A stretch of DNA of 36,705 bases from Opitutales bacterium. GTDB taxonomy: Bacteria > Verrucomicrobiota > Verrucomicrobiia > Opitutales > Oceanipulchritudinaceae. Of this stretch, positions 1 through 36,705 are shown piece by piece. The notes under the pieces were generated by a model. That model had not been told where the DNA came from. It saw only the letters and a list, made by a program, of their open reading frames with translations, and searched no databases. The translations under genes were made by a program, and so were the position numbers. Numbering within the stretch: the stretch's first letter is position 1; each line of letters starts with the position of its first letter. The stretch is from the NCBI GenBank assembly GCA_020831485.1, contig JAFIGG010000036.1, positions 1-36,705 of the forward strand, written 5' to 3'.

Positions 1-112
1 GGGGGGGGGGGGCCCCCCCCCCCCCAAAGCGAATTGGGGGGCGGTGGGGCCCCCCCCCCCCCGGGGGGCGGGGGGGGGGGGGGGCCCCCCCCGCCCCCGC
101 GCGGGATCCTTG
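1..112. other. Low-quality / probable cloning-vector end sequence
   Basis: The stretch is almost entirely runs of G and C, unlike anything else in the window. Inside it are, in order, GCGAATT (from base 29), a CGGT block and a GGGATCC (bases ~103-109). The same order occurs in T7-side polylinkers of common fosmid/BAC vectors (GGGCGAATT, CGGTACC, GGGGATCC). I infer a poorly read vector-insert junction, with genuine insert starting near base 110. Any open reading frame through this part is not credible. Confidence 0.7.
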
Positions 113-126
113 GCGAGACTTCCCCT

Positions 127-1128
127 TCATGGGTTCCCCCCTTTTGCTTCGGCGCGGATGCGCTCGACCCAGGCGTAAAGCTCCGGATCGTTGGTGCGGA
201 TCGAGTCGTAGAAGGGTTGCACGCTTTGACGGAAGGGTTCGAGGTCGGGTTCGATGATTTTAACGCCGGCGTCGCGGAAGCTCTGCATCGCGATAGCCTC
301 GGCCTCCTGCCAGAGTTCGCGCTGGAGTTCGACCGATTCACCCACCACCTGTTGCAACCAGTCCCGCTCCTGCTCACTGAGCGATTCCCACAAGGGATTG
401 CTGATCACCAGCATATCGGGAATCACCGTATGTCGGTTCAAGGTGTAGTAATTACAGACTTCATAATGCCGGGTGGTGTGAAAACTCGGTGGATTGTTTT
501 CCGCACCATCCATCACCCCACCTTGAAAGGCGGTATAAAGCTCGCTGAAAGCCAGCGGTGCCGGCGAAGCTCCCATGGCGCGCATCAGGCGCATCGCCAT
601 GACGCTTTCGGTTACCCGAATGCGCAGGCCATTGAGGTCCTCCGGACTAAAGACCGGACGGTTCACGGTATAAATGCTGCGGCTGCCTGCATCGTAATAG
701 GCGATGCCCCGCACCCGGAAGGGGATGCCTGTTTTAAGCAGCTCCTGACCGACAGGCCCCAGCCAGACATCCCAACGTTGTTCGGGATCCTCGAACAGAT
801 AAGGCAGGCTGAACACCCGCATTTCCGGAATCACATTTTCCAAAGTCGCCGACGACAATTTGGAAATGCCGACCGTGCCGATCTGGGTCAGCTCGAGCAG
901 ATTCCGTTCACTGCCCAGCTGCCCTGCCGGGTAGATCTTCATGTCCAAGGCCCCATCGGACACCTCTCGCAGCCGTTCCGGCATCCAGGCCATCGCCACC
1001 GACACCGGATGCGTCTCGTGCATCGCATGCGCCAGGATCAAAGTGCGCTCAGAGTCGCCATCCGACAACCTTCCACAGCCGGAAAGCAGAATGGCCAGAC
1101 TCAGGATCAGGGGGTAAAGGAGCTTCAT
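127..1128 (-). CDS. dctP: TRAP-type dicarboxylate/uronate transporter substrate-binding lipoprotein (DctP family)
   Basis: Periplasmic receptor of a tripartite ATP-independent transporter, which captures an organic acid and delivers it to a DctQM membrane pair. The 333-residue length is normal for the family. The N-terminus is a lipoprotein signal with lipobox LSGC (Cys18). The conserved core is visible: RIRV followed by MGASPAPL, then the ELYTAFQGGVMDGAEN segment typical of DctP proteins. The start at 1128 is chosen because it begins the signal peptide; an in-frame upstream start would add nine charged residues. It follows the heparinase gene on the same strand after 242 bases, so an imported uronate or unsaturated sugar acid is plausible, but this is inferred from context. 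DctQ and DctM would lie beyond the left end. The last few codons sit close to the poor-quality end, so the exact C-terminus is less certain. Confidence 0.88.
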   Translation of the reverse strand: MKLLYPLILSLAILLSGCGRLSDGDSERTLILAHAMHETHPVSVAMAWMPERLREVSDGALDMKIYPAGQLGSERNLLELTQIGTVGISKLSSATLENVIPEMRVFSLPYLFEDPEQRWDVWLGPVGQELLKTGIPFRVRGIAYYDAGSRSIYTVNRPVFSPEDLNGLRIRVTESVMAMRLMRAMGASPAPLAFSELYTAFQGGVMDGAENNPPSFHTTRHYEVCNYYTLNRHTVIPDMLVISNPLWESLSEQERDWLQQVVGESVELQRELWQEAEAIAMQSFRDAGVKIIEPDLEPFRQSVQPFYDSIRTNDPELYAWVERIRAEAKGGNP

Positions 1129-1293
1129 CCGGCTGAAATCTTCTTCGTCGAACAAAAAGTGGTCAATACCAGATCCCGTTTTTCAGTCAAACTGTCCAGT
1201 TGGTCGATCAAAAGCAGCCCTTTGTTTCAGCATAGGGAGTGCAGGGAATTAGGAGCTCGAGTAATGGGTTAGGGAGTTTGTGGTCGAATCGAT

Positions 1294-1313
1294 TCCCGGT
1301 CTGAAGACCGGGA
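1294..1313. repeat. Short palindrome (8-bp stem, 4-nt loop)
   Basis: Perfect inverted repeat: TCCCGGTC, loop TGAA, GACCGGGA. It lies between the heparinase and dctP genes. It has the same build as the palindromes at 1350 and 6151 (G/C-rich stem, tiny loop, then a short CTAC-containing tail) but a different stem sequence. No T-run follows, so it does not look like a simple terminator. Confidence 0.6.
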
Positions 1314-1349
1314 CTACTGGCTTGGGGCGCAGGTTGGGGCGCGGATTGC

Positions 1350-1370
1350 GGCTGGTTCGGCGAACCAGCC
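1350..1370. repeat. Short palindrome (9-bp stem, 3-nt loop) at the heparinase 3' end
   Basis: Perfect inverted repeat: GGCTGGTTC, loop GGC, GAACCAGCC, followed by CTACC. It abuts the stop codon of the heparinase gene (minus strand). The core GGTTC-GGC-GAACC recurs at 6153-6169, again followed by CCTACC. It could act as an mRNA 3'-end stabiliser or be one copy of an interspersed repeat; no U-tract is present. Confidence 0.65.
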
Positions 1371-3377
1371 CTACCTTATTAGCTGCAGCTGTGGTTCGTG
1401 GCGGGTGGTGAGGAGTTTTGCGTTGAGGCGGTTGCCGTGAATGCGCCAGCCGTCGGTGAGGGGTTCGACCTGAGGTGCTGCTGGCTGAGGCGATCCGTTT
1501 ACCTGAGTTGCGGTCAGAACGGTCAGCACTTCGTGGTGGAGGGATTTATCGGAGTGCAGCTCGACAAAGGGGAAACGCTCGGGGTCATTGCCGACGTCCA
1601 ATTCAGCGGTTCGGATGCTCAGGGCTGAGCGGGCGTACACTCTGCCGTCGAGAATGGCTTTGGGTCGCAGTATGCGAAAGCGGTGTTCGCCATCGGTCTC
1701 GACCTGGGCCTGATCATCGCGGTTGTCCGGATGAAACCTTACATCCAGGGCCTGCGGCCAGTAGCGCAGACGTACTTGATCCAGAATGATCACAGTGTCG
1801 GGCTTGGCAAAGATCAGGGTGCGCAGGACTTTGAAAATATGGTAGTTGTCGATTCGATACGCTGCGCTTGCGTCACTGGTCCACCAGACAATGTGCCCGA
1901 AGTCTTCGTAGCGAAGCACATTCGCATACGAAAGGCCGTCGTTCACACCCTCTTCACCGCGGTGATACTGCTGGCCCTTGCCGCCAACCAGGACCGTATT
2001 GTGTGCCTCCGAGAGGCGCAGAACCCAGCGCGGTTGGCGCCAGTCGTAGTCGGCGCGAAAGGGATCGTTGAGCAGGCGCTCGCCGTGAATCTTGTAGATA
2101 AAGCTGTTGCGATCGGCCTGTTCGTGATTCGCCGGACCGCCACTGCGGAAGCCGAGGTAGGCGTCGCCTTTCTTCCAGCCGGTGCGGCAGAAAATCCAAT
2201 CGAGCCTGGTGTGGACATTGTCCAGGGCTGGCGAAGGCTGCTTCTCCGGCAACTCAGGTCGATACCAGAGAAAGTCCATGAAAAACAGTGGGTTTGAAAT
2301 ATGGTTGGCCATGAATTGGGCCAGTGGATTGCCAGTCTTGTTGCCAATATATGCCGGCACACAGGGATGGACCGCGCCAAAGGTATCGCCAAAGTTGAAA
2401 ATATCCGGTTCGCCCTCGGCCGTATAGCCAGCGTGGGATGCGAGGATGAAATCCAGGTAATTGTCCAGGTCGGTTTCCTTAGCCCAGTCAATGGAACCGT
2501 CGACCCGTTCATGCGGTTCGAAGAAGGTGAAGGCCCGCCGCAGGGTGTAGCCTCCATAGCTGACCGCCTCGAAGAAACTGCCGTCCTCCTTGAACAAGGT
2601 AAAGACCCGGCGAAAGCTTTCCACCGTGCGCTCGAGCCATTGTTCCGACCGACTGTCCACGCCGCGCAGAGCCAGGGCACCCAAGCCCAATCCGGAAGAT
2701 GGCGACGAGCGCAGATTATTGGCCCCAATGATCATCGGCCAGCGGCTCATATCGATGTCGTAAAAGCCCTCATGCTCGGCATCGAAGCCCCAGCCAACGA
2801 CTTCATCAATGTTATCCATCCCGTAAACCGTCCGGTAACAGGCCTCGCAAACCTTGACGGCAATCGACTCGAGGATGCGTTGATCCAGTTCCTGCGAAAG
2901 GTCCTCATACACAACCTGCCGGGCAAACAGCACAACCGTTCCCGCCCAGGAGGCCCGCTGAATTCCGAGAAGCTTGTCACCAGCCTCGCGAAAATGGTCC
3001 CAAGCCGGCCGCTCAACGAGCATTTCAAGTGCCTTGATGATGCCGTCGCGGCGCTCGCTGCTGGGGTCCACCAGTTGCACCGTCGCCATTCGACCGAGCC
3101 CCATCACCGCGTTGTTCAGGTCGGTGACGATATTGCGGGTTCGGTTGGCGTGTTGAAACAGCCCCAGCACCTCATCGACTGATTCCGCCGACCACTGCCG
3201 GTAGCGCGGTCCCAACAGAGGCGTGCGGGCGTTGTCACGAATCCGCGGCAAATCCGCCTGCGTGTAAAACAGCTCCACCTGCCCTTTCCCACCATTGCCT
3301 GCCCGCGCCGCGGTCGGCATCCCCGCCGCCAGGACCGGAGCACTTCCCAGCTTAAAAAAGTCACGCCGATTGATCAT
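1371..3377 (-). CDS. Heparinase II/III family polysaccharide lyase-like protein, Tat-exported
   Basis: Predicted uronic-acid polysaccharide lyase (or relative) of the heparinase II/III superfamily, 668 residues. The N-terminus carries a twin-arginine signal (RRDFFK followed by a hydrophobic stretch and Ala-rich cleavage region), indicating folded export to the periplasm. The N-terminal half is helical, as expected for the alpha/alpha toroid. Around residues 412-425 is the family hallmark with the HEQADRNSF segment (usually NHxHxDxNSF), starting the C-terminal beta-sheet domain; RFHPDN, FVELHSD and related strands follow. The ATG at 3377 is preferred over an in-frame GTG nine bases upstream because AAGGTG sits at ribosome-binding distance from it. 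The substrate (alginate, ulvan, glycosaminoglycan or other) cannot be read from sequence. It sits upstream of a TRAP receptor on the same strand, suggesting degradation followed by uptake of the released acid sugars. Confidence 0.85.
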   Translation of the reverse strand: MINRRDFFKLGSAPVLAAGMPTAARAGNGGKGQVELFYTQADLPRIRDNARTPLLGPRYRQWSAESVDEVLGLFQHANRTRNIVTDLNNAVMGLGRMATVQLVDPSSERRDGIIKALEMLVERPAWDHFREAGDKLLGIQRASWAGTVVLFARQVVYEDLSQELDQRILESIAVKVCEACYRTVYGMDNIDEVVGWGFDAEHEGFYDIDMSRWPMIIGANNLRSSPSSGLGLGALALRGVDSRSEQWLERTVESFRRVFTLFKEDGSFFEAVSYGGYTLRRAFTFFEPHERVDGSIDWAKETDLDNYLDFILASHAGYTAEGEPDIFNFGDTFGAVHPCVPAYIGNKTGNPLAQFMANHISNPLFFMDFLWYRPELPEKQPSPALDNVHTRLDWIFCRTGWKKGDAYLGFRSGGPANHEQADRNSFIYKIHGERLLNDPFRADYDWRQPRWVLRLSEAHNTVLVGGKGQQYHRGEEGVNDGLSYANVLRYEDFGHIVWWTSDASAAYRIDNYHIFKVLRTLIFAKPDTVIILDQVRLRYWPQALDVRFHPDNRDDQAQVETDGEHRFRILRPKAILDGRVYARSALSIRTAELDVGNDPERFPFVELHSDKSLHHEVLTVLTATQVNGSPQPAAPQVEPLTDGWRIHGNRLNAKLLTTRHEPQLQLIR

Positions 3378-3396
3378 ACCCGACACCTTAAGGTTC

Positions 3397-3415
3397 GATA
3401 CGAGCGGAGCGTATC
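3397..3415. repeat. Short palindrome upstream of the heparinase gene
   Basis: Inverted repeat GATACG / CGTATC separated by 7 bases (AGCGGAG). It lies just upstream of the heparinase start, so it could be an operator or another copy of the dispersed palindrome class. Confidence 0.4.
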
Positions 3416-3472
3416 CCCTAGAGGCTTTATGGTAAAAGCGGAGGAAACCGGAAGTTTTGCCATTTTGCGATT

Positions 3473-3503
3473 TGATCCGGCGTAGCCTAGCGAAGTCGGA
3501 TCA
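3473..3503. repeat. Inverted repeat immediately left of a duplicated segment
   Basis: Seven-base arms TGATCCG (3473-3479) and CGGATCA (3497-3503) flank a 17-base interior. The right arm ends one base before the ~78 bp segment that is repeated in front of the nitroreductase, so it may mark the recombination boundary. Confidence 0.4.
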
Positions 3504-3504
3504 T

Positions 3505-3582
3505 CCTATCCGCTCCCTAAATTTGAAAATCCCCTGAATGCATCGTATCCCTGTCGGACATGGATCCACTGACTGCAATTCT
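3505..3582 (+). repeat. Copy 1 of a ~78 bp duplication (nitroreductase upstream region plus first codons)
   Basis: Aligns with 5447-5522 at roughly 80-85% identity by eye with a few single-base indels. Shared blocks include CCTATCCGCTCC, TTTGAAAATC, CATGGAT and ACTGACTGCAATTC. In the second copy this DNA is the upstream region and start of the nitroreductase gene. Here the match ends after seven codons, and the reading frame then terminates at 3608-3610, on top of the start of the next gene. Confidence 0.8.
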
Positions 3583-3610
3583 TGAGACAGGCACACAAAC
3601 AGATGAGTAA
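3560..3610 (+). pseudogene. Nitroreductase N-terminal remnant, possible 16-codon leader ORF
   Basis: ATG at 3560 begins MDPLTAI, matching MDTLTAI of the nitroreductase at 5501, then diverges and stops at TAA 3608-3610. The ATG of the following ADP-ribosylglycohydrolase (3603) lies inside its last codons, so translation of this remnant would end next to that start. It is best read as a broken copy of the nitroreductase 5' end. Whether it now works as a coupling leader peptide is speculation. Confidence 0.55.
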
Positions 3611-4622
3611 GGTTTTTCAAAACGCGTTTCTGGGCAGTCTGGTGGCGGATGCGCTCTCCATGCCTGTTCATTGGTATTACGACACTACCGCTCTGGACCG
3701 CGATTACGGTGCAATCACGGGCTATCAGGCTCCGCGCAACCCCCATCCGGACAGCATTCTCTGGCGGAGCTCCTACCAGCCGATCAACGATCGCGGCGAA
3801 ATCCTGCATGACCAAGCCCGCTTCTGGGGGCAAAAAGGGGTGCACTACCATCAGTTTCTAGAGGCCGGGGAGAATACTCTGAATTACCAACTCGGGATAG
3901 AGCTTTACCGCTGGATCATAATGCGTGGTGGTTACAGCGAAAAGGAGTGGCTCGACCACTACATTGAAGTCATGCAGACCCCGGGCTGGCACAAAGACAC
4001 CTACGTGGAAGAAGTTCACCGAAACTTCTTTACCCATTATGCCAGGGGCAAGAAGCCGATGGATTGTTCGGTAAAGGACCTGCATATTGGCGCTCTCAGC
4101 CAGGTGCCGGCTCTCATCGCAGGCCTGGATGCGCTGGGAGACCCGGCTCCTGAAGAACTGACTGAAGTTATCAAAAGCCACGTTCGCTTGACCCATAACC
4201 ACCCTGAATCCATCGAAGCCGCTACGTTGCTCGTCCGCTTGCTCTGCGATTTGAATGAAGGTAAGCCGCTTCGGGAAAGCATCGCGAGCCGGGCGGTCAA
4301 ATGGACCGGTGCAACCACGCTGAAAGACTGGGAAAAACGGTCGGACCGGGAGGTCGTCGGAAGCAAAGTCTCAACCGCCTGTTACCTGCCAGAAGCAATG
4401 ACTGCATCCCTGCACTTCGTCTGGAAGTATGAGCAGGACTTCGCTACAGGGATTCAGGCGAATGCCCAGGTCGGTGGAGACAATTGCCATCGAGCAGCAA
4501 TTGTAGGAGGCTTGTTGGGCGGGGAACTCGGCGTCCCTGAAGACTGGCTTTTCGGGTTGAAGGCTATGGAGGCGCTGCGCTGCGATCAGGGTTTAAAACC
4601 GATTAAGGACCCGGACTTTTGA
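3603..4622 (+). CDS. ADP-ribosylglycohydrolase (DraG/ARH) family protein, divergent metal site
   Basis: Homologue of enzymes that remove ADP-ribose from proteins or small molecules, 339 residues. Family landmarks are FLGSLVADALSMPVHWYYD at the N-terminus (normally GxxxGDALGxP) and GGDNCHRAAIVGGLLGG near residues 291-307 (normally GGDTDTxAAIxGAxxGA). Active DraG/ARH enzymes bind two Mg ions with a TDD(T/S) motif and a DxD pair. Here the first position reads ENTLNYQ (residues 90-96) and the second DNCH (D293-N-C-H296), so most acidic ligands appear to be missing. The protein may use another metal arrangement, another substrate, or be non-catalytic. ATG 3603 is chosen because similarity begins there; an upstream TTG at 3582 is the alternative. 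It is preceded by a duplicated nitroreductase leader and converges on a DoxX gene only 7 bases away. Confidence 0.75.
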   Translation: MSKVFQNAFLGSLVADALSMPVHWYYDTTALDRDYGAITGYQAPRNPHPDSILWRSSYQPINDRGEILHDQARFWGQKGVHYHQFLEAGENTLNYQLGIELYRWIIMRGGYSEKEWLDHYIEVMQTPGWHKDTYVEEVHRNFFTHYARGKKPMDCSVKDLHIGALSQVPALIAGLDALGDPAPEELTEVIKSHVRLTHNHPESIEAATLLVRLLCDLNEGKPLRESIASRAVKWTGATTLKDWEKRSDREVVGSKVSTACYLPEAMTASLHFVWKYEQDFATGIQANAQVGGDNCHRAAIVGGLLGGELGVPEDWLFGLKAMEALRCDQGLKPIKDPDF

Positions 4623-4629
4623 GGCCGGG

Positions 4630-4986
4630 TTAAGTTGCAAAATTCTTTCCAAAAACGTTCACAAACAGGAGTAAATTGACGGCGCCCAGCGCTGCGGCCG
4701 GCATCATTTGGATCCAAGGGTCGCCGACCCGCCATCGGACTGCAACACCTGCAATCATTAACAAAGTCAGTCCGGCTGAGGCAATGAGTGTGAGGATTGG
4801 AAAGTAGAATCCAAGCCAAAGCCCCAGGCCTCCGAAGATTTCGAGCAATCCAACCCAGCGCCTAAAGTTAGCTAGGCCGTAGCGCTCAAATTCGGCTTTC
4901 ATTCCACCGAAACAAAGGCATGCGGTGCCATACACAAGGAATGCCAGGCCTGAGAGCGTCTGTAAAATGATAATGTGCGTTTCCAT
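4630..4986 (-). CDS. DoxX family membrane protein
   Basis: Small integral membrane protein of 118 residues with four hydrophobic helices. It has the DoxX-like order: helix 1, FERYGL loop, Gly-rich second helix (LLEIFGGLGLWLGFY), third helix with LLMIAGVAVRWRVGDP, then the fourth. DoxX-type proteins are small membrane subunits linked to quinone or thiol redox processes, but the biochemical role of this branch is not established. The start at 4986 begins right before the first membrane segment; a further upstream start would add a polar stretch. It is divergent from a second DoxX-like gene that shares the residue pattern EFxxYGL...GLxxxxGLxLxxGxxxP, so the two are probably paralogues. Confidence 0.75.
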   Translation of the reverse strand: METHIIILQTLSGLAFLVYGTACLCFGGMKAEFERYGLANFRRWVGLLEIFGGLGLWLGFYFPILTLIASAGLTLLMIAGVAVRWRVGDPWIQMMPAAALGAVNLLLFVNVFGKNFAT

Positions 4987-5016
4987 ACAGGCTAAAACGA
5001 TGATTTTGCGACAAAC

Positions 5017-5037
5017 CGATTGATTCTCTGCCAATCG
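5017..5037. promoter_or_regulatory. Inverted repeat in the divergent DoxX promoter region (candidate operator)
   Basis: CGATTG (5017-5022) and CAATCG (5032-5037) are separated by 9 bases in the 72-base gap between two divergent DoxX genes. The spacing and location fit a dimeric regulator's operator, but no regulator gene is adjacent and the arms are short. Confidence 0.35.
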
Positions 5038-5058
5038 AAAGATAGAGTCTAAAATACT

Positions 5059-5427
5059 ATGGAAATTTTAGCAATTGCCCTGCAAGTGATTGTATCACTT
5101 GGCCTCCTCAATGTCTGGATCCTGCGCTTCAACTGCAAGACGTCTTATCGGGGTGGCGAGGCCACTTCCATGCGTGAAGAATTCGCAGCCTACGGTCTAC
5201 CTGCAAGCGTCATGCTTGCCGTGGGTGGATTGAAAATCCTCTCCGCACTGGCTCTACTGGCCGGAATCTGGCTTCCGGTCGCGGTAATCCCCGCCGCGTC
5301 GGTCATAGCCTTGCTCATGATTGCAGCCATTGCCATGCATATGAAAGTGAAGGATCCGCTGGTAAAGTTCCTGCCAGCGGCTGGCGTCCTCGTGATGACT
5401 ATTGGCATTCTGGTACTCAATGCTTAA
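5059..5427 (+). CDS. DoxX-like membrane protein
   Basis: 122-residue membrane protein with four predicted helices. EEFAAYGL precedes the second helix, and the third helix (SVIALLMIAAIAMHMKVKDP) matches the corresponding part of the divergent DoxX gene. Family members are often encoded beside nitroreductases, oxidoreductases or redox regulators. Here the nitroreductase follows 73 bases downstream on the same strand. The start ATG at 5059 directly precedes the first hydrophobic helix. No clear ribosome-binding site is seen. Its function is probably in membrane redox balance, but this is inferred from the family only. Confidence 0.7.
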   Translation: MEILAIALQVIVSLGLLNVWILRFNCKTSYRGGEATSMREEFAAYGLPASVMLAVGGLKILSALALLAGIWLPVAVIPAASVIALLMIAAIAMHMKVKDPLVKFLPAAGVLVMTIGILVLNA

Positions 5428-5446
5428 AGCACTGTCTCTGTTTCAG

Positions 5447-5522
5447 CCTATCCGCTCCACAAGTTTGAAAATCCCTGAAAGCACTGTAACCCTTTCGGGC
5501 ATGGATACACTGACTGCAATTC
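5447..5522 (+). repeat. Copy 2 of the ~78 bp duplication (native context of the nitroreductase)
   Basis: Matches 3505-3582. Here the segment runs into an intact nitroreductase frame starting at 5501, so this is the likely original location of the duplicated DNA. Confidence 0.8.
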
Positions 5523-6103
5523 GCGAACGCCGTTCGATCAAACACTACGATGCCGGGCACCGGATGCCGGACGCTGAAGTCCGCAAGCTTCTGGAGCTGA
5601 CAATGCAGGCACCGACCGCCTTCAACATTCAGCACTGGCGCTTTGTGGTGGTGCAGAATCCGGAGATTCGTAAACAGATCCGGACTGTGGCCTGGGATCA
5701 GGCGCAGGTTACGGACGCCTCGCTGTTGGTGGTGCTCTGCGCCAACAAGGATGCCTGGAAGGAAGACCCGGCCCGCTACTGGAAAAACGCGCCCAAAGAA
5801 GTTCAGGACATCCTATTGCCGGCAATCGGCCAGTATTACAAAGACCGCCCTGAGGTTCAGCAGGATGAATGCATGCGTAGTTGCGGCCTCGCCGGTGCGA
5901 CCCTGATGCTGGCGGCAAAAGCCATGGGCTACGACTCCTGTCCAATGGATGGTTTTGACTTCGAGCAGGTCGGGAAAATCATTCAACTGCCCGAAAACCA
6001 CGTCATCTCCTTTATGGTCGCAATTGGCAAAGGCACCGAAAAAGCCTGGCCCAAACCTGGCCAGCTCAGCTATGGGGAAGTGGTGAAGACGGATCGGTTT
6101 TGA
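5501..6103 (+). CDS. Nitroreductase family FMN-dependent oxidoreductase
   Basis: Predicted NAD(P)H- and FMN-dependent nitroreductase, 200 residues. Such enzymes are cytosolic homodimers reducing nitro groups, quinones or flavins. Visible hallmarks are the N-terminal RERRSIKHYD FMN-phosphate-binding motif (around residues 8-17), MQAPTAFNIQHWRFVVV (around 36-52; usually APSxxNxQPWxF), and the Gly-rich MAAKAMGYDSCPMDGF segment that packs against the flavin. The frame is open further upstream, but ATG 5501 is chosen because MDTLTAIRERRSIK is where the family begins. It lies downstream of a DoxX-like gene, a common pairing. Its physiological substrate cannot be predicted. Confidence 0.88.
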   Translation: MDTLTAIRERRSIKHYDAGHRMPDAEVRKLLELTMQAPTAFNIQHWRFVVVQNPEIRKQIRTVAWDQAQVTDASLLVVLCANKDAWKEDPARYWKNAPKEVQDILLPAIGQYYKDRPEVQQDECMRSCGLAGATLMLAAKAMGYDSCPMDGFDFEQVGKIIQLPENHVISFMVAIGKGTEKAWPKPGQLSYGEVVKTDRF

Positions 6104-6113
6104 GGCTGCGAAG

Positions 6114-6127
6114 ATCGGAGATCCGAT
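6114..6127. repeat. Short palindrome downstream of the nitroreductase gene
   Basis: ATCGGA / TCCGAT with a 2-base centre, starting 10 bases after the nitroreductase stop. It may belong to the dispersed palindrome class; no T-run follows. Confidence 0.35.
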
Positions 6128-6150
6128 AGGCATTGCAAGTTACGGTGCAC

Positions 6151-6172
6151 GGCCGGTTCGGCGAACCGGGCC
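6151..6172. repeat. Short palindrome between nitroreductase and trpF
   Basis: CCGGTTC, loop GGC, GAACCGG (6153-6169) is perfect and can extend by two pairs with one bulge. It is followed by CCTACC. Core and tail match the palindrome at 1350-1370. It lies in the convergent gap between the nitroreductase and the trpF operon. Confidence 0.6.
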
Positions 6173-6262
6173 CTACCCTGTTACGGCGTAGAGCAAGGAA
6201 GCCGGAACCTGTCACGCCAACCTCGTAGGCAGCGCTCCTTTCGGCGCAGAAACTCAGCCTCC

Positions 6263-6901
6263 TTAGCTCAGAACAGCAAAAGCCTGCTTCAGCTTTTCCG
6301 GATCCTTGATACCGGGGGAGGATTCGACGCCGCTGTTGAGGTCGATGGTTTTGGCATGAGTGACTTCGAGGGCCTGGAGAATGTTATCGGGGGACAGGCC
6401 GCCGGCGAGTATCCAGTTTTTATGCTGGTGCAGGAGGGTCCAGTCCTGGAAGCGCTGCCAATTGGTGGTTTTGCCGGTGCCGCCGTGGAGATTGGGCTGG
6501 TAGCCGTCGACCAGAAGGGTATCAGCAAACTCAAGAACTTCAGGAGGGAAGGCATTCTGCTCCGGTGGAATCTTCGGCACAGCCCAGAGGCGGTCGCGTC
6601 CGACGAGTCCGCTCCAGGCGGCGATGGTGGCTATGGAGACATCCTCGGAAAAATGCATCTGGTAGAAATCAAAGCCCAGCTTGCGGGCGGCCTCCAGATC
6701 CTGAGTGGGTGTTTCCACATCGACCCGCACGCGCTTGCCCTCCGGCACATAGGTCAGCAGCTCGCGCAGTTGGGCGGCTGACACCGAACGCGGAGACTTC
6801 GGATAGACAATCATGCCAATGTAGTCGGCGCCCAGATCCAGAGCGAGGCGGATGTCTTCGATGCGGGTCATGCCGCAGACTTTGACCTTTGGCCGACTCA
6901 T
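6263..6901 (-). CDS. trpF: Phosphoribosylanthranilate isomerase
   Basis: Third step of tryptophan synthesis: Amadori rearrangement of N-(5-phosphoribosyl)anthranilate, in the cytosol. The 212 residues fit a single TIM barrel. Seen are KVCGMT with the catalytic cysteine (Cys9), GADYIGMIVYPKSPRSV, LLVDGYQP with the catalytic aspartate (Asp132), GGTGKTTNW, and the phosphate-binding loops LAGGLSPDN and DLNSGVESSPG. The start codon overlaps the hemD stop as ATGA, showing tight coupling as the last gene of DUF481-hemC-hemD-trpF. No other trp gene is present, so the tryptophan pathway appears dispersed in this genome. Confidence 0.96.
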   Translation of the reverse strand: MSRPKVKVCGMTRIEDIRLALDLGADYIGMIVYPKSPRSVSAAQLRELLTYVPEGKRVRVDVETPTQDLEAARKLGFDFYQMHFSEDVSIATIAAWSGLVGRDRLWAVPKIPPEQNAFPPEVLEFADTLLVDGYQPNLHGGTGKTTNWQRFQDWTLLHQHKNWILAGGLSPDNILQALEVTHAKTIDLNSGVESSPGIKDPEKLKQAFAVLS

Positions 6902-7692
6902 GCCTGCTTTTTAAAATAGGCGACCAGAGCGTCGGCCAGGGCATTGGCATCCGGTTGACCCGACTCGACGTTTACGGGAATACCTGCTGCCTTCATGGTT
7001 TTTGAAGTGATGGGGCCCAAACTGCAGAGCGCGGGAATACGCGCTGACTTTTCCAGCTTCAAATACTGGGCCTGCTCCCCGAAATTCTTCACGGCGGAGG
7101 AGCTGGCAAAAACCAAGGCGTCCGCGCCCTGTTTGCGGAAGTCCGCGGCGGTGGGGTCATTGCTGAGGTCGACACTCGTCGTCCTATAGACCCGCAGCGG
7201 ATCGACGATGGCCCCGGCCTTTTCGAGTGAATCGATCAGCACCGGTCGGTTCTGGTTGCCCGTGATGACGAGAATTTTCAGGTTGTCGACGGTCTGTTCC
7301 GCCTTCAAGGCGTCCACCAGGCCCTCGGCCACGGATTCATCGGGCACCAGATCGGGTTTCAGAAAATATGTTTTCAGTGCGTCTGCGGTGCCCGGACCCA
7401 CGGCACCAATACGGATGAAACCCAGCGAGCGGATGTCCGAAAAAATCCGCAGAAAGGCTTCGAAGAAGTAGCGCACCCCATTGCGGCTCGTAAACAGGAT
7501 CCATTCGTAGCTGGCGAATTCCTTGAACACATCCTCAGCGCGCAAGCTGTCCAGATCCTCGGAAACATCGATCAGAGGAAGGCCGATGACCTCCGCGCCG
7601 AGGGATTCGAGTTTCCCACTGAGCCGTCCAATGGCCTCACGATTGCGGGTCACTACAATGCGGCGACCGGAAAGCGGTTGGTTCTTTTTCAT
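6898..7692 (-). CDS. hemD: Uroporphyrinogen-III synthase
   Basis: Closes the linear tetrapyrrole hydroxymethylbilane with D-ring inversion to uroporphyrinogen III, the precursor of haem, sirohaem and cobalamin. The 264 residues have the two-lobed HemD layout: an N-terminal RRIVVTRN strand, LPLIDV, and a central FTSRNGVRYFFEAF stretch (the usual FTSxxGV motif). DALVFASSSAVKNF follows, with the C-terminal SLGPITSKTMKAAGI signature. ATG 7692 is preferred because it overlaps the hemC stop as ATGA; an upstream TTG would add only three codons. hemC directly precedes it, giving consecutive steps of the same pathway. Confidence 0.94.
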   Translation of the reverse strand: MKKNQPLSGRRIVVTRNREAIGRLSGKLESLGAEVIGLPLIDVSEDLDSLRAEDVFKEFASYEWILFTSRNGVRYFFEAFLRIFSDIRSLGFIRIGAVGPGTADALKTYFLKPDLVPDESVAEGLVDALKAEQTVDNLKILVITGNQNRPVLIDSLEKAGAIVDPLRVYRTTSVDLSNDPTAADFRKQGADALVFASSSAVKNFGEQAQYLKLEKSARIPALCSLGPITSKTMKAAGIPVNVESGQPDANALADALVAYFKKQA

Positions 7693-8543
7693 AATAGCCA
7701 ATCGCGGATAACAGACTCCCAGTCCGTCGACAAGCCTACATCGCCTAAGCGCAGCGTGCGGGCACCCCGCCGCTCTTCAAACAGCCAAAGCCTGCCGTTG
7801 CAGTAATGCGCCGCCGCCGCACTGTGACAGCCACCGCCCATCGCCGCCAGGGCGTGGCGCTCGATATCAACCGCGAAACGCGTCGCCTGACAGAGGCCAC
7901 CGGACCAGCGATCCACTTCGGAGGCCCGGCACTGCACTGCGATGGCCCCCTGCCCTGCTGCTGGAACGGATTGATGAATGGAAAGCGGTTGAAAGCGCAG
8001 GCCTGGGGCCTGCCAAAGGTTCAGCCGCTTTAATCCGGCCATGGCCATGACCGTTGCATCCGCTTCGCCTTCGCGAATCTTGCGCAGGCGAGTTTCCACA
8101 TTGCCACGGATCTCCGTCCATTTGACGGATGGGAAAAATCGTTTCAACTGCCCACGCCGGCGCGGGCTTCCAGTCGCGATGGACTGAGGCTGAGCAACGC
8201 CATCGCGGATCACCAGCACATCCTCGACAGCCGCCCGCGGCAGGTAACCCGCAAGAGCCAGGCCTTCCGGCATTTCCGTTGGCAGGTCCTTGGCGGAATG
8301 CACGGCCAGGTCCGCTTCGCCAGCGACCAAAGCCCGTTCCAACTCGGAAGTGAAAAGACCCTTGCCGCCTTTTTTCTCCAGCGACCAGTTCAATTGCTCG
8401 TCTCCTTTGGTACTCATGGGGAGGAGTTCAGGAAGGCACGCTGGGTCGAGCACAGCCAAGTGGGCCTGCACCCGTTCGGCCTGATACATCGCCAGTGCGG
8501 ATTTACGGGTTGCGATCCGGAGCGGTTGAGAATCGGTTTTCAT
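7689..8543 (-). CDS. hemC: Hydroxymethylbilane synthase (porphobilinogen deaminase)
   Basis: Polymerises four porphobilinogens to hydroxymethylbilane on a dipyrromethane cofactor. The 284 residues contain RIATRKSALAMYQA, the catalytic aspartate in VHSAKDLP (Asp86), TGSPRRRGQL, RGNVETRLRK, and the cofactor-binding cysteine in MGGGCHSA (Cys239). The C-terminal domain after Cys239 is only about 45 residues, shorter than in E. coli HemC (~70), so the protein sits at the short end of the family. ATG 8543 is chosen because homology starts at RIATRKS; a TTG at 8570 would overlap the upstream gene. No obvious Shine-Dalgarno sequence is seen. It is 17 bases downstream of the DUF481 gene and overlaps hemD. 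Confidence 0.95.
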   Translation of the reverse strand: MKTDSQPLRIATRKSALAMYQAERVQAHLAVLDPACLPELLPMSTKGDEQLNWSLEKKGGKGLFTSELERALVAGEADLAVHSAKDLPTEMPEGLALAGYLPRAAVEDVLVIRDGVAQPQSIATGSPRRRGQLKRFFPSVKWTEIRGNVETRLRKIREGEADATVMAMAGLKRLNLWQAPGLRFQPLSIHQSVPAAGQGAIAVQCRASEVDRWSGGLCQATRFAVDIERHALAAMGGGCHSAAAAHYCNGRLWLFEERRGARTLRLGDVGLSTDWESVIRDWLL

Positions 8544-8560
8544 TGGGAGGCGAATATGGA

Positions 8561-9610
8561 CTAGTCCCAACTCAACACAAGCCGCGTGTAGTATTCCGTG
8601 TCCAGACGCCTTGCCGTGGCCGATGGTGGACGGCTGTTGTAGCGGGAGTGAACACCCACCTGGAGACGCCAGAAATTACGGGCACTGATGGGGATCTCCA
8701 ATCCGGAATCCTGTTCAAAAAAGAACTCGGACATATTATCCAAGGCCGGCAGATAGTTCATCCGAGAACGCAGACGAACCTTCGGATTAAAATCCCAGGT
8801 TAAAGTCATACCGAGGTCAAGACCCAGGGCATTATCATCTCCCCCCGTGCGGTAATTCTCGTAACGGTTGCTCAAACCACTGCTGCCTTCCCATTTCAGG
8901 TCCGGCTCAAAAATAAAGCGGAAACTTGCCCCGGCCGCTGTCGTGCTGCGCAGATGGATACCTTCAAAGCGATCACGCTCCAATTCCTCACGCACAAACC
9001 AACCGATTCGCCCTTGGGGAAAACTGGTGTAACGGGTGCCCATGATGATTTCATCGTCACTGCGCACACCGTTGAGGGTTCCAAAATTATAACTGCCATA
9101 CAGGTCCAAGCGGTCGTGCGGCCCCTCACGTCGGGCGTTTACCCGGATAATGTTGACCAGGCGTTCGGTATTCCCGGTTCGCCCACGCAGGTCGAACGAC
9201 AGCTGGAGGTTCCATTTGCGCACTTGCATGGGTTCACCCACATCTTCGTCCATCAGTGGATCCTCCGCACCCGGTCTCCAGGCGGAAGTGACGCTGCGCC
9301 AGTGAACCCGGTGGCGAACCTGCCCGTCATCAATTCGGAATCGGCCCAGAGAATCGCTGCGGACATTGCCTTCGATGACATCGCCCTGCTCTGTGCGCAG
9401 AATCACCACGCCCTGGACATCCATCTTCATGACCTGCGTACGGGGAATCCTCAAGACCCCGGCAAAGGCCGTCTGAACCTCCACGTGGGTATCATCAATC
9501 TTGACCAAGCTCCCATTGATACGCGACCCATCAAGTGTTTCCACCCAGCCTGCCTGAGCAAGTGATGTGCAAATCAACAGAGCCCATAGACTCCAAAACT
9601 TACGCTGCAT
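8561..9610 (-). CDS. DUF481 family outer-membrane beta-barrel protein
   Basis: 349-residue secreted protein with a Sec signal (MQRKFWSLWALLICTSLAQA). After it come two short beta-rich repeats (ETLDGSRINGSLVKIDD... and LRTEQGDVIEGNVRSDS...), resembling the small SH3-like units often found before such barrels. From about residue 125 onward the sequence alternates in amphipathic strands (LQLSFDLRGRTGNTERL, RLDLYGSYNFG, RIGWFVREELERDRF) and ends LVLSWD. This is the pattern of DUF481/YdiY-like outer-membrane proteins with an aromatic-terminated final strand. The role is unknown. It is the first gene of a cluster continuing into hemC-hemD-trpF, but no functional link to haem synthesis is evident. 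Confidence 0.8.
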   Translation of the reverse strand: MQRKFWSLWALLICTSLAQAGWVETLDGSRINGSLVKIDDTHVEVQTAFAGVLRIPRTQVMKMDVQGVVILRTEQGDVIEGNVRSDSLGRFRIDDGQVRHRVHWRSVTSAWRPGAEDPLMDEDVGEPMQVRKWNLQLSFDLRGRTGNTERLVNIIRVNARREGPHDRLDLYGSYNFGTLNGVRSDDEIIMGTRYTSFPQGRIGWFVREELERDRFEGIHLRSTTAAGASFRFIFEPDLKWEGSSGLSNRYENYRTGGDDNALGLDLGMTLTWDFNPKVRLRSRMNYLPALDNMSEFFFEQDSGLEIPISARNFWRLQVGVHSRYNSRPPSATARRLDTEYYTRLVLSWD

Positions 9611-9828
9611 AAAATCCTAACGCTGTCGCCCCGGCGACCATGAACAAGCAACCTTTCAGCATTCACCGACAAAATTCAATGGCAAAAGATTCAATCTGGA
9701 ACGCTAAATTCACGTTTACCGTCATAATTACTGGAACCTTAAAGTCTTCATAAAAAGGCCAGCTGAAACGCCTTCACCCCTTTTTAACGGGGTGGATCGT
9801 CGCGCGCCCTCATGGTATTCTTAGCCGC

Positions 9829-10146
9829 TTGAACGCGTCGCCATATGATTCTCCTAACACCCTGAGCCAGAACCTCAAAACACTGAGGCTATCACTCGGT
9901 TTGACCCAGGAGGTTTTCGCAGAACGCATTGGGATGAAATACAAGCACTATCAGGACCTTGAATCCGGGCGCAAAAACAACCTGCAACTAAAGACCCTCG
10001 ACCGCTTTGCAAACCGGCTGAAGATCCCCTCCCAAGCCTTGATTGCGAGCGAAGATTCGGCCCACCGCGGTCCCTACATTGTCCCGGAGCGCCCAAAAAC
10101 CCTCAAGGCCGCCGAAGATCCCCCGCCAGGAAGACGCAAAAAATAG
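9829..10146 (+). CDS. Small XRE-family helix-turn-helix regulator
   Basis: 105-residue DNA-binding protein with a single Cro/CI-type HTH at about residues 13-65: LSQNLKTLRLSLGLTQEVFAERIGM then YKHYQDLESGRKNNLQLKTLDRFANRLKI. The tail is a short Pro/Lys-rich basic stretch ending in RRKK. No ATG gives the complete HTH domain in this frame; the earliest reasonable start is TTG at 9829, so initiation there is inferred. It stands alone, with the divergent DUF481 gene on one side and exoD 56 bases downstream. Its target is unknown; self-regulation or control of the downstream gene run is possible. Confidence 0.75.
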   Translation: MNASPYDSPNTLSQNLKTLRLSLGLTQEVFAERIGMKYKHYQDLESGRKNNLQLKTLDRFANRLKIPSQALIASEDSAHRGPYIVPERPKTLKAAEDPPPGRRKK

Positions 10147-10202
10147 GCTGTCCGTGGCAGTCTGTTGAAAAATTCATTTGAAGCCTGCAGCGATGCCCTC
10201 GA

Positions 10203-10868
10203 ATGTTGGCGCAAATGCATGAACCCTCTTCAATCCCGGGCTCCAGACTCTCAGCATTGCTGAGCCAGATACTTCGCAACGATGGATCCGACCTCACAAT
10301 CGGCCTACTCATCGACCGGGTGGGAGAACGGGGATTCGGACTCCTGCTACTGCTATTGTCTCTTCCTAGCGCCTTGCCGGTTCCCGCGCCCGGATACAGC
10401 ATTCCTTTCGGTATCCTGCTGTGCATTTTCGCCTGGCAGATGATGAGCGGACGGCCCTACCCGCTTATCCCCCGCCGCGCCCGCCGGGTCCACCTGACAG
10501 CTGATCTGGCCAACAAGATGCTTAACGCCACTGCCTGGTTTTTCCGTCGGATTGAATGGATGATCCGCCCACGTATGCGCTGGGTAGGCAGTCGCGGCGG
10601 ACGGGTTTTGATCGGAGTTCTGGTCTTCACGATGGCCAGTATAATGTTCTTTCCAATCCCCTTCACCAATACCCTTCCCGCTCTGGTGATTTTCCTTCTC
10701 GGCATCGGCCTTACCGAGGAAGACGGCCTGTTCGCGCTTGGAGCCTGCTGCCTGGGTCTTCTAACTGTTGTCTTTTATACCAGCTTGATTGCAGTGGCAA
10801 TAATCCACGGGCCTGAAGCCATTGATCAATTCATGGACTGGCTCCGAAGTTTCTATCATGCGGCCTGA
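10203..10868 (+). CDS. exoD: ExoD family exopolysaccharide-synthesis membrane protein
   Basis: 221-residue inner-membrane protein with several hydrophobic helices. The ExoD-type features are LIDRVGERGFGLLLLLLSLPSALPVPAPGYSIPFG near the N-terminus (the LGxRxFGxxLLLLxxPxxxPxPxPG pattern), a basic middle containing IPRRARR, and FFPIPFTNTLPALVIFLLGIGLTEEDGLF in the C-terminal half. Homologues affect exopolysaccharide production and stress sensitivity, but their mechanism is unclear. Its stop overlaps the start of hrpB, making it the first of a long co-directional run. A second ATG at 10215 is an alternative start. Confidence 0.85.
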   Translation: MLAQMHEPSSIPGSRLSALLSQILRNDGSDLTIGLLIDRVGERGFGLLLLLLSLPSALPVPAPGYSIPFGILLCIFAWQMMSGRPYPLIPRRARRVHLTADLANKMLNATAWFFRRIEWMIRPRMRWVGSRGGRVLIGVLVFTMASIMFFPIPFTNTLPALVIFLLGIGLTEEDGLFALGACCLGLLTVVFYTSLIAVAIIHGPEAIDQFMDWLRSFYHAA

Positions 10869-13407
10869 ATTACCCATCCAGGAAGTGCGGGCCGGGCTGC
10901 GCAAGGCGCTGAGTAAAGCCCCAAACTTCATCTTATCCGCACCCGCCGGCTCCGGGAAATCGACCCAAGTCCCGCAGTATCTGCTCGATGACCTCGGCGA
11001 CCGCATCCAGGGTGAAATCTGGGTACTGCAGCCACGCCGATTGCCCGCCAGAATGCTGGCCAACCGGGTAGCCTGGGAGCGCGGCGAAAAACTCGGCCAA
11101 AGCGTCGGCTACCAGATCCGCTTCGACAATCGCCGCAGCGCGCAGACCCGCATTCTTTACCTTACGGAAGCCCTGCTCCTGCGGCGCCTACAGCAGGATC
11201 CGCTGCTAAAAGGCATTGGTGCTATTCTGTTTGACGAGTTTCACGAGCGCCACATCGACGGCGACATAGCCCTGTCCCTCTGTCGGCGGCTGCAGCAACA
11301 AAAACGCCCGGACCTGATCCTGGGGGTAATGTCGGCGACCCTGAACATCGAACAGGTGCGTGGTTTCCTGCCGGACGCCGCCTGGCTCGAATCCGGCAGC
11401 CGCAGCTATCCGGTCGACATCCACTATCACGCCAGCGGTGACAAACCCGCCTGGGAAGTCGCGGCCCAGGCCTTCCGCAAAGCCGCCGATCAATTCGACG
11501 GCGACTGCCTCATTTTCATGCCTGGAGCCTGGGAAATCCGCCAGACCATGGAAGCCATTTCCAACCTGAAGGAGGCCTCCGGATTCCAAATCCTGCCCCT
11601 GCATGGCGAACTGCCAGCCGAAGCGCAGGATGCCGCTGTCAACCCCGGGACCCGCCGCAAGGTTATCGTCTCCACCAATGTCGCCGAGACCTCGCTGACC
11701 ATCGACGGCGCGCAATTGGTCATCGACAGCGGGCTGGCCCGCACTCCCGTTTACGACGTCAACCGCGGCATCAACACCTTGCTCGTGCAGCCCATCAGCC
11801 AAGCCTCCGCCGACCAGCGCGCCGGCCGGGCGGGGCGAACCGGACCGGGCATCGCCTATCGCCTCTGGAGTGAAAAGGACCACTGGCGCCGCGATGCAAA
11901 CACCAAACCGGAAATCACCCGTCTGGACCTCTCGGAAACCGTCCTCACGCTCTGTTGCCTCGGTGTGGACGCGCTTGCCGAATTCGACTGGCTGCAGGCC
12001 CCGCCGCCAGCCCACCTGGATAAAGCCGTTGCCCTGCTGGAGGACCTCGGCGCCCTGCGTCTGCACGACCCGCAACGACTCACCTGCAAACTCAGCCCGA
12101 CCGGACGCCGCATGGCGGACTTCCCCCTGCACCCGCGCTATGCACGTATCCTCCTGGAGGGTGCCAGGCGCAACTGCCTGCCTTCCATCTGCATTGCCGT
12201 GGCGCTGACCCAGGTCCGCGACGTCGTTATGCCCTTGCACGAGAAAGGCCAGGCCCGCAAGCGGGACGAGTTGTTACTCGACGCCGATGCCGAACAATCC
12301 GACCTAATTTACAGCATGCGCGGGTGGTTGCTGGCGAAGCGCGAGAAATTTGCCATGGGTTTCTGCCGCCAGTGGGGCCTCCACCGCCAGGCCGCCGTCG
12401 AAGCCGACCGTATCGCCGCCCAATTGATGCAAGTCGCGCGCTCAGCCGGCCTCGAAACCGAACAGGGAGAAACCGACGGCGCCACGATCCGCCGCTGCCT
12501 CCTGCATGGTTTTGCCGACCACTTGGCCCGCCGCCGCAGCCGCGCCACGCTCGCCTGTGACCTCGTGCACGGACGCCGCGGAGAGATCCGCCGCCACAGC
12601 GTGGTACACGACGCCGAGCTGCTGATCTCCTCGCAGATTGAAGAGCGTGAACACCGCGGCGACGTCACTGTCTTCCTCGGCCAAAACAGCGCCATCGAGG
12701 TCGACTGGCTGCGGGAGGATTTCCCCGAGGATTTCAGCGAACGTACCGAAACTATTCTGGAGCCCGGCGGCCGCCGTATCATTGCCCGCCGGCTGCAACA
12801 GTTCCGTGATCTCGTGATCGAATTTGAGGAAACCGGGCAACCCGATCCGGACCGCGCCGCCGCCATTCTGGCAGAAGGCGTTATGGACGGCACCTTTGTC
12901 CTGAAACAATGGAACGAAGCCGTCGAAAACTGGATTCGCCGGGTCAACTGCCTCGCCCGGCATTTCCCGGAATACGAAATTGCTGCCATCGACGACGAAG
13001 CCCGCAAAACCATCATCGAGCAGATCTGCTTCGGTGCCATCAGCTACAAGGAAATTAAAGACCGCCCCGTCCGCAGCTACCTTGAAGAATGGCTCAGCCC
13101 GGCCGAGCTGCCGCTGGTCGACCGTTTTACACCTGAGCGCTTCGAGTTCCCATCGGGTTCCCGCGTGAAGCTTCGTTACGAAGCCGATGGACGCGTTGTG
13201 CTGGCGGCGGTGCTGCAGCAATTGTATGACGTCCCAGGCAAAATGTTGCGCATCGGCGACGGCCGCATCCCGCTGCGCATCGAAATCCTCGCCCCCAGCC
13301 GGCGGCCGGTTCAGATCACCGATGACCTCGACGCCTTCTGGACCACCAGCTACCCGGCGGTGCGCAAGGACCTGCGCGGACGCTATCCGAAGCACGAGTG
13401 GAGGTAG
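10858..13407 (+). CDS. hrpB: ATP-dependent helicase HrpB (DEAH-box)
   Basis: 849-residue superfamily 2 DEAH/RHA-type helicase; HrpB proteins are RNA helicase-like ATPases of poorly defined role. Seen in order: Walker A APAGSGKST (residues 28-36), LQPRRLPARMLANRVAWE (motif Ia), DEFH (126-129) as the DEAH-box variant, SAT (159-161), QRAGRAGRTGPG (320-331; motif VI), then the HrpB C-terminal domain with LHPRYARIL and PVRSYLEEWLSP. The ATG at 10858 overlaps the end of exoD by 11 bases and removes twelve codons of out-of-family sequence that an earlier start would add. A hairpin spans its stop codon. It is well conserved over its full length and looks intact. Confidence 0.95.
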   Translation: MRPELPIQEVRAGLRKALSKAPNFILSAPAGSGKSTQVPQYLLDDLGDRIQGEIWVLQPRRLPARMLANRVAWERGEKLGQSVGYQIRFDNRRSAQTRILYLTEALLLRRLQQDPLLKGIGAILFDEFHERHIDGDIALSLCRRLQQQKRPDLILGVMSATLNIEQVRGFLPDAAWLESGSRSYPVDIHYHASGDKPAWEVAAQAFRKAADQFDGDCLIFMPGAWEIRQTMEAISNLKEASGFQILPLHGELPAEAQDAAVNPGTRRKVIVSTNVAETSLTIDGAQLVIDSGLARTPVYDVNRGINTLLVQPISQASADQRAGRAGRTGPGIAYRLWSEKDHWRRDANTKPEITRLDLSETVLTLCCLGVDALAEFDWLQAPPPAHLDKAVALLEDLGALRLHDPQRLTCKLSPTGRRMADFPLHPRYARILLEGARRNCLPSICIAVALTQVRDVVMPLHEKGQARKRDELLLDADAEQSDLIYSMRGWLLAKREKFAMGFCRQWGLHRQAAVEADRIAAQLMQVARSAGLETEQGETDGATIRRCLLHGFADHLARRRSRATLACDLVHGRRGEIRRHSVVHDAELLISSQIEEREHRGDVTVFLGQNSAIEVDWLREDFPEDFSERTETILEPGGRRIIARRLQQFRDLVIEFEETGQPDPDRAAAILAEGVMDGTFVLKQWNEAVENWIRRVNCLARHFPEYEIAAIDDEARKTIIEQICFGAISYKEIKDRPVRSYLEEWLSPAELPLVDRFTPERFEFPSGSRVKLRYEADGRVVLAAVLQQLYDVPGKMLRIGDGRIPLRIEILAPSRRPVQITDDLDAFWTTSYPAVRKDLRGRYPKHEWR

Positions 13408-13425
13408 TTTCCCGTTGCCCTCCAC
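13398..13425 (+). other. Hairpin spanning the hrpB stop, upstream of pyrR
   Basis: GTGGAGG (13398-13404) pairs with CCTCCAC (13419-13425) around a 14-base loop containing the hrpB TAG. The only T-run (CTTTTT) comes 17 bases later, so it is not a standard terminator. It does not match the PyrR-binding loop consensus known from Gram-positive pyr leaders. Confidence 0.4.
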
Positions 13426-13456
13426 AAAGTGATCGGTCAAACCTTTTTCATAATCC

Positions 13457-13969
13457 ATGTCGACCACATCTCTCATCGATCCACAGGCCGCCTATAAAAA
13501 GCTCCTCGAAACCTTGAGGGAGCACGCAAACGAGTGGTCCAATCCGGCGATTGTCGGAGTTGCCAACGGGGGCGTAGAGCTGGCTCGACGTATCCGTGAC
13601 GACCTGCTGCCGGATAGCCCCGTGGGCATTCTCAACCTCACTTTTCACCGCGACGACATTGCGCTGAAGCCCATTCCCAAGGATTTCATGGCCACCGACA
13701 TCCCCTTCGATGTCGACGACCGCACAATCCTGCTGGTGGATGACGTGTTCGCCACCGGCCGCAGCGCCCGCGCAGCCCTGAACGAACTGTTCGACTACGG
13801 CCGCCCACAACAAGTTTGCCTGGCAGTGCTTGTCGACATCGATCAGCGCCTGCTGCCCATCCACCCTGATTTTTCGGGTCACCAAACCCAACTCGGTGCG
13901 GGTGAAAAAGTCCATGTCTCCCTGAATTCAAAAACCCGCGAACTGCGCATCGAAATCGAACACTCATGA
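13457..13969 (+). CDS. pyrR: PyrR: uracil phosphoribosyltransferase / pyr operon regulator homologue
   Basis: 170-residue type I phosphoribosyltransferase. Key segments are GVANGGVELARRI, LTFHRDD (the PyrR-specific [TN]xxRDD region) and the PRPP-binding loop ILLVDDVFATGRSAR (residues 91-105). In Bacillus PyrR is an RNA-binding attenuator and weak UPRTase; in other lineages it may be only an enzyme or act otherwise. Here it directly precedes pyrB, overlapping it by the ATGA tetranucleotide, so it belongs to the pyrimidine unit. Only 49 bases separate it from hrpB, and I see no canonical attenuator there, so an RNA-binding role in this operon is unproven. Confidence 0.93.
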   Translation: MSTTSLIDPQAAYKKLLETLREHANEWSNPAIVGVANGGVELARRIRDDLLPDSPVGILNLTFHRDDIALKPIPKDFMATDIPFDVDDRTILLVDDVFATGRSARAALNELFDYGRPQQVCLAVLVDIDQRLLPIHPDFSGHQTQLGAGEKVHVSLNSKTRELRIEIEHS

Positions 13970-14925
13970 TACAGGAACTCACCTGGAACCGCAAAGACCT
14001 GCTGACGATCGAGGAACTCTCGCGCGAAGAGATCGATACCATTCACGCCCTCGCCACGCAGTTCAAAACCACCCTCGGGCGCAGCCAGAAGAAACTCCCA
14101 ACACTGCGGGGGAAGACCATCATCAACCTCTTCATCGAACCAAGCACGCGCACTCGCATCGCTTTTGAGATCGCCGCCAAGCGCCTCAGCGCCGACGTGA
14201 CCCTGGTGGAAAAAGCCGCCAGCAGCCTCGTCAAAGGTGAATCCCTGCGCGACACCGCACAGGTCGTCGAAGCCCTCAACGCGGACATGATCATCATCCG
14301 CCACAGTGCCGCCGGCTCGCCCGCCTATCTCAGCCAGATTGTCGACATTCCGGTGATCAATGCCGGCGACGGAGCGCACGAGCACCCGACCCAGGCCCTG
14401 CTCGACACTTTTACCATGCGGGAAAAGCTCGGCCATGACCTCAGCGGGAAAAAGGTCACCATCCTCGGCGACATCCTGTTCAGCCGCGTCGCCCGATCCA
14501 ATGTCTGGGCCCTGCTCAAGCTCGGTGCCGAAGTCACCCTGGCCGGCCCCAACACCCTGGTCCCCAAACAATTTGAAGAACTCGGTGTCACGGTTGAATA
14601 CAATCTAAAAAAGGCCCTTGCCGACGCCGATGTGGTCATGCTGCTGCGCATCCAGCACGAGCGCCAAACCTCTTCCCATTTCCCCAGCCTCGGCGAATAC
14701 AAGGCCCTGTATGGTCTCAACCGGGAGCGGGCCGCCTGGCTCAAACCGGAGGCCATCATCATGCACCCTGGCCCCGTCAACCGCGGCGTGGAGCTGGATT
14801 CCTCTTTGGCCGACGGCGAACGCTCCGTCATTCTCGAGCAGGTGACCAACGGCATCGTCAACCGCATGGCGGTGCTTTACCTTTGCGCCAGCGCTGCGAA
14901 CCAAACGTCTGAAACTGCGATATGA
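13966..14925 (+). CDS. pyrB: Aspartate carbamoyltransferase, catalytic chain
   Basis: Condenses carbamoyl phosphate with aspartate in the first committed step of pyrimidine synthesis. The 319 residues include the carbamoyl-phosphate signature FIEPSTRTRIAFE (STRTR at 60-64), AGDGAHEHPTQALLDTF (HPTQ at 140-143), the 80s-loop-type KGESLRDT, and the C-terminal HPGPVNRGVEL of ATCases. Start and stop overlap pyrR and pyrC respectively by ATGA, implying translational coupling. No pyrI regulatory chain is present, so this is probably an unregulated or PyrC-associated form, as in organisms with consecutive pyrB-pyrC genes. Confidence 0.97.
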   Translation: MIQELTWNRKDLLTIEELSREEIDTIHALATQFKTTLGRSQKKLPTLRGKTIINLFIEPSTRTRIAFEIAAKRLSADVTLVEKAASSLVKGESLRDTAQVVEALNADMIIIRHSAAGSPAYLSQIVDIPVINAGDGAHEHPTQALLDTFTMREKLGHDLSGKKVTILGDILFSRVARSNVWALLKLGAEVTLAGPNTLVPKQFEELGVTVEYNLKKALADADVVMLLRIQHERQTSSHFPSLGEYKALYGLNRERAAWLKPEAIIMHPGPVNRGVELDSSLADGERSVILEQVTNGIVNRMAVLYLCASAANQTSETAI

Positions 14926-16220
14926 GTAAACTCATTTGGATCAAAAATGGCCGCGTTATCGACCCGGCCAACAAACGGGATGGCGTCGGCGATGTCTTTA
15001 TCCGTGACGGCAAGGTCTGCGCCCAGCCGGATGCGGAGGCCCTGAAAAGGGCTGAGGTCATCGACGCCAAAGACCTGATAGTCGCGCCTGGTCTGGTCGA
15101 CATTCACGTGCACCTGCGCGAGCCCGGGCAAACGCACAAGGAAGACATCCGCAGTGGCAGCCGTGCGGCTGCCGCCGGAGGATTCACTTCCATCGTCTGC
15201 ATGCCGAACACGACGCCGCCTGCCGACAATCCAGGCACCATTCGCCGCATCATGGATTCCTGCGAGCGCAATGCCGTGGTCAACATCTACCCCACCGGTT
15301 GCCTGACCATCGGCATGAAGGGTGAGCAGCTTGCTCCCTTTGGTTCGCTCCACGCTGAGGGCATTGTCGCCGTCACCGACGACGGTCTCTGCGTCCAGAA
15401 CAACGAAATCATGCGCCGCGCGCTGGAATACGCCCAGCATTTCAATCTGCCGATCATGGATCATTGCCAGGACATGTCGATGACCAGGGGCTCTGTCATG
15501 AACGAAGGCTACTGGTCCCTGAGGCTCGGCCTCAAAGGTTGGCCAAGTGCAGCGGAAGACCTCATCATTGCCCGCAACGTAGTCCTTTCCCAGCACACCG
15601 GCGCACACATCCACATGCAGCACGTCAGCTCCGCCTACGGCGTCGATATTCTGCGCCGGGCCAAACAGCGCGGGGTTCGGGTGACGGGTGAAGCCATGCC
15701 ACACCACGTTTATTTCACGGACGAGGCCTGCAAGACTTACAACACCAATTTCAAAATGAACCCGCCGCTGCGCTCCGAGCGCGACAGAGATGCGGTGATA
15801 GAGGGCGTGCTCGACGGTTCACTCGACATCATCGCCACCGACCACGCACCGCATGCGCCGGATGAGAAGGATTGTGAATTCGACACCGCTCCCTTTGGCA
15901 TCATCGGCATGGAAACGGCTCTGGCGAGTTGCCTTGAAGTCTTTGTCCACCGCAAACTTTGCGACCTGCCCTTTCTGATCTCCCGCCTGACCCACCGACC
16001 GGCTGAAATCCTTGGCTTGCCCAAGGGCACCCTCAGTGAAGGCGTCGATGGCGATGTTGTCATTTTCGATCCGAACGAAAGCTGGACCGTCGATCCGCTG
16101 CACTTCCGCAGCAAGTCATCCAACTGCCCCTGGAATGGAGAAACTCTGCGCGGCCGGGTCAAACGCACCCTGGTCGCCGGCGAAACCGTCTGGCTGGACG
16201 CTCCCGGATTCACCATATGA
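14922..16220 (+). CDS. pyrC: Dihydroorotase
   Basis: Type I (432-residue, multifunctional-type) dihydroorotase, catalysing cyclisation of N-carbamoylaspartate. The zinc-binding motif DIHVHLREPG (His62, His64) and the second signature ATDHAPH (Asp307) are intact, as are SGSRAAAAGGFTSIVCMPNT and the C-terminal GEKLRGRV-like stretch. It overlaps pyrB and the next gene, each by four bases. The adjacent pyrB suggests that ATCase and dihydroorotase may associate, as known for some pyrB-pyrC pairs. No key residue appears missing. Confidence 0.96.
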   Translation: MSKLIWIKNGRVIDPANKRDGVGDVFIRDGKVCAQPDAEALKRAEVIDAKDLIVAPGLVDIHVHLREPGQTHKEDIRSGSRAAAAGGFTSIVCMPNTTPPADNPGTIRRIMDSCERNAVVNIYPTGCLTIGMKGEQLAPFGSLHAEGIVAVTDDGLCVQNNEIMRRALEYAQHFNLPIMDHCQDMSMTRGSVMNEGYWSLRLGLKGWPSAAEDLIIARNVVLSQHTGAHIHMQHVSSAYGVDILRRAKQRGVRVTGEAMPHHVYFTDEACKTYNTNFKMNPPLRSERDRDAVIEGVLDGSLDIIATDHAPHAPDEKDCEFDTAPFGIIGMETALASCLEVFVHRKLCDLPFLISRLTHRPAEILGLPKGTLSEGVDGDVVIFDPNESWTVDPLHFRSKSSNCPWNGETLRGRVKRTLVAGETVWLDAPGFTI

Positions 16221-17131
16221 ACGAGGAGATCGACCATAACTCGCTGGGTGCCGCAGACGCGGAACAAATTATGCGTGAATGGATTGAGCAACACCCCTGG
16301 GTGTTGATCTACTTTGCCGCTCTCTTTGCCGGCAGCGTGATCAGTTTCATAATCCTGATGCGACAGGTCCTGGTCAACAAGCGTCTGCAGAAGCGCCCGG
16401 TTACGCAGTGGCCTATTCATCCGCCCGACTTTGCCCTCTTTATCTGTATTCTGGTACTTTGGTTCATCGGCTCCAGCACAGCGGTTGCACACCTGATCCA
16501 CTGGCTGGCGGACGGTCCCTCCGTGGGCACCTGGGCGATGCTGATTGGCGGCCTGGTGATGCAGATCGGGATGGCTTACATCTTTTTCTGGTTCCACCAC
16601 CTGCACTGGCGTGCGGACGAGGGTCCGATCAACCCGCGCTTCATGGAAACCATGCAGGCGATGAAACTCGGCTTTTTCTACTTCCTGGCGAGCCTGCCGA
16701 TCATCTACTTTGTCGGCCTGATCTGGGGATTGCTGATCGATTTTGTGCGGGCCCTCGGCTTGCCCTGGGAACCGAGTCCCCAGGACTCAATCCTTATATT
16801 CCGGGGAATGGACAGCCCCTTAATGATCCTGACAATGATTGTACTCGCTGTGATCATTGCGCCCATAGTCGAAGAAATCATTTTCCGCGCGGGTATATTC
16901 CGCTTTTTCAAAGGGCGGGTGTCCTTTGTCGCCGCAATTCTGATCAGCAGTCTGGTATTTGGCCTGGTACACGCCAATATTCAGAGCTTCGCCGGACTCG
17001 TCGCTGTAGGCGCCTGCCTTTGCGTAGCCTACGAGCTTTCCGGAAATCTCAAGGTGGCCATGTTCTTCCACGGATTCTTCAACCTGAACACTCTGCTGCT
17101 CCTGTTGATGCTGCCCGAAGGCGTCATCTGA
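16217..17131 (+). CDS. CPBP family intramembrane metalloprotease (CAAX protease/ABI type)
   Basis: 304-residue polytopic membrane protein with about eight hydrophobic helices. The CPBP hallmark is clear: EEIIFRAGIFRFF (motif EExxxR, Glu219-Glu220 and Arg224), followed by FGLVHANIQ and a final FFHGFFNLN (HxxxN). These histidines and glutamates form the active site in the Rce1/CPBP fold. Bacterial members are linked to bacteriocin self-immunity or membrane proteolysis, mostly without known substrates. It overlaps pyrC by ATGA and precedes thiL by 12 bases, so it is embedded in a metabolic operon with no obvious link. Confidence 0.85.
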   Translation: MNEEIDHNSLGAADAEQIMREWIEQHPWVLIYFAALFAGSVISFIILMRQVLVNKRLQKRPVTQWPIHPPDFALFICILVLWFIGSSTAVAHLIHWLADGPSVGTWAMLIGGLVMQIGMAYIFFWFHHLHWRADEGPINPRFMETMQAMKLGFFYFLASLPIIYFVGLIWGLLIDFVRALGLPWEPSPQDSILIFRGMDSPLMILTMIVLAVIIAPIVEEIIFRAGIFRFFKGRVSFVAAILISSLVFGLVHANIQSFAGLVAVGACLCVAYELSGNLKVAMFFHGFFNLNTLLLLLMLPEGVI

Positions 17132-17143
17132 GCGCCGCAAAAC

Positions 17144-18103
17144 ATGCCGATTTTCACCGACAACGCTTCCGCCAGCATCGGTGCCTGGGGTGAAAACCAG
17201 TTTCTCAGGCATATCCGCGACTGGTTGGGTGACACCGCCCCGGCGGCACCCTCCGGCATGGGCGATGATTGCTCCGTCACCCCGCTCGAGGGCTGCAACC
17301 TGCTGACAACGGACAGCCTGCTTTACGGGCGTCACTTCGACCAGCACCTACCCGCCGAATGGGCCGGCATGAAGCTGATGAACCGGAATATCAGCGACAT
17401 CGCGGCCATGGGCGGACTTCCCCGTTTCGCCCTGCTGTCGGGCTGTTTCCCCGCCCAGACAGACCAACGCTGGATGGAAGCCTTTGTAGCAGGCCTCGCC
17501 AAAGCGGCGCGCAACCACGGTATTCAGATCCTCGGCGGTGACCTCGCCCAGACCGACAAGGAGTGGATGGCCACCGTCACCCTGATCGGCAACGCCGAAA
17601 GCCCCTTACTCCGCAGCGGTGGCAGTGCCGGAGACAGTATCTGGGTCACGGGTGCCCTGGGCGGTAGTATTTTGGGTCGCCATGCACGCTTTGAGCCACG
17701 CATCGAAGAAGGCCGTTTGCTAGCCCATTCAGGCCGTGTCAAAGCGGCCATGGACCTTTCCGACGGGCTCGCCAAAGACCTGCCGGCCCTGATCGGACAC
17801 GGCCTCTGTGCGGTCATTGACCCCGCGGCAATCCCGATTCACTCGGATGCCTTGCGCCTCAGCAAGGAAAGCGGACGCCCGCCAGTTGAGCACGCCGCCT
17901 GTGACGGCGAAGACTACGAACTCCTGTTCACAGTGGACAAGTCCGTGAGCGAAGAGGATTGGCAAAGCGCCTGGTCAAAAAGTCTCAAAACACCTCTGCA
18001 CCGCATTGGCCGCATTGAAACTCTGGCAGGTCAGGCCCCACTGATCGACGCCAAAACCCGTCAACCCTTCTCATGGAGCGATGGCTACCAACATTTTAGA
18101 TAG
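17144..18103 (+). CDS. thiL: Thiamine-monophosphate kinase
   Basis: Phosphorylates thiamine monophosphate to thiamine diphosphate, the active coenzyme. The 319 residues carry the ThiL motifs GMGDDCSV (N-terminal ATP/Mg site), TTDSLLYGRHF, NRNISDIAAMGG, ILGGDLAQTD, and the C-terminal AMDLSDGLAKDL and CDGEDYELLF. The C-terminal end overlaps tsaE by 23 bases. No other thiamine genes are nearby. Confidence 0.95.
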   Translation: MPIFTDNASASIGAWGENQFLRHIRDWLGDTAPAAPSGMGDDCSVTPLEGCNLLTTDSLLYGRHFDQHLPAEWAGMKLMNRNISDIAAMGGLPRFALLSGCFPAQTDQRWMEAFVAGLAKAARNHGIQILGGDLAQTDKEWMATVTLIGNAESPLLRSGGSAGDSIWVTGALGGSILGRHARFEPRIEEGRLLAHSGRVKAAMDLSDGLAKDLPALIGHGLCAVIDPAAIPIHSDALRLSKESGRPPVEHAACDGEDYELLFTVDKSVSEEDWQSAWSKSLKTPLHRIGRIETLAGQAPLIDAKTRQPFSWSDGYQHFR

Positions 18104-18521
18104 ACTGCGTGCCGGCGTGGTCACCGACTCGCCGGAAGCAACCGAGGATGCAGGCCGTCAGTTGGCCGCAGCAATGGAAGTGGACCAAGTGCTCGCCCTG
18201 CGCGGCGACCTAGGTGCCGGAAAGACAACCTTTGTGCGCGGCCTGGCCCGCGGCCTTGGCATCGCCGAGACACCCACCAGCCCTACCTACAATATTTACG
18301 CCAGTTACAGCGGAAACCGCCAGTTGCTACATATGGATGCCTATCGATTGAACAGTGGAGACGATGTCGAAGACCTTATGCTGGAAGACTTTCTGCGCTC
18401 GCCCTGGCTCATTGTCGTGGAATGGCCCGAGAAGATCCAAAGCTGGTTGGAAGACGAATCCGTAACTACTCTCGACTTCAGCATTCTGGCAGACGGGCGC
18501 CATCGGATTCAAATGGTCTAG
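18081..18521 (+). CDS. tsaE: tRNA threonylcarbamoyladenosine biosynthesis ATPase TsaE
   Basis: 146-residue P-loop ATPase working with TsaB and TsaD in t6A modification of ANN-decoding tRNAs. The Walker A is GDLGAGKTT (residues 42-50), followed by FVRGLARGLG, the switch-like TSPTYNIY, and HMDAYRL, all typical of TsaE. It starts inside thiL and is the last gene of the plus-strand run, converging on an unrelated gene with only five bases between the two stops. Its usual partner tsaB is not in the window. Confidence 0.94.
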   Translation: MATNILDRLRAGVVTDSPEATEDAGRQLAAAMEVDQVLALRGDLGAGKTTFVRGLARGLGIAETPTSPTYNIYASYSGNRQLLHMDAYRLNSGDDVEDLMLEDFLRSPWLIVVEWPEKIQSWLEDESVTTLDFSILADGRHRIQMV

Positions 18522-18526
18522 GTGCG

Positions 18527-19345
18527 CTACCTGGTCCAGCCACCCTCAAGCGACTCTTCGTAGGCTTCGAGTTGCGTTGGCGAAAGGATGCCCCGCAGCA
18601 GGTCCACCGGTTGCTCGCGACTGAGCCGCAGGCCTTCCATCGAGCCCTCGCTCAAGTCCACTGCCTGCTCATAAAGGATGCCGAAAACCGCATCCTTTTG
18701 ATACTCTTCCAAACCAAGCATGAGGCTCATTCGCCCAAGCTCGACGTTTGCATAGGTCTCAGCCCGAACCCGCACCTCCTCGTTCCGGTAATCCTGCCAG
18801 CGGCCATACTGCTCGTCGTCCAGGATATCTGCCATCAATTCATTCAGCTCCGATGACGCATCCGCGCCCATGCCACCCCGCCGGCCAAAAAGCTGCTGCT
18901 CGGCCATCGTTTCCGCCAAAACCGCTTCCTGCTCTTCGGACAGACCCAGGCGATTGGCTAAAGTCCGCGCCTGGCGTCGGGCAAAGGCCGTTTGGCGTTC
19001 AGCCCGGACTGCCTCCCACCGCTCACGCCGTTCCATGCGATCATCCCCCTCCACATCCTGTGTGGAAGCTTCGTCTTCCAAGTCAACGGACGTGTAATCA
19101 CGCCTCTGAAGAAGAAGACGGTTTTCATTGCGCAATCGACTCAATTCCACCTGAGCCGCGGCGAGGGAACGATCTGAGTCCCGAAGCTGCTGCCGCAACC
19201 GCTCCAACTCCCGGGACTGGACTGCAGAGTCCCGGCCACCAGCCGGTGAAGAGAAGCTCTCTTCGATAGAGCGTTGTCCCAGATAAAACCCAGTGATGCC
19301 GCCGGCAAGCAGAAGAAAAATGGATACTGGAAAAAATATCTTCAT
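18527..19345 (-). CDS. Membrane-anchored coiled-coil protein with Spy/CpxP-like helices
   Basis: 272-residue protein of unknown function. It starts with a hydrophobic segment (about residues 4-24) that would anchor it or act as a signal. A coiled coil follows from about 44 to 82 (heptads of L/R/E). The C-terminal region has helices resembling the LTxxQ pattern of Spy/CpxP periplasmic chaperones: LGLSEEQEAVLAE (133-145), LGLEEYQKDAVF (210-221) and LSPTQLEAYEE (254-264). This suggests a periplasmic helical stress or chaperone-like protein, but sequence similarity to the named families is only suggestive. ATG 19345 is chosen because it begins the hydrophobic segment. It is divergent from an outer-membrane protein gene. 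Confidence 0.65.
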   Translation of the reverse strand: MKIFFPVSIFLLLAGGITGFYLGQRSIEESFSSPAGGRDSAVQSRELERLRQQLRDSDRSLAAAQVELSRLRNENRLLLQRRDYTSVDLEDEASTQDVEGDDRMERRERWEAVRAERQTAFARRQARTLANRLGLSEEQEAVLAETMAEQQLFGRRGGMGADASSELNELMADILDDEQYGRWQDYRNEEVRVRAETYANVELGRMSLMLGLEEYQKDAVFGILYEQAVDLSEGSMEGLRLSREQPVDLLRGILSPTQLEAYEESLEGGWTR

Positions 19346-19510
19346 ATACAGAGTTGGCCTTAGGACACCAAAGCTGACCAATAGGTTCGCTTTTCATCCC
19401 CGTCCAGCCGAATATGGCCAATTGATTCCGGAAAAGGAGCTCGCCAAATGATTTGACAGCCGGACGGTCCTGCAGATTGGATGGGAACCTTTTCAGGAAA
19501 ACTCAACCGA

Positions 19511-20698
19511 ATGGCCTGGATGCACCCTATTTTAAATCGTAAAGCACTTTTCTTATCCATTGCACTCTGGCTCGGCCTGATGCCTACTGCCGTTGACGCA
19601 CAGGCACCGGAATACCGCCGCCCTCCCCCGCCCACCCAAGACGCGGTTTTCGATATCCGTGCCCGCTACATGTTCTCGCCCGATGTCAGTTTTTCGGGCC
19701 TCGGCAACATGCCTCCGCGCGCGGATTATGCCTTACCCAACGATCCGATTTCGGGGAATAATCGCTCGATTCGCTACGAGGACGGCCAGATTCTGCAGGA
19801 CTACACTGTGATTGAAACCTCTGGTGCAGACTCTGTCGCGGTTCCGACCAGCGACGGCTACACAGGGAATTTCGTCTATACAAATGAGGACCAAATTCGC
19901 GACAATGGTGCGGCTCTGGCCTACCAGCGCTTAACCGCAGTAGGCGACCCCAGTCGGGAATTCGTAGGCAATGCGGACAGCTCCATTGGTTGGGAAATGA
20001 GCTACATCCGCTACCTCGACCGTTCCCGTAACCTCGGTCTCCAGATCGCTTTCAGCTTCAACGGCTTCGACAGCTCATTCAACAGCCTGATCAACTCTGA
20101 TCTGGTGGTCCAGGAGTTCATTCACCGCTTTAAAGAAGGGCAAACGGCTCCGGATCTGCCGACCAGCGGCGAAGGTGATGAGAAGATCACGAATCCCTAT
20201 GAAGGCGAAGCGATTCGCCCGGGAGATGGCAGCGGCACGCAGATTTCCTTCAATCCTGATGATCCCAATCCCGAGCCAACGGTCGTTGAAGACGGTGCCC
20301 GGATTCGGGCGCTAATGGAAATGCGTTCGGCCATCTACACTTTCCGTGCCGGCCCGACCTACAAATACAGCATTGGTCAGCGCATCAACCTGAACCTAGG
20401 TGCGGGTCTCAGTGCAATCTATTACACGGGTCAATTCGCGGCCCTCGAGCAACTGGAAAACGACAACGGCGAATTGCTGGCAACGCGACCACGCACTATG
20501 ACCGAAGAGAGCACTACTATCTTCGGGCCCTATCTGGATGCCAGCGCCGCTTACTATTTCAACCAGCGCGTCAGCGTCTTCTCCGGTCTGCAATACCAGG
20601 GAGGCAGCGACTACAGGCAAAGAGCCGGCGAGCGCGAGGTCCGGATTGATCTGAAAAATCAGATGTATCTCCAGACGGGGCTCGGAATTCGCTTCTAA
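19511..20698 (+). CDS. Secreted outer-membrane beta-barrel protein, uncharacterised
   Basis: 395-residue protein with a Sec signal ending at VDAQA. The mature part is rich in alternating polar/aromatic strands (DIRARYMFSPDVSFSGLG, GWEMSYIRYLDRSRNLGLQIAFSFNGF, YKYSIGQRINLNLGAGLSAIYYTG, YLDASAAYYFNQRVSVFSGLQYQGG). It ends QTGLGIRF, with a terminal Phe typical of BAM-assembled barrels. A central stretch (about residues 205-255) is Gly/Asp/Glu/Pro-rich and probably a surface loop. ATG 19511 is preferred because AGGAAA lies at suitable distance; ATG 19520 is an alternative. I do not recognise a specific family. It precedes fabA by 46 bases on the same strand. Confidence 0.7.
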   Translation: MAWMHPILNRKALFLSIALWLGLMPTAVDAQAPEYRRPPPPTQDAVFDIRARYMFSPDVSFSGLGNMPPRADYALPNDPISGNNRSIRYEDGQILQDYTVIETSGADSVAVPTSDGYTGNFVYTNEDQIRDNGAALAYQRLTAVGDPSREFVGNADSSIGWEMSYIRYLDRSRNLGLQIAFSFNGFDSSFNSLINSDLVVQEFIHRFKEGQTAPDLPTSGEGDEKITNPYEGEAIRPGDGSGTQISFNPDDPNPEPTVVEDGARIRALMEMRSAIYTFRAGPTYKYSIGQRINLNLGAGLSAIYYTGQFAALEQLENDNGELLATRPRTMTEESTTIFGPYLDASAAYYFNQRVSVFSGLQYQGGSDYRQRAGEREVRIDLKNQMYLQTGLGIRF

Positions 20699-20744
20699 AT
20701 CAAACATCACGCTCAAGCACCTTTATTACTGACCCAAGGCACCC

Positions 20745-21254
20745 ATGCGTAAATCCCAGTATAATCGCGAAGAACTCATACGTTGCGGCAAAGGCGAGCT
20801 GATGCAGCCCGGCCATGCCAAGCTCCCACTGCCGAACATGCTCATGTTCGACCGCATCACGGAGATTACCGAAGACGGAGGCAAATACGGCAAAGGCATG
20901 GTGACAGCCGAGCTCGACGTGAAACCCAACCTCTGGTTCTTTGCCTGCCATTTTCAGGACGATCCGGTTATGCCTGGCTGCCTTGGGCTGGATGCGCTCT
21001 GGCAATTGGTCGGATTTTATATTACCTGGTGCGGCCATATAGGCAAAGGCCGGGCTCTGGGCGTCAACGAAGTCAAGTTCACAGGCCAGATCCTGCCAGA
21101 GAACCAGCTCGTCTCCTACAAACTCGATATCAAGCGCCTTTTGTCCGGAAAATTGAAATTGGCCATCGCCGATGGAACGGTTTCCGTTGACGGCAAGGAG
21201 ATCTATATCGCAAATGGTCTGCGGGTCGGCTTGTTCGGCGAGGTTTCCTTCTAA
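20745..21254 (+). CDS. fabA: 3-hydroxydecanoyl-ACP dehydratase/isomerase FabA
   Basis: Bifunctional enzyme that dehydrates 3-hydroxydecanoyl-ACP and isomerises the trans-2 to the cis-3 double bond, the branch point for anaerobic unsaturated fatty-acid synthesis. The 169 residues match FabA, not FabZ, in length and motif: [24 protein letters not shown] with catalytic His69 and Asp83. [13 protein letters not shown] and LIADG-like strands follow. It is paired with fabB 38 bases downstream, the classic partner for elongating the cis product. FabA/FabB pairs are best known from Proteobacteria, so their presence here is noteworthy if the host is Verrucomicrobiota. Confidence 0.96.
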
Positions 21255-21292
21255 GCCAGCCACGGCTCAAAAACATTCTTCCATCACTATTC

Positions 21293-22510
21293 ATGAAACG
21301 ACGTGTAGTAGTCACCGGCGTGGGCATCATCTCCTGCATTGGAAATGACAGCAAAACCGTATTGGAAGCCCTGCGCAACAGTACCTCTGGAATTGAAGCC
21401 AAAGCCGCCTATGCGGAAGCCAAACTTCGGAGCCAAATAGCGGGCACGATCAAAGATCGCGATGCCTTGCTGGCCCAAGTGGACCGCAAACTCGCCCGTT
21501 TCATGGGTGACTCTGCGGTTTATGCTTACCTGTCTATGGTTCAAGCCATTGCCGACAGCGGTATCGACGAAAACACGCTCAGCGACCCTCGCACGGGTCT
21601 GATCGCTGGCTCAGGCGGTGGATCGCCTTTCAATCAGACCGAGGGTATGGACCTGCTGCGCGAAAAAGGTGTTCGCCGCATGGGTGCTTTTCGCGTGCCG
21701 CGCATCATGTCCAGCACCGTTTCCGCCAATTTGGCGACAGCCTTTGGGATCAAGGGCATCAACTACAGCATCACTTCCGCCTGCGCGACCAGTGCCCACT
21801 GCATCGGTTCGGCTGCGGAACAGATCGCCTGGGGCAACCAGGACGTGGTCTTTGCGGGTGGCGGCGAGGAAGAAAGTCTGGAGCTTACAGCCTTCTTTGA
21901 CGCGATGGGTGCCCTTTCGAGCAAATACAACGACACACCGGCAAGCGCCAGTCGTGCCTTTGATGCAACCCGGGATGGATTCGTTGCCGCAGGCGGCGGC
22001 GCCATGCTGGTGCTCGAAGAATACGAGCACGCCAAAGCGCGTGGTGCCAATATTTACGCCGAACTGGTCGGCTATGGAGCCAATTCCGACGGCGCGGATA
22101 TGGTCGCTCCGTCTGGAGAAGGTGCGGTTCGCTGCATGAAAATGGCTCTTGCAGACGTCGATGGCCCGGTTGACTACGTCAACGCCCACGGCACCAGCAC
22201 GCCTGCGGGAGACATCACTGAGCTCAAGGCCCTGCGCAATGTTTTCGGTAACGATGTTCCGCCGATCAGCTCGACCAAGAGCCTCACCGGCCACAGCTTG
22301 GGCGCCACAGGCGCCCAGGAAGCCATCTACAGCCTGTTGATGATGCGCGAGGGCTTTATTGCCGGCAGCGCCCATATTCAACAGCTCGACCCTGAGGCAG
22401 AAGGCTTTCCGATTATCCGCGTAAGCGAAGACCGTAAATTAAACTGCGTAATCAGCAACAGCTTCGGCTTTGGCGGCACCAACGCCTCGCTGGTTTTCAA
22501 GAAGGTCTGA
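21293..22510 (+). CDS. fabB: 3-oxoacyl-ACP synthase I FabB
   Basis: Condensing enzyme (KAS I) that elongates acyl-ACP, including the cis-3-decenoyl product of FabA. The 405 residues carry the Cys-His-His triad: TSACATSAH (Cys164), [11 protein letters not shown] (His299) and [13 protein letters not shown] (His334). The C-terminal [13 protein letters not shown] phosphate-binding loop is also intact. It lies directly after fabA and 10 bases before a hot-dog thioesterase, giving a compact unsaturated-lipid unit. Confidence 0.96.
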
Positions 22511-22520
22511 TCCAAAGCCG

Positions 22521-22943
22521 ATGCCCACGCAGTCCCACAGCTTTACCTTCAGGGTACGCTATGCGGAAACAGACCAGATGGGCACCTTCTACAACGCACG
22601 CGCGTTGGAATGGTTCGAAGTCGGGCGCTCCGAGTTATCCCGGGCGGTTGGCATGCCTTACACCGAGTGGGAATCGAAAGGGGTCTTCCTGCCGCTTATC
22701 GAGGCCTACGTGCGCTATCAGGGGCGGGCACAGTACGACGACCTGCTCGAAATGACACTTTGGGGTGAAACTGTCGGCCACACCCGCATGCGCTTTCCCG
22801 TGAGCATCGTCCATGCCGACAGCCGCAAACCGGTCTGCAAGGGCCATACCGTGCATGCACTGGTCAATAAAGAAGGTCGGCCCATGCGCATTCCCGACTG
22901 GATCCGCGCCATCTATCCGACAGCGGACGAGGAGGCCCGGTAA
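22521..22943 (+). CDS. YbgC/FadM-type acyl-CoA or acyl-ACP thioesterase (4HBT family)
   Basis: 140-residue single hot-dog-fold thioesterase. It has the 4HBT hallmark RYAETDQMGTFYNARALEWFEVGRSELSR, in which the aspartate and the following Tyr/Asn loop form the active site. LLEMTLWGETVGHTRMRFPVSI continues the fold. ATG 22521 begins just before the conserved region; the frame is open upstream inside fabB but that would be unrelated. Its position after fabB suggests action on acyl thioesters from fatty-acid synthesis, but the natural substrate is unknown. The next gene starts five bases after its stop. Confidence 0.85.
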   Translation: MPTQSHSFTFRVRYAETDQMGTFYNARALEWFEVGRSELSRAVGMPYTEWESKGVFLPLIEAYVRYQGRAQYDDLLEMTLWGETVGHTRMRFPVSIVHADSRKPVCKGHTVHALVNKEGRPMRIPDWIRAIYPTADEEAR

Positions 22944-22948
22944 ATCCG

Positions 22949-24073
22949 ATGGCAAACCCTCGCTCCATCCGCTTACTGACTCATGAATTTTTTCCCAGCC
23001 GCGGAGGCATCGCAACCTATGCGGAATCCACGGCCCGCGCCGCAGCCGCAAGGGGTCACGCTGTTGAAGTCTGGGCACCGGATAAACCCGGATTGGCCGA
23101 GGCGGCTTTTCCCTTTGACATTCATCCGCTGGCACTGCGCGGAAGTCAGGACTGGCCCTGCCGCCTGAAGCTTGCCAAAGCCATTCGCAGCCGGAAGGAC
23201 TGGGACCGGCACACGGTCTACCTGCCCGAGCCCGGCCCTATTCGAACTTGGATGTACGCACGCCAGCTAAAGCTGCCCAAGCCGGACAAATTGGTCCTGA
23301 CACTGCACGGTTCCGAACTCTTCCTGCTATCCAAAGCTCCCTGGCGAAGGCGCCGCTTTCAGCGCTTGCTCACTGAGGCAGACCGCATCGGCGTTGTTTC
23401 GGACTACGTGCGCAGGGAGCTCCTGCACCGATTCCCGGCCACCGATCCGGATCGTTGCAGACGCGTGCCCGGTGCCCCGCCGGAACCGCTGTTTGAGCTG
23501 CAACCGGAGTTTCCCACCGACACGCCCTTCACCTTTCTGTTCGTCGGGCGCATGCACCCACGCAAAGGCCCTCACCGCATCCTCGAAGCCCTGCGCTATT
23601 TCCCTGAAGAGGATCAGGATGAATGCCGCCTGCTTACAATCGGACCCACCACCCGCCAGCGCTATCTGAAACGCCTGACGCGCTACACAAGGCGCCATGC
23701 CCTCAATTGGGAGCATTGGGGCATCGTCTCTGAAAAGGAACTCAAGTCCTGTTACCAGCGCTCCCACGCACTGATCCTACCCTCCAGTCAGCACCGCCAC
23801 AGCGTTGAAGGCCTCGGGCTTGTGCTGCTGGAAGCCGCTGCGGTTGGCCTGCCCGTGATCGCCAACCAATCCGGTGGCACTCCGGAAGCTCTGTTGCCGG
23901 GCAAGAGCGGCTTTCTCGTGCGTGCTGAAGACGCCAATGGCTTGGCCCAGGCGATGCTCGCACTCAAACAGAATCCCCGGCTGGCGCGGCAAATGGGCTC
24001 GGTTGGCAAGGCCTGGGTGCGCGATGCCTTCAGCTGGGAAAGGAATGTCTCGGCCTTATTCGAAGGGGACTAA
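22949..24073 (+). CDS. Glycosyltransferase family 4 (GT-B) protein
   Basis: 374-residue retaining glycosyltransferase with the two-Rossmann GT-B layout. The N-terminal part has THEFFPSRGGIATYAESTARAAAARGHAVEVWAP. The C-terminal donor-binding domain has FTFLFVGRMHPRKGPHRILEAL and the EGLGLVLLEAAAVGLPVIANQSGGTPE segment with the E-x7-E family motif. It probably builds an envelope glycolipid or surface polysaccharide, in keeping with the lipid genes just upstream, but acceptor and sugar cannot be told. Its last 18 bases overlap the 3' end of the convergent MYG1 gene. Confidence 0.9.
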   Translation: MANPRSIRLLTHEFFPSRGGIATYAESTARAAAARGHAVEVWAPDKPGLAEAAFPFDIHPLALRGSQDWPCRLKLAKAIRSRKDWDRHTVYLPEPGPIRTWMYARQLKLPKPDKLVLTLHGSELFLLSKAPWRRRRFQRLLTEADRIGVVSDYVRRELLHRFPATDPDRCRRVPGAPPEPLFELQPEFPTDTPFTFLFVGRMHPRKGPHRILEALRYFPEEDQDECRLLTIGPTTRQRYLKRLTRYTRRHALNWEHWGIVSEKELKSCYQRSHALILPSSQHRHSVEGLGLVLLEAAAVGLPVIANQSGGTPEALLPGKSGFLVRAEDANGLAQAMLALKQNPRLARQMGSVGKAWVRDAFSWERNVSALFEGD

Positions 24074-24958
24074 AGTCGATGAACTGGCACTACCTCCGCC
24101 AGCCCACGCGGTCGTCATCAGCTCCTTCAAACGCTTAAGTTCGGTAGCACTGGACTTCGCGACAAAGCCCTGCTTGTGGGCGAAATGGACATCCGCTTCC
24201 TGATTGATGCGCCGAAAATCGAGCCGCAGGTCATCGTTGTAACGGGACAGTCCATAGCCGTCTCCACGACGATCCGGGTAGATCATGCCCACCACCCCGT
24301 CCAGTCCCTGACTTTCGATGAATCGGCCCAAGCCCATGGAAGGCTCATTGGGCAATGGATCCGTTCTCGGCATGAAAAGCACCTGGAATGACCCTCCGAC
24401 ATGATTCAAACTCCAGATCTGCGCATGGGCTGCAATGAAGTCGAGACGCTGGCGCAAATTGCGAATGTAATCCAGAAGGTCTTCGCCGATCATGCGCATC
24501 ACCTCCCACAATGGATTGCCCGGGAGCAGTTCGGTGTGCAACGCAAAGCGGCGCAGTAAGGTCACATCAATTGGTGAATTCAGACGGGTCAACGCATCGC
24601 GCTCAACCCCCATCCATTCCGCGGTCGCCACCGGCCCACGGCAATCAAACCACTCTGCCGGCTCCAACCAGTCACAGAATTTCAGCGCATCCTGGTAAAC
24701 CCCCAGGTGCTGCAGAACCAACGACAGGGCACAGGTCGGCGTCTCGTCTTTGGAAAACTGGTGATGATCGAAATTGTGCAGCTTCGGATCGTGTGAATTC
24801 CCCACGTCCACCACTGCCACCGCGGCATCTGCCAGGTCCCCCGGCTCCGGTTCCTGGCGAAAAACAGCAACAGGGTGCAATGCCAGCAGCACCGAGCATG
24901 CGAGGAAATCATCCTTGTGAGCCCCACCGGGGTGAGTGATAATCCGTTCAATCGTCAT
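24056..24958 (-). CDS. MYG1 family metal-dependent protein hydrolase (UPF0160)
   Basis: 300-residue DHH-like phosphoesterase relative. It has the two MYG1 signatures: HPGGAHKDDF (residues 9-18; HxGxxHxDD) and DVGNSHDP...FDHHQ (residues 51-67), which supply metal-binding His/Asp residues. GLGRFIESQGLDGVVGMIYPD near the C-terminus resembles the family's DxxxF region. Eukaryotic MYG1 has been described as a 3'-5' RNA exonuclease; bacterial members are uncharacterised. The ATG at 24958 begins the conserved core, while an in-frame TTG upstream adds a basic tail. It is monocistronic between convergent genes. Confidence 0.85.
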   Translation of the reverse strand: MTIERIITHPGGAHKDDFLACSVLLALHPVAVFRQEPEPGDLADAAVAVVDVGNSHDPKLHNFDHHQFSKDETPTCALSLVLQHLGVYQDALKFCDWLEPAEWFDCRGPVATAEWMGVERDALTRLNSPIDVTLLRRFALHTELLPGNPLWEVMRMIGEDLLDYIRNLRQRLDFIAAHAQIWSLNHVGGSFQVLFMPRTDPLPNEPSMGLGRFIESQGLDGVVGMIYPDRRGDGYGLSRYNDDLRLDFRRINQEADVHFAHKQGFVAKSSATELKRLKELMTTAWAGGGSASSSTLVPFE

Positions 24959-25015
24959 CGCCCTTTTAAGCCTTGCCAAACGAGGCTGTCGATACCTTTT
25001 CCTGAAATCCGCAAT

Positions 25016-25058
25016 CTAAAAAGGACGGACCGGGGCACAATACTGCACCCCGGTCCGT
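25016..25058 (-). terminator. Rho-independent terminator of the DUF1328-lipoprotein-CsbD unit
   Basis: An 11-bp perfect stem (ACGGACCGGGG, 25025-25035, with CCCCGGTCCGT, 25048-25058) around a 12-base loop. Read on the minus strand it is followed by CC and TTTTT (25022-25018). It begins 28 bases after the CsbD stop, the expected place for that operon's end. Confidence 0.85.
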
Positions 25059-25086
25059 TGAGAGATAGTTTCAAGTGGTCTCAATA

Positions 25087-25293
25087 TCAGGACTTACCCT
25101 GCTTACTAAGCCATTCGTCTACTTGCTTTTTGGCAGCTTCACGGGTCAGGCCATAACGCTCCTGCACAACACCGACCAGACGCTCCTCTTCGCCCTCAAT
25201 TTGGCTGAGGTCGTCTTCAGTCAGCTTGCCCCAGGTCTTCTGGGCACTGCCCTTCAGCTGCTTCCATTTGCCTTTAATAATGTCTGTATTCAT
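25087..25293 (-). CDS. CsbD family general-stress protein
   Basis: 68-residue, highly charged small protein with the CsbD pattern: N-terminal IIKGKWKQLKGSAQKTWGKLTEDDLSQIEGEEERLVGVVQERYG, then a Lys/Glu-rich helix. CsbD proteins are abundant, stress-induced, probably disordered proteins of uncertain function. It lies 22 bases downstream of a lipoprotein gene on the same strand and is followed by a strong terminator. The start at 25293 is set by the family N-terminus; the open frame continues upstream through the lipoprotein gene in another frame but is not coding. Confidence 0.9.
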   Translation of the reverse strand: MNTDIIKGKWKQLKGSAQKTWGKLTEDDLSQIEGEEERLVGVVQERYGLTREAAKKQVDEWLSKQGKS

Positions 25294-25315
25294 TTTTAAA
25301 TCCAATTCGAGGAGA

Positions 25316-25762
25316 TCAATCGTCTCCCAGATCTTTGTACGCTTCTTGCAGGTCCTTCCAGGCCTCTTCCACGCCTTCCTTGGCGGCATCCCAACCATCG
25401 GATCCGGCGTCAGCGGCACGGTCGAGTTGTTCTTCAAGGGCCCGGCCTGCTTCGCGGAAGCGTTCAGCAGCTTCGTCGGTGACGTCATCGTTGTTTTCGA
25501 TAACATCTTTGCCCCTGGACTTAACAGCATCATAGGCGTTGCCCATGGTCTCAACAAAGCGGTCGCTTTGATCAGAGCTGAACTCTGCAACATGGCTCCA
25601 GGTGTCAGAGAACCAGATACGAGTCTCCTCACTTGCGTCCCGAACTTGAGAAGCAGCCGCTTCGTAGCCGTCGGCCACGTCGTCGCGGGACTCATCGGAG
25701 CAAGCAACCCAGCCGAGACCAAATGCCAGTAAGATTGATGAAATAATCAGTTTGTTTTTCAT
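25316..25762 (-). CDS. Small amphipathic-helix lipoprotein, stress-associated
   Basis: 148-residue protein with a lipoprotein signal ending at the lipobox WVAC (Cys21) followed by SDES. The aspartate at +2 or +3 may influence inner- versus outer-membrane placement in some bacteria. The rest consists of Asp/Glu-rich amphipathic helices with spaced tryptophans (TWSHVAEFSS, DGWDAAKEGVEEAWKDLQEAYKDL), resembling YtxH- or LEA-like helical proteins rather than an enzyme. I recognise no named family. The start at 25762 is the first ATG giving an intact signal. Gene order DUF1328-lipoprotein-CsbD points to a role in envelope stress. Confidence 0.7.
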   Translation of the reverse strand: MKNKLIISSILLAFGLGWVACSDESRDDVADGYEAAASQVRDASEETRIWFSDTWSHVAEFSSDQSDRFVETMGNAYDAVKSRGKDVIENNDDVTDEAAERFREAGRALEEQLDRAADAGSDGWDAAKEGVEEAWKDLQEAYKDLGDD

Positions 25763-25812
25763 AGTATCAATAATCGATAGGTGTTTCTTTGAATAGCTCG
25801 CAGCAGCAACCC

Positions 25813-25989
25813 TCAAACAGGAGGGCGACGCCCACGAGTAGCGCCGGCAACTACTGAGATTAATAGCAGCACCAGGAAGATAAAAAATATGATTTGAGCA
25901 ATTCCGGCAGCTGCGCCAGCTATGCCAGTGAATCCGAGTGCACCTGCAATCAGTGCTACGATGAGAAAAGTGAGGGTCCAGACCAACAT
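25813..25989 (-). CDS. DUF1328 (YtjA-like) small membrane protein
   Basis: 58-residue protein with two hydrophobic helices: [19 protein letters not shown] and [22 protein letters not shown] separated by TGIAGAA. It ends in a basic GRRPPV tail. This matches DUF1328, a family of tiny membrane proteins found beside CsbD-type stress genes. ATG 25989 is supported by AAAGGA at appropriate distance upstream on the minus strand. It is the first gene of the three-gene cluster, divergent from the TetR regulator with about 280 bases between. Confidence 0.85.
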
Positions 25990-26229
25990 GATATAATCCT
26001 TTGATACGGGGTTAGTGGTTTTGTCAGGAAGACTCCAACAAAGGAATACCAAAGGCTATGAGTGTCAAATTTCAGACCTTAACTTCACATTTTATTCCAA
26101 TTTTACTCAACCTCACGACCAACAACCGAGCGGTATCCCCCAGGAAGCATTCAGAGACCCGAGTTCAGGCGAAGCAAACCCCCTACTCAATTCGAGTGCG
26201 CGGATCGCTTCACCCCTTGGATTTATATA

Positions 26230-26276
26230 TTGACAAAAAAACCTCCAACCAAAAACATACCAACCAGTTTGTATGT
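26230..26276 (+). promoter_or_regulatory. TetR promoter with palindromic operator overlapping the start codon
   Basis: A TTGACA -35-like element lies at 26230-26235. Bases 26255-26276 form a near palindrome with arms ACATAC and GTATGT and inner half-sites CAAC and GTTT, 18 of 22 positions symmetric. That is the form of many TetR-family operators. The gene's ATG (26273) is inside the right arm. No convincing -10 box or ribosome-binding site is present, so transcription probably starts within or just before the operator, giving a leaderless or very short leader mRNA. Confidence 0.65.
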
Positions 26277-26908
26277 CACTCCGCTCAAAAAAATCCACAC
26301 CGCCCACCCGGGAAAAACTGCTGGACGCAACCATCCGGCTCATGCGCCAGCAGGGCTACACAGCCACAACCGTCGACCAGATCTGCGCGGAAGCGGCAGT
26401 GACCAAAGGGGCCTTTTTCCACTATTTTAAGACCAAAGAGTTGATTGCCGAAGCCGCCATTGGCAAATGGTGCCAAAACCGGGTTGCCGGCTACATGGCC
26501 GACATGGGCATGCCTGAGGACGACCCGCTGGTGCGGCTCAACCGCCTTATCGACGGTCTCATCGAAAGCGTCCAGCAACCCCCCGACGGTCTGATCGTCT
26601 GCCTGCTGGGCATGGTTTCCCAGGAAATGGCTGGCAACAATGAGCGCATGCGGGCCACCTGCAGCGGCAGTCTCCAAGGCTGGACCGGCCTGGTCGCACA
26701 ACTGCTCCAACAGGCAAAAGATCTGCACCCGCCCAAAGTAGACTTCGACCCACAACAGATCGCCTGGATGCTCAACAGTCTCTGGCAAGGCTCACTGCTG
26801 GTCGGCAAAACCTGTGACGACCCAAAGCTCGTCGCCCACAATTTCAATCACATCCGCAACTACATCACCAGCCTCTTCAGTCTCCCGGAGTCCCACGTTA
26901 AAAACTAA
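26273..26908 (+). CDS. TetR/AcrR family transcriptional regulator
   Basis: 211-residue repressor-type protein. The N-terminal HTH is clear: TREKLLDATIRLMRQQGYTATTVDQICAEAAVTKGAFFHYFKTKEELIAEA-like, about residues 10-58, with the GAFFHYFKTK recognition-helix region. The variable C-terminal ligand domain contains several cysteines. A palindromic operator overlaps the start codon, so negative autoregulation is likely. Downstream genes on the same strand (DUF899 at 13 bases, then a SnoaL-like gene) are the probable co-regulated targets. The ligand cannot be predicted. Confidence 0.9.
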   Translation: MSLRSKKSTPPTREKLLDATIRLMRQQGYTATTVDQICAEAAVTKGAFFHYFKTKELIAEAAIGKWCQNRVAGYMADMGMPEDDPLVRLNRLIDGLIESVQQPPDGLIVCLLGMVSQEMAGNNERMRATCSGSLQGWTGLVAQLLQQAKDLHPPKVDFDPQQIAWMLNSLWQGSLLVGKTCDDPKLVAHNFNHIRNYITSLFSLPESHVKN

Positions 26909-26921
26909 CCCGAACAATGCG

Positions 26922-27686
26922 ATGTCTGTCTCTCAACCACCGACTCTCTCAGAACTCAAAAGCCACCCAGTTGTCTCCAGCGAAGAATGGCTGGAAGCAC
27001 GTCGACGACTGCTCGAAAAAGAAAGGCAGGTCACACGCCTCAATGATGAATTGAGCACCGAACGCAGAAAGCTGCCGTGGACAAAGGTCGATAAAACCTA
27101 CGTGTTTGAAACGACACTTGGCCGCCAGACCCTCGCCGAGCTTTTCGGGGGACGCAGTCAGTTGATTATCTACCACTTCATGTTTGGCCCTGGCTGGAAA
27201 GAGGGCTGTGACGGCTGTTCCTTTTTGTCCGATCACTTTGACGGAGCCAACCTTCACCTTGCCCACCACGACGTCACCCTGCTCGCAGTCTCACGTGCGC
27301 CGCTCGCGGAATTCCTGCCCTTCAAGAAACGCATGGGCTGGAAATTCAAATGGGTGTCCTCTCATGACAGCGATTTCAATTTCGACTTTCATGCTTCAGC
27401 GGATCCGGAGAGACAAAGCAAGGCACTCTATAACTACGAGGAAATCGACGCTGCCGATTCCGGGGGAGAACACCACGGCATCAGCGTCTTCTTCAAGGAC
27501 TCGGACGGAGCGATTTACCACACCTATTCCTGCTACGCGCGTGGCGTCGACAGCCTCTGCACCACTCACAACTTCCTCGACCTGACACCCAAAGGCCGAA
27601 ACGAGCGGAGCACCATGGACTGGGTCAAACTGCATGACCAATACGAATCGGAAGAGGATACATCCGGTTGCAGATGTGGAAAATAA
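26922..27686 (+). CDS. DUF899 family thioredoxin-like protein
   Basis: 254-residue cytosolic protein of the DUF899 family, which has a thioredoxin-like fold. Visible family features are SSEEWLEARRRLLEKE, LPWTKVDKTYVFE, and the segment FGPGWKEGCDGCSFLSDHFDG with a CxxC (C-D-G-C). DVTLLAVSRAPLAEFLPFKKRMGWKFKWVSSHDSDFNFDF and a YHTYSCYARGVD stretch follow. The C-terminus adds GCRCGK, giving another CxC. Enzymatic role is not established; the cysteines suggest thiol or metal chemistry. The start at 26922 begins the conserved part and lies just after the TetR stop; TetR-DUF899 pairs are common. Confidence 0.85.
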   Translation: MSVSQPPTLSELKSHPVVSSEEWLEARRRLLEKERQVTRLNDELSTERRKLPWTKVDKTYVFETTLGRQTLAELFGGRSQLIIYHFMFGPGWKEGCDGCSFLSDHFDGANLHLAHHDVTLLAVSRAPLAEFLPFKKRMGWKFKWVSSHDSDFNFDFHASADPERQSKALYNYEEIDAADSGGEHHGISVFFKDSDGAIYHTYSCYARGVDSLCTTHNFLDLTPKGRNERSTMDWVKLHDQYESEEDTSGCRCGK

Positions 27687-27741
27687 GTAAAAAAATCCCA
27701 TTTCCCGGGAACCGATGAGTCAAACCTCCAACTAACTAACA

Positions 27742-28236
27742 ATGGTCTCTCAACACTCGCTGTTAACTACTGAAGAAGAACAGGTCCGCGAACTTATCGA
27801 AATCCAGGCCAATGCCATTCGCAACAAGGATGCTGAGGCAGCCATTTCCATCTTCGATCGAAAGGACGTCGTATTGTTCGAGATTGCACCTCCCCTGCAG
27901 TATGAGGGCCCGGCAGCCGTAACCAAGAATGAACTGATAGACTGGTTTGCATCCTTCTCGGGGCCGATTGACTACGAGGTGCAAAACCTTCGAATCCACA
28001 CCGACAATGGCTTGGCAATCTGCCACTCGCTGAATCACCTTAAAGGCCAAAGGACTGATGGCAGCTTCACCGATATCTGGGTTCGCTCAACGACGTGCTT
28101 TAGAAAGGCAAACGGGACCTGGAAGATAGTGCATGAGCACACATCCGTTCCCTTTTACATGGACGGCAGCCTGAAGGCGGCCGTTGACCTTAGACCGATT
28201 CAAAAAACAACCCAAGTCCGATTCGAAAGGAAATGA
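27742..28236 (+). CDS. SnoaL-like / DUF4440-type NTF2-fold protein
   Basis: 164-residue NTF2-like protein. It has the typical pattern of SgcJ/SnoaL proteins: EEEQVRELIEIQANAIRNKDAEAAISIF, DVVLFEIAPPLQYEG, the central IDYEVQNLRIHTDNGLAICHSLNHLKG, and FRKANGTWKIVHEHTSVPF. Such proteins form a cone-shaped pocket for small hydrophobic ligands and include isomerases and cyclases, but most are uncharacterised. It follows the DUF899 gene by 55 bases and precedes a truncated SRPBCC-like remnant, another small-ligand-binding fold. Confidence 0.85.
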   Translation: MVSQHSLLTTEEEQVRELIEIQANAIRNKDAEAAISIFDRKDVVLFEIAPPLQYEGPAAVTKNELIDWFASFSGPIDYEVQNLRIHTDNGLAICHSLNHLKGQRTDGSFTDIWVRSTTCFRKANGTWKIVHEHTSVPFYMDGSLKAAVDLRPIQKTTQVRFERK

Positions 28237-28247
28237 ACGATGAGTAG

Positions 28248-28442
28248 ATATGTTATTCTGAATTCGTTCTTCAACCGACGAACGGCACAACCAAACTCAC
28301 CTGGCGCATGACCTGCAAGGCCAACTCCTTCTTCATGAAACTGATGGGCCTCTTTTGGCGGCGAACCTCTTTCTGGCCTTTGCTTGTCGCAGCCATTACC
28401 GGGGTCTTTGGTCCAGCCGTATTTGATTCTATTCACTCGTAG
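28248..28442 (+). pseudogene. Remnant of an SRPBCC (Bet v1-like) family gene
   Basis: An open stretch without a start codon, bounded by an in-frame stop at 28245-28247. It reads YSEFVLQPTNGTTKLTWRM, then KANSFFMKLMGLFW. These match the C-terminal beta-strand and helix of SRPBCC/polyketide-cyclase-like proteins (typical form EFxFxPxGxxTxVTWxMxGxNxFMxKxxGLFM). After GLFW the sequence no longer resembles the family, reading RRTSFWPLLVAAITGVFGPAVF before a stop at 28440-28442. The N-terminal two thirds are absent. I infer deletion of most of the gene, leaving this fragment after the SnoaL-like gene. Similarity rests on pattern recognition alone. Confidence 0.5.
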
Positions 28443-28464
28443 CGAAGATGCGACAGCTCTTCGG

Positions 28465-29307
28465 TCATACCTTATTCCGGTAGAGATAGAGCGTAAGCGG
28501 TGCGAAAACCCCGGTGAACGCCGCGGATGCGAGCAATACTGTAATCACTTGCCCCAGGTTAAAGGTGCCATGCATGAACGCCCGCATTGCCGTGGCCAGA
28601 GAGGAGACTGGGTTGACATTCACCCACCACTCCAGCCACCCGGGCATTGTCTCCGGCTCTACAAAAACGTTGCTCATAAAGGTCAAGGGAAACATCGCCA
28701 TGAATCCCAAATTCATCACTGCGTTGGGAGTTTTCATCCACAAGCCCATCGTCGTGAACACCCATGACAGCGAAAAGGCGAACACCAGAAGCAAAGACAA
28801 TCCCGCGACGACTCCAATCACGCCACCTTCCGGGCGAAAGCCAAGCAGCATACCAAAAGACAAACCCACCAGAGCAGCCATCAGATAGCGCACGGAATCG
28901 GCCAGCACCGATCCTACAAGAGGGGCCGAGGACCAAACGGGCAGCGATCGAAAGCGATCCGACACCCCTTTGGTCACATCCGTGTTGATGGTCACGCCGG
29001 AGTATACCGTGCTGAACAAAACCGTCATCACCAGAATACCCGGAAGTAGAAACTGCAGGTACTCTGTCGGCGAACCCGCCAATGCACCCCCAAACAGGTA
29101 GGTAAACATCAGGGTAAACAGGATGGGAGTCATTGTGACATCAATCAACTGCTCCGGGATGTGTTTAATTTTGAGAACCCCTCTCCATGCGAAGGCAAGC
29201 GAAGCGGTCCAAGCGCTGGCTTGGCCAGGTCGAAGCCGCGTGGACAGTGCACGGTTCAAGGCCTCGTTGGAGGCAAACCGTGAAGGGCGATCAGGACTTA
29301 CATTCAT
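28465..29307 (-). CDS. ABC-2 type transporter permease (DrrB-like)
   Basis: 280-residue inner-membrane permease with six hydrophobic helices and the ABC-2 signature. Seen are [40 protein letters not shown], the [21 protein letters not shown] coupling region, and [33 protein letters not shown], which is typical of daunorubicin-resistance-type DrrB. It overlaps the ATPase gene by ATGA and is translated after it. Together they form an exporter for a drug-like or lipid substrate; the substrate is unknown. Confidence 0.92.
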
Positions 29308-30287
29308 TGCTGTTCTCCAATCTTTTCTTCGCTCTCAGCAGGATGCCCTGTGAGCGCCAGAAAGACCTCATCCAGGCTCGGCTGGCCCAGAGAAAATTGC
29401 TCCAACTCAATCCCCGCCTGACTCAAAGCAGCCAACGCGTCCGTCGCTTTTGAAGTATCTGCCAAACGCGCCATCAAGGTTGCGGGATCTGCCTCCGCAA
29501 CCACCGGCGCATTCAGCACGGCCGTCAGGATCCCCTCCGCCTGCAAGAGCAGCGCCGGGTTCTTCAGGCGCAGGTGCAGAGCTCCGCTGCCAACCGAGGC
29601 TTTCAACTCGCCGCCCGTGCCCTCGGCAATCACCTTGCCGTGATCAATCACCGCGATTCGGTCGGCCAATTGATCCGCTTCGTCCAGATACTGAGTGGTC
29701 AACAGAACTGTTGTGCCTCCGGCCACCAGAGCGCGAACAATGTCCCACACCTGATTGCGGCTACGCGGATCGAGACCGGTGGTCGGCTCATCCAGAAAAA
29801 TCAGGTCCGGCGTCACCACAATGCTCGCGGCAATGTCCAGACGCCGACGCATACCTCCCGAATAAGTCCGCACCTGGCGACGGGCTGCGTCCGCCAAGTC
29901 GAAGGCCTCCAGAAGTTCCGCCGAACGCTCCTTCGAGGCCCTTCTTGAATAGCCGAGCAGGCGCGCCAACAAAACCAGGTTCTCTCGTCCGGTCAGGTCC
30001 TCATCGACCGACGCATACTGCCCAGTGAGGCTCACACAGCCGCGCACCGCACCAACGTCCCGGACAAGGTCATGCCCCATCACCCAGGCATGGCCGCCAT
30101 CGGGCTTCAGCAAAGTTGAGAGCATGCGTATCGTCGTCGTCTTACCCGCTCCATTCGGGCCCAGGACTCCGTAAACCATGCCTCTGGGCACCAACAAGTC
30201 TACGCCGTTGACCGCTTTGGTCCCGCCAAAATGTTTAATCAGACCGTGGGCTTCGATCGCAAGTTCTGTGTTAGGATTGCTTTGCAT
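29304..30287 (-). CDS. ABC transporter ATP-binding protein (DrrA-like)
   Basis: 327-residue ABC ATPase. All core motifs are present: Walker [11 protein letters not shown], signature [12 protein letters not shown], Walker [14 protein letters not shown]. The H-loop position is the Gln of TTQYLDEAD, as in DrrA-type exporters. The C-terminal extension of ~90 residues after KVIAEGT is the DUF4162-like part of this subfamily. It pairs with the overlapping permease gene. A DrrAB-type complex exports hydrophobic compounds using ATP; self-resistance to an antibiotic is possible but no biosynthetic genes are nearby. Confidence 0.94.
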
Positions 30288-30422
30288 GAGACGTCGTAAT
30301 TATGAGAAAGATTCTGGCTATTTTACTACCCCAAGCTTACCTGAGTCCACGGTTTTGACTAAAAGTTCATGCAATCAGATCAATTTCCGCAGATTGCACA
30401 GAAAACCAGAACAGAGCCTAGA

Positions 30423-30460
30423 TGGATCGGGGCCCTCCACCATCGATCCATTGAAGGGCC
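30423..30460. other. Two interlocked inverted repeats between EamA and ABC genes
   Basis: TGGATCG (30423-30429) can pair with CGATCCA (30444-30450), and GGCCCT (30431-30436) with AGGGCC (30455-30460). The two stems interleave and would exclude each other or form a pseudoknot. It lies 33 bases past the EamA stop and 136 bases before the ABC ATPase start, so it could be a terminator-like or switch-like element for either. No U-tract follows on the minus strand. Confidence 0.35.
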
Positions 30461-30492
30461 GCCAAATGCCCACTGTAAGTTACAATCCGAAA

Positions 30493-31332
30493 CTACGAAC
30501 CAAGCACCAACAACACAATCCCGGCCATCGCGACAACCAGGCCGATGGTCTGGCGGCGGCTGAGGATTTCGCTGAGAAAGCAACGGGCCAGCAGTGCCGT
30601 CAGCAGAGGTGAAAGAGCCCCGGCCACGGAAACGACGGACACAAGGCCATCACGCACAGCCAGGGCAAAAGCCAGAAAGCCAAAGCCCTGACCGAGGCCG
30701 GCTGCAAACAGTGGAGCAAGACTGGAAATGCATAGGCGCGGAAACAGACGGGACCGCAACTGGGAAAACAGAACGGGCAAAATCGAAGCGGCCAGCAACA
30801 CAGAGACCGGCCAAAGTGGATTCTCGGCCTCGCTCTGACCCAGAAAAATAAATGAAAAGCCAAAACAGACCCCTGCAAAGAGGCTGTCCGCCAGCCCTTT
30901 GACCGGCATGCTGCGCAACTTCTGCCCCCGCTTCCGGGTCACGAAGATCAGCGAGCCAACGACCGTAAAGACGCCAAAAGCTGCTAGCAATGTGGGCCGC
31001 TCGCCCAGGCCAACCCCCACCACAAAGGGAACCAGAGCGGACAACATCCCGACCAATGCTGCGACCCAGCCCATAATTCCGCAGGCAAGGCCACGGTAGT
31101 AGCGCACAATGGCCAACCCGCCCATAATCCCTGCCGCAGCGGACCAGAGCAGGTCTCCGCCGCCTACCGGACCTCCCCAAAGCAAGGCGATCAAAAACAA
31201 AAAAATCGCAGCAAAAAACTGCGAATACAGTGCAGCCGTCAACACCGGCAAGCGACGGGAAGCCAGACCGCCAAAAAAATCGCCGGCACCAAAGCCCACC
31301 GCCGTCAGAAAACCGAAGAGCAGACTCGTCAT
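30493..31332 (-). CDS. EamA/DMT-superfamily membrane transporter
   Basis: 279-residue protein with about ten hydrophobic helices in two similar halves, as in drug/metabolite exporters of the EamA type. Examples are SLLFGFLTAVGFGAGDFFGGLASRR at the N-terminus (Gly-rich first helix) and VVSVAGALSPLLTALLARCFLSEILSRRQTIGLVVAMAGIVLLVLGS at the C-terminus. The latter is the very typical ending with an LxExxxxxQxxG motif. The start ATG at 31332 is supported by the conserved first helix. Substrate and direction are unknown. Confidence 0.85.
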   Translation of the reverse strand: MTSLLFGFLTAVGFGAGDFFGGLASRRLPVLTAALYSQFFAAIFLFLIALLWGGPVGGGDLLWSAAAGIMGGLAIVRYYRGLACGIMGWVAALVGMLSALVPFVVGVGLGERPTLLAAFGVFTVVGSLIFVTRKRGQKLRSMPVKGLADSLFAGVCFGFSFIFLGQSEAENPLWPVSVLLAASILPVLFSQLRSRLFPRLCISSLAPLFAAGLGQGFGFLAFALAVRDGLVSVVSVAGALSPLLTALLARCFLSEILSRRQTIGLVVAMAGIVLLVLGS

Positions 31333-31541
31333 ACTGCCCGTCTCCCAAAACTCCGAATCCAGAGCGGTGAGTTTAATCGACTTGTGCTTAACATAAAGGG
31401 CATTCGTTATCAGACTCGCAGAAAAGCCTCCACCTTTAAAAAGCCAGACTCTGCAAGTTCACGCCCCCCCCCTCAGGCTGCCGATACGGCCTTCTTCCAG
31501 AATCGAACAATTGAGAATGGAAACCGTGGCCTGTCGGACAA

Positions 31542-31554
31542 CCGCTTTAAGCGG
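31542..31554. repeat. Tight palindrome at the 3' end of the small membrane-protein gene
   Basis: CCGCTT and AAGCGG around a single base; it overlaps the stop codon of the gene at 31547. Its 6-bp arms give a hairpin too tight to form fully in RNA, and no U-tract follows, so its role is unclear. Confidence 0.3.
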
Positions 31555-31942
31555 ATTGCACGGGACCTCTCCTCAACTGGGGAGCAAGCAGGACCACCAA
31601 AAGAACCAGGGGCCAGATATTTCCGCCTTCAAAGCGATACTGGGCTAGCAATTCGGGCCAGGGTTTCTGTGCTACCAGTCGGCCGAAAGTGAATTCAAAA
31701 ACCACCGTCAGCGCCAGCCAGTAGCAACCGATCCGCCAGCGGTTGACCCGACTCAATTGGCCACACCAGGGCAGCGTCCAATAGGCAATTAACAGGATGA
31801 AAATTGAGAGCAGAAGGCCACTCAAGAGGAGACTGGTCACCGAACTCAAATAGCGGTCCAGAACGGCCTCGCGAAAGATACCGTTCACAATAGCAAGCAC
31901 CAGAATCGTCAACCAGATCAGACTGACCTTAATCCAGGGCAT
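31547..31942 (-). CDS. Four-helix integral membrane protein, uncharacterised
   Basis: 131 residues with four predicted membrane segments: about 6-22 (LIWLTILVLAIVNGIF), 36-57 (SLLLSGLLLSIFILLIAYWTL), 72-88 (IGCYWLALTVVFEFTFG) and 109-122 (IWPLVLLVVLLAPQL). The second and third are joined by a short basic loop (SRVNRWR). No family is recognised. It begins 14 bases after the stop of a membrane-anchored cytochrome c'-like gene, suggesting co-transcription; it could be a membrane partner, but that is inference. Confidence 0.65.
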   Translation of the reverse strand: MPWIKVSLIWLTILVLAIVNGIFREAVLDRYLSSVTSLLLSGLLLSIFILLIAYWTLPWCGQLSRVNRWRIGCYWLALTVVFEFTFGRLVAQKPWPELLAQYRFEGGNIWPLVLLVVLLAPQLRRGPVQSA

Positions 31943-31956
31943 GGTTGGCTCAAGGC

Positions 31957-32445
31957 TCAGGGTTCAAATCGCTGATTGCTGAATGCGGGGCGCTCCGGGC
32001 GCTGCATCTGAATGTAACCATAGCCGGTATTGGCATGGCAGGCATTGCAAGCGTTGATAAGCATGTCGTAGTGCCGCAAAAAGCCTTCCGCATCTGCCGC
32101 ATCGACGACTGCCTCCAGGTCGTCAACGACCGGCATCATCATCGATTCGATAAGCGGAGTCAGGGGTTGCTCGTTTTTAACCAGATTGGCCATCATCATG
32201 GCCTCGGCTGTTTCCTCAATTTCGTGCAGATAAAAATCGGCCAGCGGCCAGTTCTCGGCAGTGCCCGAAAAATAGAGCTTATCCATCCACGTCTGCAGCT
32301 GGTTCATGCCAATTGCCAGTTCGTAGTCGCTCTGCGCCGCATCGGCAACAACGGTCTGCAAACGGTTGATCTGCAAGGTGACAACGACTCCGAGGATAAC
32401 AATTGCCCCCAAGAGCACTGAAAGAATCCATTTCTCAACTTTCAT
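31957..32445 (-). CDS. Membrane-anchored cytochrome c'-like haem protein
   Basis: 162-residue protein with an N-terminal membrane anchor (residues 7-25) and a helical periplasmic domain ending in a single c-type haem site CNACH (133-137), then ANTGYGY. The haem site near the C-terminus after several helices is the layout of cytochrome c'/c-556 four-helix proteins, in which haem iron is often five-coordinate and can bind NO or CO. ATG 32445 is chosen because it begins just before the anchor; a longer start would add a polar leader. It lies 14 bases after the GAF gene stop, so gas or redox sensing with that protein is conceivable. Confidence 0.75.
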   Translation of the reverse strand: MKVEKWILSVLLGAIVILGVVVTLQINRLQTVVADAAQSDYELAIGMNQLQTWMDKLYFSGTAENWPLADFYLHEIEETAEAMMMANLVKNEQPLTPLIESMMMPVVDDLEAVVDAADAEGFLRHYDMLINACNACHANTGYGYIQMQRPERPAFSNQRFEP

Positions 32446-32459
32446 AGTATCTACAGATT

Positions 32460-33179
32460 CTATTTCATTTTCTCGAGCTGGTCGAGAAATTCCTGACTGC
32501 AAACGGGGCAAAGTCCATGCGAGAAGCGAGCCTCAGTGCGCTCTTCCATGAAGGATTCCACCGGGATCCACTCATCCTTGTCGTTGCGGATTTTTTTACA
32601 TTCCGCACAGATTGAAAGGAGTCCCTCCAGTGTGTTGATCTGCTGAAGCGCAGACTCCAACTCCTCGTTTCTGGCCTCCAACTCACGCATTTTCAAACGC
32701 AACTCCATGGCGGTCATAACTTGGCGAGCCAATACCTCCAGAGCCTGTCCTTCACTTTCAGTCAGGTTGCGCGGCTTGTAGTCAAGCACACAGAGGGTCC
32801 CGAGCGGGTAACCGTCGGACGACTCAAGAAGCGCACCCGCATAGAACCTCAAGTGGGGTTCCCCGGTCACCAGCGGATTGTTCTTAAAACGATCGTCCTC
32901 CCGCGTATCAGGAACCACAAACAAACCCTTCTGCAAAATCGCATGCCGGCATATTGAGACGTCCAAAGGTGTCTCACGAACCCCAAGACCACGCTCAGAT
33001 TTGAACCACTGACGATCCTCGTCAATCAGGTTGATCACGGCAATCGGGGCCTTGCATATCTGGGCAACCAAGGCCGTAAAATCATCAAAATCCTGCTCCA
33101 CCGGCGTATCCAGAATCTGATAACGCCGCAGGGCATTTAAACGATTGCTTTCATCTGATCGATTAGGGGTACAATCCAT
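32460..33179 (-). CDS. GAF-domain signalling protein with C-terminal four-cysteine motif
   Basis: 239-residue protein without membrane segments. Residues ~20-160 form a GAF domain (RYQILDTPVEQDFDDFTALVAQ, APIAVINLIDEDRQWFKS, FYAGALLESSDGYPLGTLCVLD). A coiled coil spans ~158-185. The end has two CxxC pairs, CAEC (191-194) and CPVC (224-227), in the segment ICxxCKKIRxDKxEWxPVExFMxxRTEARFSHGLCPxC. Similar segments with spaced cysteines and SHGxCPxC occur at the ends of bacterial signalling proteins and probably bind zinc. There is no kinase or cyclase domain, so output must come from a partner. It is the first gene before cytochrome c' and a membrane protein. Confidence 0.8.
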   Translation of the reverse strand: MDCTPNRSDESNRLNALRRYQILDTPVEQDFDDFTALVAQICKAPIAVINLIDEDRQWFKSERGLGVRETPLDVSICRHAILQKGLFVVPDTREDDRFKNNPLVTGEPHLRFYAGALLESSDGYPLGTLCVLDYKPRNLTESEGQALEVLARQVMTAMELRLKMRELEARNEELESALQQINTLEGLLSICAECKKIRNDKDEWIPVESFMEERTEARFSHGLCPVCSQEFLDQLEKMK

Positions 33180-33241
33180 TCAGGTAATATCTGAAAATAC
33201 TCCGACTTTTGCAAATGTTAAGAGGTGATTACAAGTCCGGT

Positions 33242-34498
33242 TCAATCGGGAAGCTCGGCACCCTCCAGGAGTTCCAACACCTGTTCCGGAGCCAACGGTA
33301 TATTTCCCGCAAGCTGGTGCATGTGTTCGCCAAGCCAGCTGAACAGCCGGTTTCTACGCTTTACAACTGTTTCCAGCAGAAAGCTGCGCAGCCAGCGTTC
33401 GCGCCATTTTTCCGCACACTCCGCCATGGCTGTTTCGCGCTCCGTCGCGTCGCGTCCGCGCACCAGACAATCCACCCAATCGAGTGCCGCACAAATGCCA
33501 TTGTTCATGCTCAACATACCTGCCGGCGGCCCAGTGTGAGCCGCATCCCCGGCAATCCACAGACGACCGGCCCCGAAACGGTCCGCCAGCCGGTTTTGAA
33601 ACCTGACAACTGTGCGCCAGCGAATCTGCCCAGGCTTGAGCTTGAACCATGGAGCGTTCTCATCCAGTAGAGCAGCCAAATGCTTGGAATCCAATAATGG
33701 ATAAGAATAAGGCCCTTGCTGGACCAAGGACTGCGTCCCTTCCCGCTGGCCCCGCAGCAGATGGCCTGAGGGCACCTGAAAGCTCCAGCGACAATAACCA
33801 TCCGGCATCGGCCAAAACACGTGGGTCTTATCATCCGCCAGAATCAATCGTAACTCCTGCGGCAGTTCACCATCCACCTTGAACTCAAACACCGCATATT
33901 CCTGAGCCGGACCCTGTTCATAAAACTCAGCGCCCAGCAGCCGCCGCACCGAAGACTCAAGGCCATCGGTGCCCAATACATAATTCAGGTCATAATTGTA
34001 GGTCTTATCAACCTGTGTTGCCCAATGGGCAACTGCGTAACCGGTTATACCCGTATACAGCCGGTCTACCTCCAAGCGCATGCTGTCCAAAAAATCGGGC
34101 CCCAGCCGCCCCCGATGGTGCCAAAGCGGTGCGTGGCGACGCTGCTCCAGAGCAGTCGCCAGAATCTCTTCGAGGTGATTCTGTCCAATCACGGTGATAA
34201 AAGGGTAATCAACAGCCATTTGAGAACAATTCAGCTCCAGCTTACGTTCTTCCCGATCGTAGACTGCAATCCGCTCCACCCTTAAAGCATGCGCAAGTAT
34301 CCGCTCGCTCAAACCCAATCCATGCAGGCGTTCCATCGTATTCGGATGCAAGGCCAGTGCGTAGCTATGGGAATGCACGCCTCCCGCCTGTTCAAACAGA
34401 CAGTGTTCCACTCCGTTGGCAAGCAGCCCATGGGAAGCGGCAAGGCCGACAGGCCCCGCACCCAGAACCGCGATATCGGTTGAGCGTTTGTTGAACAT
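33242..34498 (-). CDS. FAD-dependent aromatic-type monooxygenase (PheA/TfdB-like)
   Basis: 418-residue flavoprotein monooxygenase of the class that hydroxylates aromatic or related substrates with NAD(P)H and oxygen. The FAD-binding GxGxxG is DIAVLGAGPVGLAASHGLL near the N-terminus, with the acidic E of CLFEQ ending the second strand. The central LGTDGLESSVRRLLG matches the DG motif, and GRLWIAGDAAHTGPPAGMLSMNNGICAALD is the GD-motif of group A monooxygenases. The ring-cleavage-type partners are absent. Its start is divergent from the GH115 gene with a structured repeat between. Its real substrate is unknown. Confidence 0.88.
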   Translation of the reverse strand: MFNKRSTDIAVLGAGPVGLAASHGLLANGVEHCLFEQAGGVHSHSYALALHPNTMERLHGLGLSERILAHALRVERIAVYDREERKLELNCSQMAVDYPFITVIGQNHLEEILATALEQRRHAPLWHHRGRLGPDFLDSMRLEVDRLYTGITGYAVAHWATQVDKTYNYDLNYVLGTDGLESSVRRLLGAEFYEQGPAQEYAVFEFKVDGELPQELRLILADDKTHVFWPMPDGYCRWSFQVPSGHLLRGQREGTQSLVQQGPYSYPLLDSKHLAALLDENAPWFKLKPGQIRWRTVVRFQNRLADRFGAGRLWIAGDAAHTGPPAGMLSMNNGICAALDWVDCLVRGRDATERETAMAECAEKWRERWLRSFLLETVVKRRNRLFSWLGEHMHQLAGNIPLAPEQVLELLEGAELPD

Positions 34499-34628
34499 GA
34501 TCTTTTGGGGTAAGAGTAAAAAAGCAAGCGCTGCTAATGATGCGCCTGCAAACTATCAGCGTTATAGACCTTTATTCGGTGGCAGTCAACTAGAAGCATA
34601 GTCCAAAGCACCGAATTGCAGAATCCCA

Positions 34629-34700
34629 TGGCGGATGGGCGGAAACGCTTCGCGAAGAACGCCAGTTACACCCTGGCGAAGGGCTGTCGCCCGTCCGCCA
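34629..34700. repeat. 72-nt structured palindromic element (predicted three-way junction)
   Basis: A 13-bp outer stem (34629-34641 with 34688-34700, one G-T wobble) encloses two inner hairpins: CTTCGCGAAG (34648-34657) and CGCCAG / CTGGCG (34660-34665 with 34673-34678, 7-nt loop). It lies between divergent genes. It is far more self-complementary than surrounding DNA, so it is likely a mobile or interspersed palindromic element or a small structured RNA. Confidence 0.7.
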
Positions 34701-34768
34701 CAAACATTGTCTGACTGTCATCTCCCCCCTTCATTGGAAAGCTCTACTCCTTTTGCAAAACTACTTGG

Positions 34769-36705
34769 ATGCTATCCCTAATACGCAGCATTACCCCTTT
34801 CTTTCTCCTCATTCCTGTATCCCTGTTTGCTCAGAACACAAACTGGGTTCACACGAAAGCCACCGAATCCGCCTTCGCGCTGGTCTCCGGTGAAAAGGCC
34901 GCCACCCTCGTCTTCGAAGACAGTGAACACAGCGTGATTGAAATTGCGGTCAAGGACCTCGCCAAAGATGTGGAGCGAGTTACCGACCAGCGGCCACGGG
35001 TGCAAAGCTCCACGGAGGGCATTGAAGGCGCCGTCGTCCTCGTGGGAACTGTCGGTCAGAGTGCCTGGATCGATGCTCTGGTCGAAGCCGAAAAAATTGA
35101 CCTGTCCAAAGTCGAGGACCAGTGGGAAACCTTTCTTTTGCAAACGGTAGAGGCTCCCCTTCCCGGCGTGGATAAGGGTTTTGTCGTCATCGGCAGCGAC
35201 CGTCGCGGCACGGCTTATGGGGTCTACGAACTGTCGAAGGCGATCGGCGTTTCTCCCTGGTACTGGTGGGCGGATGTAACCCCGGGAAAAGCGGAAGCCC
35301 TCTACCTTGCAGGAGATACCCAGATCCACGGCCCCCCTTCGGTCAAATACCGGGGCTTCTTCATCAACGATGAGGATTGGAAACTGCACCCCTGGGCGAT
35401 GCGGACCTATGACCCGGAACTGGGCGACATCGGCCCCAAGACCTACAAGCGTGTCTTCGAACTGATGCTGCGGCTGAAAGCCAACACGCTCTGGCCGGCC
35501 ATGCATGAGGTGACCAAGGCTTTCAATATTTATCCAGAAAACAAATACCTTGCCGAGCGCTATGCAATCGTCATGGGCTCCTCCCACGCCGAGCCGATGC
35601 TGCGCAACAATGTCACGGAATGGACCGAGCCGCATGCCGACTACAATTATGTCACCAACCGCGAAGGCGTGCGCGAATACTGGCGCCAGCGGGTTGAAGA
35701 AAATGCGGACTTCGAGAACATCTATACCATCGGCATGCGCGGCATCCACGACAGCGGCATGGTGGGAGCGGACAGCGACGAACAGCGCATCGAACTGCTG
35801 GAACAGATTTTCGCTGATCAGCGCGCCATGATCGAGCGCTATGTCGATGCCCCGCTGGAAGAAGTCCCGCAAATGTTCAACCCTTACAAGGAGGTCCTCG
35901 ACCTTTACCACGGCGGTTTGAATGTTCCGGACGACGTCACCATCGTCTGGCCCAACGACAATCACGGCTACATCCGCTACCTGCCGGACGAAACCGAACG
36001 CGCACGTGCGGGCGGCTCCGGCATCTATTACCACATCTCCTATCTGGGCGCGCCTTTTGCCTACCTCTGGCTCTACACCACCCCACCCTCGCTGGTCTGG
36101 TATGAGATGAACAAAGCCTACGATTACGGTGCCCGCGACTTGTGGATGCTCAATGTGGGCGACATGAAAAACTCCGAAATCGGCACCGACCTGTTTCTGC
36201 AAATGGCCTGGGATATCGACCGCTGGAATCTGGACACCCTGCCCGATTTCCTGTCGCAATGGGCCGCCCGGGAGTTTGGCACAGAACACGCGGATGCAAT
36301 TGCCGGGGTGATGAGCGATTATTTCAAGTGGAACCACAAGCGCCGCCCCGAGCACCTGCAATGGTATTTGCCGCACGGGCGCTTTGCCCAAAGCCCGCTG
36401 AGCAACGACGAAACCCGCGAGCGCCTGCTGGCCTTTGAGCAGATGTCTGAAGACGCCAAGGAGCTCTGGGAGGCCGTTCCGGAGGAACTGCAGGATGCCT
36501 TTTTCCAATTGGTCTACTATCCGGTCCGTGGCTCAGCGCTGGCCAATCAGCGCTACTTTGGCATCGAGCAATACCACCGCTTTTTCAACAGCAACCCACC
36601 GCGCGCCCGCCAGTTCGGCGCCCTCGCCCGCGCGGCCGAGGACGAGCTGAACGCGATCACCGCCTACTACAACAGCGACCTCGCCGACGGCAAATGGCGC
36701 CATTT
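34769..36705 (+). CDS. GH115 family xylan alpha-1,2-glucuronidase, 3' end missing
   Basis: Secreted glycoside hydrolase that removes (4-O-methyl-)glucuronic acid from xylan or related polysaccharide. The frame runs from ATG 34769 to the window end without a stop (645 codons visible). A Sec signal covers the first ~21 residues (PFFLLIPVSLFA then QN). Seen GH115 features are GSDRRGTAYGVYELSKAIGVSPWYWWADV, the RGFFINDED segment (about residues 195-203), SSHAEPMLRNNVTEW (~271-285), and WPNDNHGYIRY (~394-404). Full-length GH115 proteins are about 800-1000 residues, so the C-terminal part lies outside. With the heparinase/TRAP pair at the other end, it supports a polysaccharide-degrading lifestyle. 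Confidence 0.93.
   Translation, partial: MLSLIRSITPFFLLIPVSLFAQNTNWVHTKATESAFALVSGEKAATLVFEDSEHSVIEIAVKDLAKDVERVTDQRPRVQSSTEGIEGAVVLVGTVGQSAWIDALVEAEKIDLSKVEDQWETFLLQTVEAPLPGVDKGFVVIGSDRRGTAYGVYELSKAIGVSPWYWWADVTPGKAEALYLAGDTQIHGPPSVKYRGFFINDEDWKLHPWAMRTYDPELGDIGPKTYKRVFELMLRLKANTLWPAMHEVTKAFNIYPENKYLAERYAIVMGSSHAEPMLRNNVTEWTEPHADYNYVTNREGVREYWRQRVEENADFENIYTIGMRGIHDSGMVGADSDEQRIELLEQIFADQRAMIERYVDAPLEEVPQMFNPYKEVLDLYHGGLNVPDDVTIVWPNDNHGYIRYLPDETERARAGGSGIYYHISYLGAPFAYLWLYTTPPSLVWYEMNKAYDYGARDLWMLNVGDMKNSEIGTDLFLQMAWDIDRWNLDTLPDFLSQWAAREFGTEHADAIAGVMSDYFKWNHKRRPEHLQWYLPHGRFAQSPLSNDETRERLLAFEQMSEDAKELWEAVPEELQDAFFQLVYYPVRGSALANQRYFGIEQYHRFFNSNPPRARQFGALARAAEDELNAITAYYNSDLADGKWRH

Follow-up and report, generated by a model that had tools for sequence, protein, structure and literature searches.

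A nitroreductase leader and gene start partially duplicated in front of an ADP-ribosylglycohydrolase gene: a probable promoter capture in an Opitutales bacterium

The window analysed here is a stretch of 36,705 nt from a 3.86-Mb genome in 142 contigs. An ADP-ribosylglycohydrolase family gene (PF03747, E = 1.3e-39; 339 aa plus stop) lies at 3603–4622 on the forward strand, divergent from a heparinase-like gene, the two starting at 3603 and 3386, respectively. It is present as a single copy in the genome. Two genes for DoxX-like membrane proteins (both PF13564), mutually divergent at 4630–5034 on the reverse strand and 5059–5427 on the forward strand, lie between it and a nitroreductase family gene (PF00881, E = 3.1e-36; 200 aa plus stop) at 5501–6103, again on the forward strand. 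The starts at 3603 and 5501 both agree with homologues. The nitroreductase leader together with the first seven codons (copy B, 5443–5522, forward strand) starts about 16 bp past the DoxX-like stop codon, and is found a second time, also on the forward strand, directly upstream of the ADP-ribosylglycohydrolase gene (copy A, 3501–3581).

Pairwise alignment of 3501–3581 with 5443–5522 gives 69 identical positions in 81 columns (85%), the differences being 11 substitutions and one 1-bp indel at 3531. The local score of 56 compares with a mean of 11.8 and a maximum of 21 in dinucleotide shuffles of 5351–5650, and the next-best site for the repeat within the window scores 23. The initial annotation had placed the repeat at 3505–3582 and 5447–5522 with an identity of ~80–85% by eye; the similarity is real and above background, the coordinates were right within a few bases, and the estimate of identity was correct. 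Both edges are sharp, with flank similarity at background (shuffle fractions 0.17–0.88), and no further nitroreductase remnants are found past 3581. Whole-genome BLAST with the repeat recovers the second copy at E = 3.5e-19 and shows exactly two copies of the 81 bp, the sole further match at E<0.01 being a 24-bp stretch elsewhere that is not accompanied by a related gene start. The 15% divergence between the copies excludes an assembly duplicate. A dispersed regulatory or REP-like repeat is ruled out, since the genome holds only these two copies and a single copy of the neighbouring inverted repeat described below. Among leader 12-mers, CCTATCCGCTCC has two occurrences and TTTGAAAATCCC has three, the third of these within a long coding ORF; a search for a regulon motif found no further copies of these 12-mers before other genes. 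No structured RNA was matched in an Rfam search. A 22-bp local repeat (5423–5444/5475–5496, 77%) is taken as chance.

The left edge of copy A is accompanied by a 7-bp inverted repeat, TGATCCG..CGGATCA (3473–3503), as had been pointed out from the sequence by the initial annotation. Its fold z is −2.3. As an intrinsic terminator it is rejected by pattern, there being no T-run, and as a member of a repeat family it is rejected because it is unique in the genome. Its right end falls at the beginning of copy A, and it may mark the breakpoint. A separate, perfect inverted repeat, GATACG-AGCGGAG-CGTATC, lies at 3397–3415 just upstream of the heparinase-like gene, of which it is a possible operator.

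The direction of copying can be read from the coding part of the repeat. The last 22 bp encode MDTLTAI in the nitroreductase, and nitroreductase orthologues of other genera begin with MDTLTAI, MDTFTAI, MNTLEAI and similar sequences. The frame in copy A reads MDPLTAI, followed by nine unrelated codons to the stop, and the seven copied codons have no counterpart in ADP-ribosylglycohydrolase homologues. Since the copied codons are a conserved nitroreductase N-terminus, the nitroreductase gene was the donor, and the repeat unit ahead of the ADP-ribosylglycohydrolase gene derives from it. This supports the direction proposed earlier, in which the nitroreductase start had been copied. The partial duplication is real in its edges, direction and uniqueness. 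The leader portion leaves no conserved footprint in the orthologues and is therefore either young or fast-evolving.

Canonical ADP-ribosylglycohydrolases carry a GGDTD metal-binding motif; the gene at 3603–4622 and its close homologues (L007, L008, L011, L012, L013 and L016) carry GGDNCHR at this position. A PDB search with the protein returned only DraG matches, and these weakly. Judged by sequence, the protein and its homologues form a divergent and uncharacterised subfamily of uncertain catalytic competence. In another genome of the same order (G047), a homologue of the hydrolase (53–54% identical) and a pair of DoxX-like genes lie ~5 kb apart in locus L155 (G047:C1:3971000-3989000), together with genes for a DNA photolyase, a photolyase-related protein, SOUL, DUF2071, ferritin-like, lipocalin, cyclopropane synthetase-family and DUF1365 proteins. 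This cluster, which does not involve the nitroreductase, appears to resemble photo-oxidative stress gene sets, and from such gene company a role of the ADP-ribosylglycohydrolase in redox stress is plausible. The DoxX-like pair itself is kept across the order in varying orientations, being divergent at 4630–5427, convergent in L155, and tandem in L157 and L158.

None of 54 further genomes from this order has the repeat pair, so that the duplication is lineage-specific. Within the family, the ADP-ribosylglycohydrolase occurs in one and the nitroreductase in eight of the 16 other genomes, and the whole arrangement was found in none of the same-family genomes compared. Outside the source genome, no locus combines the nitroreductase with the ADP-ribosylglycohydrolase among 146 loci, many taken with 1.5-kb flanks, and additional larger regions. 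The matches to a nitroreductase search of genome contigs included no genome of the same genus. Comparison of related genomes likewise found the hydrolase-DoxX-DoxX block as a unit in no relative.

The ADP-ribosylglycohydrolase and heparinase-like genes point away from each other, so that a promoter for the former is to be expected within or close to 3387–3602. Copy A fills most of the right half of this interval, at positions −102 to −22 of the gene, and may reasonably be expected to carry the transcription start site. Two features expected of a promoter capture are found here: the 5′ region of the nitroreductase gene is present as a second copy directly upstream of the recipient, and both the donor gene and the direction can be named. 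We lean, with modest confidence, towards the reading that an old rearrangement of ~80 bp placed the nitroreductase leader before the ADP-ribosylglycohydrolase gene, probably as a promoter capture. Transcription of the latter would then begin in the duplicated leader, and both genes may thus answer the same signal. Promoter function of copy A is plausible, albeit unproven, and we infer it as probable from the arrangement.

It is also conceivable, at rather less than even chance, that copy A is a neutral scar of no consequence for expression, the gene being transcribed from a promoter at 3387–3500, where its original promoter could lie. Such a promoter would have room in the other ~115 bp of intergenic sequence. 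No sigma-70 promoter match was found in either copy, although the consensus may not suit this bacterial group, and the indel at 3531 shifts the spacing downstream of the common TTGAAA by one base. The leader has 10 substitutions and the indel in 59 columns versus one substitution in the 22 coding columns (Fisher p = 0.16), a pattern with no sign of constraint on the leader. What speaks against a scar is that copy A occupies −102 to −22, the usual place of promoter elements, and is still 85% intact. A further proposal concerns the coding end of copy A, where a remnant ORF of 16 codons (MDPLTAILETGTQTDE) runs on the forward strand from the ATG at 3560 to the TAA at 3608–3610 and overlaps the ADP-ribosylglycohydrolase start (ATG 3603–3605) by 8 bp. 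The initial annotation saw this frame correctly and suggested a leader peptide whose translation is coupled to that of the ADP-ribosylglycohydrolase. The overlap and the single difference in the 22-nt coding part are in its favor. However, simulated junctions placed a stop within −10..+12 of the ATG in 56% of cases, so that a stop this near has a chance rate of ~0.56; apart from the overlap, which chance would produce in roughly one case out of two, nothing was found for coupling. Moreover, neither ATG is preceded by a clear Shine-Dalgarno sequence, by the Fisher test given above the coding part is not significantly less diverged than the leader, and no counterpart of the ORF exists upstream of ADP-ribosylglycohydrolase homologues. 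A functional leader peptide is not supported by the sequence comparisons, and we consider translational coupling through it very unlikely. The joint proposal, that the captured leader puts the ADP-ribosylglycohydrolase under the redox-stress control of the nitroreductase and that the retained start acts as a functional coupling leader peptide, is more improbable still; if true, it would represent a naturally fixed regulatory capture with a coding sequence reused as a translational switch.

For the capture that we favor, an old and small rearrangement would have copied ~80 bp over a distance of 1.94 kb, to lie 21 bp ahead of the ADP-ribosylglycohydrolase start. A tandem duplication could do this if it ran from 21 bp before the ADP-ribosylglycohydrolase gene as far as nitroreductase codon 7 and the first of the two resulting hydrolase-DoxX-DoxX blocks was later lost. 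Alternatively, one template-switch copying event would produce the same observed structure. These are the simplest routes, and any choice between them is inferred. The repeats flank exactly the hydrolase-DoxX-DoxX block (3582–5442), as they would if recombination had inserted the block at the 5′ end of the nitroreductase gene and direct repeats had remained on both sides, either by Campbell-like integration via a short homologous piece or through two tandem nitroreductase copies, the first of which has since lost its body. Such an insertion would have the identical sequence outcome by a route other than duplication. The arrangement in G047, where the hydrolase homologue and the DoxX pair lie ~5 kb apart and have no nitroreductase of this type near them, indicates that the three genes are able to occur independently of the nitroreductase. 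Nevertheless, no mobile-element genes were found among the scanned neighbours, no relative has the block as a unit, and its GC content of 50–55% is only slightly under the 57% of the window. We regard the insertion as unlikely.

The event, seen as a duplication, is a known and ordinary kind of small genome rearrangement. In the E. coli long-term evolution experiment, the rnk-citG duplication put citT under the rnk promoter (PMC5918244). There, as in the present locus, the duplication junction sets the 5′ end of one gene, with its initial codons and its promoter (in our case a presumed one), before another and leaves a truncated ORF at the junction, a parallel that concerns the tandem-duplication route. 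That duplication is recent and complete and its change in expression was measured (PMC5918244), whereas in the present case an 80-bp piece of 85% identity is what remains. Acquired genes have also been activated by spontaneous tandem duplication with 9-bp microhomology borders (PMC11111574), and in that system as in ours a duplication over a short range would be the source of a gene's expression. The former was engineered and selected; the latter is a natural locus.

If the copied leader drives the ADP-ribosylglycohydrolase gene, the locus would be a naturally fixed case in which a partial duplication led to promoter capture. Laboratory evolution is where this process is best known; here donor, recipient and junction can all be read within 2 kb. 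In that case, a redox-stress role would also be hinted at for the uncharacterised subfamily to which this ADP-ribosylglycohydrolase belongs.
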